Of a DNA stretch of 64,000 nt, positions 1-64,000 are shown piece by piece. How positions within the stretch are numbered: position 1 is the stretch's first letter; every line of letters begins with the position of its first letter. A model generated the notes under the pieces. The model ran no database searches and was not told where the DNA came from. It saw only the letters and a program-made list of their open reading frames with translations. The stretch is from Bdellovibrio bacteriovorus HD100 (GTDB lineage Bacteria > Bdellovibrionota > Bdellovibrionia > Bdellovibrionales > Bdellovibrionaceae), in assembly GCF_000196175.1 (NCBI RefSeq), contig NC_005363.1:3286001-3350000 (forward strand), in the 5' to 3' direction. Position numbers and translations under genes: made by a program.

Positions 1-1363
1 AGATCACTTCCGTGCAGACGCCTTTTTTTACGTTGAACACAGTCAAATCCGCATTTTCGATGATCTGATGAAGGCCGCGCCCCGCGCCACCTTTATTGGC
101 ATTCATGCTTCCCGCCGAGCCATTGTAACAACTGAGCAGATAATCGATGATGATATCCTTGGTCAAAGAACCGAACGGATCCTTCACCCCCACGGCCAGA
201 TAAACCCCGTCACTGGCGTAACGAAGCTGGGACTGCTGGTGGGTGTCCAGTTGAATTTCCTCTTTACGGGACACATGATTGAAAATGGATTTGCCGGTTG
301 AATCCACCGGTGCATCATAGATCGCATTCATCAGCATTTCTTCAACCACCGTGTTCACACGGTCCAAAATGGTGGAACGAACCCCCATCTTTTTGAAGTA
401 GCCGTACAGATCCTCACGAAGGGATTCCCGCTGGGTGGAGTTGGAAACAACTTTTCTTTGAACTTCCACACCCCAGGTCAGATACTTTTCGATGCCGAAA
501 AGATCCTTGTTCAGAAGCTTTCCCAGCGCCGTCAAAACATAGCGAATGGTCGCGTTGCGGTCTTCGGCGTCCCGGGAAATGATATGATCCACATAACGAT
601 TGCCTTCCAGAATGCGCAGGTTGCCCTGAACATCTTTACTGGTCAGCAGAATAGAATAAGGTGTCTTTTTGCCTTCGTGGACCTCTTTAAGGACATCCAC
701 GCAGCCCTCTTCACACAAAACAACGTCATACTGGTTGTCGCGCAGGAATTCGCGCGCACCATCGGAGCTGTCGGCAATATCCAACTGAACTCCGGTGCCC
801 CCCAATGCCATGCGGATCGGAAGCTGTTGCTTTTTTTCCGGCTCGACCAACAGAACGCGGCCACCCACTTTTTGGATTTTTTGCTGAGCTTCGTGAAGCT
901 CGCGATTCAGGATCTCAAAGAGGCGCGCTTTTTCGTTGGTTTTCATAAGACGTTCTGTGAGGACATTGCAGTAAATCTGGAATAACAAGGCCTTAAAACG
1001 GTCCTTGTCCTTGGGATGAACATGGCCGAAATCCTCAGAACGGATCACAAAACATTCCACCGCCGACAAAGCCTTGACCGTGGTCGATGTTGGATTGGAC
1101 GTGATCACACTCATTTCACCGAACACTTCACCCGGGGTTTCCAGGGTGGCAATCACCTCAGAAGCCAGGGAAATTTCAACTTTTCCGGATCTCAAAAAGA
1201 ACAGAGAGCTGTTTTGTTTGCCCTCTTGAAGAATGAAGGACCCCGCCGCGAATGACTCGCAGTGAACCATGGCCGAAGTCTGCAAAAGCAGATCATCCGC
1301 AAAAGACTTGAAGAAAGAAAAGGCCCTAATTTCTTTGGCGATTTCAGCCGGGTGCAACTTCAT
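1..1363 (-). CDS. Cyclic-nucleotide-binding-like, pseudo-receiver and RsbW-type ATPase protein, 3' end outside window
   Basis: The reading frame is open from an ATG at 1363 (protein starts MKLHPAEIAKEIRAF) to the window edge, giving about 454 residues without a stop. Residues about 10-130 resemble a cyclic-nucleotide-binding fold with the FGEMSV phosphate-binding-cassette motif, but the usual Arg of that cassette is replaced (NPTSTTV). Residues about 165-280 look like a receiver domain without the acidic pocket (LLVEPE, DVVLCEE). The last part resembles a GHKL ATPase of the anti-sigma/serine-kinase type, with an N-box-like EEMLMNA and a glycine lid GGAGRGLHQI. I infer a cytoplasmic signalling protein, perhaps in a partner-switch pathway. 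The domain calls are pattern-based, and the ligand is unknown. Confidence 0.75.
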   Translation of the reverse strand, partial: MKLHPAEIAKEIRAFSFFKSFADDLLLQTSAMVHCESFAAGSFILQEGKQNSSLFFLRSGKVEISLASEVIATLETPGEVFGEMSVITSNPTSTTVKALSAVECFVIRSEDFGHVHPKDKDRFKALLFQIYCNVLTERLMKTNEKARLFEILNRELHEAQQKIQKVGGRVLLVEPEKKQQLPIRMALGGTGVQLDIADSSDGAREFLRDNQYDVVLCEEGCVDVLKEVHEGKKTPYSILLTSKDVQGNLRILEGNRYVDHIISRDAEDRNATIRYVLTALGKLLNKDLFGIEKYLTWGVEVQRKVVSNSTQRESLREDLYGYFKKMGVRSTILDRVNTVVEEMLMNAIYDAPVDSTGKSIFNHVSRKEEIQLDTHQQSQLRYASDGVYLAVGVKDPFGSLTKDIIIDYLLSCYNGSAGSMNANKGGAGRGLHQIIENADLTVFNVKKGVCTEVI

Positions 1364-1468
1364 ATAGGCCCTATTATGTCTGTAGTTCCGGGCCCTTGGC
1401 CAGAATCGTCTTGAATATTCTTGGTAATCAAAGAAAATTAAGTCTATCGTCGGTATAGCGGAGGCCGC

Positions 1469-2218
1469 TTGTTTCCATTCATCCCCCTGTCGCCCACTCT
1501 TAACGTTCCCACTTACTATCTCGTTCTGAGTCTGACGGTTTGTATTGGTCTGATCTGGATCACCTTCAGGGCGGACAAGTTTGAACTGTCCCGCAAAGTC
1601 ACGCTGGACTTAAGTCTGATCATCATGGTCAGTGGATTTATCGGCGGACGCCTGTTTCATGTCTTCTATGAAAACTTTGAGCACTATCAAGAAGACTTCA
1701 CCCGCATCTTCTACTTCTGGAATGGCGGCTTTGTCTTTTATGGCGGCGCCATCCTGGCGGGTCTGTGCAGTCTGCTGTACATGATCTTTGTGGCGCGAGT
1801 GCCTTTTGAAGACTACCTGGATTTGTTTGCGCCGGTTTTATCCTTTGCTTACATGCTGGGACGAGTGGCCTGCCTGCTGGCGGGCTGCTGCTACGGAGGA
1901 GCCTGCGATCTTCCCTGGGCGGTAAATGGCCTGCATCCGACGCAGGCCTATGCCTCGCTTTGGGAACTGGGTGTGCTGTTCATTTTGCTGGGATCCGAAA
2001 CCACAGCACACTCGCTGCGCCCGAAATTGCTGAAGAATCCAGGCAGCATCTTTTTTCTATGGATGGTCTTGCATGGGATCGGCCGGCTTTTGATGGAAGC
2101 CTTCCGCGATGACTTCCGCGGCCCTTCACTGGGTCTGTCGATTTCCAGCTGGATCAGTCTGACGGTGATTGCTTTGGGATTATTCCTGATGATTCGCCGA
2201 CCAACAAGCCGGAGCTGA
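1469..2218 (+). CDS. Lgt-family prolipoprotein diacylglyceryl transferase-like membrane protein
   Basis: This is a 249-residue multi-pass inner-membrane protein. It has the family landmarks GGRLFHVFY (residues about 58-66), NGGFVFYGG, GRVACLLAGCCYG, HPTQAYAS and a C-terminal GRLLMEAFRDD. Lgt moves diacylglycerol from phosphatidylglycerol to the lipobox cysteine of prolipoproteins. This copy belongs to the GCCYG variant: the Asn of the classical GRxGNF signature is Cys here, and the His of the FHGG segment is Tyr. It could therefore be a true Lgt or a related lipid transferase. The start is TTG at 1469 behind GCGGAGG. Its end overlaps the convergent gene by 39 bases. Confidence 0.75.
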   Translation: MFPFIPLSPTLNVPTYYLVLSLTVCIGLIWITFRADKFELSRKVTLDLSLIIMVSGFIGGRLFHVFYENFEHYQEDFTRIFYFWNGGFVFYGGAILAGLCSLLYMIFVARVPFEDYLDLFAPVLSFAYMLGRVACLLAGCCYGGACDLPWAVNGLHPTQAYASLWELGVLFILLGSETTAHSLRPKLLKNPGSIFFLWMVLHGIGRLLMEAFRDDFRGPSLGLSISSWISLTVIALGLFLMIRRPTSRS

Positions 2219-3001
2219 ACAGCGCCCACCCGTCTGGCACAAAGCCCCTGCCAGATAAGTATCCAGACGACACTGATGGGACGGATACACGTTTCTTAAA
2301 AGCTCCGTCGACGCCGGCGCCGGTGTCCACAAAGAAACCTCCGCTGACTTTTGCGAATCATAGCGTTTGAAGAACTGCACCATTTCCACCCCGGTCTGTG
2401 CCGTGCGGGCGCAAAGCTCATTGCCACCACAAAGTGCCAGAACTTGCGGGTTGATCTCGGTCACCAGTTCCGGATGTGCTTTCAAAAACTGCGGTAGACA
2501 TTCTTTCGTGGCATAGAAATCAGACTGACCTTCTGTGGATGACCACTCTGCCCACTGAATTGTCTGGCGCGGTTCACCCGCAATAACATGGCCAATTTCA
2601 TGGCACAGTATGCCTGCCAGTACCGGCAAGGTTGCCCCTGGCGCCCGCGCCATTCCACCCCAAAGGGATACCTGCATGTATTGTTCTTTATCCTGTGCGA
2701 AGGCTGCAAAGTAAGGGCTTTCCCATTCATTCGGAATCACCAAAGGTTTGCCGGTGCCACGAAACACCGGCATGATGTACTTCACCTGAAATTCATTAAG
2801 CAGCGCACGATACTGCGCCTCGGTCACATCCGAAACTGCAAGACTTCCCGGCGGCAGGAAGAAGTATCCCGCCTCTTGGGCAAAGGACGTCCCTGAAGTG
2901 CGGGCCTTCAAAGGCTTTTGCGTCTGAACCATGGCAATAAGTCCCACCAGAAGAAGTGTCGCCAGAATATAGGGAAGATATTTTTTGGTTTTGCGGCTCA
3001 T
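2180..3001 (-). CDS. Membrane-anchored HExxH metalloprotease-like protein
   Basis: The protein has 273 residues when started at ATG 3001 (MSRKTKKYLPY). A basic start followed by a hydrophobic segment (residues about 8-24) makes a signal anchor. The longer frame upstream to 3097 adds an implausible leader. A zinc-protease motif HEIGH sits near residue 146, and EGQSD about 25 residues later fits the third ligand of gluzincins. The C-terminal part holds six or more cysteines (CGGNELC, CRLD, CQTGGRC), suggesting disulfides in an exported domain. I infer periplasmic proteolysis. Substrate and family are not recognised. Confidence 0.7.
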   Translation of the reverse strand: MSRKTKKYLPYILATLLLVGLIAMVQTQKPLKARTSGTSFAQEAGYFFLPPGSLAVSDVTEAQYRALLNEFQVKYIMPVFRGTGKPLVIPNEWESPYFAAFAQDKEQYMQVSLWGGMARAPGATLPVLAGILCHEIGHVIAGEPRQTIQWAEWSSTEGQSDFYATKECLPQFLKAHPELVTEINPQVLALCGGNELCARTAQTGVEMVQFFKRYDSQKSAEVSLWTPAPASTELLRNVYPSHQCRLDTYLAGALCQTGGRCSAPACWSANHQE

Positions 3002-3199
3002 AGGGACAGCAACATACCACACTTCAGGACAAAGTCCCACCCGACAAGAGAATGCATGAAAGTTTCCACCCTGAGTGACAGAAAATGTTCTTTTCATCCC
3101 ACCTTAGTCACTGAAATCAAACAAAAGCTCATCTCCGGCGGGCACACATTCTGCTAGGACTCAACGTCGACAGTATTTTTTGTAACTTCGGAGGATTTT

Positions 3200-3640
3200 A
3201 TGCGCGTATCAATATCTGTTTTGTTGATGTCTTTTGTTTTTTCCACCCAGGCTTTTGCTTCGGCCTTTGATTCATTGAATGATCAAAAGCTGCAAGAGCA
3301 GGCTCTGACTCTTTTGGAACAAAATGCAGCTTCGATGCGCCTGACTGGCGATGTTCGCGCCGAAGAAAAACTGACAGAGATTCTGGCTAAAGTGCAGGCT
3401 TACAACGACGAGATTCTGACCCGCCTTTCCGAAGGCCAGGATCTGGAAAACATGACCAGCGCTGTTTCCCACACCGACACCAAATGCAGCATTGATCAGG
3501 GTGGAAAGTCCGCCGTGTGCAATCTGCTGATCTCCTACCGCCCGCTGGGCGAAACCAACGTTCGCTTCCATGTGGACCTGGATGACGCCGGCAATGCCGT
3601 GGGTATTTCCAACACTGCCGACATCACTCGCGGCGACTAA
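3200..3640 (+). CDS. Small exported protein of unknown function
   Basis: The 146-residue product starts with a clear signal peptide (MRVSISVLLMSFVFSTQAFA) with a likely cut after the AFA at residues 18-20. The mature part is acidic and mostly helical at first (leucine- and glutamate-rich, residues 25-90), then has a pair of cysteines (CSIDQ and CNLL). A strong ribosome-binding site (GGAGG) lies 7-8 bases before the ATG. A hairpin terminator follows directly, so it is probably a single-gene transcript. I do not recognise the family. Confidence 0.75.
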   Translation: MRVSISVLLMSFVFSTQAFASAFDSLNDQKLQEQALTLLEQNAASMRLTGDVRAEEKLTEILAKVQAYNDEILTRLSEGQDLENMTSAVSHTDTKCSIDQGGKSAVCNLLISYRPLGETNVRFHVDLDDAGNAVGISNTADITRGD

Positions 3641-3667
3641 ATCCTGTTGTGCTTTCAATAAGTTCAC

Positions 3668-3697
3668 ACCCTGTCTCAGATTGAGACAGGGTTTTTG
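3668..3697 (+). terminator. Rho-independent terminator after the small exported gene
   Basis: An 11-base perfect stem (ACCCTGTCTCA at 3668-3678 with its complement at 3682-3692) has a three-base loop and is followed by a T run. It ends the transcript of the gene at 3200-3640. Confidence 0.85.
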
Positions 3698-3885
3698 CCA
3701 TTCTCCGGGGGCTTCGGCCACCGGGCTTCTTCGCGGTCAGTGACACAAAATGGCCGACCTTATAAATAAGTAAACACCTCGGCGCGCCCCAGCTGCATTT
3801 AAACCCTCTTTCAACATTCCGACCTGATGGCATGACTCCTGTATTGCAGTGTAAGTGAGGAAAAATATCGAGAGAGAGGTTTATT

Positions 3886-4593
3886 ATGAAAAGGCTCATC
3901 GTTTCGTTTATCGCAATCTATAGCGCGCTGATTTTAGCAGCGTGCGGAAAAAGTGGTGGTGGTGGAAACACCAATACCGGTGTGATCCCTAACTGTGCCG
4001 TTGGCACTGTGTGGAATGGATCCTCCTGCGTTGTGGTCAATGGCGGCGGCAACGTCGTAACCGGCCCAACCCAATTCTATGACTATAACTATTATGGCAA
4101 TAACACGAACTACCGCGGCAGCCTGAGCATCGTGAACAGTGGTGCTTACGCAACCTTCCTGAAAGAAGCTTTGGCAGTTTGTGGTCGCACTATCTGGGGT
4201 ATCGAAGCTGGTTTGGCCAAGTGTGAAAACTGGACATCCGGTTCTTTGATGGTGTCTTTCTCTATCGATGGTTCCATGAGACCGGTGGTCAGATTTGAAG
4301 CATACCCTGCTCCAAACTGGTATCAGTACACATTGAGCCTGGGAATCAACGCTGGTGGAGTTGCTTTCAACCCGCTGATTCTTTCCAACAACAACACTTT
4401 CAGTCTGATCAACAGCAGCAAAGGCTTTGAAATCCGCGCTCAGGGTTCTTACCTGAACGGTGGCGGCCTGCGCCTGATCCAGGTAATGGTAAAAGAGGGA
4501 ACTTTGGCGCAGAACCAGTTCGCGTACGAACTTTACTTCCCGCACAATGGTGTTGCGACGAAGTTCGCAACAGGTGTTTTCAAGCGTTACTAA
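3886..4593 (+). CDS. Lipoprotein of unknown function
   Basis: The 235-residue product has a type II signal peptide with lipobox LAAC (Cys about residue 20). A Gly/Asn-rich linker (KSGGGGNTNTG) follows, and then a domain rich in aromatic and hydroxyl residues that looks beta-stranded. The residues after the lipidated Cys (GKS) do not include the Asp that retains lipoproteins in the inner membrane, so outer-membrane placement is plausible. A purine-rich site (GAGAGAGG) precedes the ATG. Four further cysteines are spread through the mature protein. I recognise no family. Confidence 0.75.
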   Translation: MKRLIVSFIAIYSALILAACGKSGGGGNTNTGVIPNCAVGTVWNGSSCVVVNGGGNVVTGPTQFYDYNYYGNNTNYRGSLSIVNSGAYATFLKEALAVCGRTIWGIEAGLAKCENWTSGSLMVSFSIDGSMRPVVRFEAYPAPNWYQYTLSLGINAGGVAFNPLILSNNNTFSLINSSKGFEIRAQGSYLNGGGLRLIQVMVKEGTLAQNQFAYELYFPHNGVATKFATGVFKRY

Positions 4594-4638
4594 GCTCCGC
4601 GTCTTGCACTGGGTGCGGGACATGGATAAATTCCGACT

Positions 4639-4860
4639 ATGACCGAATCTCAATCTCGACAGGTCAAATGCCCGCAATGCGGGCGTTTGGCTTTGTACTC
4701 AAGTGAAAATCCCTTCCGCCCTTTCTGCTCTGAAAGATGCAGACTTATTGATCTTGGTGAGTGGGCTTCCGAGTCCTACCGAATTCCCGTCAAAGATTCT
4801 TCAAGTGATTCTTTAACTTCCATGGATGATGATGATTATCCAGGCGAAGACAAACATTAG
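4639..4860 (+). CDS. yacG: YacG-like zinc protein, DNA gyrase inhibitor family
   Basis: The 73-residue protein carries the YacG zinc-finger pattern: CPQC at residues about 11-14 and [14 protein letters not shown] at about 30-43. The latter segment is nearly diagnostic. In Escherichia coli YacG binds GyrB and inhibits gyrase, and here the same role is inferred from family. The C-terminal tail is unusually acidic ([11 protein letters not shown]), a segment seen in many YacG proteins and thought to contact partners. It follows the lipoprotein gene by 45 bases. Confidence 0.85.
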
Positions 4861-4974
4861 TATCAGCCGCAAATCCACACTCAGAGACCTTTTCACATTT
4901 TGCAGTTGACGAAATTCTGATTATGGATTTTCATGGAGCTGTCATTGGATGACGAAGAGTTATCATCACGATTT

Positions 4975-4980
4975 TATAAT
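4975..4980 (+). promoter_or_regulatory. Probable -10 box of the HU gene promoter
   Basis: A perfect TATAAT lies 42 bases before the HU start codon in an AT-rich stretch. No good -35 box stands at 17 bases: TTGGAT at 4945-4950 is too far, and TTGACG at 4906-4911 further still. I assign only the -10. Confidence 0.5.
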
Positions 4981-5021
4981 CAACATCGGATACACAAACG
5001 TGTCCAACAAGAGGAGTTCAA

Positions 5022-5294
5022 ATGAACAAAGCTCAACTTATCGAAAAAATCGCTACTGAAACAAAAGTTTCCAAAGCTCAAGCAGAAGCAATCCTTGATT
5101 GCGCTGTAGAAAACATCAAAAAATCCGTTAAAAAAGGTGACGATGTTAAATTGGTTGGCTTCGGTACTTTCACTAAAGCTAAACGTAAAGCTCGCACTGG
5201 TCGCAACCCACAAACTGGTAAAGCGATCAAAATCCCTGCTGCATGGGCTCCGAAGTTCCGCGCAGGTGCTGAATTCAAAGCTATGGTTAAGTAA
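5022..5294 (+). CDS. hup: HU family DNA-binding protein
   Basis: The 90-residue protein matches bacterial HU along its whole length. It has the N-terminal helical dimer part (MNKAQLIEKIA), the conserved GFGTF turn near residue 46, and the DNA-contacting arm with RTGRNPQTGK at about 61-70. HU bends and compacts DNA as a dimer. An AAGAGGAG ribosome-binding site stands just before the ATG. Codon use is more AT-rich and uniform than in its neighbours, as expected for a highly expressed gene. A strong terminator follows, so it is monocistronic. Confidence 0.95.
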   Translation: MNKAQLIEKIATETKVSKAQAEAILDCAVENIKKSVKKGDDVKLVGFGTFTKAKRKARTGRNPQTGKAIKIPAAWAPKFRAGAEFKAMVK

Positions 5295-5322
5295 TTAACC
5301 GAAGTCTTTCGATTTCTGAAAA

Positions 5323-5347
5323 GGCGTCCCGCAAGGACGCCTTTTTT
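5323..5347 (+). terminator. Rho-independent terminator of the HU gene
   Basis: Stem GGCGTCC at 5323-5329 pairs with GGACGCC at 5335-5341, with a five-base loop, followed by six T residues. Confidence 0.9.
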
Positions 5348-5386
5348 ATTTTGTCTATACGATAAACCTCCGGTAGCCTTGATCCC

Positions 5387-6376
5387 ATGGCTCAGTTTGA
5401 TAAGAAAATTCAGAAAATTGGTGTGTACACAAGCGGCGGCGATGCCCCGGGTATGAATGCGGCAATCCGCGCAGTGGTGCGTGTGGGGATCTCGCAAAAA
5501 CTTGAAGTGTACGGAATTCATAATGGCTATGTTGGCATGATCGAAAACAAGATCGAGCCTTTGCAATTGCGTGACATGGCCAACATCATCCAGCGCGGCG
5601 GTACAATCCTGAAAACCGGTCGCTCCACTGAATTCATGCGCCCCGAAGGCCGGGCCCGTGCCGCTCAGAATATCAAAAATTTGGGACTTGATGCCCTGGT
5701 CTGCATCGGTGGTGATGGCTCCTTCCGTGGTGCTCACGCCCTTTGGGAAGAACATCAGATCCCCGTCGTCGGCGTTCCCGGCACCATCGACAATGACATC
5801 TTCGGCAGCGACAAAACCATCGGCTTTGATACGGCTGTGAACACAGCTCTTGAAGCAATTGACCGCATTCGTGACACCGCCGCCTCTCACGACCGTTTGT
5901 TCATCGTTGAAGTGATGGGCAGAAACTCGGGCTTCATCGCCTCTCACGTGGGCCTTGCGGGTGGCGCGGAAGAAATCTTCACTCCGGATGCCAACACCAC
6001 TGTTGAAAAAGCCATCGACCGCATCAACGAAGCCAAATCCCGCGGCAAAACCAGCAGCATCATCATCACCGCTGAAGGACAGAAACCGGGACGCGCGTAT
6101 GATCTGGCCGATGCCATCCGCAAAAAATCCGGTATGGACGCAAAAGTTTGTATTCTTGGACACCAACAACGTGGTGGCTCCCCGACAGCGGCCGACCGTA
6201 TTCTTGCCAGCCGCATGGGTGCTGCTGCCGTGGATGCTTTGTTCAAAGGGTATTGCGACGTCATGATCGGCACGGAAGGTGAACGACTTATTCAGGTGCC
6301 TTTGGACCTCGTGTACAAGAATGAAAAGAAAAACCAGTTGGATCTGATCTCGCTGGCGAGTGTTCTGGCAACTTAA
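5387..6376 (+). CDS. pfkA: 6-phosphofructokinase
   Basis: The 329-residue cytoplasmic enzyme phosphorylates fructose 6-phosphate to fructose 1,6-bisphosphate, the committed step of glycolysis. Visible family motifs are the nucleotide loop TSGGDAPGMNAAIRA near the start, GGDGSFRGA (the Asp-Gly pair typical of ATP-dependent rather than pyrophosphate-dependent enzymes), the catalytic GTIDNDI, and MGRNSGFIA. The length matches bacterial PfkA (about 320). It stands alone between the HU terminator and the transport operon. The ribosome-binding site before the ATG is weak. Confidence 0.95.
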   Translation: MAQFDKKIQKIGVYTSGGDAPGMNAAIRAVVRVGISQKLEVYGIHNGYVGMIENKIEPLQLRDMANIIQRGGTILKTGRSTEFMRPEGRARAAQNIKNLGLDALVCIGGDGSFRGAHALWEEHQIPVVGVPGTIDNDIFGSDKTIGFDTAVNTALEAIDRIRDTAASHDRLFIVEVMGRNSGFIASHVGLAGGAEEIFTPDANTTVEKAIDRINEAKSRGKTSSIIITAEGQKPGRAYDLADAIRKKSGMDAKVCILGHQQRGGSPTAADRILASRMGAAAVDALFKGYCDVMIGTEGERLIQVPLDLVYKNEKKNQLDLISLASVLAT

Positions 6377-6465
6377 ACCCGTCCTCACGTTTTTACCTTG
6401 ACCTCGACTGTAGGAGCTTGAATTCTATGGAGTATTCCATTTAAGCAACCCACAGCGAGGTCCAC

Positions 6466-7587
6466 ATGAAAAAACTCCTCTTGGCTCTGATTTTGGTTCT
6501 GCCACTCATCAGCGGCTGCACCAAAAAAGAAAATGAAATTGTTATCGGTGAATATGATTCCCTGACTGGAAGCGATGCCACGTTCGGCCTCAGCTCCAAC
6601 AAGGGTGTGCGCCTGGCATTGGATGAAATCAACGCCGCGGGCGGGGTCAAAGGCAAAAAAATCAGCCTGGTGACTTTGGACGATCAGGGTAAAAACGAAG
6701 AAGCGGCCTCTGCGGTGACCCGTTTGATCACCCAAAACAATGTCGTGGCGATCATCGGTGGCGTTGCCAGCGGCAGATCCAAAGCCGCTGCTCCGATTGC
6801 CCAGTCCAACAAAGTTCCCTTTGTCTCCCCGGCTTCCACGAATCCGGATGTGACCAAGGCCGGTGACTATGTCTTCCGCGTCTGCTTCATCGACCCGTTC
6901 CAGGGCATGGTGATGGCAAAGTTCGCCAAAGAAAACCTGAAGATCAAAAAAGCTGCGATCCTGCGTGACGTGAAAAATGACTACAGCGTGGGTCTGGCGG
7001 ATGTGTTCGCGGCAGAGTTCAAAAAAGGTGGCGGTGAGATCGTTGCCGATCTGAGCTATCAGGCCGGTGACATTGACTTCAAAGCCCAGCTGACTCAAAT
7101 CCGTTCTAAAAATCCGGAAGCGATCTATGTTCCGGGTTATTACACTGAAGTGGGCCTGATTGCCCAGCAAGCCCGCCAACTGGGCGTGAAAGTGCCATTG
7201 ATGGGTGGCGACGGATGGGATTCTGACAAATTGTACGAGATCGGCAAAGAAGCCATCAACGGCAACTATTACTCCAACCACTACACCACGGAGTCCACCG
7301 ATCCTGCGGTGACTGAGTTCATTAAAAAATTCAAAGCCAAGTACAATGAAACTCCGGATGCTTTGGCGGCTTTGGGTTACGATGCTGCCAAAATCCTGGT
7401 GGCGGCAATTGAACGTGCGCCAGACTTGTCAGGCAAAGCCATTCGTGATGAACTATCCAAGACCAAAGATTTCCCTGGCGTGACCGGGAAAATCAGCCTG
7501 AATGAAAACCGCGACGCTGTGAAAAGCGCGGTGGTCATCCAGGTGGACGGCAACAACCGCAAGTTTGTGACGACCATCAACCCATAA
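6466..7587 (+). CDS. livJ: Branched-chain amino-acid-type ABC transporter, substrate-binding lipoprotein
   Basis: The 373-residue periplasmic-binding protein of the Leu/Ile/Val type (type I fold) is the receptor of the importer encoded downstream. A lipobox (LISGC, Cys at residue 18) shows it is membrane-tethered rather than free. Family signs are YDSLTGSDATFG near the N-terminus, GVRLALDEINAAGGV, and GGVASGRSKAAAP in the ligand cleft. It heads five closely packed genes (livJHMGF). The ligand may be branched-chain amino acids, other amino acids, or an amide, and cannot be told from sequence. Confidence 0.9.
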   Translation: MKKLLLALILVLPLISGCTKKENEIVIGEYDSLTGSDATFGLSSNKGVRLALDEINAAGGVKGKKISLVTLDDQGKNEEAASAVTRLITQNNVVAIIGGVASGRSKAAAPIAQSNKVPFVSPASTNPDVTKAGDYVFRVCFIDPFQGMVMAKFAKENLKIKKAAILRDVKNDYSVGLADVFAAEFKKGGGEIVADLSYQAGDIDFKAQLTQIRSKNPEAIYVPGYYTEVGLIAQQARQLGVKVPLMGGDGWDSDKLYEIGKEAINGNYYSNHYTTESTDPAVTEFIKKFKAKYNETPDALAALGYDAAKILVAAIERAPDLSGKAIRDELSKTKDFPGVTGKISLNENRDAVKSAVVIQVDGNNRKFVTTINP

Positions 7588-7595
7588 GGACGTGC

Positions 7596-8498
7596 ATGCA
7601 GGATTTCGTACAGCATTTGATCAACGGAGTGAGCCTTGGATCCATCTACGCATTGATCGCCCTGGGCTACACGATGGTGTACGGAATCCTGAAAATGATC
7701 AACTTCGCCCACTCGGATGTTTACATGGTGGGCGCCTTTGCCGCCTACTATTTCGCCCGCTGGCTGGGAATTGAAAACAACCCCGGCTTCAGCACTCTTC
7801 TGACCCTGATTGTAATCACGATGATCTGCTGCAGCCTTCTGGGGCTGGTGATTGAACGCCTGGCGTACCGCCCGCTTAGAAACTCACCAAAACTGAACGT
7901 CCTGATCACCGCCATTGGTGTCAGCTTGTTTTTGCAGTATTCCGGTCAGGTGGTTTTTGGAGCCGATCCCAAAGTCTTTCCTGAAGTCATGAAAGACTTT
8001 GTGATCTTCTCTATCGGCATCGTTGAAGTCCGCTCTTTTGATGTGACGGTTCTGGGTGTGGGCATTGTTGCCATGCTGGGACTGCAGTTCCTGCTGTTCA
8101 AAACAAAAATGGGCCGTGCCATGCGGGCGGTGAGCGCCAACCCGATGGTGGCCAGCCTGATGGGTGTGAACCCGGACCGCATTATTGCCTTCACGTTTGT
8201 TGTCGGATCCTCTCTGGCCGGAATTGGCAGTGTTCTGGTCGGCATGAAGTATCCCAAGATTGACCCGCTGATGGGCATGATGATCGGCATGAAGGCGTTT
8301 GTCGCCGCAGTTCTGGGTGGCATCGGCAACGTCGGTGGTGCGGTCCTGGGTGCGATGATCATGGGCCTTTCCGAAGAAATGGTCGTGGCTTATCTTTCCA
8401 GCACCTACCGTGATGCTTTGGCCTTTGGAATTCTGATTGTGATTCTGATCTTTAAGCCGGCAGGTCTGCTGGGTAAATACTCTGTGGAGAAGGTCTGA
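7596..8498 (+). CDS. livH: Branched-chain amino-acid-type ABC transporter permease LivH
   Basis: The 300-residue inner-membrane permease has about eight hydrophobic segments. Family landmarks are GVSLGSIYALIALGYTMVYG at the N-terminus and the loop with NPMVASLMGVN that contacts the ATPase. It starts 8 bases after livJ with AAGGA before the ATG. Its stop overlaps the livM start by one base, so the two permeases are translationally coupled. They would form the heterodimeric channel. Confidence 0.93.
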   Translation: MQDFVQHLINGVSLGSIYALIALGYTMVYGILKMINFAHSDVYMVGAFAAYYFARWLGIENNPGFSTLLTLIVITMICCSLLGLVIERLAYRPLRNSPKLNVLITAIGVSLFLQYSGQVVFGADPKVFPEVMKDFVIFSIGIVEVRSFDVTVLGVGIVAMLGLQFLLFKTKMGRAMRAVSANPMVASLMGVNPDRIIAFTFVVGSSLAGIGSVLVGMKYPKIDPLMGMMIGMKAFVAAVLGGIGNVGGAVLGAMIMGLSEEMVVAYLSSTYRDALAFGILIVILIFKPAGLLGKYSVEKV

Positions 8499-9469
8499 TG
8501 AAAGCCTTAAAAAACCCGGCACTGACACTGCTTTGTCTGGCGGTCCTGGGACTTGGACTGGATTTTGGCGTCAATGCCTACATCAAACTGATCCTGCTTT
8601 TTGCCACTGTGAACTGCCTGCTGTCGATGAGTCTGAATCTGGTCAATGGTTACACCGGACAGTTTTCTTTGGGGCACGCAGGTTTTATGGCGATCGGGGC
8701 TTACTTTTCCGCTTACGCTTCCACCAAGTGGGGCTTTCTGCCTGAATCCCTGCAACTGCTTCAATCCTTTGTCTTTGTCATCGGTGCGGGTCTTGCCGCT
8801 GCGGTGGCTGGCTTTCTGGTGGGTCTGCCTTCATTGCGTTTGAAGGGTGACTATCTGGCCATTGTCACTCTGGGTTTTGGCGAAATCATCCGCGTGGCGC
8901 TGCTGAATATGGATTTCCTGGGGGGACCGCGCGGTCTTTCCGGCATTCCCAGCTTTGGTTCATTCCCGTTTGCCTTTATGTTTGCATCCGTGTGGCTGGT
9001 GATTTGTTTCTTCACCATCTGGCGGGTCATGCATTCCAGTCACGGGCGCGGGTTCTTGAGTGTGCGTGAAGACGAGATCGCTGCGGAAGCCATGGGTATC
9101 AACACCACCCGCATGAAAGTAAAAGCTTTTGTGCTTTCCAGCTTCTTTGCCGGTGTGGCGGGGGCTTTGTTTGCGCACTTTACTAATTTCATCAATCCAT
9201 CCTCTTTCACCTTCCTGCAAAGTGTGAATGCCGTGATCATGGTGGTTCTGGGTGGCATGGGTTCCATGACCGGCTCCATCGTGGCGGCGGTCATCATCAC
9301 CGTTTTGCCAGAAGCCCTGCGCCCGCTGCAAGAACTGACCGGTGTGGATCTGCGCATGGTGATCTATTCCCTGGCTTTGATTCTGATGATGATTCTTCGA
9401 CCAAAAGGTTTGTTCGGGGATATGGAATTCAGCGATGTTTGGAGAAAATATGTCCGACGTTCTGCTTGA
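8498..9469 (+). CDS. livM: Branched-chain amino-acid-type ABC transporter permease LivM
   Basis: The 323-residue second permease of the importer has the LivM signatures NLVNGYTGQFSLGHAGFMAI near residue 48 and the coupling loop EDEIAAEAMGIN near 190. Multiple membrane spans are evident. It overlaps livH by one base and livG by 20 bases. At 323 residues it is shorter than the E. coli LivM, which has an extra N-terminal region, but it is normal for many LIV-type systems. Confidence 0.93.
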   Translation: MKALKNPALTLLCLAVLGLGLDFGVNAYIKLILLFATVNCLLSMSLNLVNGYTGQFSLGHAGFMAIGAYFSAYASTKWGFLPESLQLLQSFVFVIGAGLAAAVAGFLVGLPSLRLKGDYLAIVTLGFGEIIRVALLNMDFLGGPRGLSGIPSFGSFPFAFMFASVWLVICFFTIWRVMHSSHGRGFLSVREDEIAAEAMGINTTRMKVKAFVLSSFFAGVAGALFAHFTNFINPSSFTFLQSVNAVIMVVLGGMGSMTGSIVAAVIITVLPEALRPLQELTGVDLRMVIYSLALILMMILRPKGLFGDMEFSDVWRKYVRRSA

Positions 9470-10226
9470 GGCCCGCAAGATCACCATGCAGTTTGGCGGC
9501 CTGAAAGCCGTTGACTCTTTGGAATTCCAAATCAAAAAAGGCCAGTTGGCTGGCCTGATCGGACCCAATGGTGCCGGCAAGACCACAGCGTTCAATATGC
9601 TGACGGGGGTTTATCAGCCCACTTCCGGCGAAGTCCTGATGGAAGGTCAAAGTCTGAAGGGCCTGGCACCTTATGAAATCTCCCACCGTGGAGTGACCCG
9701 CACATTCCAGAATATCCGTCTGTTTAAAAATCTGACCGTTCTGGACAACGTTCTGATCGCAGGTCACCAGCATGTGCGCTATGGTCTGTTCGATACTTTG
9801 TTTCAGACTGATTCCTTCCGCGTCGACGAGCAACGTCTGCAGGACAAGGCCATTGATTTGCTGAAAATCTTCAAACTGCAGGATAAAGCGCACAAACCGG
9901 CGACGTCCCTGCCTTATGGTGAGCAGCGCAAGCTTGAAATCGTCCGCGCCCTGGCGACGGATCCGAAAATCATTCTGCTGGATGAACCCGCTGCCGGCAT
10001 GAATCACTCAGAGACCCACCATCTGATGGAAACCATCGCCCAGATCCGCGAGGATTTCAAACTGACCGTGCTTTTGATTGAGCACGACATGAAGCTGGTG
10101 ATGGGAATCTGCGAAAACATCATTGTTCTGGATCACGGCGTGAAGATCGAAGAAGGGGCTCCGCAAAAAGTGCAAAGCTCGCAGAAAGTGATCGAAGCCT
10201 ATCTGGGTGTTGAGGAGGCGGAATGA
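9450..10226 (+). CDS. livG: Branched-chain amino-acid-type ABC transporter ATP-binding protein LivG
   Basis: The ATPase subunit has 258 residues from ATG 9450, which I chose because GGAGAAAAT stands directly before it. An ATG at 9435 lacks a site. Walker A is GPNGAGKTT, Walker B is IILLDEP, and the signature is the LivG-type LPYGEQRKLE rather than LSGGQ. It overlaps livM by 20 bases and livF by four, and pairs with LivF to drive transport. Confidence 0.93.
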   Translation: MSDVLLEARKITMQFGGLKAVDSLEFQIKKGQLAGLIGPNGAGKTTAFNMLTGVYQPTSGEVLMEGQSLKGLAPYEISHRGVTRTFQNIRLFKNLTVLDNVLIAGHQHVRYGLFDTLFQTDSFRVDEQRLQDKAIDLLKIFKLQDKAHKPATSLPYGEQRKLEIVRALATDPKIILLDEPAAGMNHSETHHLMETIAQIREDFKLTVLLIEHDMKLVMGICENIIVLDHGVKIEEGAPQKVQSSQKVIEAYLGVEEAE

Positions 10227-10936
10227 ATCCATTGCTGACCATTGAAAATCTGGATGTCTATTATGGTTCCATTCACGCTTTAAAAGGCATCAGCTTCGCC
10301 GTCAACGAAGGCGAAGTGGTCTCCTTGATCGGCGCCAACGGTGCCGGGAAAACAACCACACTTCGTGCGATTTCCGGTATCGTTCCCAGCCAGGGCCACA
10401 TCCGTTTCCGTGGCGAAGATTTAAATAAAGTTTCCACTTTCAAACGCGTCGGGCTGGGTATTGCCCAATCCCCTGAAGGCCGCGGCGTGTTCCCGCAAAT
10501 GAGTGTGCTTGAAAATCTGGAGATGGGGGCCTATTCCCGCTCGGACAAAGTCAAAATCAAACAAGATCTGGAAATGTGCTTAACCCTGTTCCCAAGAATG
10601 AAAGAACGCATGTCCCAGATGGCCGGAACTCTTTCCGGTGGTGAGCAGCAGATGCTGGCCATCAGCCGGGCGCTGATGGCAAAACCCCGTCTGCTGCTTT
10701 TGGATGAGCCGTCTTTGGGACTGGCTCCGCTGATTGTGGCGCAGATTTTTGAGATCGTAAAAAAGCTGAATCAGGAAGAGGGCATGACTGTTCTTCTGGT
10801 CGAGCAAAATGCCCGCATGGCGCTGAAGATTTCCCAAAGAGCCTATGTATTAGAGTGCGGTCGCATTGTGATGCAGGACTCGGCACACAATCTTCTGAAC
10901 AATGACGAAGTCCGTAAAAGCTATCTCGGAGTCTAG
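10223..10936 (+). CDS. livF: Branched-chain amino-acid-type ABC transporter ATP-binding protein LivF
   Basis: The 237-residue second ATPase of the importer has Walker A GANGAGKTTTLR, signature LSGGEQQMLAISRAL and Walker B LLLLDEPSLGLAP, all typical of LivF. The start overlaps the livG stop (ATGA), after GAGGAGG. It is the last gene of the operon. Confidence 0.93.
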   Translation: MNPLLTIENLDVYYGSIHALKGISFAVNEGEVVSLIGANGAGKTTTLRAISGIVPSQGHIRFRGEDLNKVSTFKRVGLGIAQSPEGRGVFPQMSVLENLEMGAYSRSDKVKIKQDLEMCLTLFPRMKERMSQMAGTLSGGEQQMLAISRALMAKPRLLLLDEPSLGLAPLIVAQIFEIVKKLNQEEGMTVLLVEQNARMALKISQRAYVLECGRIVMQDSAHNLLNNDEVRKSYLGV

Positions 10937-10943
10937 AATCCCC

Positions 10944-10967
10944 CCAGAGGACCGAGAGTTCCTCTGG
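10944..10967 (+). terminator. Hairpin after livF, possible terminator
   Basis: CCAGAGGA (10944-10951) pairs perfectly with TCCTCTGG (10960-10967) across an eight-base loop, seven bases after the livF stop. It lacks a T run, so it may stabilise the message end or act with Rho rather than terminate by itself. Confidence 0.45.
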
Positions 10968-11061
10968 ATTATCCCGACCATGGCATTGCAAAGTATTCCG
11001 TGGGTCATTTTTCAGGAACATTCAAACTGTCTCAGACTGAGATTGAAGGCCCGTAAGTCTT

Positions 11062-11067
11062 TATAAT
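11062..11067 (+). promoter_or_regulatory. Possible -10 box for the RCC1-repeat lipoprotein gene
   Basis: TATAAT lies 27 bases before the ATG at 11095. The best -35 candidates (CTGAGA 11037-11042, spacing 19; TTGAAG 11043-11048, spacing 13) are poor, so the assignment is tentative. Confidence 0.3.
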
Positions 11068-11094
11068 CCCTTTTGAAACTCCGAATAAATAAGC

Positions 11095-14000
11095 ATGACT
11101 AGAACGTTCTTCTGCTTAGTTTTCGGTCTTCTTCTGCTTTCATCTTGTACGACCAAGAATGATCTGTCCTTGTTTTTCTCCAGCGAAAACACCCCTCAGG
11201 TAACATTGAAGCTAAACTCCGGAATCAACTACACCGGGCAAAGCACCATTCCAGTTGAAATCATCACGTCCCAGGAATTGACCGAAATGAGTCTGTCCGT
11301 CAGCGCCATGTGCTCTGACGTCTTTGAAACTTATGTTCAGCAGAAAACCGTCAATCTTCCGAATGTGGAAGGTGAACACACCATTTCTGTGCGGGTTAAA
11401 AACAAGGATGGCTTCACCAGCGATTGCACCAAAGCCAAGATTGTATTTGATAAGACGGCACCGGTCGTTTCTGAAACGATGACTTTGGTGAACACCCGCT
11501 CACTTCCTGATGTGTCACCGAAACTGAATACTCCCGTCACGACCGATACTTTATCAGGAGTAGCCAAGTACGAACTCAAACTGGTGAAAACGGCCGGAAA
11601 CACTGTCATCAAAGATTGGACCACCAAAGACAAAGAGGCTCTCTACTTCGATGGCCTGACATTGCCGGACTCTGAAGTCGACACCTACTTTTACATGATC
11701 CGCGCCACAGACAAAGTCGGCAACGTCAGCGCGGAAAAACAGTCTCCGAACTTCATCGTTGGCCCTGTCGTCACTATTACAGGCGCACTCATCTACGATC
11801 AAGACAGCCCCATGGGAAGTGCGACCATCCAGCTTTCGCGAGCAAGCCCCGTTTCCACAACCGTCGCGGTCAAAAGCGTCTCGCGGTCAGCGATTGCAGG
11901 TCTGGACTTCCTTTATCCGGACATTATTCCAACTGAGGTGGTCATTGCGGCCGGAGCCACCTCAGCAGATACCTATTTCTCGATTATGACTTCAACGCTG
12001 CCAGGCCCTGACAAAGCTTTCGATTTACAGGTGACCTCAACCACAAATGCGATCACAGGCAGCCCTTCGTCTTTCACGGTGGATCTGGTAAACACCAACA
12101 CAGCCATCACGGCACAAGCGGCAAATGGCTATCGCGCGGTTCGTGGAGCCAAGGGACATATGTGCGGACTTCGTACTGACAACAAGATGGATTGTTGGGG
12201 CGCGATAAGTTACGCAAATGGATCAACTTCAGAGCAGCTCACTGCCAAAGAAGTCGTGGGCGCGACAAACATCGTCTCTGTTGCCGAGGGGTATGGAGAT
12301 CACACCTGCTATATTGACAGCCTCGGGGATCTTTACTGCTTTGGAAACAGCGGCTATAAGAATCTTGGTCACAATTCCTACACCTCCTCAACAACACCGA
12401 TCAAGGTTCCTTCCAGCAACATAAAAAAGGCTGCGGTGGGAATTTACTTCACTTGCTTTATTGACTCTTCTGACCAAGTTCAATGTTTTGGAAAGAATGA
12501 CGACGCCGAGCTAGGACAGCCGATTTCATTTTCAAATGGAATACCGACGGTTTATGCCTCTATTACCAAAGCTCTGGATATTGCAGCTGGCAACAAAATT
12601 GCCTGCGCCATTGATGAAGTATCAGGCACACGCTCCGTGAAGTGCTGGGGTAAAACTGAATCTGCAAGCAGCCATGTGCCAGTTACAATTACGGGACTGC
12701 CCTCTGATATCCAGTCCATTTCAGTCAACGGCAGCATTACGGCCGACGTCAGACATGGCTGCGGCCTGTCCGAACAGGGCCTTGTCTATTGCTGGGGAAG
12801 CAACTTCCGATCCCGTCGTGGACTTGCCAGCGGGGCCGTGACATGGACCACCGCGAACTATGTCGGTCTTCCTGTGAAAGCTGTCAAAGTTCAGGCTGGT
12901 ACAGACACCAGTTGCGCTCTGGGAGAAGACAAAAAACTTTACTGCTGGGGTTCGGGGCTGCCGAACGCGACCAACAGCCATCAGTATCAGGAAAGCTATG
13001 TCCCCGTCCAACTGGACAACTTCGGTGACACCATTACCGACTTCCAGCTCACTGAACTGGCCAGTTGCGCTGTCACAACCTCTTCTAATATCAAGTGCTG
13101 GGGAATCAACTCACTGGGTGAAATGGGCAACGGGCAAACTGCATCCGCAATGCAGGGAACTGCTCTGAATGTCGCGGGATCCTTTGACAAGTATAAACAG
13201 CTTGCCACTGGTGTCTTTACAACATGCGCTCTTAAATCCAACAACACGGTGACCTGCTGGGGCAACAACGACTACGGACAGCTCGGCAATGGATCACACA
13301 GTACTTATTCCCGCCCCCACTACACCTTGCCAATTTCCAACGTAAAAAAAGTGGTTGGCCAAAACATACACTTTTGTGCACTGACCACGGGCGGATCCGT
13401 CTACTGCTGGGGATCGAACTGGAGCGGGCGGATCGGCAACAATGCCACAGCCCTCCCTACGGACGTGGTCCTGACTCCTTACCTGATACCCAACACATAT
13501 CCCAACAGCACTGCGGGCCTTCCCTCTGGAATCAAGGACATCTCAGTCGGCTATAATCACTCTTGTGCGGTCACTTCCGAAGGTGGTGTGACCTGCTGGG
13601 GCAATAACTCTGCAGGGGAGCTCGGCCATCCAAGCATCGGAAGTGCCTTCAGCTATCCGCAGATGATTCCCAGCTTGTCGACAGGAGTCGACAGTGTCGC
13701 GCTTGGCATCAATGCCACCTGCGCAGTTAAAAACAACGCCACCACCAAGCAGGTCTATTGCTGGGGCTGGAACCGCAACCGCGTTCTGGGGCCATCTGCC
13801 GTCGCATTGAATGCTTCCACAGAAGTTCCTCAACTGATTGACACCATCACAACGACAAAAGAGGTAAAGGTTTTCATTTCTTTTGAGACCGCCTGCTATA
13901 TACACGATGGCACCACCAAATGCTGGGGATATCGCAGTACTTTCAAGGGAATGCCAGCCAATGTGCCTGATGGAACTTATATCACCACCCCGACAGCAAT

Positions 14001-14328
14001 TCCCGAACTGGCTGGAGCCACTGACCTTCATTTGAATCCTTATTCGGGATGCGCCCTTATGAGCACCGGGAAAGCCAAGTGCTGGGGCGCCGACTACAGT
14101 CGGATCTTCAGCACTGGCATCTCCTGGATTGGAACTCCGGTCGAACCTCCGGCACTTCAAAACTCACAGGTAACGGCCATTGCACTTGGAACGACCTACT
14201 CCAGCGCCGGACCCATTCATGCCTGCGCCATCACGTCTTTAGGGGACCTGAAGTGCTGGGGTGTCAGCACTTATGGAGAAGGCCACGATCGCTTCTTCCA
14301 TCAAACTCCGCAATTGGTATTAAAATAG
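11095..14328 (+). CDS. Large lipoprotein with Ig-like, Calx-beta-like and 14 RCC1-type repeats
   Basis: The 1077-residue product has a lipobox LLSSC (Cys about residue 18). Residues about 35-220 look like two Ig-like beta domains (the second with KTAPVV and DKVGNVS motifs). About 225-340 resembles a Calx-beta domain (GSATIQLSRASP, AIAGLDF). From about residue 355 to the end I count 14 repeats of the form C-A-(I/V/L)-...-C-W-G. Fourteen blades would make two seven-bladed RCC1 beta-propellers. Each repeat carries two cysteines about 9-15 residues apart. RCC1 propellers mediate binding, and here I infer a surface or periplasmic-face adhesin or scaffold. It overlaps the convergent gene at 14320 by nine bases. 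Confidence 0.85.
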   Translation: MTRTFFCLVFGLLLLSSCTTKNDLSLFFSSENTPQVTLKLNSGINYTGQSTIPVEIITSQELTEMSLSVSAMCSDVFETYVQQKTVNLPNVEGEHTISVRVKNKDGFTSDCTKAKIVFDKTAPVVSETMTLVNTRSLPDVSPKLNTPVTTDTLSGVAKYELKLVKTAGNTVIKDWTTKDKEALYFDGLTLPDSEVDTYFYMIRATDKVGNVSAEKQSPNFIVGPVVTITGALIYDQDSPMGSATIQLSRASPVSTTVAVKSVSRSAIAGLDFLYPDIIPTEVVIAAGATSADTYFSIMTSTLPGPDKAFDLQVTSTTNAITGSPSSFTVDLVNTNTAITAQAANGYRAVRGAKGHMCGLRTDNKMDCWGAISYANGSTSEQLTAKEVVGATNIVSVAEGYGDHTCYIDSLGDLYCFGNSGYKNLGHNSYTSSTTPIKVPSSNIKKAAVGIYFTCFIDSSDQVQCFGKNDDAELGQPISFSNGIPTVYASITKALDIAAGNKIACAIDEVSGTRSVKCWGKTESASSHVPVTITGLPSDIQSISVNGSITADVRHGCGLSEQGLVYCWGSNFRSRRGLASGAVTWTTANYVGLPVKAVKVQAGTDTSCALGEDKKLYCWGSGLPNATNSHQYQESYVPVQLDNFGDTITDFQLTELASCAVTTSSNIKCWGINSLGEMGNGQTASAMQGTALNVAGSFDKYKQLATGVFTTCALKSNNTVTCWGNNDYGQLGNGSHSTYSRPHYTLPISNVKKVVGQNIHFCALTTGGSVYCWGSNWSGRIGNNATALPTDVVLTPYLIPNTYPNSTAGLPSGIKDISVGYNHSCAVTSEGGVTCWGNNSAGELGHPSIGSAFSYPQMIPSLSTGVDSVALGINATCAVKNNATTKQVYCWGWNRNRVLGPSAVALNASTEVPQLIDTITTTKEVKVFISFETACYIHDGTTKCWGYRSTFKGMPANVPDGTYITTPTAIPELAGATDLHLNPYSGCALMSTGKAKCWGADYSRIFSTGISWIGTPVEPPALQNSQVTAIALGTTYSSAGPIHACAITSLGDLKCWGVSTYGEGHDRFFHQTPQLVLK

Positions 14329-15561
14329 CCAGCCGTAACGGAACTCCAGATGGGTCTCAAAAATTGAGACCTTGGAGTTGTCCTTGTCGTCAGAGCCGGT
14401 GTGCTGACCCTGAAAAAAGGTTCCGTACGTGTAAACCCCCAACGACCGCTCATAATCAAGCGCATATCCCAGGCCCAGGGTGCCGGAAACTGCAAAGCCA
14501 CTGTAGGTATGATCAATGCCCATATAGAACGGATGCATGCGCATGGACACATCGGTGTACCATTTGTTGTTGTGGGAAAAAAGCTCGGCATATCCGCCGC
14601 CGGTGGCGCTGACATGCATGCCGGTCCCGATCCCGGCCTCTGTCGCACTTTTTACAAACGAATACGCACGACGTTCAAACTCACCACCCAGAAGATAACC
14701 ATATTGAACCTTAAACAAGGGGTTGCGATAAGTCCAATGACGCTTGGTAAATGCCACATCGCCTTTTATATTATAAATTCTTTCCGCCGCAGAGGTGTTC
14801 AGCAGATTATTAAAAGCAAACGTGCTTGTATAAGCCTGCAGGCGAATCGACCGTTCCGTCTTCCAGTTCCATCTTCTTTCAAAGGACAATGTATCAAAAG
14901 TGAAAGACTGCTGATCCAGCGTTGTCACAATCGGGCTTGTGTCCTGCTTTTGCACCGACCCCATCAAACCCAAACCTGCCCACATCAAATCGCGTGAACA
15001 GAAATCCTTGCCGACTTTGTCCAGCATCGGCATCGCTGTGACTTTCATTTCTGCACTGACGCCTTTGATCCTGATCAGGTAGCGGAACCGTTCATCCCCA
15101 AAAAGCTCCAGTGGGACTGCGATCATCTGCGCATCCAATGGGACATTCAGTGATATCAAAAATTTGCCAGTGTCCGCCTTCAGTGGCAGATTGACCAGCG
15201 GTAAAATCACCGGAGGCAGGGGCTTGTTTTTCTTGTCATACAAAAGAATACGACGACTCCAGAAGCGGATGTTCAGATCCTCTTGAAGTTCGCCGGAAAT
15301 CTTCAGCTGCATGACTTCCTGGTTCGGCATTTTAATAATTTCAAACTGGTCCCACACGGCCTTGGGCTCCCGCAGGATGTTACGACAATCCGTCTGAAAA
15401 GGATGGATGTGCTTTTGCAATGAAGAAAACGGAACCACCTCCACCGCAGCTTTGTTCACCATAATCTGTTCAGCCTTGACGGCCTTGCGCGGCTGCGCCC
15501 CTGAAGGCAGACTGCCAAAGACCAGCGCGGCTGCAACGAAGTATCTACTGAGAAACGCCAA
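14320..15561 (-). CDS. Probable outer-membrane beta-barrel protein paired with the FecR-domain gene
   Basis: The protein has 413 residues from TTG 15561, chosen because AGGAG stands nine bases before it and it gives a clean signal peptide (MAFLSRYFVAAALVFGSLPS). Starts further upstream would add 26 residues without such a leader. Residues about 60-200 are a soluble beta-rich part. From about 210 to the end, alternating aromatic and polar residues and a terminal Phe (RYGWLF) suggest barrel strands inserted by the BAM machinery. It overlaps the FecR-like gene by 17 bases, so the two are probably translationally coupled and work together. No named family was recognised. Confidence 0.65.
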   Translation of the reverse strand: MAFLSRYFVAAALVFGSLPSGAQPRKAVKAEQIMVNKAAVEVVPFSSLQKHIHPFQTDCRNILREPKAVWDQFEIIKMPNQEVMQLKISGELQEDLNIRFWSRRILLYDKKNKPLPPVILPLVNLPLKADTGKFLISLNVPLDAQMIAVPLELFGDERFRYLIRIKGVSAEMKVTAMPMLDKVGKDFCSRDLMWAGLGLMGSVQKQDTSPIVTTLDQQSFTFDTLSFERRWNWKTERSIRLQAYTSTFAFNNLLNTSAAERIYNIKGDVAFTKRHWTYRNPLFKVQYGYLLGGEFERRAYSFVKSATEAGIGTGMHVSATGGGYAELFSHNNKWYTDVSMRMHPFYMGIDHTYSGFAVSGTLGLGYALDYERSLGVYTYGTFFQGQHTGSDDKDNSKVSIFETHLEFRYGWLF

Positions 15562-17728
15562 AATAGAATACTCCTGTTTCACTCCAGGCCGAAGCCATGT
15601 ACTTGTTGCGTCCCCGAACCCGGAAGTACCACTGCCCATTGGCGATCGGCTTCTTTAGCACATACTCCATGGCCTCAACTCTGATTTCCGTCGCATCTTT
15701 GAAGTTTGGATTTCTGGCCATTTCCAGGGCATACCATTCATTCTCTGGCGACTCGGTCCACGAGAACTTAATCGACACTGGCACCCCTTTGGGGATCAGA
15801 AACACTTCGCTTTTTTTCGGCGTCACCAATTTGGGCGTAATCAGCGGCGCCGGTTTGCCATAGGATACCGCCAAAATCGGTGTCGGCAACCCGAACAGCT
15901 TGCTTTCGTCCACAACCGGCCAGACCCGGAAATAATACCAGCCCTCTTCACTGACGTTATGGAAGAACTCCACATTTTCTGTTTCCAGCATCTGGGAGCC
16001 AGCCATTTTCGGATCCCGGCTTAACTCCACACGGTACTTTTTCGCAGAATCACGATGAGTCCACACAAGATGGAACTGAGGGGAAGATCCCGGCTGATCA
16101 AAGATCGGCGGCAAAACTTCCTTTTTTTCGATCGACGGTCCTTTGATCACACCTTTGATTTGATACACCTCAGACGGCGGCGAATACTCGCCCTCGACAG
16201 ACCTTGCCACCAGACGCATATAACCCGGAACAGATTCATTGTGCTTCAGCTCATAAGGGGGATTGGCAACAACGACATTCTTAAGAATGCGGCTGAACTT
16301 GGGTCCTTCAGCTATTTGCACCAGATAGTCGACCGCATAAGGAACCGGGTTCCAGGCCAAAGTCATCTCTGAAAGACCGGTGGTACCAATTTTTTCATCG
16401 GTTTTTGAAAGCAGCGGCGCTGACAAAGGCGGACGAACAATCACTTTCGCCGGATCAGACCATTCAGAATACAGATTGTTGCCATAGGCTTTGCGCACCC
16501 GGATGTTATATTCACCCGACACATCCAGGAAACTTTTCAAAGGTTCCGGGCCTTCGTATTCATCAAAGATCTCATCAAAACCTTTGTTCTTCCCGACCTG
16601 CATATGGAACTTTTCGCCGGGCTTGGCATCCTTGACCGGAACATTCAAGGACCACTTGCCGCGTTCCTTGAATGTCAAAGCTGGCAGCCCGATCTTGGCA
16701 CTTCCCAAACGTTCAATGCGGAAGGTGCGTGTGTCAGAAAAATGCGGAATGCCATCCGTATTTTCAACCAGACGCCAATAGTACTCTCCAGCACCCAAAT
16801 CCTTGGGAATCACCGCTTCTTTCATTTCAGACACGTCTTCCGATCGGGTCTCAGTCAGGAAGTCAGCCGTGCGGCTGGTCTGCAATGTCAGCTTTTTTCC
16901 TTCCCCGCCCTTCCAGCGGAAGAACTCCAGTCCCTGGCCATAAAGAACTTTTTTCGGAGCGGGCTCCACCAGGACCAGCTTTTCTTTTACCACCTCGGTC
17001 ATCTTCAATGCCGGGGCTTTTTTTACTTCGGATTCCGGTCCGATCTTGATGTCGCCCCCACCACCGGCGGAAACTTCAGAAGTCCCCGAACCAGCGCCCT
17101 CAGCGGAATCTTGTTCGCCCTGTTTGCCAGAATCTGTGTCGTCTTTGTCTGACGCCGCCGGATCGGCGATGCTCAGGGCATCCCCGGCTCCCAGGGTCTT
17201 TTTCTGATCTCCGTTTTCCAAAGTAACCGACCCGGATGCCATTGACAGCGTCAGTTGCCCAGAGGCGTCCTTTTTGGCAAACAGTCCATAGGGTGCATCG
17301 GCCTTCAACACCAGATCAGAATTCCCAACGCGCACACTTAAAGGTTTTCCGTGGCCTTTGCCTTCCACATGCAGACTTCCCCGTTCAAGATTCAGCGCCA
17401 GCGTGCCAGCCTGCACGTTTTCGGAGATCCGCAAAAGCGTCTCTGCCGGAACGTGAATGACGTCCTTGTTGCGCATTTCCAACAGCGCTTCAGAAGAAGG
17501 GCCGGTGAAAACTTCAGATCCATTGTATAATTTTTGGGATTGGGCGGCGTCCGCCCAGAAAAACCCGGTGGCGTGCTTATAGCGCAGTTCGTTTTTCACA
17601 TTGCGAACTTCTGCCAGGGTCGGCCCGAGGTTTTCACTATTCACCTCGGCCTTGAACAGAAACTGTTTTGCCACAATGAAAGACAAGACCGAAATTCCAA
17701 GAATACATGCAACGATGATTTTTTTCAT
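15545..17728 (-). CDS. FecR-domain protein with repeated fibronectin-III-like domains
   Basis: The 727-residue product starts with a hydrophobic anchor (residues 4-20). Residues about 55-190 resemble the FecR periplasmic domain (LYNGSEVFTGPSSEALLEM, LERGSLHVEG, SGSVTLENGDQ). A Ser/Asp/Gly-rich linker (about 195-235) follows. Then come four to five beta-sandwich repeats ending in phrases such as YYWRLVENT, YNIRVRKAY, YYFRVWPV and YFRVRGRNK. FecR normally controls an ECF sigma factor, but none lies here and no cytoplasmic anti-sigma part is present. A structural envelope role with the downstream barrel protein is more likely. Confidence 0.75.
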   Translation of the reverse strand: MKKIIVACILGISVLSFIVAKQFLFKAEVNSENLGPTLAEVRNVKNELRYKHATGFFWADAAQSQKLYNGSEVFTGPSSEALLEMRNKDVIHVPAETLLRISENVQAGTLALNLERGSLHVEGKGHGKPLSVRVGNSDLVLKADAPYGLFAKKDASGQLTLSMASGSVTLENGDQKKTLGAGDALSIADPAASDKDDTDSGKQGEQDSAEGAGSGTSEVSAGGGGDIKIGPESEVKKAPALKMTEVVKEKLVLVEPAPKKVLYGQGLEFFRWKGGEGKKLTLQTSRTADFLTETRSEDVSEMKEAVIPKDLGAGEYYWRLVENTDGIPHFSDTRTFRIERLGSAKIGLPALTFKERGKWSLNVPVKDAKPGEKFHMQVGKNKGFDEIFDEYEGPEPLKSFLDVSGEYNIRVRKAYGNNLYSEWSDPAKVIVRPPLSAPLLSKTDEKIGTTGLSEMTLAWNPVPYAVDYLVQIAEGPKFSRILKNVVVANPPYELKHNESVPGYMRLVARSVEGEYSPPSEVYQIKGVIKGPSIEKKEVLPPIFDQPGSSPQFHLVWTHRDSAKKYRVELSRDPKMAGSQMLETENVEFFHNVSEEGWYYFRVWPVVDESKLFGLPTPILAVSYGKPAPLITPKLVTPKKSEVFLIPKGVPVSIKFSWTESPENEWYALEMARNPNFKDATEIRVEAMEYVLKKPIANGQWYFRVRGRNKYMASAWSETGVFYFGVSQ

Positions 17729-17804
17729 GGTGTGCAGTCATTATGTCTGACCGAAAACAACCCTGCCAGCAGTTTTAGCGGAACACCAGAGGCCGCGACC
17801 TAGG

Positions 17805-19217
17805 TCACGACATCTTCTGCAAAAGAACTTCGAATTCTGTACCGTGCCCGTCTTTCACCGGAATGCGCACGGAAACTTTTCCATCATGCGCTTCAACGAC
17901 GGCTTTCACAAATGTCAACCCCAGGCCCATGCCATATTCAGAGCGGCTCTTGTCGCTGCGATAAAGTTTTTGCCAGATCATGCCGTGCTCATCCGCCGAA
18001 ATCCCCGGGCCAGAGTCCGTCACCCGAATGATGACGTTCTCAGTATGATTGATGGTTTCAATGGTCACTTCCCCGCCCGGTGGCGTGTACTTGTGCGCAT
18101 TATCCAGCAGATTGGCGATCACCCGGCTGATCAGTTTGGCATCGACCATGGCCCAGTCATGACTGTCGAGTTTTTGCACCACACGGATGTCTTTTTCCTC
18201 GAAGGCCATTTCATAAAGACTCATGATCTCTTTAACCAGATCACTGATAAATTTCTTTTCGATCTTCAACTTTTTACTGCGATTCTCTGCCTCGGTGATA
18301 TCCGTCAGCACCTGCAGGAAGTTCAGAATCTTGTCCGAGTTTTCAAAACAGCTTTGCAAAGCCTCGCGATAGGATTCCACGTCCCCTTCGCTGGTCAATG
18401 CCAGCTCCGCACGACCGCGCAAGCGGGTCACCGGGGTGCGGATGTCGTGCGCCAGGTGATCAAAGGCCTCTTTCAGACCACTCACCAGCCCCTCGATTTT
18501 ATCGAGCATTTTATTGAACAGAACCTTCAGCTCTTCCAGCTCGTCATCACTGCCCCCGATCGGAACACGTGTGGAAAGGGAACCGCCTTCGATCTTTTTC
18601 ATGGATGTGATCAGCTCACGCACCGGACTGAGCGTTCGGTTGGACAGGAACAATCCCCCGAGAAACCCGATAAGGGCCACGGGCAATAGCAGCCACCAGA
18701 AGATCTTTTGTAAGTTGCGCAGCTGCAGGCTCAGACTTTCCGTGCTTTTACCCACAACCAGACGGCTGCCATCCTTCAAGGTCGTCCCCAGAATGATGAT
18801 TGTGTCGCCTCCATGCATCTCACGCATGGCAAACTCGAAGATCTGCCCGCGATGGCGGTTCATCTCTTCTTTTAGTTTTTCCATGTTTAATTTAAAGCTC
18901 GGAAAAGGCTCGTGATGATAAGTCTCTTCCCCTTTCGGGCTGAAGACACTGACCAGCAAAGCTGCATCACGATCATAATTGGGAATATAAAGGAAGTAGT
19001 CTTTAAATTCACCCAGACCCCGCACTTCGATGCGATTGCGGTATTCTTCCAGCTTGGAAGAAAGCACACCACGTTCCTGCTCTTGCAAGCCGTGACTGAT
19101 CTGAAAATAAAGAAAACTAAAGATGACTGTGGAACTTAGAATCAGCACCAGAGAATACGCAAGCGTCAGCTTGGTGCTGATTCGAAAGAGTGTCGGTTTA
19201 AGACGACTTGAGGACAT
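17805..19217 (-). CDS. Two-component sensor histidine kinase
   Basis: The 470-residue inner-membrane kinase has TM1 at residues about 16-40, a periplasmic sensor part to about 171, TM2 about 172-193 and HAMP about 194-245. The H-box AHDIRTPVTRL carries phospho-acceptor His 257. The catalytic domain has an N-box (NLLDNAHKYTP), G1 (DSGPGIS) and G2 (GMGLGLTFVK). All catalytic motifs are intact. The 20-base overlap with the upstream response-regulator gene marks them as a pair. The stimulus is unknown. The nearby FecR/barrel genes are possible targets only by position. Confidence 0.93.
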   Translation of the reverse strand: MSSSRLKPTLFRISTKLTLAYSLVLILSSTVIFSFLYFQISHGLQEQERGVLSSKLEEYRNRIEVRGLGEFKDYFLYIPNYDRDAALLVSVFSPKGEETYHHEPFPSFKLNMEKLKEEMNRHRGQIFEFAMREMHGGDTIIILGTTLKDGSRLVVGKSTESLSLQLRNLQKIFWWLLLPVALIGFLGGLFLSNRTLSPVRELITSMKKIEGGSLSTRVPIGGSDDELEELKVLFNKMLDKIEGLVSGLKEAFDHLAHDIRTPVTRLRGRAELALTSEGDVESYREALQSCFENSDKILNFLQVLTDITEAENRSKKLKIEKKFISDLVKEIMSLYEMAFEEKDIRVVQKLDSHDWAMVDAKLISRVIANLLDNAHKYTPPGGEVTIETINHTENVIIRVTDSGPGISADEHGMIWQKLYRSDKSRSEYGMGLGLTFVKAVVEAHDGKVSVRIPVKDGHGTEFEVLLQKMS

Positions 19218-19872
19218 ATCCTACGCCTCTAACCGTGTAGATAAGGCGAGTAGGGAAATCTTTTTCCAGTTTGTTTCTGAGTCGGCATACAAGTACGTCC
19301 ACCACGTTCGTTTGAGGGTCAAAATCATAGTTCCAGACTTCCTTCAGGATCGTCTGCTTACCAATGATTTTATTTGGATTACTCATGAACAGGTCAAGAA
19401 GAACAAATTCTCTTTCCTGAAGGTCCAGCTTTCTGCCGGCACGAACCACATCGCGGTTCAGACGGTTCAGCTTCAAGTCCTGGAAAACCAGTTGAGTCAC
19501 TTCGGATGCTTTTTGAGAGCGCTTCAACAGATTTTTCACGCGAATCTGAAGTTCAGCCATCGCGAAAGGTTTCGTCAGATAGTCATCACCACCCATGCTC
19601 AAACCCTTTAAGCGGTCATCCAACTCCCGCAATGCACTCAGGATCAAAATCGGGGTGTTGATTTCTTTTTCACGCAAAGACTTTGCAAAAGTGTAACCGT
19701 CCATCTCAGGCAGCATCAAATCCAAAACGATAATATCGTAATGATTGGTTTGCGCTTTTTCAAAGGCTCTGCGTCCGTTGGATTCAACATCAACATCACC
19801 TTCAAGCTCACCCAGGCCCTGTTTTACTATTGTTGCGATCTCGTTATCATCTTCGACTACTAAGCATCTCAT
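19198..19872 (-). CDS. OmpR/PhoB-family response regulator
   Basis: The 224-residue protein has a receiver domain with acidic pair at residues 8-9, phospho-acceptor Asp 51 (VLDLMLPEMDG), and the Thr/Ser-Lys switch (LILSAL, TKPF). A winged-helix DNA-binding domain of the OmpR type follows from about residue 130 (LDLQEREFVLLDLFM, VDVLVCRLRNKLE). It is the partner of the kinase that overlaps its end. It is transcribed away from the flgE terminator, with an AT-rich region upstream that probably holds its promoter. Confidence 0.93.
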   Translation of the reverse strand: MRCLVVEDDNEIATIVKQGLGELEGDVDVESNGRRAFEKAQTNHYDIIVLDLMLPEMDGYTFAKSLREKEINTPILILSALRELDDRLKGLSMGGDDYLTKPFAMAELQIRVKNLLKRSQKASEVTQLVFQDLKLNRLNRDVVRAGRKLDLQEREFVLLDLFMSNPNKIIGKQTILKEVWNYDFDPQTNVVDVLVCRLRNKLEKDFPTRLIYTVRGVGYVLKSS

Positions 19873-20123
19873 CGAGAGTCACCTTTGTTACTGGTTCGTA
19901 AAATCTATAGCCAATTTATAGCAGATTTGTTTCTAAACAAAAGAAGCAAATTTCATATTGGAGCCCTAAATACCCATTATTACACAGATTTAATCGGAAC
20001 CCGTCGAGAGATTGCAAAGATGAAACTAAACAACATGGTATTCACTATTGCCAAACGAAAAAAAACAGGCTCCGGGTCAGGGAGCCTGTCGACATGGTCA
20101 TGGTAGGTTTAGACTAGCGGAAA
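19873..20123. other. Intergenic region between the response regulator and flgE
   Basis: This 251-base gap is AT-rich near 19880-20060 and contains the flgE terminator. The promoter of the minus-strand regulator gene must lie here, but I see no convincing -35/-10 pair. Short frames in it have no ribosome-binding site or family likeness. Confidence 0.5.
20056..20090 (-). terminator. Rho-independent terminator of the flagellar operon after flgE
   Basis: Read on the minus strand, CAGGCTCC pairs perfectly with GGAGCCTG (plus-strand arms 20066-20073 and 20081-20088, seven-base loop) and is followed by eight T residues. It lies 34 bases after the flgE stop. Confidence 0.9.
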
Positions 20124-21407
20124 TTATCGTTTCAACTGGATCACTTCGTTCAGAAGTTCGTCCGTCGTCGTGATGGTTTTGGCATTGGCCTGGAAACCAC
20201 GCTGATTCTGGATCATGTTCACGAACTCTGTAGCCAGATCGACAGTGGATCTTTCCAAAGATTTTGCGAACAGTTTACCGCGGCCGGCAGCGCCTGGAGC
20301 ACCTACGGAAGCAGTACCGGAGTCTCTGGATTCTTTCAAACGGTTGTTACCAACTTTGAACAGAGCCTCTGGGTTTTCAAACTTTGCCAAAGCGATCTGG
20401 GCAAGGTCATTGGCCTGACCGTTGGAGTATACCGCTGTCAAAGTACCTTCGTCATTGAAGGACAAGCCAGTGATTGTACCCGCAGCCGCGCCATCCTGGT
20501 GCCAAGAGATCAGGTCCGAGTTTTTACCGTACTGCTTAGTACCGTCCAAACCTTTACCGCCGTCCTTGATCGCATCACCGAAGTTCAGCTTCACTTGCTG
20601 GTCCTGCAAAGCACCACCTTTGAAGTTGAAGTTCGTGGACGTTGTTTCCTGAGAATCCAGTTTACCGTCAACGGTGAACATCAGTTTACCAGCAGCCACT
20701 TCAGACATTTTGCCTTCTTCGCCGCCAGTGATCTCTTTACCGTCAACCAAACCTTTGAATTCCCATTCGCGGTCGTTAACTTTGTTGAAGAAGAAGCTGA
20801 CAAGGTGTTTGTTACCCTGAGAGTCATACATCTCAACACCAGTGGAATAGTGAGAAGTGGAGTAAGGATCCGCTGGGTCGAACTTCTTGGTTGGCTCCAT
20901 GCGGGAATCCAGGTTCAGATCCAGTTTCAATTCTTTGGTTGCTTTAGCCGGGATCAGAGCGCGAGGGAATTTGATATCGGTCATTTTGTTGACGATATTG
21001 CCCTTCTCATCTGTAGAGAAGCCCTGTACGCGTTGATTGTCGTTTGTTACCAGGTAGCCTTCACGGTCGAAGTGGAAGGAACCGTCACGAGTGTAGGACT
21101 CACCGTCGGAACCTTTAACCTTGAAGTAACCGTCACCGGAGATTGCAAGGTCCGTCACTTTTTCAGTGGCGTCGATGTTACCCTGGGAAAGGATTGGATT
21201 TACGGCACCGATCTTCACACCGCGGCCAATTTGGTTACCACCCACAATACCTTTTAGATTTTTGGAGATGATGTCCTGGAACTCTGCACGGCTTGCTTTG
21301 AAACCGATAGTGTTCGCATTGGCGATATTGTCCCCGATAACACCCAGAGCCTCGCCCTGTGCTGTCATACCGGATACACCAGTGTACAATGAAGAAAGAA
21401 TACCCAT
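20124..21407 (-). CDS. flgE: Flagellar hook protein FlgE
   Basis: The 427-residue protein forms the curved hook linking rod and filament. The N-terminal rod-family signature is clear (LYTGVSGMTAQGEALGVIGDNIANANTIGFKAS, read in two parts), and the C-terminal helix ends with NQRGFQANAKTITTTDELL as in FlgE. The central region corresponds to the exposed hook domains. The ATG follows GGAGGTC. It is the last gene of the operon and is preceded by a 164-base structured leader, which suggests separate control of this highly made protein. Codon use is skewed toward a highly expressed pattern. Confidence 0.95.
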   Translation of the reverse strand: MGILSSLYTGVSGMTAQGEALGVIGDNIANANTIGFKASRAEFQDIISKNLKGIVGGNQIGRGVKIGAVNPILSQGNIDATEKVTDLAISGDGYFKVKGSDGESYTRDGSFHFDREGYLVTNDNQRVQGFSTDEKGNIVNKMTDIKFPRALIPAKATKELKLDLNLDSRMEPTKKFDPADPYSTSHYSTGVEMYDSQGNKHLVSFFFNKVNDREWEFKGLVDGKEITGGEEGKMSEVAAGKLMFTVDGKLDSQETTSTNFNFKGGALQDQQVKLNFGDAIKDGGKGLDGTKQYGKNSDLISWHQDGAAAGTITGLSFNDEGTLTAVYSNGQANDLAQIALAKFENPEALFKVGNNRLKESRDSGTASVGAPGAAGRGKLFAKSLERSTVDLATEFVNMIQNQRGFQANAKTITTTDELLNEVIQLKR

Positions 21408-21571
21408 GTGACCTCCATGTCGTTGGCAGAATTAGTCGAATTCCGCCGTTTTGGAGGGCCTCCTCTACGAGGACCAGCCCTAATATTTAGTTTTTAAATC
21501 CAGCTGCTTATCTGTCTCTTCGGGACAGCTTCACAGTTTGCCTCTGAGCTTCCTGCTCGTTGGCTATCGCG
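21408..21571 (-). promoter_or_regulatory. Structured leader before flgE
   Basis: This 164-base gap inside the operon can fold, on the minus-strand transcript, into at least three hairpins. They are a GAGC/GCTC hairpin (21545-21557), a CTGTC/GACAG hairpin (21512-21528), and a strong one with AGGGC/GCCCT outside and TCCTC/GAGGA inside (21455-21481). No T run follows any of them. It may hold an internal promoter, a processing site or a translation-control element. No known riboswitch consensus was recognised. Confidence 0.4.
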
Positions 21572-22006
21572 CTACAGAACCACTGTTGAGTCGATGTTGG
21601 TGAACACGTTCTCTTTGAGCGCATTCTTGTCCATCACCGTGACAACTGTGTTGTTCTTCACGCTGACGATCAGTGCCGAGTCATTCATCAAAATCAATGA
21701 ATCCTTGGAACCTTTCGCCGCCGCTCTCGAAACCGCGTCTGAAAGTTTTGAGATGTCCTCTGGAGAATAATTGATTCCCCGGGTTCTCATACGTTCAATC
21801 GCATGATTCGAAAACTTAACCCCTTCCGCGCCCTTCACCGGGCCTGCAGGATTCATCTGTCCCAGGTTCTGAGGCTTCAGGCCTCCGAGCTGATCCAGCG
21901 TGTCCTTGAAGGAAGGTCCCGTACCATCGAGCTGAGGTTGTTTAACCTTGGCCGGCTGCTGCGGGATGAGTTGATCAAGAGTTTGTATCTTCTTTAAATC
22001 GACCAT
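21572..22006 (-). CDS. Flagellar operon protein, TIGR02530-like
   Basis: The 144-residue soluble protein has a conserved C-terminal part (FSNHAIERMRTRGI, then DSLILMNDSALIVSVKNNTVVTVMDK) that resembles the small flagellar operon protein placed between flgD and flgE in many bacteria (TIGR02530 family). Its start overlaps the flgD stop by one base. The N-terminal 60 residues are proline/glutamine-rich and low in structure. Its molecular job is not established to my knowledge. The position suggests a hook-assembly accessory. Confidence 0.75.
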   Translation of the reverse strand: MVDLKKIQTLDQLIPQQPAKVKQPQLDGTGPSFKDTLDQLGGLKPQNLGQMNPAGPVKGAEGVKFSNHAIERMRTRGINYSPEDISKLSDAVSRAAAKGSKDSLILMNDSALIVSVKNNTVVTVMDKNALKENVFTNIDSTVVL

Positions 22007-23010
22007 TACTTCGCTGTCTCCTTGGCAATCTTTTCCATCATGTCGCGGGACAAGCCCACATTGTTCATGATGTTAGATTTTGCTACAGGAGCAGGATTCA
22101 TGGAAGAGTTTTGTAACTCTGCATTCCCCTCTTTCATAGTTTGTCCTTTAGCATCATCTTTCTTCAAGTCTAGGTTTGTTACATCATTTACTTTCTGGTC
22201 GGTGGTCATAAGACGTGGGTCTGTAATCTTCTTCACGTCAGAGAAACGAATCGCCTGATTTCCCACGTGAAGCACAGGGCCTTCATTGGAATAGCTCACG
22301 CCAGTGATCATTCCGTCGAAGTCTGTTTTGATTCCCATCTTCTTACCATCAGCAGTTTTGGCTTCTGCGATGAATTGATATTCACCAGGCAAAGCCTTCA
22401 TTGCTTTTTCGTCTTCACCATTCCAGGTCAGTTTGTTTTCGCCCGCTTTCAGTGATTTCAGATTGTACGTGCGCACGACATTCCCTTCGGCATCACGAAC
22501 TTTCACCGACACTTCGCTTGCAGCCATTGGCAGAGTGAATTTGAAATCATGCTCTCTGTCATTCGTGCCGCGCACCACTTTCGAAGAATCACCTGCGACT
22601 GCTTTACCGATCAGATTCAGTGCCTGGAAGTTTTCCGAAGGCTTCTGACCGTTCTTCATTTCATCAAGTGACTTGTTCATGTTCTGCATCTGCTCCAGAG
22701 AGGAGAAGCTTGCCAACTGTGCCGCCATCTCATGGCTCTTCAGTGGATTCGTCGGATCCTGATTTTTCATCTGTGTCAGCATCAGCTTGAAGAAGGCATC
22801 CTTGTCCAGGCTTGGATTACCGACCGCGCGAACTTTCTTGGAGGGATCTGTCCAGTTGGCATCGACAATTTTATTCAGAACTTCGCCGACGTTTTCACCG
22901 CCCAGCTTTTCTCTGTCTGCCACGCTCATGTTGGAAGCTCCGGCGGTCTCAGGTTTTGTCTGAGTCGGTCCGAAGGCATTCACTCCAAGTTTCGCGTTCA
23001 CCATCGTCAT
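22006..23010 (-). CDS. flgD: Flagellar hook cap / basal-body rod modification protein FlgD
   Basis: The 334-residue protein carries the FlgD signature around residues 70-105 (DAFFKLMLTQMKNQDPTNPL, then AAQLASFSSLEQM). The middle holds the FlgD Ig-like domain with GENKLTWNGED and the FlgD Tudor-like part. It is longer than E. coli FlgD (about 230) through an N-terminal and a C-terminal extension of unknown role. FlgD caps the growing hook. GGAG precedes the ATG. Eleven bases separate it from fliK. Confidence 0.93.
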   Translation of the reverse strand: MTMVNAKLGVNAFGPTQTKPETAGASNMSVADREKLGGENVGEVLNKIVDANWTDPSKKVRAVGNPSLDKDAFFKLMLTQMKNQDPTNPLKSHEMAAQLASFSSLEQMQNMNKSLDEMKNGQKPSENFQALNLIGKAVAGDSSKVVRGTNDREHDFKFTLPMAASEVSVKVRDAEGNVVRTYNLKSLKAGENKLTWNGEDEKAMKALPGEYQFIAEAKTADGKKMGIKTDFDGMITGVSYSNEGPVLHVGNQAIRFSDVKKITDPRLMTTDQKVNDVTNLDLKKDDAKGQTMKEGNAELQNSSMNPAPVAKSNIMNNVGLSRDMMEKIAKETAK

Positions 23011-23021
23011 GCTTAACTCCT

Positions 23022-24845
23022 TTAAGCTACAAGATTCAGTCCACTGCCACGGCCTTCAACTTTGCGAGTCGGCGTTGAACGCGTCTCGATCGGCTGAAGT
23101 GGATCGCGACGACCGCCATAACCTTTCAGTGAAGGCATGTCTGCGAAAGATTCCTTGCGGCCCTGGGATCCGAAGTTCTCATTGAACTGGTTCCAGAACT
23201 GGCGCGCCTGATCTCTTTGCTGATTACCGTTCATGTTGGTCTGGTTTTGGGTAGCCGTATCCGCGGATGTCGAGTTCACCACATCCACCTTTACATTCTC
23301 CATGGACAATTTGTGAGCAGCAAGACTGGTTTTCAGTTCAGCTAGACTGGACTCGATGGCTTTTTTAGCCTCCTGAGTATCTGCTGACATCTGCATGTTC
23401 ACTTTACCGTCCTGAAGCATGACTTTCAGGTGAATGGTTCCCATGCCCTCCGGGGTCATCTGAACCTTCATTTCGCCGCCACCGCGTTTGATCAGGTACT
23501 GAGCCTGATTCATCAGCTGCTTCACGGCCGCCTCGTTTTCCTTGGCATCAACCGGTGCCTGTGGTGCCGTCCCTGCCAGAGGCAAAGCCGCATCCATCTT
23601 CAGGGATTCACCCTTGATCGGAGCACCATGGACATTCTGAAGCCCTTCAAGACCCTGCTTGAATTCACCGGATGTCAGAGTGGACTTTTCACCCATCTCC
23701 TTTTCGGCGCTCATGCCTTTCATGAAGTCATTGCCCTGTTGCATCAGATTACCACCCTGGGATTCATTGCGCATGAATTCCTGGGAAAGCTTGGCCTGCA
23801 CTTCCAGCGGATTCAAAGCCTGAGCCGTCGGAATCTTCGGAGCCTCCGGCGTTTTAACCGCTTGAGTAAACTCTGCCATCAGTTCCGCGCCCTGTTCTGA
23901 AACCGCCGCTTCAGCCGCAACACCAGTTCCCTGGGCCGCCTGTGCTTCAGTCGCTTTCTTTGCCGCCAAGGCCGCCAGCAACGCCGGCGACATGGTGTCC
24001 TTCATCTGACCCTGCAGATGCGGTGGAAGTTCAGGAAGCTTTGGCGCCTGCTGCTGAGGCATTTCCGGAAGTGGCATGTCCATCGGGATTTCCTGTTTCG
24101 GAATATCCGCAAAAGACGCCTCATCCAGATCCATGTTCTGCATGGCCGCAGCATCAAGCTGCCCCAACGCCGCTGAAGGCAATGGTTTTGCCTGCGCGTC
24201 TGTCCAGAATTTTTGATTTAAACGGTCGACGGTATTACCCAGCATGTTCTGCTTTGCCTGCGCCTGTTCAGCACGCAGCTGCACACCGGCCTGAGTCACC
24301 ACGCCAGCACCCACAGCAAATTCCGGAGCCTTCGCCGGCGCAGGAGTCTGCTGCAACTGCAGCAACAAGCCCGCATACATCGCCTGCGCTTTGTCTGCGT
24401 CCTCATCACTGAGTCCCAATTGAGAGATCACGGCTTGTGCCGTCTCTTCCGGGGATTGTACTAGTTGGGTGTCGTCCAGCTGGGACATCGCCTCCACGAG
24501 TCGCGTGGGGGATATTTCGAATTCACTCTCGAAGGAGTCCATGAATTCTTTTATTTTTTGCTGTCGAACCGTTCCCTTTCGTTCTGTTTTCCCATCGTTT
24601 TGGCTGACCTCGGGTTCCTTCCCCTTTTTCGCTTCGGTCTTTTCAGGCTTTTCATTCTTCGCCTTCATGTCCCGTTGCGGTGGCTCTTTTATTTCTTTCG
24701 GGTCTTTCGAGGTTATTTTCTCCTCGAGAGCTTTGCCGAAGGATGAGCCGGATCCGGTTCCCTTGAAGTCTTTCTCCACCCCTCTGTCAGGTGGTGACTT
24801 CATCTCGGTCGCACCCACCATGGGGGGTACGATACTTTGTAACAA
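23022..24845 (-). CDS. fliK: Flagellar hook-length control protein FliK
   Basis: The 607-residue protein has low-complexity, Gln/Ala/Pro/Lys-rich sequence through residues 1-440, as usual for the ruler part of FliK. A conserved C-terminal Flg_hook domain lies near 455-545 (GGGEMKVQMTPEGMGTIHL, then KVNMQMSAD). FliK measures the hook and flips the export gate from hook to filament substrates. The start is TTG at 24845 behind GGAGGAAGG. It is longer than the enterobacterial protein (about 400), which could fit a long hook or just a long linker. Confidence 0.9.
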   Translation of the reverse strand: MLQSIVPPMVGATEMKSPPDRGVEKDFKGTGSGSSFGKALEEKITSKDPKEIKEPPQRDMKAKNEKPEKTEAKKGKEPEVSQNDGKTERKGTVRQQKIKEFMDSFESEFEISPTRLVEAMSQLDDTQLVQSPEETAQAVISQLGLSDEDADKAQAMYAGLLLQLQQTPAPAKAPEFAVGAGVVTQAGVQLRAEQAQAKQNMLGNTVDRLNQKFWTDAQAKPLPSAALGQLDAAAMQNMDLDEASFADIPKQEIPMDMPLPEMPQQQAPKLPELPPHLQGQMKDTMSPALLAALAAKKATEAQAAQGTGVAAEAAVSEQGAELMAEFTQAVKTPEAPKIPTAQALNPLEVQAKLSQEFMRNESQGGNLMQQGNDFMKGMSAEKEMGEKSTLTSGEFKQGLEGLQNVHGAPIKGESLKMDAALPLAGTAPQAPVDAKENEAAVKQLMNQAQYLIKRGGGEMKVQMTPEGMGTIHLKVMLQDGKVNMQMSADTQEAKKAIESSLAELKTSLAAHKLSMENVKVDVVNSTSADTATQNQTNMNGNQQRDQARQFWNQFNENFGSQGRKESFADMPSLKGYGGRRDPLQPIETRSTPTRKVEGRGSGLNLVA

Positions 24846-24883
24846 ACCTTCCTCCTTCCCTGGAAAAAACTGTCGTTACTGTC

Positions 24884-25687
24884 TTATTTCGCGCTCGCTG
24901 GAGCACGACGCTTGTAGCCCGCAAACATCTCAGACAAAATCTGAGCTTTTTCAGGCTTCAACAAATTCATAATATCAGCAGCATTCTTCTTTTTCATACG
25001 ACCAAGTATTTCAATTGCCAAATCCTCGTCCATCGTCTCAAAGACTTTGGCCGCCTGGGGTGGCTTCATATTGGTGTACATCTGTACCAAGGTATCGACT
25101 TTCTCGTCATCCGCCTTGACCCGGTCTTCCAGAATGCCGGAGATCTTGCTGCGCATCTCTTCCAGCTCTTTCAGGCGTTTCTCAAGTTCCACCTTCTGGG
25201 TGGCAAGTTCGGTCTCCATGCGGTTCAGTTCTTCTTCACGCGCATCAAGCTCTTTGTTTCTTTCATTCAGTTTTTGCAGGTGATCAATTTCAGCCCCGCT
25301 CAGTGCCGCCGTCACCGGGGCTTCGGCTTTCGGCTCTGCCGGAGTTGGCTCTGCCGGAGCCGCTGAAGGCTGGGCAATCGCTTCGCCGGTCATCTGAACT
25401 TCGACACGTTTGATGATGTTTTCAACTTCTTCGTGATTCTGGAATCCCCAGATGGCAACCATAAAACCAAAGAAAGACACGCCAATCATTTTCCATGGTA
25501 CCGGAGCTTTTTTCTTTTTCTTTGGTGCAGACATTTTCATACGACGGCGGATCTGCTGCTCAACGTCCTCGGAAGCCAGATCCAGATGCAGTTTCGGAGA
25601 AGCGTTTCTTTTCTGAAACTTCACTCCGTTGTTCTGGTCGGCAACCTGGCGTGCATTTTTGAAGAACTGATCGTATCCGCTTTTCAT
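24884..25687 (-). CDS. MotE-like flagellar protein with MgtE-N-type domain
   Basis: The 267-residue protein has a basic cytoplasmic start and one membrane span near residues 62-80. A Pro/Ala-rich stretch follows to about 120, then a coiled coil about 125-195 (KELDAREEELNRMET, LEKRLKELEEM) and a C-terminal MgtE-N-like domain (YTNMKPPQAAKVFETMD, ILGRMKKKNAADIM). This architecture matches MotE/YlxF proteins encoded between fliJ and fliK, which in some bacteria are periplasmic or stator-associated chaperones. The orientation of the C-terminal domain is inferred. Confidence 0.8.
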   Translation of the reverse strand: MKSGYDQFFKNARQVADQNNGVKFQKRNASPKLHLDLASEDVEQQIRRRMKMSAPKKKKKAPVPWKMIGVSFFGFMVAIWGFQNHEEVENIIKRVEVQMTGEAIAQPSAAPAEPTPAEPKAEAPVTAALSGAEIDHLQKLNERNKELDAREEELNRMETELATQKVELEKRLKELEEMRSKISGILEDRVKADDEKVDTLVQMYTNMKPPQAAKVFETMDEDLAIEILGRMKKKNAADIMNLLKPEKAQILSEMFAGYKRRAPASAK

Positions 25688-25691
25688 CTGC

Positions 25692-26141
25692 CTATGATTC
25701 CTTCACAGCTTTAAACCGCAGGATGGACTGCTCATCCATTTCCTTCTGGTCATTGGAAAGACGCTCAGCCCGATATTCTTCGAACTTGTTTTCGCGCATC
25801 TTCTCCATAATTTTATATTCCAGAGCGGCTTGTCGCAAAATTTCTCTCTTGGCCTCGACCAATTTCTCGAATTCCTGAACTTTTTGCATTTGTCTCTGGA
25901 TGCGGATTTGCTGACCTTGAAGAAACTCGTGGATCTGGGAAAGAGCTGGACCTTGGGCCCCACCTTGATTGCTCAATGCCCCCACCTGCGCATGGGCGCT
26001 CTGAACCTGGTTGCCCATCTGATTCAGACGAGCCAGTTCCTCTTGATAAAGGTTCACGGCTTCCTGAAAGTCCTTTTGCGCCAGATTCTCTTTGATCTTG
26101 CGATGCTCAAGAACTTTTTGAAGTGGAAATTTGAATTTCAT
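25692..26141 (-). CDS. fliJ: Flagellar export protein FliJ
   Basis: The 149-residue protein is almost wholly coiled coil. It opens FKFPLQKVLEHRKIKE as FliJ proteins do and ends in a heptad-rich segment (KMRENKFEEYRAERL). FliJ sits in the centre of the FliI hexamer and links the ATPase to the export gate. It lies 12 bases after fliI and four bases before the MotE-like gene. Confidence 0.9.
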   Translation of the reverse strand: MKFKFPLQKVLEHRKIKENLAQKDFQEAVNLYQEELARLNQMGNQVQSAHAQVGALSNQGGAQGPALSQIHEFLQGQQIRIQRQMQKVQEFEKLVEAKREILRQAALEYKIMEKMRENKFEEYRAERLSNDQKEMDEQSILRFKAVKES

Positions 26142-26153
26142 GGTCCACCTCTA

Positions 26154-27482
26154 TCAGGCGTTAATAAGAATCTGCTGCATCTGGCGCACGGTCTGTGTGA
26201 AGTTGGTCGGGTCCTCGACTCTTTGTTTAAGGAAGTCGTTCACCTGATCAATCACCTTCACGGCCCGGTCAATCTTGGGATTGGATCCCGGCTTGTAGGC
26301 ACCGATGTTGATCAAATCCTCGGCGTCTTTATAGACCGCCAGGGTTTCACGCAGCTTTTGCGCCAGCTTGGAGTGCTCTGGCGAGGACACGGCCCGCATC
26401 ACCCGGCTGGCACTTTGCATGATATCAATCGCCGGGAAGTGACCCTTCTGAGCCAAAGAGCGGCTTAGAACGATGTGCCCGTCCACGATGGAACGAACTG
26501 AATCTCCGATCGGATCATTCATGTCATCCCCTTCCACCAGCGTCGTATAGAAGCCGGTGATGCTGCCTTCGCCCTCAAAGGACCCGGCACGCTCAAGCAG
26601 CTTAGGCAGGGTGGCAAAGACGCTGGGGGTGTAACCCTTTTGGGATGGTGGTTCACCGGTACTCAGACCGATTTCCCTTTGAGCCATCGCAAAACGAGTC
26701 ACGGAGTCCATCATCAACAACACATTCTTCCCCTGAGAGGAGAAGTATTCAGCCAGAGCCGTCGCCACATAAGCGCCCCGCATACGCAGCAGCGGGCTTT
26801 GGTCACTGGTCACACAGACAACAACCGATCTTTTCATCCCTTCCGGGCCCAGATCGTGCTCGATAAATTCGCGCACCTCACGTCCACGTTCACCGATCAT
26901 GGCAATCACGTTGACGTCGGCATTCGTATTACGGGCCATCATACCCAGCAATACGGACTTACCCACACCGGAACCCGCCATAATAGCGACACGCTGGCCC
27001 AGTCCTGCGGTTAATGCGCCATTGATGGCACGAATCCCCAGGTCAATAGGCTCACGGATCGGACGGCGATCCAGAGGGTTGCGAACTTCACTGTACAAAG
27101 GAACTTCACGGAAATTTTCGACTTCGCCCTTGTCATCCAGAGGACGACCCAGGCCATCCACCACACGGCCCAAAAGCTCTTCACCCGCGCGCACGGTGGC
27201 GATCTGACGGGCCAGGACGATTTTTGATCCCAGGGCCACGCCTCTCATGTCATTCAGAGCCATCATCAGAACATGCTTGTCCTTGAACCCCACCACTTCG
27301 GCCAGGAAGGATTTTTCCATCCCGCTGGGATTGATGGACACGATACTGCCAACGCTTGCGCCCGGCAGATATCCTTTGATAAGCATCCCGTTCACTTCCG
27401 TGACTTTGCCGCTGTCCTTCGTCAAGTGGACAGACTGGATCACGTCAGAATACTTATCCAGGTTCAGTTCAAATTCGCTCAT
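26154..27482 (-). CDS. fliI: Flagellum-specific ATPase FliI
   Basis: The 442-residue export ATPase is related to the F1 beta subunit. Walker A is GSGVGKSVLLG near residue 169. Family motifs IGERGREVREF, RMRGAYVATALAEYF and LLMMDSVTRFAMAQRE are all present, as is SLAQKGHFPAIDI toward the C-terminus. It supplies energy for unfolding and docking of export substrates. The start overlaps the fliH stop by one base. Confidence 0.97.
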   Translation of the reverse strand: MSEFELNLDKYSDVIQSVHLTKDSGKVTEVNGMLIKGYLPGASVGSIVSINPSGMEKSFLAEVVGFKDKHVLMMALNDMRGVALGSKIVLARQIATVRAGEELLGRVVDGLGRPLDDKGEVENFREVPLYSEVRNPLDRRPIREPIDLGIRAINGALTAGLGQRVAIMAGSGVGKSVLLGMMARNTNADVNVIAMIGERGREVREFIEHDLGPEGMKRSVVVCVTSDQSPLLRMRGAYVATALAEYFSSQGKNVLLMMDSVTRFAMAQREIGLSTGEPPSQKGYTPSVFATLPKLLERAGSFEGEGSITGFYTTLVEGDDMNDPIGDSVRSIVDGHIVLSRSLAQKGHFPAIDIMQSASRVMRAVSSPEHSKLAQKLRETLAVYKDAEDLINIGAYKPGSNPKIDRAVKVIDQVNDFLKQRVEDPTNFTQTVRQMQQILINA

Positions 27483-28267
27483 TAACCGGCAATCCTGTCT
27501 TTAACTTTGGGCATGTTTTCAGAAAGAACAGACCACAACTGTTCCACGCGCTGTTCAATGCGGGCATCGACTTCACCATAGTTGGTTTCAACAATGCAAC
27601 CGCCGTCAGCCACTTCGGCGTTGGGTTCAAATTTGATTTTTTTGATGAATTCAAATTCACGGCCGGTCTCGGATTTAAGCTCCTCAAGGAAGTCAAACTG
27701 AGTCTGGGACACATGAACGGTGATTTCTTCCTCGTCCTGAGCCAAACCAACCGCGTCGCGCAGGATTCCCACCATCGCGTCGTTGTTGCTGTTAAGTTCG
27801 GTTTTGGCCAGACGGGAGGCCATCTGGAACATCAGTTTCAGCAGATGGGCTTCGTTGAATCCGGACATTTCTTTTTTAAGTTCTTTGATGGTCAGCAACA
27901 GGGTGTCCAAACCGGCCATACGCTCGGCGATATCCGCAGACACCTGTTCGAAGGCCTCTTTACGGCCCTCTTCCAGACCCAGGCGATAGGCTTCCTGATA
28001 GGCGCCTTCCTGGATTTCTTTCAGCTTTTCCAAAGCGGCCACTTCGACTTTTTCCTCGTCGTTGCCTTTTTCCACCTGATCAATACCCGTCTGCACACGC
28101 ACGGCATCGTTCATGCGGAAATCAGAGCCTTTGCTCTTTTCTGCCAGATAGTTCATGGCCTGCTCGGGAGTCCCCAGATCGAAACGCATGGGAACAAACT
28201 CGAGCACTGTTTTTTCAGCCACTTCCTTGGACAGAACGGACTTGGAGGCGCGATTAGACCATTGCAT
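27482..28267 (-). CDS. fliH: Flagellar assembly protein FliH
   Basis: The protein has 261 residues from ATG 28267. This start is preferred over GTG 28279 because AAGAGG lies 11 bases before it but directly abuts the GTG. FliH is the ATPase stator and regulator of FliI. Features are a long helical stretch with the Glu/Gly-rich AYRLGLEEGRKEAFEQ near residue 95 and a C-terminal V/F-ATPase subunit E-like part (VADGGCIVETNYGEVDARIE). It overlaps fliG by 14 bases. Confidence 0.9.
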   Translation of the reverse strand: MQWSNRASKSVLSKEVAEKTVLEFVPMRFDLGTPEQAMNYLAEKSKGSDFRMNDAVRVQTGIDQVEKGNDEEKVEVAALEKLKEIQEGAYQEAYRLGLEEGRKEAFEQVSADIAERMAGLDTLLLTIKELKKEMSGFNEAHLLKLMFQMASRLAKTELNSNNDAMVGILRDAVGLAQDEEEITVHVSQTQFDFLEELKSETGREFEFIKKIKFEPNAEVADGGCIVETNYGEVDARIEQRVEQLWSVLSENMPKVKDRIAG

Positions 28268-29288
28268 CTTCTGAACCACCTCTTGCGATCAGGATTTTTC
28301 CTTCGGCTTCCAGACGGCGTGCCACGTTCACAATCTCCTGCTGAGCCGACTCGACGTCGGACAGACGGGATGGACCCATGTTCGACAGATCCTCACGCAG
28401 CATCTCGGCCGCACGGGCAGAGATGTTCTTGAAGATCTTCGTACGAATCTCTTCGCTGGAAGTTTTGAGCGCCAGCAGAAGTTTTTCGTTCGCCACTTCC
28501 TTGAGAAGCGACTGAATGCCACGGTCGTCGATTTTCACGATGTCGTCGAAGACGAACATCAGTTTGCGGATCTCTTCGGCCAGCAGAGGATCTTTTTCCT
28601 CCAGGCGCGACATGATCGCGGTTTCCGTGTTCTTGTCCATGACGTTGAGCATTTCCGCCACCGGATGTACGCCACCCAATGCCGCCTGCTCGACCGTCGC
28701 CGTATTGGACAACTGGTTCTTCAATACACGGTCAATTTCAGCAATCAATTCAGGATCGACGTGCTCCAGATTCGCCATACGCAGAACCACTTCGGCCTGC
28801 AGGGCTTCCGGAAGACGTTTCAGAACCTCGCCTTTTTTCTCGGGCTCAAGATGCGCCAGGATCACGGCTACGGTCTGCGGGTGCTCATTCACCAGGAAGG
28901 TCGCCAAAGATTTTGCGTCGACCATCTCCAGGGACTCCAAAGAACGGGAACCACCGGAAGTGATGTTCAAGCCCCCCAGGATGCCACGGGCTCTTTCCTC
29001 ACCCAGGGCGTCCACAATGGTGTCCTTGGCAGAGATATTTTCAGAGAAAATGTAGTCTTCAGTTTCAGAGATCATTTCGTAGTACTCTTCCAGCACACGT
29101 TTGGTCACGTGAACCGGCACTACACGCAATTTGCTCATTTGATTGATAAGCTTGCGGATGTCAGAGTCGTCCATACGGCGAAGCAAAACCTTCACCGCAT
29201 CCTTGCCAAGGTAATTGATCAGGATTGCGGCCTTGTCGAAGCCCTTGAGATTTTCATACTCAATATTATCTGACTTATGAAGTTTCAT
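28254..29288 (-). CDS. fliG: Flagellar motor switch protein FliG
   Basis: The 344-residue protein of the C-ring couples stator force to rotation. The N-terminal FliF-binding part (GFDKAAILINYLGKDA), the EHPQTVAVILAHL middle motif, and the C-terminal torque helix with alternating charges (SEEIRTKIFKNISARAAEMLRED) are all recognisable. Its start overlaps the fliF stop region by one base, consistent with tight coupling of FliF and FliG. Confidence 0.97.
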   Translation of the reverse strand: MKLHKSDNIEYENLKGFDKAAILINYLGKDAVKVLLRRMDDSDIRKLINQMSKLRVVPVHVTKRVLEEYYEMISETEDYIFSENISAKDTIVDALGEERARGILGGLNITSGGSRSLESLEMVDAKSLATFLVNEHPQTVAVILAHLEPEKKGEVLKRLPEALQAEVVLRMANLEHVDPELIAEIDRVLKNQLSNTATVEQAALGGVHPVAEMLNVMDKNTETAIMSRLEEKDPLLAEEIRKLMFVFDDIVKIDDRGIQSLLKEVANEKLLLALKTSSEEIRTKIFKNISARAAEMLREDLSNMGPSRLSDVESAQQEIVNVARRLEAEGKILIARGGSEDAMV

Positions 29289-30937
29289 TAGCCATCCTTC
29301 CTAACCAGCCACATGCCAAAGGCGTTGGCTGCTTTTTCCTCGTCACGACTCATTGATGACAGGATACGATCTTTCAGCAATTCAGATTCGGCCTTCTCAG
29401 GATCAATGGATTCCTGAAGGACCGGCAAAGCGGTGGACATGCCCGGAAGGGTGTTATCCACAGACTGCAGCTCTTCCAGCTCTTCGATTGTGCGAGGAAG
29501 CATTTCCTCAACAGAATCCTGGAAGCTGTCGGTGATCCACTGCATGAACGGGCGCACCACGATGAAGAAGAACAGCGCCAAGCTGAATCCCAGCAATGCC
29601 CACTTGAACAACGCGTGGATCAGCTTTTTTCTTTCCAGCGTCGTCAGGATCTTTTCTGCTTCAGAGAAGTCTTCCGGCTGGAACTGGATATTTTCAATTT
29701 TTACACTGTCGCCACGGGCGGTATTGAAACCGATCGCATTCTTAACCAGATCCTCGTACTTGCGCAGCTCTTCAGCCGAGCGCGGTTTCCAAGTCGTTTC
29801 GGTGGTGCCGTCGGCTTTGGTTGTCGTCGTCATCATGCCGTCAACAACCACGGCCACACTCACGCGCTCCAGATTCCCTGCGGATTCACGGATATTACGC
29901 ACGGTTTTTGGCACGTCATAGTTCGTTGTCTTGATTTCTTTTTTAACATCCTGACGGAAGCCCACAGTCCCCTGGTCCTCTGCCCCCGGCAGATTGGAAC
30001 GGGAACCCGGCACACCGGCTGGATTGGTGCGGGAGCCGTCCAAAGATTCCTCTTCAGACTGCTGGGAACGGATGGCTGTTTTGTCCGGATCCACGGATTC
30101 TTCCACAGAAGAAATCACACGGTGATTCAGAGTCGCATCCACTTTCGCCACAACCTTGGCATGACCAACAACCTTTGTCAGGATGTCTTCGATACGGTCT
30201 TCCAGGTCGCCTTCAATTTTGGCTTTCAGATCCAGCAGTTCATTGGAACCACCAGTTGTCCCGTCAGCCACGCGGGTCAGAACTTTACCACGCTCATCCA
30301 GGACTGTGACTTTGTCCGCGTCCATGCCTTCAACAGAGTTCGCCACCAGATAACGAACACCGCGAACTTGCTCCGGAGTCAGCTCTTTACCCTGGTGCAA
30401 TTCCACCACGACAGACGCTGACGCCTGACCGCCCTCTTCAAGGAAGGTCTTTTTGTTTGGCAAAGCCAGAATCACTTTGGATTGTTTCACTGCTGTCAGC
30501 GTGTTGATCGCACGCATCAGCTCACCCTGAAGGGCCCGCTGATAATTGATCTTCTGAGCATAGGAGTTCATGCCGAAATCCTGCTTGTCGAAGATCTCAA
30601 GACCGATCGAGCCCATTTTCGGGGAACCGATTTCGGACATCAATGTCATCTGGGTTGAGTGCAGCAGTTCTTTTGGAATGGCGATTGTCTTACCGCCATC
30701 ACGCAGCTGGAACGGCACATTCTTTTCGTTCAGCTTTCCAACGATTGTGGAAACCTGCTCCGTCGGAATGTTTGTGAACAATGGCACATAGTCTTTCCCT
30801 GAAGCCATAAACAGCATCGTGAAAAGTGCCACCGCCGCAATTACAGTAACCGCAATTACTGAAAGTCTTTTGGTCGGACCCAGGTTTTTGAAGAACTCGC
30901 GAAACTGGACAACCAATCCACCAAAAATCTTATTCAA
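29288..30937 (-). CDS. fliF: Flagellar MS-ring protein FliF
   Basis: The 549-residue inner-membrane ring protein has TM1 at about residues 27-45 and the conserved ring-building motifs (SVIAVTVIAAVALF, KDYVPLFTNI, NYQRALQGELMRAI, KVILALPNK). TM2 lies near 440-462, and the C-terminal FliG-binding segment ends AANAFGMWLVRKDG. The start is TTG at 30937 behind GGAGGGG. All expected domains are present at normal length. Confidence 0.97.
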   Translation of the reverse strand: MNKIFGGLVVQFREFFKNLGPTKRLSVIAVTVIAAVALFTMLFMASGKDYVPLFTNIPTEQVSTIVGKLNEKNVPFQLRDGGKTIAIPKELLHSTQMTLMSEIGSPKMGSIGLEIFDKQDFGMNSYAQKINYQRALQGELMRAINTLTAVKQSKVILALPNKKTFLEEGGQASASVVVELHQGKELTPEQVRGVRYLVANSVEGMDADKVTVLDERGKVLTRVADGTTGGSNELLDLKAKIEGDLEDRIEDILTKVVGHAKVVAKVDATLNHRVISSVEESVDPDKTAIRSQQSEEESLDGSRTNPAGVPGSRSNLPGAEDQGTVGFRQDVKKEIKTTNYDVPKTVRNIRESAGNLERVSVAVVVDGMMTTTTKADGTTETTWKPRSAEELRKYEDLVKNAIGFNTARGDSVKIENIQFQPEDFSEAEKILTTLERKKLIHALFKWALLGFSLALFFFIVVRPFMQWITDSFQDSVEEMLPRTIEELEELQSVDNTLPGMSTALPVLQESIDPEKAESELLKDRILSSMSRDEEKAANAFGMWLVRKDG

Positions 30938-30962
30938 GGAAACCCCTCCAGCCTAAGGAAAA

Positions 30963-31298
30963 CTAAACCTGCATCTTCATAACTTCTTGGTACGCATCAA
31001 TAATCTTGTTGCGCACTTGCACCATCACCTTCAGGGCGATGTCTGCTTTTTCCGCGGCGATCATCACATCGGCCACGTTGTCCGTTTTGCCAGTCGCGAG
31101 ATTCTGCATGGCTTTATCTGAAGCCTTTTGCATTTCATTCACGCTGCCTACGGCGTCTTTCAGGGTGTCGGCGAAGCTCTTACCCGTACCGGATGTCGAA
31201 CTCGTTGAAGGGGTGTTCTCGATGCTTAATGACTTGGAATCACGGACGATTCCATTATCGAGAAACCTGTTTGCATTTGATACAGTAAAACCCTCCAT
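30963..31298 (-). CDS. fliE: Flagellar hook-basal body protein FliE
   Basis: The 111-residue protein matches FliE in its C-terminal two thirds (SFADTLKDAVGSVNEMQKAS, then VMIAAEKADIALKVMVQVRNKIIDAYQEVMKMQV read in parts). FliE joins the MS ring to the rod and is the first export substrate. A GAGGAGAAGG site precedes the ATG. Confidence 0.95.
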   Translation of the reverse strand: MEGFTVSNANRFLDNGIVRDSKSLSIENTPSTSSTSGTGKSFADTLKDAVGSVNEMQKASDKAMQNLATGKTDNVADVMIAAEKADIALKVMVQVRNKIIDAYQEVMKMQV

Positions 31299-31378
31299 GG
31301 CTTCACCTTCTCCTCTGATAAAATTGTATTAAACTTGCGTAAAAAAGTCCTTAATTTTTGCCGGGGTCTAGGAAGGAA

Positions 31379-31822
31379 TTACCTGCCTATTTCCAGCGCG
31401 GAAAGCGCCATATCCTTCGACGCCTGAACCGCTGTCACGTTGGCCTCGTAGGAACGCGACGCCTGTATCATATTGGTCATTTCTTCCATCAAATTGATAT
31501 TCGGATAAGCCACGTATCCGTCTGCATTTGCATCAGGATGGTCCGGTTCATACTTGAGCAGCGGCGCCTTGCGATCCGAGATCACATCAGTGACCTGGAC
31601 CCTCTGGAAACTTCCTGCCGGATCCGTCGAGGAAATGATCTCGCCAAAGTTTTTGGCATCGGGCATCGCCTCGAAAACCACGTCCTTACGGCGATACGGA
31701 CCACCCTCGGGGGTCTGGGTCGTGTTAATGTTGGCGATATTGCTGGCAATGGTATTCATGCGCATTCTTTGCGCCGCCATACCACTGCTGCTGATTCTCA
31801 TCCCCGTCAAAAAATCAGCCAT
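31379..31822 (-). CDS. flgC: Flagellar basal-body rod protein FlgC
   Basis: The 147-residue rod protein has the N-terminal rod motif (GMAAQRMRMNTIASNIANINT), the FlgC-type middle with VTDVISD, and the C-terminal NMIQASRSYEANVTAVQASK. It lies three bases after flgB and 80 bases before fliE, the usual flgB-flgC-fliE order. Confidence 0.96.
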   Translation of the reverse strand: MADFLTGMRISSSGMAAQRMRMNTIASNIANINTTQTPEGGPYRRKDVVFEAMPDAKNFGEIISSTDPAGSFQRVQVTDVISDRKAPLLKYEPDHPDANADGYVAYPNINLMEEMTNMIQASRSYEANVTAVQASKDMALSALEIGR

Positions 31823-31825
31823 CTA

Positions 31826-32236
31826 TTACCGCCCTTCGGTTGCGGCATACTTCAGTGCCGCCATTTTCTTGTTGATCAGTTGCAGAGCCGCTTTGTACAT
31901 GATCGCGTTCTCTGACAACGCCGACATTTCTTTTTCCACATCGACGGTGTTTCCGTCGTTGTTCACAGCCCCTTCCGGATCATCATAGATATCCGGGCGG
32001 GTTTTGCTGACCGAGATGCCGCCCACCGCGAAGTGTTCCGGATTGCTCGTGCTCAGGGAGTTTGCGCCATCCAGATCCAGCGCTCTTTGCAAAGCGCCTT
32101 CGAAGTCCATTTTCTTGGCGTGATAACCCGGAGTCTCGGCATTGGCGATATTCGAGGAGGTCACATTGTGACGGAGCTGCCTCATGCTCAGTGAGGTCGC
32201 CAGCGCGTTGGTTGTTTTATCGAAGATATTACTCAT
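31826..32236 (-). CDS. flgB: Flagellar basal-body rod protein FlgB
   Basis: The 136-residue rod protein has the signature RQLRHNVTSSNIANAETPGY near the N-terminus and a C-terminal helix with MYKAALQLINKKMAALKYA. It starts by a four-base overlap with the upstream AAA+ regulator gene, so that regulator is made from the same message as the rod genes. Confidence 0.96.
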   Translation of the reverse strand: MSNIFDKTTNALATSLSMRQLRHNVTSSNIANAETPGYHAKKMDFEGALQRALDLDGANSLSTSNPEHFAVGGISVSKTRPDIYDDPEGAVNNDGNTVDVEKEMSALSENAIMYKAALQLINKKMAALKYAATEGR

Positions 32237-33075
32237 AAAACACCTGCTTCCTTGTACTCATTAAGTTTGTTTCTCAAGGTACGAATACTGATTCCAAGCA
32301 TTTGCGCCGCACGGGTGCGGTTCTGGGCGGTCAGCTCCAGAGTCTGAATAATTAGACGCTTCTCGACCTCAGAAAGGGACATGCCCGGGGCAAAATCCAG
32401 GTCCATATCCTCGACCACAGCCTCAAACTGGATGGATTCAGGCCCAATCAGTGAAGATTTTGCAAGAACCACGGCTCTTTCCAGCACATTTTCAAGTTCA
32501 CGGATGTTGCCCGGCCAGTTCCAGGTGTTCAGGCGGTCGAAACCTTCCGCCGTCAAACGCAAGCCCGACTTGCCGTGCATGATCTGGGACACTTCCAGAA
32601 TAAAATTCACAATGTTCTGGAAGTCCTGACGACGGTCTTCCAGGCGCGGCAGTTCCAGATGAACAACCGCCAGCTTATAGAACAGATCCTGACGGAATTG
32701 TTCCTGCTTCACCAACGCGCGCAGATCGCGACGGGATGTGGAAATGAAACGAGGGCGCGTGCCGTCAGCTCTTTCCACCAGCTTCATCAGGTCATTTTGC
32801 AATGCCACAGAAGCGCAATCCAGATCTTCAATCAGCAAAGTACCGCCATCCACGCGCGAGAAGTCAAAGCCACCGGCGTTTTTGCAATCCAGGCAGTACA
32901 GGCGTGCTGAACGGCTTTTGGTGTAAATGTAACGAGCCAGACTTGTTTTACCCACACCGGCCTCACCGACCAGAAGCAAACTTGCCTGCGTTGAAGCCAA
33001 CTGCAAGCTCAGCTGTTTCACTTCGTGCATTCTTCTATCTTCGATGTGTAGAGCATCAAAATCAAAGTACGACAT
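32233..33075 (-). CDS. Short NtrC-like AAA+ regulator without GAFTGA loop, flagellar operon
   Basis: The 280-residue protein has an AAA+ domain of the bacterial enhancer-binding type and a Fis-type helix-turn-helix. Walker A GEAGVGKTS is at residues 37-45, Walker B GGTLLIEDLD near 78-87, FRQDLFYKLAV carries the Arg region, NWPGNIRELENVLERAV is the sensor II part, and NRTRAAQMLGISIRTLRNKL is the DNA reader. There is no receiver domain. Only about 35 residues separate Walker A from Walker B, and the ESELFGHEKGAFTGA segment that contacts sigma-54 is absent. It resembles FlgR/FlrC-type flagellar regulators but probably cannot remodel sigma-54 polymerase. Confidence 0.88.
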   Translation of the reverse strand: MSYFDFDALHIEDRRMHEVKQLSLQLASTQASLLLVGEAGVGKTSLARYIYTKSRSARLYCLDCKNAGGFDFSRVDGGTLLIEDLDCASVALQNDLMKLVERADGTRPRFISTSRRDLRALVKQEQFRQDLFYKLAVVHLELPRLEDRRQDFQNIVNFILEVSQIMHGKSGLRLTAEGFDRLNTWNWPGNIRELENVLERAVVLAKSSLIGPESIQFEAVVEDMDLDFAPGMSLSEVEKRLIIQTLELTAQNRTRAAQMLGISIRTLRNKLNEYKEAGVL

Positions 33076-33083
33076 CCAAACTC

Positions 33084-35864
33084 CTATTGGCCTTGCTCGT
33101 TCTCAGACATAGCTGGAATTCTTTTGATATATTTCTTGTAATCGTCACGCCATTCTGAATTCTTCAACTGCTCCTGAGCCAGATTCTTCCAGAACCCGCT
33201 CTTGTCACCTTTGAAGTCATTCCAGACCTCGGCCGCTTTCTGGATCTCACCTGCTTTGAAGTAGATCTGACCCAGTTTGTAACGGATGGAGGAAAGCGGA
33301 CGATTGTCTTCGTACTTTTCCAGCAGCTTTTCATAGGAACCTGTCGCCAGATCCTGCTGTTTTTTACTCAGATAGATATCACCCATCATTTCCAGCGCCT
33401 TGGCGTGGATCACCGGGGAAATCTTGCCGGAATCACTTTGCAATTTGTCGATCATTTCCAAAGACTGGATGGCTTCATCCGGTTTGCTTTGTTTCACCTG
33501 AAGTTCAGCCAGTTTCAGATAAGGTTCAGCCACCAGTTGCGGCTGACCTTTCCACGTGCGCAAAAGTTCGCCCAGGTAACGAACCGCAGAATCATTGTCC
33601 CCGCGTTTTTCCAGCAGACGAACCGCGATGTTCACGCGTTCAATCTGAGATTGTTCGTCCATTTTTTCCGGCGTTTTGATGTTTTTCAGATAGTCATAAG
33701 CCTGATTGTATTTTTGCTCCTGAGTGAACACGTTGGAAAGACGCAGGTTCAGTTCGTCCTCGGAAGGAATCTGCTCTTTCACCTGAATTTCTTTGGCTTC
33801 CGCGGTGCCACGAATTGCATAAATACGGTTCAAAACGTCTTTGTAGTATCTTTCCGCTTCAACCGGAACCCCGGCCATCTCAAATGCACGACCGACATTA
33901 TATTTGGTATCCAGACGCTTGGAGTTTTTCAGCCAGTTGTCAGCATATTGACTGTGGGTTTTCAATGCCTTGATGAAGTTGCCATCGTTAACTTCGGATT
34001 CCAGCTTGTCATTGATGTTGGAAACAATACGATTGGTCAGCAGCGGAACATCCACAGAAGTGGGATGTTCTTTATAGTATTTGGAAAGCAGATCCACCGC
34101 TTTTTGGTGTTCACCACGGTGAGTGTAACCATCCGCCACCATCACAGTTGCAAACTGCTCGATGTTCGGAAGATCAATCTTTTTAGCCAATGACATGATT
34201 TCTTCAACGGCGTGGTTTACTTCCTTCGGCTTCATGCCTTTCATGCGCGTGCTCAAAAGACGCAAACGCGCAATCACTGCATTTGGAGTTTCACCATAAC
34301 GGAAGTACGTTTCAAGGTAAGCCCCCATCACGCGGGACTTGTCGGCACCGAAGATTTCAAGCAACTCACCCATGCGCGTCATCGCAAATGCCGAATGGTT
34401 GCTGCTTGGGAATTTTTTTACGAATTCACGATAGGTGTCCAGACTTTGCGGATACTTGTTCATCATGAACAAAGATTCCGCCTGATTGAAGAAGGCATTC
34501 GGGTAAGAGCTTTGTCCCTCTGGATACTTCTTCAAAGCTTTCTGATATTCATCAACCGCTTTTGCATAGTTCTTGCCGCGCACCCACACGTCACCACGAC
34601 GGTAGGCTGCTTCCACTTTCAAATCACGGTTGAAAGCTTCTTTTTCAACCTGATCAAACTGGGCAATTGCATCTGTCCATTTGTTCAGCTTCATGAAAGC
34701 CAAACCCATGCCCAGACGCGCCAGATCCTTGGAAACAGATTCTTTGCCCGAGAAGTTTTTGTTGTCGATGTGTTCTTGGAACAAACGCAGGGAATTGAGT
34801 GCATCGCCTTTTTCCAAAGCCAGGAAGCCCGTCTTCACTGACGTTCTTTCCGCCAAAGGAGAACGCGGATACTTAGCGACTGCCTCTTTATATTTCTGCA
34901 TCGCCTCGTCATAGTCTTTCATGCGGCCTTCTTCCTTCCACAGGGCCAGGTGAACGTCGGCGGTCATGAAATCAATGACTTCGTTGTATTCAGATTTTGG
35001 ATATTTGTCTTTGAACCAGGCCTGAGTTTTCAGGTAAACGCCATAGCGCTGCTTTTCAAACAACGTCAAAAGCAAACGAGCCTGTTTGTTTTCTTCCGTG
35101 GACTGCGGGGAAATCTGGTAGATCGCCGGAGTGATCTTCATTTTCTCCCAGTAGCTGACCGGAGTTTCCAGCATCGGGAACGGGATATAATAGTTATCCT
35201 TGGCGCGGATCATCGCCTCTTCTTTGATCTCATAGTCTTTGACCGAGAAGCGGGAATAGTCCGGATCGCCACCGTCAAAGATACCGGATTTCACTGAATC
35301 ATTAGCGGCAAAGCCCACGCCCTGATCTGCAATCGCCAAAGTGTCCGCCGCTGGCTTACGGTTCTTGTCAGTTTTAGCTTTCGCCACAGGTTTCACATCT
35401 TTAGCCGGCAACTCGGTCGGAATTTGTGTGTCTTTTTTGGCAACTGCTTTGCCGTCTTTTTTAGGCTTCGCAGATGGATTCACATAGAAATCCATGATCA
35501 GCCGAGAAGGCTGATCCGTCAGGTAATCAAATGTCTCGATGTCTTCACCAGAAAGGGTGAACTGAATCACGTTCTTGCCATCCGGACCCTTGCGGTCCAC
35601 AGCCACCGACGTCACAAAATCACTTTTAAAGGAGGAAAGAGAACCGATCGTGGATTCATCCAACGCCGGCACGGTCATTTCAACGACAACCTGACCTTTT
35701 TTATCAAGGCGTTTGACGTCGTAATCCCAATTTTGCTGGCCCGACAGTTCCATGTGAACAGTGTCGCCCTGAAAATTAATGATTCCATTGACCTTCGCCG
35801 CTTGCGCTGAAGCTAGACCAAAGAACAGGCATCCTGCCACAATCAAATTACGTAAAGTGTTCAC
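33084..35864 (-). CDS. Exported AMIN-domain and TPR-repeat protein at the head of the flagellar run
   Basis: The protein has 926 residues from GTG 35864, which follows AAGGGG by eight bases and gives a signal peptide (NTLRNLIVAGCLFFGLASAQA). Starting at 35906 adds 14 unlikely residues. Residues about 25-135 resemble an AMIN domain (peptidoglycan or envelope targeting), with SRLIMDFYVNPSA at its end. A Lys/Ala/Pro linker follows to about 200. The remainder is a long array of tetratricopeptide-like helices (for example AAYRRGDVWVRGKNYAKAVDE, read in part, and NQAESLFMMNKYPQSLDTY). It lies nine bases from the regulator gene. I infer a periplasmic scaffold, perhaps for flagellar or envelope assembly. 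Confidence 0.8.
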   Translation of the reverse strand: MNTLRNLIVAGCLFFGLASAQAAKVNGIINFQGDTVHMELSGQQNWDYDVKRLDKKGQVVVEMTVPALDESTIGSLSSFKSDFVTSVAVDRKGPDGKNVIQFTLSGEDIETFDYLTDQPSRLIMDFYVNPSAKPKKDGKAVAKKDTQIPTELPAKDVKPVAKAKTDKNRKPAADTLAIADQGVGFAANDSVKSGIFDGGDPDYSRFSVKDYEIKEEAMIRAKDNYYIPFPMLETPVSYWEKMKITPAIYQISPQSTEENKQARLLLTLFEKQRYGVYLKTQAWFKDKYPKSEYNEVIDFMTADVHLALWKEEGRMKDYDEAMQKYKEAVAKYPRSPLAERTSVKTGFLALEKGDALNSLRLFQEHIDNKNFSGKESVSKDLARLGMGLAFMKLNKWTDAIAQFDQVEKEAFNRDLKVEAAYRRGDVWVRGKNYAKAVDEYQKALKKYPEGQSSYPNAFFNQAESLFMMNKYPQSLDTYREFVKKFPSSNHSAFAMTRMGELLEIFGADKSRVMGAYLETYFRYGETPNAVIARLRLLSTRMKGMKPKEVNHAVEEIMSLAKKIDLPNIEQFATVMVADGYTHRGEHQKAVDLLSKYYKEHPTSVDVPLLTNRIVSNINDKLESEVNDGNFIKALKTHSQYADNWLKNSKRLDTKYNVGRAFEMAGVPVEAERYYKDVLNRIYAIRGTAEAKEIQVKEQIPSEDELNLRLSNVFTQEQKYNQAYDYLKNIKTPEKMDEQSQIERVNIAVRLLEKRGDNDSAVRYLGELLRTWKGQPQLVAEPYLKLAELQVKQSKPDEAIQSLEMIDKLQSDSGKISPVIHAKALEMMGDIYLSKKQQDLATGSYEKLLEKYEDNRPLSSIRYKLGQIYFKAGEIQKAAEVWNDFKGDKSGFWKNLAQEQLKNSEWRDDYKKYIKRIPAMSENEQGQ

Positions 35865-35983
35865 TCCTTGAACCCCTTCTCTTCCCTTCGTTCTGCTATT
35901 GCACATACGGTGCCACCTCTTTCAAAGGTCCATTGGCAAATAATTTCCAGATGGGCAAAAAGTTTCATAGAATTTCCAACACC

Positions 35984-36157
35984 ACCGCCAAAACGCTGAC
36001 GGCGAGACGACCCGGCCCTAGGAAAGGCCACACCCAAACCAGCCGCTTCGGACAGTCCTCGCGGACGCCGTCCCGTTGGGACGTGCTGCTGTGGAACTTG
36101 CGTCTGGCTTGGGTGTGGCCTTTCCTAGAGCCTGGTGTGCCGGCAAATTTTGGCGGT
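35984..36157 (+). repeat. Structured hairpin element, copy A
   Basis: A 29-base arm at 36014-36042 pairs with 36104-36132 at 27 of 29 positions. Outside it, ACCGCCAAAA (35984-35993) pairs with TTTTGGCGGT (36148-36157). Inside are a GTCC/GGAC hairpin with loop TCGC (36055-36066) and a perfect CGTCCC/GGGACG hairpin (36069-36083). The segment GCTGCTGTGGAACTTG (36085-36100) follows. The core (CCTCGCGGACG, small hairpin, CTGCTG, GGAACTTG) recurs inverted in copy B although the arms differ. Whether it works as RNA or DNA is unknown. Confidence 0.8.
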
Positions 36158-36198
36158 ATCTGGGTGCACGCTGTGCGTGTTCTCTGATCTTTTTCTAC

Positions 36199-36226
36199 GC
36201 GCTACCGAGAGCTCTCGGTGGGGCGC
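36199..36226. repeat. Palindromic hairpin between the two structured elements
   Basis: ACCGAGAGCTCTCGGT at 36204-36219 is a perfect 16-base palindrome, and GCGC sequences on both sides extend the pairing. It lies near the centre between copies A and B and could be a protein-binding site or a hairpin in the transcript. Confidence 0.6.
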
Positions 36227-36266
36227 TGGAAGCAGTGGGAAAATTCTTGTCTGGAAGGTCGGACAG

Positions 36267-36404
36267 CTTGGTCTAGGGCGGATAGGGGGAGCGGTGGTGG
36301 CTCAGCCCCAAGTTCCGCAGCAGTAGGCCCAAAGGGCCACGTCCGCGAGGATGTGTTCGAAGGGGATGAGGCGCCACCGCTCCCCCTATCCGCCCTAGAC
36401 CGAG
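36267..36404 (-). repeat. Structured hairpin element, copy B (inverted relative to copy A)
   Basis: The arm at 36270-36297 is perfectly complementary to 36374-36401 over 28 bases, and three further pairs (one G-U) extend it to 36267/36404. Read on the minus strand, the loop holds CCTCGCGGACG (36340-36350), a GGCCC/GGGCC hairpin (36326-36338), CTGCTG (36318-36323) and GGAACTTG (36309-36316), in the same order as copy A. The arms are a different sequence from copy A, yet fully paired. Confidence 0.8.
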
Positions 36405-36464
36405 GCACTGTTTCGCCGTACAGACTCTGGATTTTTCCTCAATTTATTCCGATGGATGGGTGCT

Positions 36465-36947
36465 ATGAAGAACATCTTTGTTTGTTGCATCTTGAGTTTG
36501 CTTTTTGTTGGGTGTGTGTCGGTGAATTTGCCGGGGCGGAAATCTGTGCCTGCAAAGGGTGTGGAGTTTTCTTCGCCTGGTTCGCCTTTTAAATCCATTG
36601 ATGCAGGCAATTCTGACAAAGCTTGGTTGAGTTCGTCGACTGGGAACACGATTTCTTTTGTTTCTGACTGTGGTGGGGCGGATCCGTCTTTGCAGCAAAT
36701 GGAAACAGAGTCTTTGGCGGCGCTTTCCAATCTGGATGTGAAATCAGATACTTTGATGTTCAATGGCCGCGAGGCTCGTCAATCGGTGGCTACAGGCACT
36801 GTGGATGGCATTCCGGTGCAACTTTCCCTTTTGGTGTTTAAGAAGAATAACTGCAACTACACTTTGAGTTATGGTGGCGTTCAGAAGCAGTTTGCGGCTG
36901 AACTGAAACACTTTGAAGATTTTAAGGCTCAGTTTAAGGCTCCGTAA
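36465..36947 (+). CDS. Small lipoprotein upstream of the mla-type genes
   Basis: The protein has 160 residues from ATG 36465 (an in-frame ATG at 36456 is also possible). A type II signal peptide with lipobox FVGC (Cys about residue 17) is clear. The mature domain has FVSDCGGADPSLQQME and a later ARQSVATGTVDG segment and looks like a small alpha/beta fold. The stop overlaps the mlaE start by one base, so it is probably translated with the transporter and may be an accessory of it. Family not recognised. Confidence 0.75.
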   Translation: MKNIFVCCILSLLFVGCVSVNLPGRKSVPAKGVEFSSPGSPFKSIDAGNSDKAWLSSSTGNTISFVSDCGGADPSLQQMETESLAALSNLDVKSDTLMFNGREARQSVATGTVDGIPVQLSLLVFKKNNCNYTLSYGGVQKQFAAELKHFEDFKAQFKAP

Positions 36948-37735
36948 TGAATAATCTCGCCCTGCCCTTCACAGTCTTTATGATGGAAGTCCTCTTCTTT
37001 ATCGGTGGAGTGGGGCTGCTCAGCCGTGATGTTTTCCGTGAAACCATTCATGGTCGCATCTATTACAAACTGATCTCTGAACAAATCTACCAGATCGGCA
37101 TGCGTTCTTTGCCCTTGATCGTGATCACGGCCGTCAGTATCGGCATGGTGATGTCCCTGCAGTTTGGTATGGGACTGGAAAAGTTCGGTGGTAAGCTTTA
37201 TGTTCCCAAGCTGCTGGCCGTGACCATCCTGCGTGAAATGGGTCCGGTGTTCACCAGTCTGATGCTGGCAGCCCGCGTGGGCGCTGGTATTGCCAGCGAG
37301 ATCGGCAGTATGGTCGTCACCCAGCAAATTGATGCGATTCGTGCCCTGGGCACGTCCCCGATCAAAAAGATCGTTATTCCCCGTGTCCTGGCTTGCCTGA
37401 TCACTTTGCCGATCCTGGTTTCTATTGCCAACATCGTCGGAAACCTTGGCGGTCTGATCATCGGCGCGACCGAATTGAATCTGGATCCTAATTTCTATTA
37501 TCTGAAAGTGATGACGACTTCCAACATCCAGGACTATCTGTCCGGATTTGCGAAGACCTTCTTCTTTGCCATCTTTATCGCCATTCCGTCCTGCTATTTC
37601 GGTCTGAATGTAAAAGCCGGGACTAAAGAGGTCGGCATTGCCACCACCAAGGCGGTGGTTGTGTCCTCGATCCTGATTGTGGTCGGTGACTTTTTCCTTT
37701 CAAAACTTTTCTGGATCGTGGAGAAAATGATATGA
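36947..37735 (+). CDS. mlaE: Mla-type lipid ABC transporter permease MlaE
   Basis: The 262-residue inner-membrane permease has the family features QIYQIGMRSLPLIVITAVSI, TILREMGPVFTSLMLAARVG and IGSMVVTQQIDAIRALG, and five to six hydrophobic spans. In E. coli the MlaFEDB complex moves phospholipids between membranes to keep outer-membrane asymmetry. It is coupled by overlaps to the lipoprotein gene before it and mlaF after it (four bases). Confidence 0.93.
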   Translation: MNNLALPFTVFMMEVLFFIGGVGLLSRDVFRETIHGRIYYKLISEQIYQIGMRSLPLIVITAVSIGMVMSLQFGMGLEKFGGKLYVPKLLAVTILREMGPVFTSLMLAARVGAGIASEIGSMVVTQQIDAIRALGTSPIKKIVIPRVLACLITLPILVSIANIVGNLGGLIIGATELNLDPNFYYLKVMTTSNIQDYLSGFAKTFFFAIFIAIPSCYFGLNVKAGTKEVGIATTKAVVVSSILIVVGDFFLSKLFWIVEKMI

Positions 37736-38478
37736 GCGAAACCAGACAAGGCGTCATCGAAGTTGTGGACTTTAAAAAGTCCTTCGGCAGCAAAAAAGTG
37801 CACCAGGGTGTGAACTTCTATGTGCGTAAAGGTGAATGTCTGGGCCTGATCGGTGGATCTGGCGCCGGAAAAAGCGTTATCCTGCGCAGTCTGGTGGGGC
37901 TGGAGAAGCCCGACAGCGGGCAGATTCTGATCAATGGCGTGGACATCACTCCAATGAAAGAAACCGAACTGATCGAAATCCGCAAAAAAGTGGCCTATGC
38001 CTTCCAGGGCGGGGCCCTGTTTGACTCGATGTCGGTGTATGAAAATCTGGCGTACCCTTTACGTGAGCATTTCAACTTCAGCGAAGAGGAAATCTCCCGC
38101 CAGATCAAAGAAACCCTGCAGGAATTCGGTCTGCCGGGATCTGAACACCTGCTTCCCGGAAATCTTTCCGGCGGTATGCAAAAACGTGTGGGCCTGGCCC
38201 GCGCGATGATGATGCATCCGGAAGTCGTTTTGTACGATGAGCCAACAGCGGGTCTTGACCCCTACAACACCAAACGTATCCAGGAATCCATCTTAAGCCT
38301 GAAGGCCAAGGGTGTGACCTCGATTCTGGTGACCCATGACATGCCGACGGTCTATGCCGTGTGTGACAAAGTCGCCCTGCTGCTGAATGGAAAAATCGGC
38401 GAGCAGTACACAATTGAAAAACTCAAACAAGAGCCCCCAGGGGCCATGAGCCAGTTCATCAACGGAGAAAGTGCTTAA
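37732..38478 (+). CDS. mlaF: Mla-type lipid ABC transporter ATP-binding protein MlaF
   Basis: The 248-residue ATPase has Walker A GGSGAGKSVILRSLVGL, signature NLSGGMQKRVGLARA, Walker B VVLYDEPTAGLDP and switch His in LVTHDM. The LSGGMQKRV form is typical of MlaF. It energises the MlaE/MlaD lipid path. It overlaps mlaE and abuts mlaD (one-base overlap). Confidence 0.94.
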   Translation: MSETRQGVIEVVDFKKSFGSKKVHQGVNFYVRKGECLGLIGGSGAGKSVILRSLVGLEKPDSGQILINGVDITPMKETELIEIRKKVAYAFQGGALFDSMSVYENLAYPLREHFNFSEEEISRQIKETLQEFGLPGSEHLLPGNLSGGMQKRVGLARAMMMHPEVVLYDEPTAGLDPYNTKRIQESILSLKAKGVTSILVTHDMPTVYAVCDKVALLLNGKIGEQYTIEKLKQEPPGAMSQFINGESA

Positions 38479-39293
38479 TGGAATCTCACTTCGGCACCCA
38501 AATCAAAGTCGGAATCTTTTTGACCATCGGGATCTTTCTGATTCTGGCCACCATCTTTATGCTCGGCGCGGACAAGGCTTTGTTCACTAGCTATGTGCGT
38601 GTGCATGCTCACTTTGATCAGGTTCAGGGTCTGGCGGTGGGCAGCGTTGTGTCCCTGTCCGGTGTGACGGTGGGTAACGTTGAAACCATCACCTTCCTGC
38701 CAGAGAAAAACTCTTTGGACGTAAAGATGAAAATCAACGAAGACTACATCGACCGCATTCGCCAGGGTTCTCAGGTTGAAATCCGCACGCAAGGAGCCTT
38801 GGGTGACAAGTTCGTCTTTATCATCCCGGGTGACCCGCGCGCAGAAAGCCTGAAAGAAGGCGACATACTGGAAGTGGCAAAACCGACCGACTTTCTGGGC
38901 ATCGTTTCTGAGCGTGGCAACGAAACCAACAAAATCTTTGATATCATCAACGAGCTTTACAAAATCACGCACGCGATGAACGTGGAAAACCGCATGGGTA
39001 AAATCATGGCAAACCTGGAAACCGCCAGCACGAATTTTTCCCAGACCAGCAAAGACAGTCAGAGGTTCGTGGCGCAAATGAATGCCCACGGTGGCGGCGA
39101 AAAGCTGGGTAAGTCCATCGAGAAACTGGATTCCATTTTGTCCAAGATCGACCGGGGCGAAGGCAGTCTGGGCGCGCTGATCAATGATCCGTCCATTCAC
39201 AACCGCCTGAAAAACATGCTGGGTGGCTCCAACCGCAAGAACCACGTCGAGTCCCTGCTTCGCACCTCCATCGAAAAAGAAACCAAAGACTAG
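38478..39293 (+). CDS. mlaD: Mla-type lipid transporter substrate-binding protein MlaD (MCE domain)
   Basis: The 271-residue protein has one N-terminal membrane anchor (residues about 11-30) and one MCE domain (HFDQVQGLAVGSVVSLSGVTVG, read in part, then GSQVEIRTQGALGDKFVFI). A C-terminal helical tail follows (about 150-260). E. coli MlaD is shorter (183), and this tail resembles longer deltaproteobacterial MCE proteins. MCE hexamers form the periplasmic lipid tunnel. No mlaA, mlaB or mlaC gene is in this run. Confidence 0.93.
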   Translation: MESHFGTQIKVGIFLTIGIFLILATIFMLGADKALFTSYVRVHAHFDQVQGLAVGSVVSLSGVTVGNVETITFLPEKNSLDVKMKINEDYIDRIRQGSQVEIRTQGALGDKFVFIIPGDPRAESLKEGDILEVAKPTDFLGIVSERGNETNKIFDIINELYKITHAMNVENRMGKIMANLETASTNFSQTSKDSQRFVAQMNAHGGGEKLGKSIEKLDSILSKIDRGEGSLGALINDPSIHNRLKNMLGGSNRKNHVESLLRTSIEKETKD

Positions 39294-39342
39294 CCCTTTC
39301 AGCTAGTCCACTTCAAAGACTAGCTTTCTGCTGGTCTTTTCG
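39288..39342 (+). terminator. Tandem hairpins and terminator after mlaD
   Basis: Two hairpins follow in series: GACTAGC/GCTAGTC (39288-39294 with 39302-39308, the mlaD stop codon inside the first arm), and AAAGACTAGC/GCTGGTCTTT (39315-39324 with 39330-39339, one G-U) ending in a T run. The second has terminator form. The shared AAAGACTAGC suggests a local duplication. Confidence 0.75.
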
Positions 39343-39441
39343 GTTTAGTACCGTTTTAATTCTGCAAGCTTCCTCCACTTGGTCCAGAAATTCTGCAAAC
39401 CCGAGTGGAGAATCGTTTCAAAGATCTTTAGTTTTAGATTC

Positions 39442-39738
39442 ATGGAAAATTCAAAACTACTCGAAGCATTTTCAATTGGGGTCACTTTACTGCTTATTCT
39501 GGCCGGCACGGCTCAAGCCACCGAGCACCGTCTGAAACTTCCGATGGAAGGACTGGATGAAAATCGTCTGAGTTCCGAAATCATCTATACCGACAACGAA
39601 GACACCACCGGCGATGTCCGCGAAATGAAGGTCAGCTGGTCTGAAAAGATCCCGGCCACCACCGCCACTTTGCAGGTGTCCAGCCTGATGCAGACCGAGG
39701 CTTTGGGCGCCGCTGCCCAAATTTCGTGGTCTTTTTAG
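39442..39738 (+). CDS. Small exported protein of unknown function
   Basis: The protein has 98 residues from ATG 39442. A signal peptide with hydrophobic core SIGVTLLLILAGTAQA and an AQA cleavage site is evident. The mature part of about 70 residues ends in Trp-Ser-Phe (ISWSF), and alternating residues near the end hint at a beta strand. An upstream TTG at 39379 is in frame but would bury the signal peptide. No clear ribosome-binding site is present, so the start and even the expression are less sure. Unrecognised. Confidence 0.55.
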   Translation: MENSKLLEAFSIGVTLLLILAGTAQATEHRLKLPMEGLDENRLSSEIIYTDNEDTTGDVREMKVSWSEKIPATTATLQVSSLMQTEALGAAAQISWSF

Positions 39739-39819
39739 GGCACTATCCAACTTTTTGACAGCCGAAATCCCATTGGCTTGCATCTAAGCTGAGTTGCATT
39801 TTTGCAAGCCAAACCCGGC

Positions 39820-40653
39820 ATGAGAAAGTTGATCGTATTATCACTCATAATGACCGCTTGCCAGGGCCAGGTCTCCAAAGACTCCCTGGATAACTCCAAC
39901 TTTGACGGTATTGTCGGCGGGACCGACGTCGCTGTGACTGAAGCCACAGCGAAACAAGCCCTGAACTTCCGCGTGCTGTATGACCCGCAAGTTACTGAAG
40001 ACGAGCGCGGCACCACCACCCGCTATAAGGTGTCCCAGTGCACGGCCAGTGCTATTTCTCCCCGTCTGATCCTGACGGCGGGCCATTGTATTTCCAAACG
40101 GGAAGACGCTTTACATCGCATTGAACTTAAAGATGAACACGGTGACACCACCTATGTGAAGGCCGCAAAGTTCCTCGTTCATCCTGAGTTCGAAAATGGA
40201 AACAAAAAGTACGATCTGGCACTGGTGCTACTGGAAACGGCGCTGCCTGAGGGTATCGAGATCATGAAGTTGCCAGCCAAAGACGTGGATCTGGGCCTCA
40301 ACAGCATCAAAGCCGCTGGCTTTGGCCGTATGGATGGTCGCCCGTCCTTCCCGGGCAATGTCGGCATTCTTAGAACAGCTGATCTGAACATCGCCAAATA
40401 CAGCCCGATAGAGCCGGCGTTCATCGTGGATCAATCCCAAGGCAAAGGTTTCTGCCAAGGCGATTCTGGCGGTCCTGCTATCACCACGATCGGCAACGAC
40501 ACGATGGTGGTCGGCGTGGCTTCGAAAACATTCTTTGACGACAAACTGCCGAAGGAAGAATGGAACCTGTGCATCATGCAGGGTGAATACATGAACGTTC
40601 AATTCCACATGGATTGGATTGAAGCGACGGCAAAGATTCTTTCACAAGAGTAA
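39820..40653 (+). CDS. Trypsin-like serine protease, probable lipoprotein
   Basis: The protein has 277 residues from ATG 39820. The N-terminal MRKLIVLSLIMTAC looks like a short lipoprotein signal (Cys 14). After it, FDGIVGGTDV resembles the activation site of the S1 family. The catalytic triad is visible: His about 89 (LTAGHC), Asp about 132 (KYDLALV) and Ser about 216 (GDSGGP). Four further cysteines could form disulfides. A zymogen-like cut before IVGG is possible. It may work on envelope or prey proteins. This is inference from lifestyle only. Confidence 0.88.
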   Translation: MRKLIVLSLIMTACQGQVSKDSLDNSNFDGIVGGTDVAVTEATAKQALNFRVLYDPQVTEDERGTTTRYKVSQCTASAISPRLILTAGHCISKREDALHRIELKDEHGDTTYVKAAKFLVHPEFENGNKKYDLALVLLETALPEGIEIMKLPAKDVDLGLNSIKAAGFGRMDGRPSFPGNVGILRTADLNIAKYSPIEPAFIVDQSQGKGFCQGDSGGPAITTIGNDTMVVGVASKTFFDDKLPKEEWNLCIMQGEYMNVQFHMDWIEATAKILSQE

Positions 40654-40748
40654 TACGCAGCGTGAGTGGCATGAGAATTTCAGGTTTTAGTTAGTAAGTT
40701 TCAGAAGAGACTTTTAAATACAATCTAAATGCTTTAGAAGGAAATGCT

Positions 40749-41969
40749 GTGAATATTCGGGCGTTACTTGTAACATTTTGCGGAATTTTAGGCTCAATTT
40801 GCGCCTATGGTTCGCTTATGGGAACAAGCACGCTGCCTGAAGGGATCAACAGCCCTTCCCTGCGCTTCGGGATGATCGACGGCATCAGCCAGAAATACAC
40901 CGAAAGCGGCAGCCTGATGAATCTTGGCGACTACAAATCCGTGGTCTTCGACGCCAAATCCCTGGCAAAATTCAATTCCGACGCCAAACGCCTGATCGAC
41001 GCCTTGAACCGCTTTGGCGGGCACAATCTGGGTGATGCCTTCAATCTGGGTGTCCTGCGCGTGGACACCATGCCGAAGGTTCAATACTATGCCCCGGTCT
41101 TTGCCCGTGGCATCACCAAAAACTGGACAATCGGTTTCGGTGTGCCGGTGGTGTCTTATACCAACAAAATTTCCCTGTCCCAGGAATTCTCCAATATTGA
41201 ATACTACCGCGAGCAGTTCTCTGGATTGAATCCGGAACTGGATGCGGCTTTGAATACGGACCTGAGTAAAGCCACCAATGAAACTTTGACGGCAAAGGGG
41301 TACAAACCCCTGGCCAACCGTGATGAAAGCTTCATTGGTGACGTGAATGTGGTGAGCATCTACAAGTTCTATGAAAAGGGCGACATCACCATGGCCCATC
41401 AGGCCCAGCTGAATCTGCCCACCGGCCCCAAGTACGACACCGACGATCTGGCTGCGCTGAATGTTTTCGGTCGCACGAATATCACGAACTCTTTCGTTTA
41501 TTCCCACAAGATCTTTGCCGGCGCCTATCTGGTGCCCTATGTGTCTTATCTGTTGAACATCCCGGACAACATCACCGCCCGGGTCCCCACCGATGAAGAT
41601 GACACCTTGCCTGACGCCAATACCAAAGAAGACGTGACCCGCACCCTGGGTAACATCGCCACTGTCGGTGGCAATGCCTTCTATGAATTCAGCGACAGCT
41701 GGACACTGGGGGCTGGTTATGACTATTCCACCAAAGAAAAAGACGTCTATCGCGGTGATCGCAACACCCGCTATGACCTGCTGGCTTTGAATTCAGCTTC
41801 GACGGCTCACCGTGTGAAAGCGGAACTGACTTACAGCACAGTGAATTCTTATTTTAAAAAGACCGCTTTGATTCCCATGATGATCAGCTATCAGATTTCT
41901 GATGTCTTTGCTGGCGTGAATATCGAACGACAGCTGGCGCAGGAAATGAATTTGATGATGTTCTTCTAG
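40749..41969 (+). CDS. Putative outer-membrane protein
   Basis: The protein has 406 residues from GTG 40749 behind GAAGGA. A nearby ATG at 40745 meets a stop at once. A signal peptide spans about residues 1-20. The rest is rich in alternating aromatic and polar strands (KNWTIGFGVPVVSY, GAYLVPYVSYLL, WTLGAGYDYS) and ends MNLMMFF. A terminal Phe of this kind is usual for barrel proteins. The next gene follows after 12 bases, so the two are probably cotranscribed. I do not recognise the family. Confidence 0.7.
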   Translation: MNIRALLVTFCGILGSICAYGSLMGTSTLPEGINSPSLRFGMIDGISQKYTESGSLMNLGDYKSVVFDAKSLAKFNSDAKRLIDALNRFGGHNLGDAFNLGVLRVDTMPKVQYYAPVFARGITKNWTIGFGVPVVSYTNKISLSQEFSNIEYYREQFSGLNPELDAALNTDLSKATNETLTAKGYKPLANRDESFIGDVNVVSIYKFYEKGDITMAHQAQLNLPTGPKYDTDDLAALNVFGRTNITNSFVYSHKIFAGAYLVPYVSYLLNIPDNITARVPTDEDDTLPDANTKEDVTRTLGNIATVGGNAFYEFSDSWTLGAGYDYSTKEKDVYRGDRNTRYDLLALNSASTAHRVKAELTYSTVNSYFKKTALIPMMISYQISDVFAGVNIERQLAQEMNLMMFF

Positions 41970-41981
41970 AAAGGAGGGCCC

Positions 41982-44567
41982 ATGCTACGAAAGTCTTTGC
42001 ACATTCTGATGTCTTCGGCCCTGCCCCTGACCCTGGCTCTATCGGCGTGTGCGCCGAAGGTGGAAGAACGTGTCTTTGAAAAACCTCAAACCTCTTTCGG
42101 CCCGCAGTCCAAAGACACCCGTCTGAACCTGCGCGTTCGCCAGTTTGGCAAAGACACGCCAGCCTTGTACTGGGCTGGCACCATCGGCAGCGCCCGGTTC
42201 TTTGAAATCGCAGAGGCCCTGCACACTTTGGGCGCCAAAACTGAAAATCCAGCGTTGCAACAAACCGGACTGTCCTGGATTCGCCAGTACTACAGCAACC
42301 CGCAATCCACTTTGACGACGGAACTGGCCGACTCGCCTTTTGCCGCCCTGGCCACGGGACAGACTCAGGAACAAGTGCGCGGGACTTTGACCGAAGTTCT
42401 TGCTGACATCGAAAAATCACGCCCGGTGATTCGCCGGCACATCGAGGCTCTGGGCCCGGGTCTGCCTCAAGTTCCCATCAAAAATCTGAAGGAGATCCTT
42501 TCTCGCGCCGAGACATTCACCAGGATGGTACTGGCCGAAATCCCGAACATGGGGCTGATTCCGGTCATTGAAAGCGGCCTGACGGAGGAATTCCAGAAAA
42601 AGACGACGCCCCTGTTTGCGGAAGTTCGCACGTTGCTGGCGAAGCTGGCGGCCACCAAAACCCTGACTGAAACTTTGCGCCTGATTGATGACGCCGTTAA
42701 GCAGTTTGAAGTCGAACTGACCCCGGAGCTTCAGACCAGCATGCTTCAGGGCCGCAAACTGGCGGTGGGCCTGGATCGCATGTCTGACGCCCAAAGCGCT
42801 TTGACTGTGATCGTGGATGTATGGCGCATGCTGACCCCGGCCGAGCGTGAACAGAACTTCAAACCGGTGAATGAAACTCTGTACGACTTCCTGTCAAAGC
42901 AGAGCGAAGATGAATTGATTTGTCTGGCGACGGAAGGCTGCAATGGCGGCATCATTGATGGCATCACCAAAAAGATCTTCATCCTTCCCAAGATCAAAAA
43001 ATTCGGTGTTGAAACTTTGCAGCGTGATTTGAACAACGCCACACGCCAGTACGTTGTGACTTCCATTGAATCCTTTGCTGCCGACTTCGTAAAAACAATG
43101 CCCCAGACCTTTGCCGACAATATCGATGTGGGTCTGACCGACAAGGCGGCTGCGATTACACGCGTGCGCGACGGCTATCAGAACTATGTGCAAAACCTGT
43201 TTAAGGTGTGGCAGAAGAAAGTCCTGCCTGCGACCGGCGGAGTTCTGCCGGGTTTTGAAAGCGCCCAAGTGCTGTTTGAGGCCTCCACCAGCAAAGCTCT
43301 GAACCTGAAACCAGCCGCAGCCTCTGCACAATTGCGCGCGGACTCCATTGGCCCTGCGATGGCGGCCAACGTGCTATTGCTGGAAGAAACCCCGGCGGAT
43401 GACCCCAACGCCTTTGCCATTATGCTGGCACAAGTGAACAAGCTCGTGGCCATTGCCGGCTATCGCGATGCTGACAACAATCTGGTACCTGCATTGCTGG
43501 CGCCAGTGAATCACGAAGGCACATTGTTGGACATAATGAACTTTGATGCCTCCAAAGATCCGGGGCTTTCTTTCCGTGTTCCTGATGTCATCAAGCTGCG
43601 CGACGCCTATCATGCAGATCATGAGATGACTTACGAAAAGGATTTCTCGGCAGCGGCTTTCGCTTCCCAGATTCGTGGATTAAGCCGCATGATGCGCCTG
43701 ACGGCGGACTGGAAAAAAACCGCCTATGATGAACAGCTTGGCCCGATCAAGGCACAGGACCTGACTCAGGATGCCCAGCATGAAGACCTGCAACAGCCTC
43801 TGTTCCCGAAAGACATGCTCTTTGCTTTGAATTTGGGGAATGCGGCGGTTTTGCTTCAGGACATCACCAAAAAAGCGACACCGGTATTCATGCTCAGCCT
43901 GAACAACCATCTGCTTTGGGCGGACAGTTATGGCACCACCAACGAGACCGCTGTGATGGCCGGAATCGTCGATATCAAAAAAGGTGAACGCACCCACACC
44001 GTCAGCACCCGCGACACCACAAACTTCCTGCTGGCGCTGAGTGAATTCCTGGATGCCACGGAAGGGGTTGAAAACACCAAGTCATCGATCCTGCTTGAAA
44101 AGGATGCCAATGGCGAAGCGCCTTTGGAAATTCTGAATGCAGGCCGCAAGGACATGCGTCTTTTGATCCTGGCAATTTCCAATTTCATTTCCAATCAGCT
44201 GATCACCGCCGACAAACTGGCTGTGACCAAAATGAATCTGAATGAGCGCACTCTGGAAATGAACAAAGACTATCGCGTCGAACAACAGGCGCTGGCAATT
44301 CGCGCCCTGCTGAAGGGCTGGCAGATCACGAAAATTGATTCCTACCTGTGGTCCGCCCAGGAAATTTACTATGCGATGAACCGCCAGATGTTCAACGACA
44401 AAGAAGAATTCTATATCAACAGCGACGGCAGCAAACTCAGTCTGCCCGAGCGTATCAACACCCTGCTGGCACTCAGCGAATTGAAACCGCACCTGCCGGA
44501 AGAAAGCCGCCTTCAGCTGGAAAAGCTGATGAACCCGTGGCTGGATGCACTTAAGAAACTAAAATAA
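41982..44567 (+). CDS. Large lipoprotein of unknown function
   Basis: The 861-residue product has lipobox LSAC (Cys about 23) and a strong AAAGGAGG ribosome-binding site. The mature protein is mostly helical and has no repeat or catalytic motif that I can name. It has few cysteines (notably CLATEGC near residue 310). It follows the putative outer-membrane protein by 12 bases and ends four bases before the convergent DciA-like gene. The pairing suggests a lipoprotein partner of the barrel. Confidence 0.72.
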   Translation: MLRKSLHILMSSALPLTLALSACAPKVEERVFEKPQTSFGPQSKDTRLNLRVRQFGKDTPALYWAGTIGSARFFEIAEALHTLGAKTENPALQQTGLSWIRQYYSNPQSTLTTELADSPFAALATGQTQEQVRGTLTEVLADIEKSRPVIRRHIEALGPGLPQVPIKNLKEILSRAETFTRMVLAEIPNMGLIPVIESGLTEEFQKKTTPLFAEVRTLLAKLAATKTLTETLRLIDDAVKQFEVELTPELQTSMLQGRKLAVGLDRMSDAQSALTVIVDVWRMLTPAEREQNFKPVNETLYDFLSKQSEDELICLATEGCNGGIIDGITKKIFILPKIKKFGVETLQRDLNNATRQYVVTSIESFAADFVKTMPQTFADNIDVGLTDKAAAITRVRDGYQNYVQNLFKVWQKKVLPATGGVLPGFESAQVLFEASTSKALNLKPAAASAQLRADSIGPAMAANVLLLEETPADDPNAFAIMLAQVNKLVAIAGYRDADNNLVPALLAPVNHEGTLLDIMNFDASKDPGLSFRVPDVIKLRDAYHADHEMTYEKDFSAAAFASQIRGLSRMMRLTADWKKTAYDEQLGPIKAQDLTQDAQHEDLQQPLFPKDMLFALNLGNAAVLLQDITKKATPVFMLSLNNHLLWADSYGTTNETAVMAGIVDIKKGERTHTVSTRDTTNFLLALSEFLDATEGVENTKSSILLEKDANGEAPLEILNAGRKDMRLLILAISNFISNQLITADKLAVTKMNLNERTLEMNKDYRVEQQALAIRALLKGWQITKIDSYLWSAQEIYYAMNRQMFNDKEEFYINSDGSKLSLPERINTLLALSELKPHLPEESRLQLEKLMNPWLDALKKLK

Positions 44568-44571
44568 GGAT

Positions 44572-44967
44572 TTATTCGTCGTCGGATTCTGGTGCGATTT
44601 TCTGGATCATCTCTTTGAAAGTGGAGGTGTCCTCAGTTGGAACCTCCCGGCGATCCAGGGTGAACTTGATATATTTTACAAAGTTATTTTCAAACTTCTG
44701 ATTGATGGTGTCACGGATGGGATCTTTCATAAAGATCATCTGCTGCATCCAGGACGAGTTGCGCACCCAAACGTACAAAACACCCCTCTGAAAACCCACT
44801 GGCTCGGCATTTTTAGCGATGGTTGGGCCTACGACTTCTTCCCATTTTGCCCATAGTTTCCAGCGCATAAACTGCTCGGACAATGGCGACTTGCCATTTT
44901 CGAAAAGTCTCTGTAGTACTTCCGAGCCGATAGATAATTTGCCTTTGGGTTTCTGTTTGGGATCCAT
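44572..44967 (-). CDS. DUF721/DciA-like protein, possible helicase loader
   Basis: The 131-residue protein matches the DUF721 (DciA) pattern: SIGSEVLQRLF near the start, the W-x-x-V-V-G-P segment (KWEEVVGPTIAKNAEPVGF, read in part), and LYVWVRNSSWMQQM. DciA is thought to load the replicative helicase DnaB in bacteria lacking DnaC. It is divergently oriented to trmFO with only 23 bases between starts, so the two promoters must overlap the other gene or each other. Confidence 0.75.
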   Translation of the reverse strand: MDPKQKPKGKLSIGSEVLQRLFENGKSPLSEQFMRWKLWAKWEEVVGPTIAKNAEPVGFQRGVLYVWVRNSSWMQQMIFMKDPIRDTINQKFENNFVKYIKFTLDRREVPTEDTSTFKEMIQKIAPESDDE

Positions 44968-44990
44968 GTAAGAAAAGGTCTACCACAAAG

Positions 44991-46313
44991 ATGACAAATA
45001 TCACTCAAAATCAAAAAATTACAGTCGTTGGAGCAGGGCTTGCGGGCTCAGAATGCGCTCTGCAACTAGCTGACATGGGATACAGTGTCGTTCTTTACGA
45101 GATGCGCGATAAAACCATGACTCCCGCGCACAAAACCCACAAATTCGCAGAACTTGTGTGCTCCAACTCTTTTGGCAGCTTGGGTGAACATTCCGCCCCA
45201 GGCCAACTGAAGTGGGAGGCGAAAAAGCTGAACTCTCACATCCTGCAGGCCGCTTTTGAGGCACAGGTTCCGGCCGGCCAGGCTTTGGGCATGGACCGCG
45301 AGGTCTTTTCTGCCATCATGACTGAAAAAGTCAAAAATCACCCTAACATTGAAATCCGCAATGACGTGGTGAAATCCCTGAACGACATTCCCCGTCCGGC
45401 GGTGATTGCCACGGGTCCGTTGACTCACGATGATCTGGCCGAAAGCATGCGCCAGCATTTTGGTGATGAGTTCCTTTATTTCTTTGATGCCATTGCACCA
45501 ATCATCGATGCAGATTCCATCAACACGGAAATTGCGTGGAAAGCCGACCGCTATGACAAGGGCACCGGGGACTACTACAACTGCCCAATGAACAAGGAAG
45601 AATACAACCGCTTCATCGAAGAAATCCAAAAAGCCCGCAAGATCGAACCGAAAGACTTCGAGACTACGGACTTTTTTGAAGGCTGCATGCCGATTGAAGT
45701 GATGGTGGATCGTGGCCCGCAGACTTTGCGCTTTGGTCCGATGAAACCCATTGGTCTGGATGATCCTCGCACCGGCCGTTATCCATGGGCCGTGGTTCAG
45801 CTTCGTCAGGACAATAAAGAGGGCACGGCTTATAACATGGTGGGCTTCCAGACCCGCATGGCTTACGGCGAACAGGTTCGTGTGTTCCGCATGATCCCGG
45901 GCCTTGAAAACGCCGAGTTCCTGAAACTGGGAAGCATTCACCGCAATCTGTTCATCAATTCCCCGAAGCGTCTGAACAAAGACCTTTCCAGCAAGAATGA
46001 TCCTTGGTTGTTCTTTGCCGGCCAGATCACGGGTGTTGAAGGTTACTTTGAATCGACCTGCACAGGCTTGATGGTGTCGCGATTCCTGAATCAGAAATTG
46101 AAAGACCAGCCGTTCAATCCTCCACCGCGCGAAAGTGCCTTTGGTTCTTTGCTTGAAGCCATCACGGATCCAACCCGTGCTGAACACTTCCAGCCAACCA
46201 ATATCAACTTTGCTTTGCTGCCACCTCTGGCGGAAAAAGAGCGCGACAAAACCCTGCGCAAAGAAAAACAGATCGCCATTGCCCGCAATGTGATGGAGCA
46301 GTGGAATCCATAA
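44991..46313 (+). CDS. trmFO: Folate-dependent tRNA uracil-54 methyltransferase TrmFO
   Basis: The 440-residue flavoenzyme makes ribothymidine at position 54 of tRNA using methylenetetrahydrofolate and FAD. Visible are the FAD loop VVGAGLAGSECALQLA, CSNSFGSLGEHSAPGQLKWE (read in part), PAVIATGPLTHDDLA, and the C-terminal FAGQITGVEGYFEST. Length and motif order match TrmFO (old name Gid). It is monocistronic and ends at a good bidirectional terminator. Confidence 0.96.
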   Translation: MTNITQNQKITVVGAGLAGSECALQLADMGYSVVLYEMRDKTMTPAHKTHKFAELVCSNSFGSLGEHSAPGQLKWEAKKLNSHILQAAFEAQVPAGQALGMDREVFSAIMTEKVKNHPNIEIRNDVVKSLNDIPRPAVIATGPLTHDDLAESMRQHFGDEFLYFFDAIAPIIDADSINTEIAWKADRYDKGTGDYYNCPMNKEEYNRFIEEIQKARKIEPKDFETTDFFEGCMPIEVMVDRGPQTLRFGPMKPIGLDDPRTGRYPWAVVQLRQDNKEGTAYNMVGFQTRMAYGEQVRVFRMIPGLENAEFLKLGSIHRNLFINSPKRLNKDLSSKNDPWLFFAGQITGVEGYFESTCTGLMVSRFLNQKLKDQPFNPPPRESAFGSLLEAITDPTRAEHFQPTNINFALLPPLAEKERDKTLRKEKQIAIARNVMEQWNP

Positions 46314-46318
46314 AAAGC

Positions 46319-46345
46319 AAAAGGCCCCATCAGGGGCCTTTTTAT
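46319..46345. terminator. Bidirectional terminator between trmFO and tdk
   Basis: GGCCCC (46323-46328) pairs with GGGGCC (46333-46338) across a four-base loop, with five T residues on the plus strand and an A-rich flank that gives T residues on the minus strand. It serves trmFO and the convergent tdk. Confidence 0.88.
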
Positions 46346-46960
46346 TTAGGAGATTTCCATTTCGCGTTTTAGCTTCCAGTCCAGGGTGGGTGCATCCACT
46401 TCCGGTTTGAAGTGCTGACGGCAGCGCGCTTCGTAAGCGTCATGAGTTCCGACCAGAACCTGCCCGTCGCCACCCGCGGTTCTTTGCGTGCGGCTGGCTG
46501 GAGCTCCGCACACCACACACACGGCATGCTGCTTGGTCACGCTTTCAGCCACGGCCATCAAAGTCGGCATCGGCTCAAAGGGTTTTCCCTGCCAGTCTGT
46601 ATCCAGACCCGCGATGATCACACGCAACCCGCGGTCCGCCAGATCCTGGGCAATCTGCACCAGATTTTGACCAAAGAACTGACCTTCATCGATCCCCACC
46701 ACTTTCGTGTTTGGCTTTAGAAGGTTCCAGATTTCTTCAGCATCGTGAATCGGAGTGGAATCAATGGTCGTAAGATCGTGGGAAGTCACGGCCATCTCGT
46801 TGTAGCGTTTATCTATAATAGGTTTGAAAACCTGAATTTGCAGGCGCGCGAATTCCGCACGGCGCAGGCGACGGATCAGCTCTTCGGTCTTACCGCTGAA
46901 CATGGAACCGACAACAACCTCAACCCAACCACGAGTGTGAACATAAGAAAACTCAGACAC
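46346..46960 (-). CDS. tdk: Thymidine kinase
   Basis: The protein has 204 residues from GTG 46960, chosen because GGGAGG lies six bases before it. The frame opens at 46990 without a site. It has Walker A GSMFSGKTEEL, VVGIDEGQFF (Asp-Glu catalytic region), the zinc site CVVCGAPASRTQR with a later C-R-x-H pair, and the lasso region with the substrate-binding YEARC. It phosphorylates thymidine in salvage, useful for a predator that takes up nucleosides. The last remark is inference. Confidence 0.95.
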   Translation of the reverse strand: MSEFSYVHTRGWVEVVVGSMFSGKTEELIRRLRRAEFARLQIQVFKPIIDKRYNEMAVTSHDLTTIDSTPIHDAEEIWNLLKPNTKVVGIDEGQFFGQNLVQIAQDLADRGLRVIIAGLDTDWQGKPFEPMPTLMAVAESVTKQHAVCVVCGAPASRTQRTAGGDGQVLVGTHDAYEARCRQHFKPEVDAPTLDWKLKREMEIS

Positions 46961-47236
46961 TAAAACCCTCCCTTTAGTGGCCATTGGCAAAAACGATCGT
47001 GGAATCTGACAGAGGAGTCAACGCCCCAAACGGGCTTTTTCGACTAGCTTGCGTCATAAAAACGAGCGATCTCTGGGTTTCTGACGCCGCCCTGTAACAC
47101 CCACCGAGGACTGAGCTTTTTTACAATTTGCCGGGGATTTTGTGCACAAACCGTACAGTATTCACATTTTAAGACACAAATTCGGTGCTTAATGCTTGCA
47201 CTGGCGGCGCGCCAAAGGATAGCACTGCCCCACGCT

Positions 47237-48616
47237 ATGGGAACGATTTTAAGATTAAGACAGAAAATCGCCCGGGCCTTTCTAATCGGAGGCCTTGGGT
47301 TTACCACGGTCGCCATGAATGGCTGCGACGCCATGATTATGGACGAACAGGAGAGCTTGGCTCAGGTTCAGTCCAAAGGTGAAATCGTGGTTCTGACCAC
47401 GCAAAGTCCTCTTATATATAGTCAGCCCAAACGCGGCGGGGCTTTCGGGATCGATCACGATCTTTTGGAAAACTTCGCCAGCCGCTACAACCTTAAACTG
47501 AGGTACGTGGTACTTCCGGATGAGGACTCGGTGTTGCGGGCGCTGTCTAAAGGCGAAGGGGATATCGCCGCAGCCCGCTTGAGGACTCCTCACAATATGA
47601 CCGGCTTCCTGACCGGCCCTGCATACGAAGAAACTTATCTTAGCCTTTACTGCCACAAGAAGGCCCAGATCCAAAACATCCAGGATCTGAATGGCAAAAA
47701 CATCTCGCTGCTGCAAAAAGACAATTACCTGGGTTTGTCGCAACGTCTGACCCAGCTTTCACCGCAAGTGAAGGTGGAGATTCAGGAAAACATAAAGACC
47801 CAGGATCTGATCTCAAGTCTTGCTCAACGCAAAAACGACTGTGTCATCGCAGAAAACTTCAGCGGTGATTTCTATGCCCGCTATCACACCTCGATTGAAA
47901 AGGTCACCGACCTGACAGCCCCCTACTCTTTGAGCTGGCAGCTGTCCCCGGACAACTCAAGTCTGCTGCATCTGATGCAACACTGGTATCAGCAGGCTTC
48001 CCGCGAAGACGAAATCATGCGCATCCTGGATCGCTACAAAACGTACCTGACCCAGTTGGATAAGCGCGATATCGCCCAGTTCTTCAAAAAAATCCGCACG
48101 ACTTTGCCGACTTATAAAGAAGCCTTCCGTGATGCTGGTCGCGAACACAATCTGCCTTGGCAGCTGATCGCCTCGGTGGCTTATCAGGAATCGCACTGGA
48201 ATCCGGAAGCCCGCAGCTTCACCGGAGTGCGTGGATTGATGCAGTTGACGACTGACACCGCTTTGCATGTCGGTATTGAAGACCGCACCGATCCTTTGCA
48301 AAGCATCTGGGGCGGATCCAAATATCTGCGCTCCCTGATGGACCGCGTGCCTTCCCACTTGAATTACAAAGACCGTCTGGCTTTGGCACTGGCTGCATAC
48401 AATGTCGGCTGGGCTCACCTAAAAGACGCGCAAAAGCTGGCCGAAAAGATGGGCCGCAATCCTTACTCCTGGAGACACATGCGTGAGATTCTGCCATTGC
48501 TGGCGGATCCGGAATACGCCGCGGAGTTTGAATACGGACCGGCTCGTGGTTATGAGACGGTGGACTTCGTAGAACGAGTCAAATCCTTCTATAATCTGAT
48601 GAACGCGGCCGGATGA
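47237..48616 (+). CDS. mltF: MltF-like membrane-bound lytic transglycosylase
   Basis: The protein has 459 residues from ATG 47237. An earlier ATG at 47192 is possible, and neither has a strong site. The signal peptide ends in a lipobox-like MNGC. Residues about 45-265 form a periplasmic amino-acid-binding-type domain (GEIVVLTTQSPLIY, AFGIDHDLLENFA). About 285-440 is the SLT domain with catalytic Glu in AYQESHWNPEA, GLMQLT and ALAAYNVG. MltF cuts glycan strands of peptidoglycan. The two-domain order is exactly that of MltF. Its stop overlaps the next gene by four bases. Confidence 0.92.
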   Translation: MGTILRLRQKIARAFLIGGLGFTTVAMNGCDAMIMDEQESLAQVQSKGEIVVLTTQSPLIYSQPKRGGAFGIDHDLLENFASRYNLKLRYVVLPDEDSVLRALSKGEGDIAAARLRTPHNMTGFLTGPAYEETYLSLYCHKKAQIQNIQDLNGKNISLLQKDNYLGLSQRLTQLSPQVKVEIQENIKTQDLISSLAQRKNDCVIAENFSGDFYARYHTSIEKVTDLTAPYSLSWQLSPDNSSLLHLMQHWYQQASREDEIMRILDRYKTYLTQLDKRDIAQFFKKIRTTLPTYKEAFRDAGREHNLPWQLIASVAYQESHWNPEARSFTGVRGLMQLTTDTALHVGIEDRTDPLQSIWGGSKYLRSLMDRVPSHLNYKDRLALALAAYNVGWAHLKDAQKLAEKMGRNPYSWRHMREILPLLADPEYAAEFEYGPARGYETVDFVERVKSFYNLMNAAG

Positions 48617-49101
48617 AGATTCGCTCCTGGGCCCGATTTGTCGCCATCATCTGCATGGGATTACTGGCTGGGCACAGTCTGTCGATGGTGGCCATTATCG
48701 GCCCCGCGGTCACCAGCCTGGGCCCCCAATCCTTTGTTGAAGTAAACTCCATCACGGAACCCACTTTTGCGGCGATCTTTCCCTACTTCTTTATGGTTTT
48801 GCTCAGCAGTCTTGCGATCTGGTGGGTCTGTCTTTTGAAACACTGGAAGTCCCGCGAGTTCCTGATGCTGAATCTGGCATTGCTGTGTTTTATAGATCAG
48901 CTATACGTCACCTACCGCGCACAGGTGCCCCTGAACAACATCATGACCACCTGGAAGCAAAGCCATCAGTTGCCACCTAACTGGGAACACCTGCGCACAG
49001 AATGGCTTGCCATGATGAAGTATCACCTGGCACTCAGCGTGGTCGCATTTGTACTTCTGCTGACGGCCCACCATCGTCGTCATAAAACAGAATCAATTTA
49101 G
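48613..49101 (+). CDS. DUF1772-like integral membrane protein
   Basis: The 162-residue protein has four hydrophobic segments (residues about 7-28, 52-75, 80-98, 132-154). Its layout resembles the DUF1772 (anthrone-oxygenase-like) family, including an EWLAMMKYH-type segment before the last span. It overlaps mltF by four bases and is followed by a similar gene. The function is unknown, and the family match is by layout rather than a strong motif. Confidence 0.65.
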   Translation: MKIRSWARFVAIICMGLLAGHSLSMVAIIGPAVTSLGPQSFVEVNSITEPTFAAIFPYFFMVLLSSLAIWWVCLLKHWKSREFLMLNLALLCFIDQLYVTYRAQVPLNNIMTTWKQSHQLPPNWEHLRTEWLAMMKYHLALSVVAFVLLLTAHHRRHKTESI

Positions 49102-49157
49102 TTTTCTTACTGATCTAAAATTTGCCATCGCCTGCCTCTGTGCTGACAATAAACACG

Positions 49158-49715
49158 ATGGCCCAACTCCCGTTGCGAATTTGCATTTTTATCTGCGTTC
49201 TAAGCATCGGATTGTTCGCCGGATTCGTGCTGTACTTTGCAACGTTCGCCAGTCAGGTTCTGGCGCGCATGCCCTTGGAACAATATCTGGAATTCTATCG
49301 TGTGGCAGAGCCCTTGTTTGAACCCAAGGTGCGGCTGATCTATCTGACGATGATCGGTTCAGCCATCTGCTGGCTGATTCTCCGGAGCAGGAAATGGCGT
49401 TCGTTTGAATTTATCTGTGTGGTCTCGGCCCTTTTCTGCCTGCTGGACGAAATCATCCTGTCCTATCAGGGCCACTATAAAATCAATGTCATTTTACGCG
49501 AAGCGGGACGCACCGGAACCATTCCATCTCAATGGCTGTCGCTGCGTGAAGAATGGACTCAGTTTATGTTCATACATCTGCTGATTGTCACGGCGGGGTT
49601 CATTCTGATTTTGATGGCTTTGTACTTTTATATTGAAGGTGAAAGAAAGACTTCTGTAGAAACAAAAAACCCCGGGGGACACCCGGGGCTGAATAGTTTA
49701 TTCCACCGTCACTGA
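49158..49715 (+). CDS. DUF1772-like integral membrane protein, second copy
   Basis: The protein has 185 residues from ATG 49158 (an in-frame start at 49122 is also possible). It has four spans and the same layout as the preceding protein, including a final REEWTQFMFIHLL segment corresponding to EWLAMMKYHLA there, so it is probably a paralog. The last 18 bases overlap the 3' end of glmS on the other strand. The glmS terminator also lies inside this gene, so its hydrophilic tail (NPGGHPGLNS) is encoded by the terminator hairpin. Confidence 0.65.
   Translation: MAQLPLRICIFICVLSIGLFAGFVLYFATFASQVLARMPLEQYLEFYRVAEPLFEPKVRLIYLTMIGSAICWLILRSRKWRSFEFICVVSALFCLLDEIILSYQGHYKINVILREAGRTGTIPSQWLSLREEWTQFMFIHLLIVTAGFILILMALYFYIEGERKTSVETKNPGGHPGLNSLFHRH
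49662..49690 (-). terminator. Rho-independent terminator of glmS, inside the convergent gene
   Basis: On the minus strand, CCCCGGG pairs with CCCGGGG (plus-strand arms 49670-49676 and 49682-49688, five-base loop) and is followed by six T residues. It lies eight bases past the glmS stop and within the last codons of the plus-strand membrane gene. Confidence 0.88.
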
Positions 49716-51584
49716 CTTGGCCAGGTTGCGTGGCTGATCCACGTCGTAACCCAGATTGCTTGCCAGATGATAAGACATCAACTGCAAAGGAATCACCGCC
49801 AGAATTGCGTTCACCGTCCAGTGGGCCTTCGGAATCGCCAGATAGTGTTCGCTGATCTCGCGCAGTTTTTCATTGTCACCAGTGCCGATAGAAATCACCT
49901 TGCCACCACGGGCACGGGCTTCTTCCAAATTGCTGATGGTTTTTTCGTACAGATGATCCGTCGGAGCCACCATGACAATCGCCATGCGCTCGTCAATCAA
50001 TGCCAAAGGACCGTGCTTCATCTCGCCGGCGGCATAACCTTCCGCGTGCATGTAAGCCAGTTCTTTCAGCTTCAAAGCCCCTTCCATTGCAATCGGGAAG
50101 CTGGTGCCACGGCCCATGTACAGGAATCCGCGGAAAAGCTTCAGACTGGAGGCTGCTTCTTCAAAGTATTTATCGTAAGACAAAACACCTTCCATCTGAC
50201 TTGGCACTGCCAGAAGGGATTTAACCAGCTCTTTTTCTTCCGCTTCGCTCATCACACCGCGAGTGCGCGCAATCGCGATCGCCAACGTATTCAAAACCGC
50301 CATGGTGCTGGTGAACGCTTTGGTGGAAGCCACCCCGATTTCAGGACCCGAGTTCATGTACAAGTGTCCATGAGCTTCACGGTCGATCGTGGAGTTTTTC
50401 ACGTTACAGATACTCAAAGTCGTCGCACCCATTTCTTTGGCCATGCGAATCGCAGCCAAAGTGTCGGCCGTCTCTCCGGATTGAGAGATCGTGATCACCA
50501 GGCTCTTTGCCGGGATTACCGGATTGCGGTAACGGAATTCACTGGCGATGTCGCATTCAACAGGAACCTTGGCCAGCTGTTCGATCAGATACTTACCTAC
50601 GTTGCCGGCATAGTTACTGGTGCCGCAGGCGATGATGAACACACGCTCAATGCTTTTGAAAACTTCCTGGGTTTTTGCCCAGTCAGCCTTGGCATCAAGC
50701 TCTTCCAGCTTTTGCACGGACTGCCCGCCGAAGCCCACGTTTTTCAAAGCGACCGAGAAGGTCTCTGGATTCACGTGGGGTTCGATCGCCGCCGCTACGG
50801 CGCGCGGCTGTTCGTAGATTTCTTTCAGCATGAAGTGGGCATAACCCTGCTTTTCCACCATTTCCGGATTCCAGTTCAGCTCGACAATTTTTTTCTGGAT
50901 CGGGAAACCGTTGGCAGAGAAGAACTTAACATCAGCACCCTTGATAGAAGCCACTTCACGGTCTTCAAGATACACGAAGTGCTTCGTGTACTGAATCAGG
51001 GCCTGTACGTCGCTGGCAACAAAGACTTCGTCCTTGCCCATGCCCACAACCAGCGGCGGGCCGTCTTTGAAGGCCACCAGACGATCCGGCTCCTGCTCCC
51101 ACATCACCAGGATCGAGAACGCACCACGGATCTTTTCAAGCACGTTCTGAACAGCTTTGAACAGATCCTTGGTCACTTCCACTTCATTGGCGATCAGATG
51201 AGCCACCAGCTCAGAATCCGTGTCTGACGTGATGTCAGCACCCTGGGCTTTCAGTTCTTCGCGGATATCCAGATAGTTTTCAATGATGCCGTTGTGAACC
51301 AGGCTGATCCCACGCACCTGATGCGGATGGGCGTTGCGCTCGGAAGGTTTGCCGTGAGTCGCCCAGCGAGTGTGCCCGATGCCGATATGACCGTCGAACT
51401 TTTCAGTCGCCAGTTTGTCTTCCAGGGCTTTCAGCTTTCCTTGTGCGCGCACGCGTTTGGTTTTGCCATGATCCAGAATGGCCACCCCGGCACTGTCATA
51501 GCCGCGGTATTCAAGTTTTTTCAAACCACTGACAATAATATCTTTAGGACTTTGTGGACCCAAGTAACCGACAATTCCACACAT
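49698..51584 (-). CDS. glmS: Glucosamine-6-phosphate synthase GlmS
   Basis: The 628-residue enzyme makes glucosamine 6-phosphate from fructose 6-phosphate and glutamine, the first step to UDP-GlcNAc. The N-terminal glutaminase has nucleophile Cys 2 (MCGIVGYLG) and GYDSAGVA. Two SIS sugar-isomerase domains follow (ACGTSNYAG, SQSGETADTLAA, and GRGTSFPIAMEGALKLKE), and the C-terminus is PRNLAKSVTVE as expected. It is slightly longer than the E. coli enzyme (609). It follows glmU by one base, so both steps of UDP-GlcNAc supply are coexpressed. No ribozyme or sRNA site was recognised upstream. Confidence 0.97.
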   Translation of the reverse strand: MCGIVGYLGPQSPKDIIVSGLKKLEYRGYDSAGVAILDHGKTKRVRAQGKLKALEDKLATEKFDGHIGIGHTRWATHGKPSERNAHPHQVRGISLVHNGIIENYLDIREELKAQGADITSDTDSELVAHLIANEVEVTKDLFKAVQNVLEKIRGAFSILVMWEQEPDRLVAFKDGPPLVVGMGKDEVFVASDVQALIQYTKHFVYLEDREVASIKGADVKFFSANGFPIQKKIVELNWNPEMVEKQGYAHFMLKEIYEQPRAVAAAIEPHVNPETFSVALKNVGFGGQSVQKLEELDAKADWAKTQEVFKSIERVFIIACGTSNYAGNVGKYLIEQLAKVPVECDIASEFRYRNPVIPAKSLVITISQSGETADTLAAIRMAKEMGATTLSICNVKNSTIDREAHGHLYMNSGPEIGVASTKAFTSTMAVLNTLAIAIARTRGVMSEAEEKELVKSLLAVPSQMEGVLSYDKYFEEAASSLKLFRGFLYMGRGTSFPIAMEGALKLKELAYMHAEGYAAGEMKHGPLALIDERMAIVMVAPTDHLYEKTISNLEEARARGGKVISIGTGDNEKLREISEHYLAIPKAHWTVNAILAVIPLQLMSYHLASNLGYDVDQPRNLAKSVTVE

Positions 51585-51585
51585 C

Positions 51586-52986
51586 TTACACCTGCTCTTT
51601 TTCTTCAGTTTCCGCAGTTTTCGCGGAGTAGTTTTCTTTTATAAATTGTTTTCCACGGGCCACGGCCAAAGCTTTCGCCGGCACGTTTTTGGTGATCGTG
51701 GAGCCGGAACCGATGATGGCATCATCACCCACTTCGATAGGCGCCACAAACTGAGTGTCGCTGCCCACGAAGACGCGGTTTCCGATTTTGGTTTTATATT
51801 TCTTTTTATCAGCAGCGTAATTGCACGTGATAGTTCCGCAGCCCACATTCACCTCTTCGCCGATTTCAGCATCCCCCAGATAAGTCAGATGACCGGCTTT
51901 GGACTTTTTCCCGAACTTCACTTTTTTCATCTCGACGAAGTTGCCAACGTGGGCTTCTTCGAAGATCTCAGTTTCCGGGCGCAGGCGCGCGTAAGGTCCC
52001 GCAGACACCTTGTTGTGCAATTTTGAGCTTTCCAGATAACTGCCGCCACGGATCTGCACACTGTCGCCGATTTCGCAGTCCGAAATAAAGGCGTTGGATT
52101 CAATCACAGTGAACGAACCGATTTTGGTGCGACCACGAATAAAGACATTCGGATAGATCACGGTGCCCGCACCGATCTCAACACTTTCTTCCACATACAC
52201 GGTGCGTGGATCGATCATCAGCACGCCGTCTTCCATCAGACGCAAAGCCTTGCGCTTGAACAGCAGACGGGTGGCGCGCGCCAGCTCCAGTTGATTGTTC
52301 ACGCCCACGGCCACTTTCGGAGTGGACTGAATCGCCTGGACACGGCACTTGTCCTGAATGCACAAAGCAATCAGATCGGTGATGTAGTATTCTTTTTTGG
52401 CGTTGTTATTGGAGATCTGCGGCAGGTACTCGGAAAGCACGGATGCTTTCACGATGTAAATGCCGGTATTGATCTCGCGGATTTTCAGAGCTTCAGCGGA
52501 AGCGTCTTTGGCTTCCACGATCGCGGCAAGGTCGCCCTTGTGGCGCACGATCCGGCCGAATTCGCCTGGGTTTTTCAGAACTGCCGTCACCACCGCCAGA
52601 TCACATTTTTCGTCGCGGAAGATGCGCACGAAATCCTTGATGTCGGAAGCTTCGATCAACGGGTGATCCCCGTTCATGATAACCACAACACCTTCGATGG
52701 TTTCTGGTTTCGCACAACGAACCGCGTGGGCCGTGCCCAGCTGTTCATCCTGCACGTAACAGGCAACACCCATGGGTTCAACAACCTGACGAACCAGATT
52801 CTGACCATGACCAACAATCACGCGCACTTCGGCAGCGCCGGCTTGTTTGGAGGCTTGAATCACTTTTTCAATCATCGGACGGCCCGCTACAGGATGAAGG
52901 ACTTTCGGGAGGGGGGACTTCATACGAGTTCCCTTGCCTGCCGCAAGAGCGATAACCGTCAACTTCTCAGATGCATTTGCTGACAT
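51586..52986 (-). CDS. glmU: Bifunctional GlmU, GlcN-1-P acetyltransferase / GlcNAc-1-P uridyltransferase
   Basis: The 466-residue enzyme has an N-terminal uridyltransferase (ALAAGKGTRMKSPLPKVLHP, read in part) and a C-terminal left-handed beta-helix acetyltransferase with hexapeptide repeats (GTVIYPNVFIRG, AGHLTYLGDAEIGEEVNVG, read in part, and GSGSTITKNV). It makes UDP-GlcNAc for peptidoglycan and lipopolysaccharide. It is the first gene of the pair. Its start faces the divergent mpaA-like gene across 57 bases. Confidence 0.96.
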   Translation of the reverse strand: MSANASEKLTVIALAAGKGTRMKSPLPKVLHPVAGRPMIEKVIQASKQAGAAEVRVIVGHGQNLVRQVVEPMGVACYVQDEQLGTAHAVRCAKPETIEGVVVIMNGDHPLIEASDIKDFVRIFRDEKCDLAVVTAVLKNPGEFGRIVRHKGDLAAIVEAKDASAEALKIREINTGIYIVKASVLSEYLPQISNNNAKKEYYITDLIALCIQDKCRVQAIQSTPKVAVGVNNQLELARATRLLFKRKALRLMEDGVLMIDPRTVYVEESVEIGAGTVIYPNVFIRGRTKIGSFTVIESNAFISDCEIGDSVQIRGGSYLESSKLHNKVSAGPYARLRPETEIFEEAHVGNFVEMKKVKFGKKSKAGHLTYLGDAEIGEEVNVGCGTITCNYAADKKKYKTKIGNRVFVGSDTQFVAPIEVGDDAIIGSGSTITKNVPAKALAVARGKQFIKENYSAKTAETEEKEQV

Positions 52987-53043
52987 TTCGAAACTTCCTT
53001 TTAAAAGCTTTTCTTATCTGAAAAAAACAGGCTTAATTGTCTC

Positions 53044-53739
53044 ATGCAAGCAAAAATTTTTCACCAAACTTCTTGGGCCACCACCTCTCAGGGAACTTCC
53101 ATTGAGCTGTATAAAAAATCACACAGCCTCAGTGACTTTTCCGAACGCCCGATTCTGTTTATTGGCGGTGTGCATGGCGACGAACCCGAGGGGGTCCGCC
53201 TGGCAGAAGAATTTTTGCACTGGCTAAAGCAGGAGGAAAGCGCCAACAGCGGTCGCCTGCGCCCCTGGATCCTCATCCCCTGCATCAATCCCGACGGCTA
53301 CGGCAAGAATCAGCGCACCAACGCCAATGGCGTGGACCTGAATCGCAACTTCCCATCCCGCGACTGGAGCCCCGAAAGCAAAGCTCCCCGATACTATCCT
53401 GGCCCTTCGCCTGGGAGTGAGAGGGAAGTTCAGGCTCTGGTAAAACTCATTGAGGACGAAAAGCCACAGCTTATAGTACACTTTCATTCGTGGGAGCCTT
53501 GCGTTGTCTATACGGGAGCTCCGGGCAAACAGGCGGCCGAAACTCTGGCCACCGGGACCGGCTATGAAGCCCGCGAGGACATTGGCTATCCGACACCGGG
53601 CAGCCTTGGACAGTATGGATGGATTGAACATCAAATTCCTGTGATCTGCATCGAAGAGCAAGAGCACATCGATCTGAATCTGGTCTGGCCCCATTTCAAA
53701 CCAGGCTTGGAACTTCTGATCACGGGACGGAATGCATAA
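53044..53739 (+). CDS. MpaA-like murein peptide amidase, M14 zinc carboxypeptidase family
   Basis: The 231-residue protein, without a signal peptide, has the M14 zinc site in GGVHGDEPEG (His and Glu ligands) and HFHSW (third ligand). Substrate-binding NGVDLNRNFP and a likely catalytic Glu in CIEEQEH are also present. Closest in form is MpaA, a cytoplasmic amidase that trims murein tripeptides during recycling, which fits the neighbouring glm genes. A related succinylglutamate-desuccinylase-type role cannot be excluded. The HAD gene follows with no gap. Confidence 0.82.
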   Translation: MQAKIFHQTSWATTSQGTSIELYKKSHSLSDFSERPILFIGGVHGDEPEGVRLAEEFLHWLKQEESANSGRLRPWILIPCINPDGYGKNQRTNANGVDLNRNFPSRDWSPESKAPRYYPGPSPGSEREVQALVKLIEDEKPQLIVHFHSWEPCVVYTGAPGKQAAETLATGTGYEAREDIGYPTPGSLGQYGWIEHQIPVICIEEQEHIDLNLVWPHFKPGLELLITGRNA

Positions 53740-54423
53740 ATGACAAAGTACAAAAGCATCGCCTTCGATTTGGATGACACTCTGCTAGATACCTCGGGTT
53801 TGCTGGTGCCTCGTGCCTCCCAGCGGGCCTGCGAAGCTATGCTGGCAGCCGGTTTGCGATGCACCTTGGATGAATGCATGAGCGCCCGCGAAGAGCTGGC
53901 CAAGGAACTGTCCCACACCGAAATTTTCACACAGATTGCCAATCGCTTCGGAACCAACCAAAAAGGCAAAGCCATCCACGACGCGCTGGAAGAGTTTTAC
54001 AATCCCCAGGTGCCGGAATCTCTGCCCCTGCTGGAAGGCTCTTTGCAAAATCTGGAAACCTTGCGCGGACGCTATAAGTTATTTCTAGTGACGATGGGTT
54101 CACGTCCGTCTCAGGAAAGAAAGATCAAAGCCCTGAACATCGCCGGTTTCTTTGACGGCATTTATATTCTGAACGGCTTTATCGGGGAAAAGAAAGACAG
54201 TGCCTTCCGTGAAATTCTGCGCACTCAAGGTCATGACCCGAAACATCTGCTGAGCATCGGCAACCGTCTGTCCAGCGAGATTCGCGACGGCAAACGTGTG
54301 GGGGCTGACACCTGCTATTTCGCCTATGGCGAACACACCGGCGAAAAACCGATGTATCCGGAAGATCATCCGGACTTTACCATCACTCACCACAAGGACC
54401 TGATCCCGACATGCGGACTTTGA
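53740..54423 (+). CDS. HAD-superfamily hydrolase
   Basis: The 227-residue protein has HAD motif I FDLDDTLLDTS near residue 9, motif II in FLVTMGSRPS, a motif III Lys in IGEKKDSAF and motif IV in LLSIGNRLSSEIRDGKRVGADT. The helical cap between motifs I and II is of the subfamily I type found in phosphoglycolate phosphatase-like enzymes and phosphatases of small metabolites. It starts right after the mpaA-like stop and overlaps the kinase gene by 13 bases. The substrate is unknown. Confidence 0.88.
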   Translation: MTKYKSIAFDLDDTLLDTSGLLVPRASQRACEAMLAAGLRCTLDECMSAREELAKELSHTEIFTQIANRFGTNQKGKAIHDALEEFYNPQVPESLPLLEGSLQNLETLRGRYKLFLVTMGSRPSQERKIKALNIAGFFDGIYILNGFIGEKKDSAFREILRTQGHDPKHLLSIGNRLSSEIRDGKRVGADTCYFAYGEHTGEKPMYPEDHPDFTITHHKDLIPTCGL

Positions 54424-56258
54424 AAGCCGGATTTCTGCTTATCGGCCCCTGGGATGCGCGCCTGCAAGAGCTGGGTGCCCACATCGCCACGGACTTAAAT
54501 CAGGCCTGGCACTGGATCCAGGATTCCACCTATGATGTGGTGGCTTTGTCTGTGACCTTGATTCTGGGGAAAAAATTTCCGGAATTTTACGAAGAGGTCA
54601 AACGCGCCCATCCGGCCACGCAGTTTATCGCCGTGGTTCCAGCGGATTTTTCCGCCAACCAGCTGGCGCTGCTGCATGAGGAATTCACATTCCTGCGTGT
54701 GATGGAAAGCTTTCAAGATCCGGATCTGGAAACCCATCTGTTTTCCGCTTTGGAAGAAGCCAATCAGCGCAAGCAGGATGAAAATCTCGCCCTTTTGATT
54801 CGCGAACAGACAGCGCAACTCAAGCGGCTGCAAATCGAGCTGGAAGAACGGGTTCAGAAAAGAACCAAGTTCCTGACCGAAGCCCGCCGCAAACTTTTCC
54901 TGACCAATTCGCGCATTGAAGGCTTCAAACGCGCGCTGATGGCCGTGCACGAGGCCAGCTCGGTTGTTGAAATCGAACAGCTGCTGAATGATTCGCTGGC
55001 GGCCACGGTACAGACTTCGTGGATTCGCCTGTTCTTCCATCCACAGGACGAACTTTTTGCCAAACAAGTCCAGACCCAACTGAGTTTCACCCAGTTTCAG
55101 GTGCCGCTGTTCCGGCAGCATGAAAAAGTCGGTTCGATCTTTTTCTTGCGCGCCCCCGACCATCCTTTTTCCAAGGATGAAAGCGACTTTTTGACCCGCG
55201 TGGCCGAAGCTGTCGCCCTGGCGCTGGATCGCATCCAAAAGCTGAAAGAGTCTGAATCCATGAAAGAACAATGGGAGGCGACATTCAACTCGATGTCCGA
55301 CCCTGTCGTTCTGATCGATACGAATTACGACATCATTCAGTCCAACAAAGCCCTGAATGAGCGCCTGAGTGAAAACAAGGAAGAGACCTCGCGCAAGTGC
55401 TTCAAGGTTTTATACAACCGCGAAGAGCCCTGCCCGGGTTGCCAGCGGGGTTCAAACTTCCGCGTCCAGTCGCGCAGTTCCGCGCGCACCTTTGAGGTCT
55501 ATTCTCAAAGCCTGGTGCTGGATTCTGAAAAGCCACCGGTCTTTGTGAATCTGTATCACGACGTCACCCAGCAACTGAAGATGGAACGCCAGATCCTGGA
55601 ATCCGCCAAAATGGCCGAACTGGGCACCATCGGATCGAGCATCGCCCACGAACTGAACAATCCCCTGGGTGGGATCTTGTCCTTTACTCAGCTGATCAAG
55701 ATGGACATGGATCCGAAACATCCACTTTATCCAGACGTGGTGGAGATGGAAGCCGGCGTTCAGCGCTGCAAAGAAATCGTCCAGAATCTGCTGGGCTTCA
55801 CCCGCGATCCCAATGCCGATCGCGAAGGCGCTGTCAGCCTGAAAGAAGTCTGCTTAAGGTCCCTGAAAATTGTCGAGCTTCAAACCAAGTCCCAAGGCAT
55901 CGAGGTCAAGCTGCACTTCCCGGCCGATGATATCGTCATTCGCGGACACCTGAACATGCTGGCCCAGGCTTTGAAGAACATCCTGCAAATCTCGATTGAC
56001 CGGGTCACCGACCGCATTCGCCACAACAAGAACTTCAAGGCTCTGATGGATATCGAAATCCTGATGACCGAGGCCGGGCCCGAAATCCTGATCCACGACA
56101 ATGGTTCTCCGGAAAAAAGCACCTCCATGCCTTTGGGATTGGGACTTTCCGTTGCGTCCCAAATTCTGCGCGATCATGACGCCAAACTGGAAATTCTTCC
56201 TGACAAAACTGCCGGAAATGGTGTTAAGATTTCCTTCACTCCGACACACACGCCTTAG
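54411..56258 (+). CDS. Atypical histidine kinase: degenerate receiver, GAF, PAS, HisKA and eroded ATPase domain
   Basis: The 615-residue cytoplasmic protein begins with a receiver-like region (residues 1-120) lacking the Asp pocket (YDVVALSV), then a coiled coil (about 125-165). GAF-like (about 170-285) and PAS-like (about 290-390, with CPGCQRG and FEVYSQSL) sensor domains follow. The HisKA H-box is intact (SIAHELNNPLGG, His about 413). The ATPase part is altered: the N-box Asn is replaced (QALKNILQIS), and G1 reads DNGSP instead of DxGxG, while G2 (LGLGLSVA) is kept. It may bind ATP weakly or act as a scaffold. It overlaps the HAD gene. Confidence 0.82.
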   Translation: MRTLKAGFLLIGPWDARLQELGAHIATDLNQAWHWIQDSTYDVVALSVTLILGKKFPEFYEEVKRAHPATQFIAVVPADFSANQLALLHEEFTFLRVMESFQDPDLETHLFSALEEANQRKQDENLALLIREQTAQLKRLQIELEERVQKRTKFLTEARRKLFLTNSRIEGFKRALMAVHEASSVVEIEQLLNDSLAATVQTSWIRLFFHPQDELFAKQVQTQLSFTQFQVPLFRQHEKVGSIFFLRAPDHPFSKDESDFLTRVAEAVALALDRIQKLKESESMKEQWEATFNSMSDPVVLIDTNYDIIQSNKALNERLSENKEETSRKCFKVLYNREEPCPGCQRGSNFRVQSRSSARTFEVYSQSLVLDSEKPPVFVNLYHDVTQQLKMERQILESAKMAELGTIGSSIAHELNNPLGGILSFTQLIKMDMDPKHPLYPDVVEMEAGVQRCKEIVQNLLGFTRDPNADREGAVSLKEVCLRSLKIVELQTKSQGIEVKLHFPADDIVIRGHLNMLAQALKNILQISIDRVTDRIRHNKNFKALMDIEILMTEAGPEILIHDNGSPEKSTSMPLGLGLSVASQILRDHDAKLEILPDKTAGNGVKISFTPTHTP

Positions 56259-56323
56259 GTCTTAGGACACTTGTTGGAGCAGAGTCTTTCTCTTATCCTG
56301 AAGACTCGGAAACGAGGACCAGC

Positions 56324-58528
56324 TTGGCATTTAAAATGAATCGCACCCTGACACTATTGCTGTTCTCAACCGGTGTTGCGGCCACCCTGACGGTTTTCAT
56401 CCTGAAATTCCTGGCCCTGAAGGAATATCGAGAAACCATTGCACTTTATGAAAAAACCGAAGCTCTTATTTCTATGATTCAGAACGTGGAAAAATCCACA
56501 CTGGATCTGGAAACCGGCCAGCGCGGTTACGTGCTGACGCAGAACGAACAGTTTCTGAAGCCGTATCTGGATGCCAACGATGCGATCGAAAAGGAATTTG
56601 AACTCCTTGAAAAGAGTGCTCCGGCAACTCTGAAAGCCAGCCCTGAATATCAATCCATGTCCGCTCTGGTTCGCCAGAAAATGGAAATTTCAGAAAACGT
56701 CATCAATCAGGTGCGTGTTGGCAAACTCAGCTCCGCAATTGCTTTGGTTAAATCCGGCCAAGGCAAGGGTGTCATGGACCAGCTGCGTGAAGCGGTTAAC
56801 ACGGTCATCACTAACGAACGCGCCCGCGTACTGGCACTGAAAAAGGAATCCGAAATCACAGCCCAACGAAATCAATTGTGGCAGGTGCTGGGCACTGCTA
56901 TGGCCTTTTTGCTGATCATCGTGGCTTATGTCATGACAGAATTTGAAGGCCGTCAGCGTCGCCAGCTCGAAAAGCAACTGGTCGAAGCCCGCAACGAAGC
57001 CCTTCAGGCTTCTCATATGAAATCAAGCTTCCTGGCCAATATGTCCCACGAAATCCGCACACCGATGAATGGAATTCTGGGCATGACCGAAGTTCTGCTG
57101 GATCAGAACCCTGAATCGGGAATCAAAAAGAAAATTCAAATCATCCGCGAATCCGCCCTGAACCTGCTGTCGCTGATCAACGGCATTCTGGATCTTTCAA
57201 AAATTGAATCCGGCAAACTGGAACTGGAAGAAAGCTATTTTGAGCCGCGCAAGCTGGTTCAGGAAGTCATCAACACCGTTGAATACTCTGCCAAATCCAA
57301 AGGACTGGATCTGCATGCCTCGGTCAGCGAACAGACGCCGGCAGCGTTTTCAGGGGATGTCCTGCGCCTGCGCCAGATCCTGATCAATCTTCTGGGGAAT
57401 GCCATCAAGTTCAGCTCGGAAGGCACCGTCAGCCTGATTGTAAACTCTTTCCGCAGTGATCAGTCCCGCACCATGCTGCAGATTCAGGTCAAGGATCAGG
57501 GTCTGGGCATGGACGAAGCGACCTTGAAAAAAATCTTTTCTCCGTTTGAGCAGGCAGACAAATCCACCACCCGCAAATTCGGCGGTACCGGTCTGGGCCT
57601 TTCCATCACCAAACAACTGGTGGAGCTGATGAACGGCAAGATCGAAGTGGAAAGCAAACCCAACGAAGGCTCCATCTTCTGGGTGACCCTGCCTCTTGAG
57701 GCGATCAACGTGATGCCGGAAAACCAGCGTCCGAGGGAATCACAAAGCTATTCATCATCCCAGGCCCCTCTGAAAATTCTGGTGGCCGAAGACAACATGA
57801 CCAATCAGGAAGTTGTGAGAGTCATGCTGAACCGACTGGGACACAAGTTTGACATCGTCAACAACGGGAAAGAGGCTTTGGAGAAAACCCTTTCCGGCAC
57901 CTACGACATTATCCTGATGGACTGCCACATGCCCGTCATGGACGGTTATGTGGCCGCGCAAAAAATCACGGAACGTTTCCCGCAATGGTGTCAGGGGCCG
58001 GCCGTTATTGCCGTCACCGCCAACGCGATTCGCGGCGACAAAGAAGCCTGCCTGGCTGCCGGCATGTGTGACTATCTGTCAAAACCTCTGACCCTGGCAG
58101 AGCTTGATGAAAAACTGGCGCTGTGGTCACGGCATCTGAAATATGCGGCAACCCAGGTGGTTGATCCCAAAGCCATGGAAAACCTGCGCCAGATCAGCCC
58201 GGATATGGCTGACGACCTGATGAAGCAGATTCTGCAGGCATGGGGTAAAGAGGCCCCCGCCTATGTGGTGGAGATGATCGAAGCGGAAAAACGCGGGGAT
58301 CTGAAAGACCTTGCTGACCGCGCCCACTATCTGAAATCAAGCTGTGTGAATGCCGGCCTGCGTGTCATGGGTCAACTGTGCAGCGATATCGAAAAGCAGG
58401 CCCGTGCGGGCACCAAAGAAGAGCTTCGTTATCTGCTGCTGCAACTTCGCTCTGAATACAAGATGGCCTGCACGCATCTGTGGCGCTCAGAAATGCTCGA
58501 AGTACCACAACAAGGAATTTCCACATGA
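56324..58528 (+). CDS. Hybrid histidine kinase with CHASE3, receiver and HPt domains
   Basis: The protein has 734 residues from TTG 56324, which has GAGGA five bases before it. The ATG at 56336 is too far. TM1 lies about residues 8-30, a CHASE3-like periplasmic sensor about 38-180, and TM2 about 188-208. HisKA has His 242 (MSHEIRTPMNGILG), and the ATPase domain has intact N, G1 (DQGLGMD) and G2 (GGTGLGLSI) boxes. A receiver carries phospho-Asp about 533 (LMDCHMPVMDG), and a C-terminal HPt carries His about 668 (AHYLKSS). All relay stations are in one chain, so phosphate can pass on to a separate receiver such as the next gene product. Confidence 0.93.
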   Translation: MAFKMNRTLTLLLFSTGVAATLTVFILKFLALKEYRETIALYEKTEALISMIQNVEKSTLDLETGQRGYVLTQNEQFLKPYLDANDAIEKEFELLEKSAPATLKASPEYQSMSALVRQKMEISENVINQVRVGKLSSAIALVKSGQGKGVMDQLREAVNTVITNERARVLALKKESEITAQRNQLWQVLGTAMAFLLIIVAYVMTEFEGRQRRQLEKQLVEARNEALQASHMKSSFLANMSHEIRTPMNGILGMTEVLLDQNPESGIKKKIQIIRESALNLLSLINGILDLSKIESGKLELEESYFEPRKLVQEVINTVEYSAKSKGLDLHASVSEQTPAAFSGDVLRLRQILINLLGNAIKFSSEGTVSLIVNSFRSDQSRTMLQIQVKDQGLGMDEATLKKIFSPFEQADKSTTRKFGGTGLGLSITKQLVELMNGKIEVESKPNEGSIFWVTLPLEAINVMPENQRPRESQSYSSSQAPLKILVAEDNMTNQEVVRVMLNRLGHKFDIVNNGKEALEKTLSGTYDIILMDCHMPVMDGYVAAQKITERFPQWCQGPAVIAVTANAIRGDKEACLAAGMCDYLSKPLTLAELDEKLALWSRHLKYAATQVVDPKAMENLRQISPDMADDLMKQILQAWGKEAPAYVVEMIEAEKRGDLKDLADRAHYLKSSCVNAGLRVMGQLCSDIEKQARAGTKEELRYLLLQLRSEYKMACTHLWRSEMLEVPQQGIST

Positions 58529-58923
58529 GTTTTCAACGCATTAAATGTCCGACTCTGGTAATTGACGACAACAGCACCGACCGCATGATCATGGTGGCGG
58601 CGCTGGACACCCTGGGCTTTAAGAATATTCTTGAAGCCGAAGATGGATCCATCGCTTTGGGAAAATTGGAAAATGCCTTTGATACGCTGAACCCCGTGCA
58701 ACTGATCTTTTTGGATTGGCGTATGCCCAAGCGTGATGGTGCCGCCGTTTTGCAGGAACTGAAACGGTCGCGAAAATTCAAATCCGTGAAAGTCATCATG
58801 ACCACCAATGTGTCAGATGAAAACTCGGTGAAGTCCGCCTTGAAAGACGGTGTGGATGACTACATCGTTAAACCCGTCACTTTGGACCTGCTTCGCAAAA
58901 AGATCGAAAACCTGGGCTTCTAA
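58525..58923 (+). CDS. Single-domain response regulator
   Basis: The protein has 132 residues from ATG 58525, which overlaps the hybrid-kinase stop (ATGA) behind AAGGAAT. The receiver pocket is complete: Asp pair at 14-15 (VIDDN), phospho-Asp 64 (FLDWRMP), MTTN as the Thr/Ser switch, and Lys in IVKPV. It has no output domain, as in CheY or Spo0F, and is a likely phosphate carrier between the hybrid kinase and another target. Confidence 0.92.
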   Translation: MSFQRIKCPTLVIDDNSTDRMIMVAALDTLGFKNILEAEDGSIALGKLENAFDTLNPVQLIFLDWRMPKRDGAAVLQELKRSRKFKSVKVIMTTNVSDENSVKSALKDGVDDYIVKPVTLDLLRKKIENLGF

Positions 58924-59256
58924 GCCCTTGTGGCCTCACAAGGCAGGGGTTTTTGCGAATCCCTGTCAGGTCTGCCCGTCTTTTAATCAGTTCTTTCTGG
59001 TAAAATTGGAATACCCAAGTCTTCTTTAGCTGTTAGCAATTTCCATGGGTTTTGGCAGGCCTTGCTTCACGAGAAAAAGCTCGAATTTTCCTCGCCTCTG
59101 GGCTAGCAGAATCTGGCATTTTTTTCCCACCCCCGTCCAGTTTTATGGTCCTGAAAGCCTTGCCAGGCGCGGATTTTTTGACAGTCCCGTCAAAATCCCC
59201 TTATCCTGATTTTAGGCGGTTTATTCCGCCAAGAACCCACCATGGAAGGAAGGTTC
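58924..59256. other. Intergenic region before the NtrC-type regulator
   Basis: This gap of 333 bases has a possible terminator of the response-regulator gene at its start, and otherwise nothing I can assign. It contains AT-rich stretches suited to a promoter. A sigma-54-like match at 59053-59065 has the wrong spacing. No gene-like frame with a ribosome-binding site is present. Confidence 0.6.
58926..58954 (+). terminator. Probable terminator after the single-domain response regulator
   Basis: CCTTGTG (58926-58932) pairs with CACAAGG (58937-58943) across four bases. A T run follows six bases later (58950-58954), which is looser than usual, so the assignment is moderate. Confidence 0.5.
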
Positions 59257-60660
59257 ATGCGTAGCCAACGTGTCCTGATATTAGATGATGAATCCTCACT
59301 CCGCACCGCTCTGTTCCGGGTGCTGGATCGCAAAGGCCTGAACGTCATCACTGCCAACAAAATCGAAGAAGCCAAAGTACTGTGCCAGGGTGACAGCCCG
59401 GTGGATCTGGCCATTGTCGATTTGAACCTTCCGGATGGCGATGGCATCGAGTTCATGACTTATCTTAAAGCGCTGACACCAGCGACCGAAGTGATCATCC
59501 TGACGGGTCATGCCACTATTGAGTCCGCGATTCGTGCGACTCAAAAAGGGGCCTTCCACTTTGTGACCAAACCCTTCAATCTTGAAGAGCTGATGAGTCT
59601 GATTGAAAAAGCCCTGACGCACAAAAAACTGCAGCAGGAAAATCAGCAACTGCGCTCTGAACTGAACAAGAAATACAAATTCGACCAGATCATCGGCACC
59701 AGCGACCAGATTCAGAATGTTCTGCGCATGATTGAACGCGTGGCAGATTCTGACTCGACAGTTCTGGTGACCGGGGAATCCGGGACCGGTAAAGAGCTGA
59801 TTGCCCGCGCGATTCACTATAATTCCCCACGCGCACAAGGGCCATTTGTACCGATCAACTGCGGTGCGATCCCTTCTGAGCTTCTGGAAAGCGAACTGTT
59901 CGGTCATATGAAAGGGGCCTTCACCGGCGCCATTGCCAACCGTGTGGGCCGTTTTGAAATGGCTGACGGGGGCACGATCTTCCTGGATGAAATCGGTGAT
60001 CTTGAACCATCCCTGCAGGTGAAACTTCTGCGTGCTTTGCAGGAAAGAAGTTTCGAGCCGGTGGGATCCACCAAAACTGTCAGCGTGAATGTAAGAGTGA
60101 TCGCAGCGACAAACCTGAATCTGGAAGACGCTGTCGAAAACGGCCGCTTCCGTGAAGATCTTTTCTATCGCCTGAATGTGATTCCAATCACCGTGCCGGC
60201 TTTGCGCGAGCGCAAAACCGATATCCCTCTGCTGCTGAATCATTTCATGGATATCTTCAACAAAACCAAGGGCCGCGGTCTGACGGGCATCACTTCTGAT
60301 GCTTTGGACTGTCTGGTGAATTACCCTTGGCCGGGCAACATCCGTGAACTTGAAAACCTGGTGGAGCGTATGACGATCCTGAAAGGCCAGGGTCAGGTGG
60401 ATATTTCTGATCTGCCTTTGAAATACAAATCCGGCAAGACGGCCTCGACTGAAATCGGCGGTCTGGAGATCCCGGATATGGGCATGGACTTTAATTCGGC
60501 GGTGGACGCTTACGAAAACGCCCTGATTCTGAAAGCCCTGGAAAAAACCGGCTGGAATCGCAATCAGGCAGCGGCGTTGCTAAGACTGAACCGCACGACA
60601 CTGGTGGAGAAGATCAAAAAGAAAGGTCTGACCCCGCCCAACGAAATCACCCCGATTTAA
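59257..60660 (+). CDS. NtrC-type sigma-54-dependent response regulator
   Basis: The protein has 467 residues from ATG 59257 behind GGAAGG. An in-frame ATG at 59242 lacks a site. A receiver with phospho-Asp 55 (AIVDLNLPDGDG) leads. The AAA+ domain has Walker A GESGTGKELIA, an intact GAFTGA loop, Walker B GGTIFLDEIGD and NYPWPGNIRELENLV. A Fis-type helix-turn-helix ends the protein (NRNQAAALLRLNRTTL). It should activate sigma-54 promoters when phosphorylated. A terminator follows, so it is a single transcript. Its kinase may be one of the two upstream. Confidence 0.95.
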   Translation: MRSQRVLILDDESSLRTALFRVLDRKGLNVITANKIEEAKVLCQGDSPVDLAIVDLNLPDGDGIEFMTYLKALTPATEVIILTGHATIESAIRATQKGAFHFVTKPFNLEELMSLIEKALTHKKLQQENQQLRSELNKKYKFDQIIGTSDQIQNVLRMIERVADSDSTVLVTGESGTGKELIARAIHYNSPRAQGPFVPINCGAIPSELLESELFGHMKGAFTGAIANRVGRFEMADGGTIFLDEIGDLEPSLQVKLLRALQERSFEPVGSTKTVSVNVRVIAATNLNLEDAVENGRFREDLFYRLNVIPITVPALRERKTDIPLLLNHFMDIFNKTKGRGLTGITSDALDCLVNYPWPGNIRELENLVERMTILKGQGQVDISDLPLKYKSGKTASTEIGGLEIPDMGMDFNSAVDAYENALILKALEKTGWNRNQAAALLRLNRTTLVEKIKKKGLTPPNEITPI

Positions 60661-60661
60661 A

Positions 60662-60697
60662 ACAAAAAACCCGCTGGCAAAATCAGCGGGTTTTTCT
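60662..60697. terminator. Bidirectional terminator between the NtrC-type gene and the solute-binding-like gene
   Basis: AACCCGCTG (60668-60676) pairs with CAGCGGGTT (60684-60692) across seven bases. A T run follows on the plus strand, and an A-rich flank gives one on the minus strand. Confidence 0.9.
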
Positions 60698-60699
60698 TT

Positions 60700-61428
60700 T
60701 CAGGGCTCTTTGTTCAGGTTTTCCATAATCAGCGGATACTTTGAAAGATCCCCGGTCAGCGCCTTTCTGAAGGCCTCTTCAATCCTGGAAAGATCAGGTT
60801 CAAATTTTCTTGCAAAGGTTAGATAGACCGGCACTTCATGAAAAACCGTCTTGCCCATAACCACCCGGCCCTTGGCTTCGGGATGGGAGTCCACCACACT
60901 CAGGCCCACTTCCTGAATCGCAACAAAATAGTCGATCTTGCCCCCCAGAAGATCCACCACACTTTGCAAGGGACTGGACGTGTTGATGTATTTCAATTTT
61001 CTGCGGGATGCTTCTTTGTTCAAAACGATGTTGTTGGTGGAAAATCCACCTTTGAATTTTTTCAGCTTTTCTTCGCTGAATTTTTTGTGATCGCTCAGAT
61101 AAAACACCCGGGCGCGGGTACGGATGATCGGAAAAGAAACCGACACGGTTTTGTTCCTTCCCTCGGTCCAGCTTTTGTCATCGTACATGATGGCGTCCAG
61201 TTCTCCATCCACCAGCATCTGGCTGATCAACCTGCCTTGGGACGTCTGCACTGTGACTTTAAATCCGGCCTGAGCCAAGGTGCCAGTCAAAAAATCCTGG
61301 TACTGCTGGATGGCCTTCACACGATTCACATGAAATGGCAGACCCATAGTCAGAGGCCTCAGCTCTGCAGTCCGCGCATCGACAGAAATTGAACCTACAA
61401 GAAACACCAGAAGCACCAAAAGTTTCAT
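60700..61428 (-). CDS. Periplasmic solute-binding-like protein (amino-acid receptor fold)
   Basis: The 242-residue exported protein has a signal peptide (MKLLVLLVFLVGSISVDA). It shows the family 3 solute-binding layout: a first lobe with GFKVTVQTSQGRLISQMLVDGELDAIMYD (read in part), then VFYLSDHK, a hinge, and a second lobe with LQSVVDLLGGKIDYFVA. No ABC permease gene is nearby, so it may feed a distant transporter or act as a sensor receptor. The ligand is not predictable. Confidence 0.75.
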   Translation of the reverse strand: MKLLVLLVFLVGSISVDARTAELRPLTMGLPFHVNRVKAIQQYQDFLTGTLAQAGFKVTVQTSQGRLISQMLVDGELDAIMYDDKSWTEGRNKTVSVSFPIIRTRARVFYLSDHKKFSEEKLKKFKGGFSTNNIVLNKEASRRKLKYINTSSPLQSVVDLLGGKIDYFVAIQEVGLSVVDSHPEAKGRVVMGKTVFHEVPVYLTFARKFEPDLSRIEEAFRKALTGDLSKYPLIMENLNKEP

Positions 61429-61580
61429 GGCCTTATACTAACAGACTCCTTTGCCAAATTCCAAATTGCGAAAAGTAAAATTTAATCCAAGTGCCGGACA
61501 TTAACGATGCTCAAGACTAATTCAAGATCCACCAGAGGTGGTGACTTCTTTGCAGCACAATTGGCTACAGGAGGATTCTC

Positions 61581-62078
61581 ATGAAATTTGCGAGTGTATT
61601 CATTTTAATTCTGAGCTTTTCAGCTCGCCTTTTTGCAATGACAGAGCTGGAACCTGCGGCCAGCCTGAAGGCTCTGCGGACTGAATGCGATCGAGTTGAA
61701 GAATCGTTTCCAGACTTTGCGTGCCTGCGATTTGAATTTTATCAAAGCAGTGCGTCCGAACTGCAAAAGGATCTGGATGAACTGACCGAGCTCAACGACT
61801 GGCAGCTGCGCGCAGCCTCCTGGTCTTCCATGATGCAGGCTCTGCTTTCCTCCATGGAAGGCCAGATCCAACGTTACGACGATGCCGATCACATCCAGAT
61901 CATGCAGCAGACCAAATCAAAGAATCATTGGGAACTATTGAGGCTGAAACAAGGCCTGGAAAATTTCTGGGTGGATCCGGACACCTATTGGTTTCCGAGC
62001 GTCAATGCGGTCAGTTTTGTCGCCGTGAACATCACCAAATTCCAGATCCTGGTGATATCTCACGGCGAAAGAAATTAA
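61581..62078 (+). CDS. Exported protein of unknown function
   Basis: The 165-residue product has a signal peptide (FASVFILILSFSARLFA) and a good AGGAGG ribosome-binding site. The mature part is acidic and helical (SELQKDLDELTELNDWQL), has two cysteines (CDRVEE and CLRFEF), and ends with a short beta-like stretch. Its stop abuts the convergent agmatinase gene with no gap. I recognise no family. Confidence 0.7.
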   Translation: MKFASVFILILSFSARLFAMTELEPAASLKALRTECDRVEESFPDFACLRFEFYQSSASELQKDLDELTELNDWQLRAASWSSMMQALLSSMEGQIQRYDDADHIQIMQQTKSKNHWELLRLKQGLENFWVDPDTYWFPSVNAVSFVAVNITKFQILVISHGERN

Positions 62079-63014
62079 TTATTTCTTGGTCGGAAACAAG
62101 TGCAGCATTTCAAAAAGCGCATCCATACCGGCCAATGCGGTGATGTCGGCGTGGTCAAACGGAGGTGAAATCTCTACCACGTCGCCGCCCACTAAATTTG
62201 GAATTTTCAAGGCGCGGAAGATGCGCTGGACTTCATAAGTCGTCAGGCCCCCCGGAACCGGTGTTCCCGTTCCCGGCGCACAGCTGGGATCCAGATTGTC
62301 GATGTCATAGCTGATATAGGTCGGTGTTTCGTCAAATGTCGGCAGGGTTTTCAGGAACTCCGTGATCGGCTGATTGCGGATTTCATCCACGGTGATCACA
62401 CGAATGCCGTGTTTGTTCACGAAGTTCAGATCATCCCCGCCGGCCAACGGCCCACGAATACCGATCTGTACCATTTTCTTTGGATCCACCAGCCCTTCTT
62501 CCACGGCATGACGGGCAAAAGCTCCGTGATGGTATTCCTGACCCCAGGCCGCCGGATAGGTATCCAAGTGCGCATCAAAGTGAATGAACGCCAAAGGCTT
62601 GCCGTACTTTTTTCTTAAAGCACGCAACACCGGCAATGTCGTGGAGTGATCCCCACCCACCGCCAGAAAACGTTTGTTGTGACTTAGAACCTCGCCCACA
62701 AATTTTTCAATTTTTTCGTAAGTCTGTTTTTGATCAATCGGCACCGTTGGACAGTCGCCGATGTCGGCCACCTTCAGATTTTCAAAGAAATTTTCCATGC
62801 GGGTCATATGGAATCCCCGGCCCAAACTGGAAACCTCACGCACTTTCGCCGGAGCAAAACGACCGCCCGGACGGTAAGAAACGCCACCGTCATACGGGAT
62901 GCCAAAGATACCAACTTCATAGTCGGCTTCGATAGTGACATACGGCAATCTGAAGAAAGTTTTAATTGCGGAAAAACGCGGGAACTCGCGCCCGCTCAAC
63001 GGTTTGTATTCCAT
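62079..63014 (-). CDS. speB: Agmatinase / arginase-family ureohydrolase
   Basis: The protein has 311 residues from ATG 63014 behind GAGGAG. The frame opens at 63026. The manganese site is complete: GGDHS, HFDAHLDTY, and YDIDNLDPSCAPG with GTPVPGGL after it. The motif order and length fit agmatinase (agmatine to putrescine plus urea), but other ureohydrolases such as guanidinobutyrase share them, so the substrate is likely rather than certain. No speA gene is in the window. Confidence 0.82.
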   Translation of the reverse strand: MEYKPLSGREFPRFSAIKTFFRLPYVTIEADYEVGIFGIPYDGGVSYRPGGRFAPAKVREVSSLGRGFHMTRMENFFENLKVADIGDCPTVPIDQKQTYEKIEKFVGEVLSHNKRFLAVGGDHSTTLPVLRALRKKYGKPLAFIHFDAHLDTYPAAWGQEYHHGAFARHAVEEGLVDPKKMVQIGIRGPLAGGDDLNFVNKHGIRVITVDEIRNQPITEFLKTLPTFDETPTYISYDIDNLDPSCAPGTGTPVPGGLTTYEVQRIFRALKIPNLVGGDVVEISPPFDHADITALAGMDALFEMLHLFPTKK

Positions 63015-63128
63015 GGTGCTCCTCACGGACTGAACCAGCCCGGTTACAGCCTTATTCTACCCCCGTGTCGAGCCTTGGGCAATGACGCCCCTTGACTCTG
63101 CCTTGGGCTGTTGACTACATTACCGCGC

Positions 63129-64000
63129 ATGGCGGCCCAACACGATTACAAGACAGATCACAAGCAACTGACCCAGTGGTACAACAAGAACAAACGTTCC
63201 CTGCCCTGGCGGGAAAATAAAAACCCGTATCGTATCTGGCTTTCGGAAGTCATGTTGCAACAGACCACTGTTGTTGCCGTCATTCCCTACTTTGAAAAAT
63301 TCCTGCAAAAGTTCCCGACCGTTCAGGATCTGGCCAACGCCCCCGAAGCCGACGTGATGGAAGCCTGGGCCGGCCTTGGCTACTATTCCCGCGCCCGCAA
63401 TCTGCACAAGGCCGCCAAGGCGCTGGCCGCCGGTGGTTTTCCAAAAACCGCCGCTGAATTACTGGAGCTTCCGGGCTTTGGCCCTTACACCTCCCGCGCG
63501 GTGGCCAGCATCGCCTTCGGTGAAAAAGTCGGTGTGCTGGACGGAAACGTCATTCGTGTTCTGTCCCGCCGCTATGGCCTGAAACTGGAATGGTGGAACG
63601 GCAAGGGTCGTGATCATCTGCAAAAGATCTCGGACGAGCTGTCCCTGCTGGGGCAGGCGGATGTCGTCAATCAGGGCCTGATGGAGCTGGGTGCGACTGT
63701 GTGCACTCCACAGAAGGTCATGTGCATGCTATGCCCGTGGGCCGCGACTTGTGTGTCCCGCGAAAAAAATCTGGTGGAAAAGCTGCCGCTGAAAAAGCCA
63801 CGCAAAGAATCCGAGGTCTGGGTCTGGAAACCATTGGTCGCGATAAAAAACCAAAAGGTGGCTTTGGTACAGAATGACTATGCGCCCTTCCTGAAAGGCC
63901 AGATGATTTTCCCCGGGGAAATCAGCATGGAAAAAAACAAGCCCAAAGCCTATGATGCCAAACACAACATTACCCATCATGATATCTTTATTCAAATCAC
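63129..64000 (+). CDS. mutY: A/G-specific adenine glycosylase MutY, 3' end outside window
   Basis: The frame is open from ATG 63129 to the window edge (290 residues seen). MutY removes adenine mispaired with 8-oxoguanine. The catalytic Glu is in WLSEVMLQQTT (residue 40), the helix-hairpin-helix is LPGFGPYTSRAVAS, and the catalytic Asp is residue 138 in VLDGNVIRVLSR. A four-cysteine iron-sulfur loop C-x6-C-x2-C-x5-C (TVCTPQKVMCMLCPWAATC) follows. The start of the C-terminal NUDIX-like recognition domain is visible. The end is missing only because the window stops. Confidence 0.95.
   Translation, partial: MAAQHDYKTDHKQLTQWYNKNKRSLPWRENKNPYRIWLSEVMLQQTTVVAVIPYFEKFLQKFPTVQDLANAPEADVMEAWAGLGYYSRARNLHKAAKALAAGGFPKTAAELLELPGFGPYTSRAVASIAFGEKVGVLDGNVIRVLSRRYGLKLEWWNGKGRDHLQKISDELSLLGQADVVNQGLMELGATVCTPQKVMCMLCPWAATCVSREKNLVEKLPLKKPRKESEVWVWKPLVAIKNQKVALVQNDYAPFLKGQMIFPGEISMEKNKPKAYDAKHNITHHDIFIQI

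Follow-up and report, generated by a model that had tools for sequence, protein, structure and literature searches.

Copies A and B in the Window

The window, i.e., the whole stretch of 64,000 nucleotides that was analyzed, covers positions 3286001-3350000 of the genome of Bdellovibrio bacteriovorus HD100 (3,782,950 bases; label G000). Two hairpin elements, copies A and B, lie between divergent genes in this window, namely those of the TPR-protein/flagellar and mla transcripts, yet the two copies are themselves convergent. Copy A, on the forward strand, consists of the 5' arm of a long stem (36010-36046; inverted repeat I2 and fold), tip box 1 CAGTCCTCG (36053-36061), a variable tip hairpin CCGTCCC-GTT-GGGACG (36068-36083), tip box 2 TGTGGAACT (36090-36098) and the 3' arm (36100-36136; I2). 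Box 1 was recognized by its sequence and is kept in 130 of 142 copies, the tip hairpin was identified by sequence, fold and covariation, and box 2 by sequence and family comparison, the family form being TGCGGAACT or TGTGGAACT. Copy B, on the reverse strand, has its 5' arm at 36362-36404 and its 3' arm at 36267-36309 (inverted repeat I1). Its tip box 1 is the variant form ATCCTCGCGGACG (36340-36351; sequence and inverted repeat I4), and its tip box 2, seen in the sequence, is TGCGGAACT (36311-36319). The spacer between the convergent copies (36158-36266) contains a short palindrome at 36198-36225 and was inserted jointly with A and B.

The initial annotation had described two copies here that share the core CCTCGCGGACG, a small hairpin, CTGCTG and GGAACTTG, enclosed by stems with 27 of 29 and 28 of 28 positions paired. 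The positions were confirmed by the sequence and the inverted repeats, the common core matched the description, the stem counts agreed with the folds, and the inner hairpin was indeed different in A and B with its pairing retained. In the inverted-repeat search of the window, the arm complementarity was 89% for copy A and 91% for copy B. No Rfam family matched at the gathering threshold in the window. The genome holds about 20 copies, and a common core enclosed by differing stems is typical of the whole family and not a peculiarity of A and B. The location between divergent genes makes this pair an exception in context.

A Hairpin Family With a Conserved Tip

The exact 11-base core occurs in six copies in the HD100 genome. 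Five of them sit within long inverted repeats whose sequences are unlike; in the sixth (L003), another insertion has removed the 5' arm. The covariance model R1, built from five copies, found 19 copies in this genome at E below 0.01. With this model, 22 of the 23 other Bdellovibrio genomes gave matches, so that 23 of the 24 Bdellovibrio species carry the family, and sporadic matches occurred elsewhere in the order.

When the copies were compared side by side, the constant part was C-UYC-RRA-CAGUCCUCG, followed by an insert of 6 to 79 nt and (C)UGCGGAACU-YG. The tip is therefore irregular, with CAGUCCUCG as box 1, a variable hairpin, and (C)UGCGGAACU as box 2. The insert falls into size classes near 7, 12, 28, 43, and 77 nt in the 142 Bdellovibrionales copies. 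Around the tip stands a stem of 20-47 bp of almost arbitrary sequence.

The exact pattern CAGTCCTCGN{4,34}TGCGGAACT, which imposes no arm requirement, gave 79 matches in 369 Bdellovibrionota genomes, spread over 28 genomes and 11 genera, compared with 1 match for the reversed control. Long arms (arm score of at least 12, which is reached by 2% of random positions) were present in 132 of the 134 pattern matches read in the phylum. The A/B observation is far beyond chance. In a wider scan, among the matches listed from 84,980 species genomes, in which chance matches are expected and were told apart by their arms, there were at least 71 long-armed copies in at least 66 loci. The listed copies were mostly from Coriobacteriia and Eggerthellaceae, and the other listed carriers belonged to Clostridia, Omnitrophota, Hydrogenedentota, Planctomycetota, Myxococcales, and Bdellovibrionota.

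For the copies, Rfam returned just unspecific matches to plant and animal miRNA hairpins, far below threshold, and the literature search yielded nothing relevant on such repeats or motif strings. The statement of the initial annotation that no known family is recognizable thus holds for Rfam and the literature searched. Phages, plasmids, and viral contigs yielded no similar DNA, and an origin from a phage, plasmid, or virus was rejected for this reason; 23 pattern matches in viral contigs had no arms and were set aside as chance. The hairpin family is previously unnamed, and its tip, which has no known partner, is conserved across distant phyla.

Arm Sequences and Pairing

The 142 Bdellovibrionales copies have a median of 39 Watson-Crick pairs, and beyond the first 15 nt or so next to the tip every position is near random in its base composition. 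At stem positions 10-33 of these copies, which were partly gathered by a model that rewards pairing but for which pattern-only searches agree, there were 2889 Watson-Crick cells, 58 A-C and 32 G-U (p = 0.008 for A-C versus G-U). Among the matches listed from other phyla, the counts were 54 A-C versus 31 G-U. G-U makes up about 0.3-1% of stem pairs and is rarer than A-C on the sense strand. Compensation in an RNA helix passes through G-U, so that more G-U than A-C would be expected, while arm-to-arm copying of DNA need not take this path. In tRNA acceptor stems G-U was likewise rare (3 of 182, with no A-C), and the comparison of A-C with G-U is therefore a stronger argument than the scarcity of G-U.

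Covariation, first noticed between A and B, was found far more widely. The tip hairpin varies with covariation throughout the family, and in 25 locus groups of orthologous copies, which are not independent of one another, 867 of 1721 stem columns were unchanged and 726 were changed on both sides with Watson-Crick pairs in both species. Sixteen of the orthologue comparisons involved G-U, versus 62 with A-C.

Whole arm blocks were replaced symmetrically between close species with the flanks kept. The arm middles of A and B differ among G000, G002, G023, and G015, and the tip and the flanks are conserved. At tRNA-Leu(UAA), G022 and G011 have the same tRNA and downstream flank and a tip that is 92% identical, and both arms differ; the arms of G011 are those of the more distant G000.

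The arms can also take in the ends of host genes. In G062, a perfect 47-bp palindrome includes the last 30 nt of tatC (assigned by PF00902, E = 4.4e-59), so that the right arm there repeats the end of this host gene in inverted form. The palindrome overlaps the tRNA 3' end in 16 of the 17 tRNA-linked copies. With simple ORF calls, overlaps of at least 6 nt into called genes were found 14 times among 207 copies, on both sides, so the copying is not bound to one direction. The idea that the right arm generally arises by inverted copying of the left flank was dropped as a rule because of these two-sided overlaps and the related arms of sister copies described below.

Position and Orientation of the Copies

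Behind protein genes, the end of the 5' arm is in most cases no more than about 20 nt from the stop codon of a gene reading toward the element. For copies between same-direction neighbors, the sense orientation prevailed (33 versus 14 antisense; 17 versus 4 in other phyla, among the matches listed), and all tRNA-linked copies are in the sense orientation. About one third of the copies with called neighbors have no co-directional gene upstream. All eight pairs found with a spacing of up to about 1 kb are convergent. In most of these pairs, both copies follow a gene of their own at a distance of 29-55 nt; a pair in G012, 1.5 kb apart, is not convergent.

The inserts of 40-79 nt are rich in T (39-45%) and poor in A (10-12%) on the sense strand, e.g., in L032, L036, L065, and L068, and they fold better on this strand. 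A GGYTCGATG motif recurs toward their 3' side. None of the known Bdellovibrio sRNAs (PMC3627812, Table 2 coordinates) coincides with a copy.

Spread Within Genomes and Empty Sites

The inserts of the 28-nt class were 0.821 alike between different loci of one genome and 0.825 alike at one locus across genomes, compared with 0.741 otherwise. The outer arms follow the locus, and their identity between loci of one genome was 0.578 against a background of 0.558. Genomes have tip hairpins of their own, such as GCGCC..GGCGC in G062 and GCTCCGC..GCGGAGC in G326, and identical tips stand on unrelated arms in G078. Such genome-specific tip variants suggest spread within genomes. Sister copies with common but diverging arms were found in G057 and G326, the only places where related arms were seen.

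The A/B locus was read in 22 species with the same gene pair. Only four of them (G000, G002, G023, and G015) carry the A/B unit. In the 18 other Bdellovibrio species the spacer is short and empty; the divergence between filled and empty alleles is too great to fix the element ends to the exact base. At these empty loci (L076-L092), a conserved short palindrome TGTCAGGCCTGACA lies in the divergent promoter region, and it is replaced in the G000 clade.

Between fadA and fadB, nine species carry the element, which is absent or replaced in the remainder. A fadA-fadB palindrome without a tip (L102, G002:C1 at about 1912389-1912434) was considered as an empty target and rejected, since its short GGCTCT direct repeats mark it as a deletion product. 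The same spacer holds a different palindromic element, CTCCTCGCTC...GCGCTGCGGGGAT, in L106, L107, and L116 (G005, G019, and G011, respectively). This sequence is similar to the tip boxes, and the element may be distantly related.

In 25 ortholog groups, copies were long retained at the same tRNAs and genes, and those at tRNA-Leu(UAA) are conserved across the genus and in G032. The long-lived orthologues at tRNA-Leu(UAA) suggest a host function over a purely selfish repeat.

No Y1 transposase genes were found beside the copies, those of the HD100 genome being at least 15 kb away, and the tip was not found in four of the best Y1 loci. Copies are present in G012, G016, and G007, which gave no Y1 match. 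As the copies are not adjacent to Y1 genes, a RAYT-mobilized REP was rejected. An element made by a reverse transcriptase (a retron or other) was also rejected, since RVT_1 is too rare, occurring in 4 of the 24 Bdellovibrio genomes versus copies in 23 of the 24.

Comparison With Known Systems

The family resembles REP, BIME, and REPIN sequences, which are small extragenic palindromes with many copies at gene 3' ends, spread within genomes, and an irregular hairpin with a recognizable conserved part. However, REPs conserve their stem sequence, whereas here only the tip is conserved, the stem is free and the arms change in concert, and no RAYT (TnpA-REP) gene adjoins the copies. Like MITEs, the copies are short, non-coding, and several in number, with inverted arms and empty sites, but MITE copies share terminal repeats and the arms of this family are unrelated between loci (0.58, background 0.56). 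The shared stem or terminal repeat that defines REPs and MITEs is thus missing. We place the family among the small extragenic palindromic repeats, as a REP-like repetitive 3'-end hairpin with homogenized arms.

Integron attC sites also combine conserved boxes with an irregular hairpin, a variable terminal structure, and free sequence in which folding is kept. Their boxes are at the base, while those of this family are at the tip; no integron context was noted, and the attC boxes RYYYAAC and GTTRRRY were not seen by eye in the copies inspected. An HDV-like ribozyme, whose L3 loop the tip recalls, was rejected on inspection, as the strand order and P1 do not fit.

Quasi-palindrome correction, or template-switch mutation, has been described as sporadic. 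The chemistry proposed for it is the same as that considered below, in which an arm is copied from an arm and double changes arise without intermediates. The difference is that here it would keep up an entire family of repeats that have a conserved tip in common.

Interpretation of the Family

A conserved irregular tip stands on a nearly free stem, the arms of which match and change together between orthologues. We consider it somewhat probable that the family consists of repetitive chromosomal hairpins, most of which follow genes or tRNAs at their 3' ends in the direction of transcription, with arms that are copied at the DNA level. One arm would be copied from the other through template switches inside the palindrome while the DNA is replicated or repaired. 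Such copying could run outward and convert the end of a neighboring gene or tRNA into a new arm. The initial annotation had attributed the maintained structure to either selection or a copying mechanism. The maintenance was supported, and the copying branch is favored by the double changes that nearly lack G-U intermediates, by A-C being at least as frequent as G-U, and by the inverted arm at the end of tatC. These observations argue strongly that arm-from-arm copying of the DNA itself preserves the complementarity. The excess of A-C over G-U has no explanation so far and is counted against this reading of the family, as are the Y1 genes away from the copies and the rarity of reverse transcriptases, the third of copies that follow no co-directional gene, the location of A and B between divergent genes, and the long-lived copies at tRNA-Leu(UAA).

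The copies probably spread within a genome, aided by a putative factor that recognizes the tip. Once transcribed, the hairpin might form a directional transcript-end structure, acting in 3' stability or termination. This putative role, suggested by the location of the copies, would account for their sense direction where they follow a stop codon or the CCA end of a tRNA. Double changes that keep pairs are the standard sign of a functional RNA structure, and here there are hundreds of them, almost without G-U and with ends of host genes copied into the stem. The family may thus be a natural case of covariation produced by DNA copying, which calls for caution in covariation-based RNA discovery, and it offers a way to study in bacteria how one arm is copied from the other.

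A bolder form of arm copying, which we regard as possible but tentative, is that the tip alone is a mobile element, which would be recognized in trans, move, and build or rebuild its arms as inverted copies of the adjacent DNA. If so, the palindrome would turn into a copy of the local host sequence.

Alternatively, the family may be a structured RNA or 3'-UTR element (a stabilizer, processing site, or sRNA), in which selection on the transcript and compensatory mutations match the arms. We take this to be a serious candidate but on balance an unlikely one. The sense orientation behind stop codons and at tRNA 3' ends, the conserved irregular tip with its covarying hairpin, the U-rich and A-poor longer inserts with better folding on the sense strand, and the tRNA-Leu(UAA) copies kept across the genus and in G032 all agree with it. 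However, G-U is rarer than A-C on the sense strand, the reverse of what selection on RNA predicts, whole blocks switch on both sides between close species, and the stem takes in 30 nt of the coding end of tatC.

It appears improbable that the family is wholly selfish, i.e., that it has no host function and inserts in a single orientation at terminators or the 3' ends of transcripts, as group IIC introns do. Such a repeat would explain the genome-specific tips, the presence or absence at orthologous sites, and the bias in orientation and position, but not why 25 ortholog groups have kept their copies for so long at the same tRNAs and genes; moreover, no mobility gene was found and the copy number is modest.

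Ordinary intrinsic (rho-independent) terminators that share a loop by chance are a very improbable source: they resemble the copies in location and direction past stop codons, and some inserts contain a hairpin followed by a T-run (L038, L039, and L041), but a T-run follows the 3' arm directly in just 31 of 142 copies, the stem reaches 47 bp, the tip is conserved across phyla, and convergent genes have one copy each. The suggestion of the initial annotation that A and B control the divergent flagellar and mla transcripts in cis fits their place between divergent genes but can hardly hold, as 18 of 22 species have the same gene pair with an empty spacer and the family also occurs elsewhere, beside unrelated genes and beside tRNAs.

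A Second Kind of Hairpin in the Tip

In two cases, a second kind of hairpin is inserted in the tip at the same point, between GGACAGT and CCTCGC. One is L003/L027 in G000 (at about 2406788-2406872) and the other is copy A of G015 (L075). The inserts, one at each place, are CGAAATGCCATCGTGGCATTTCG and GAAAAGTCCATCATGGACTTTTC, respectively; they have the center CCATCRTGG in common, and their arms are unlike.
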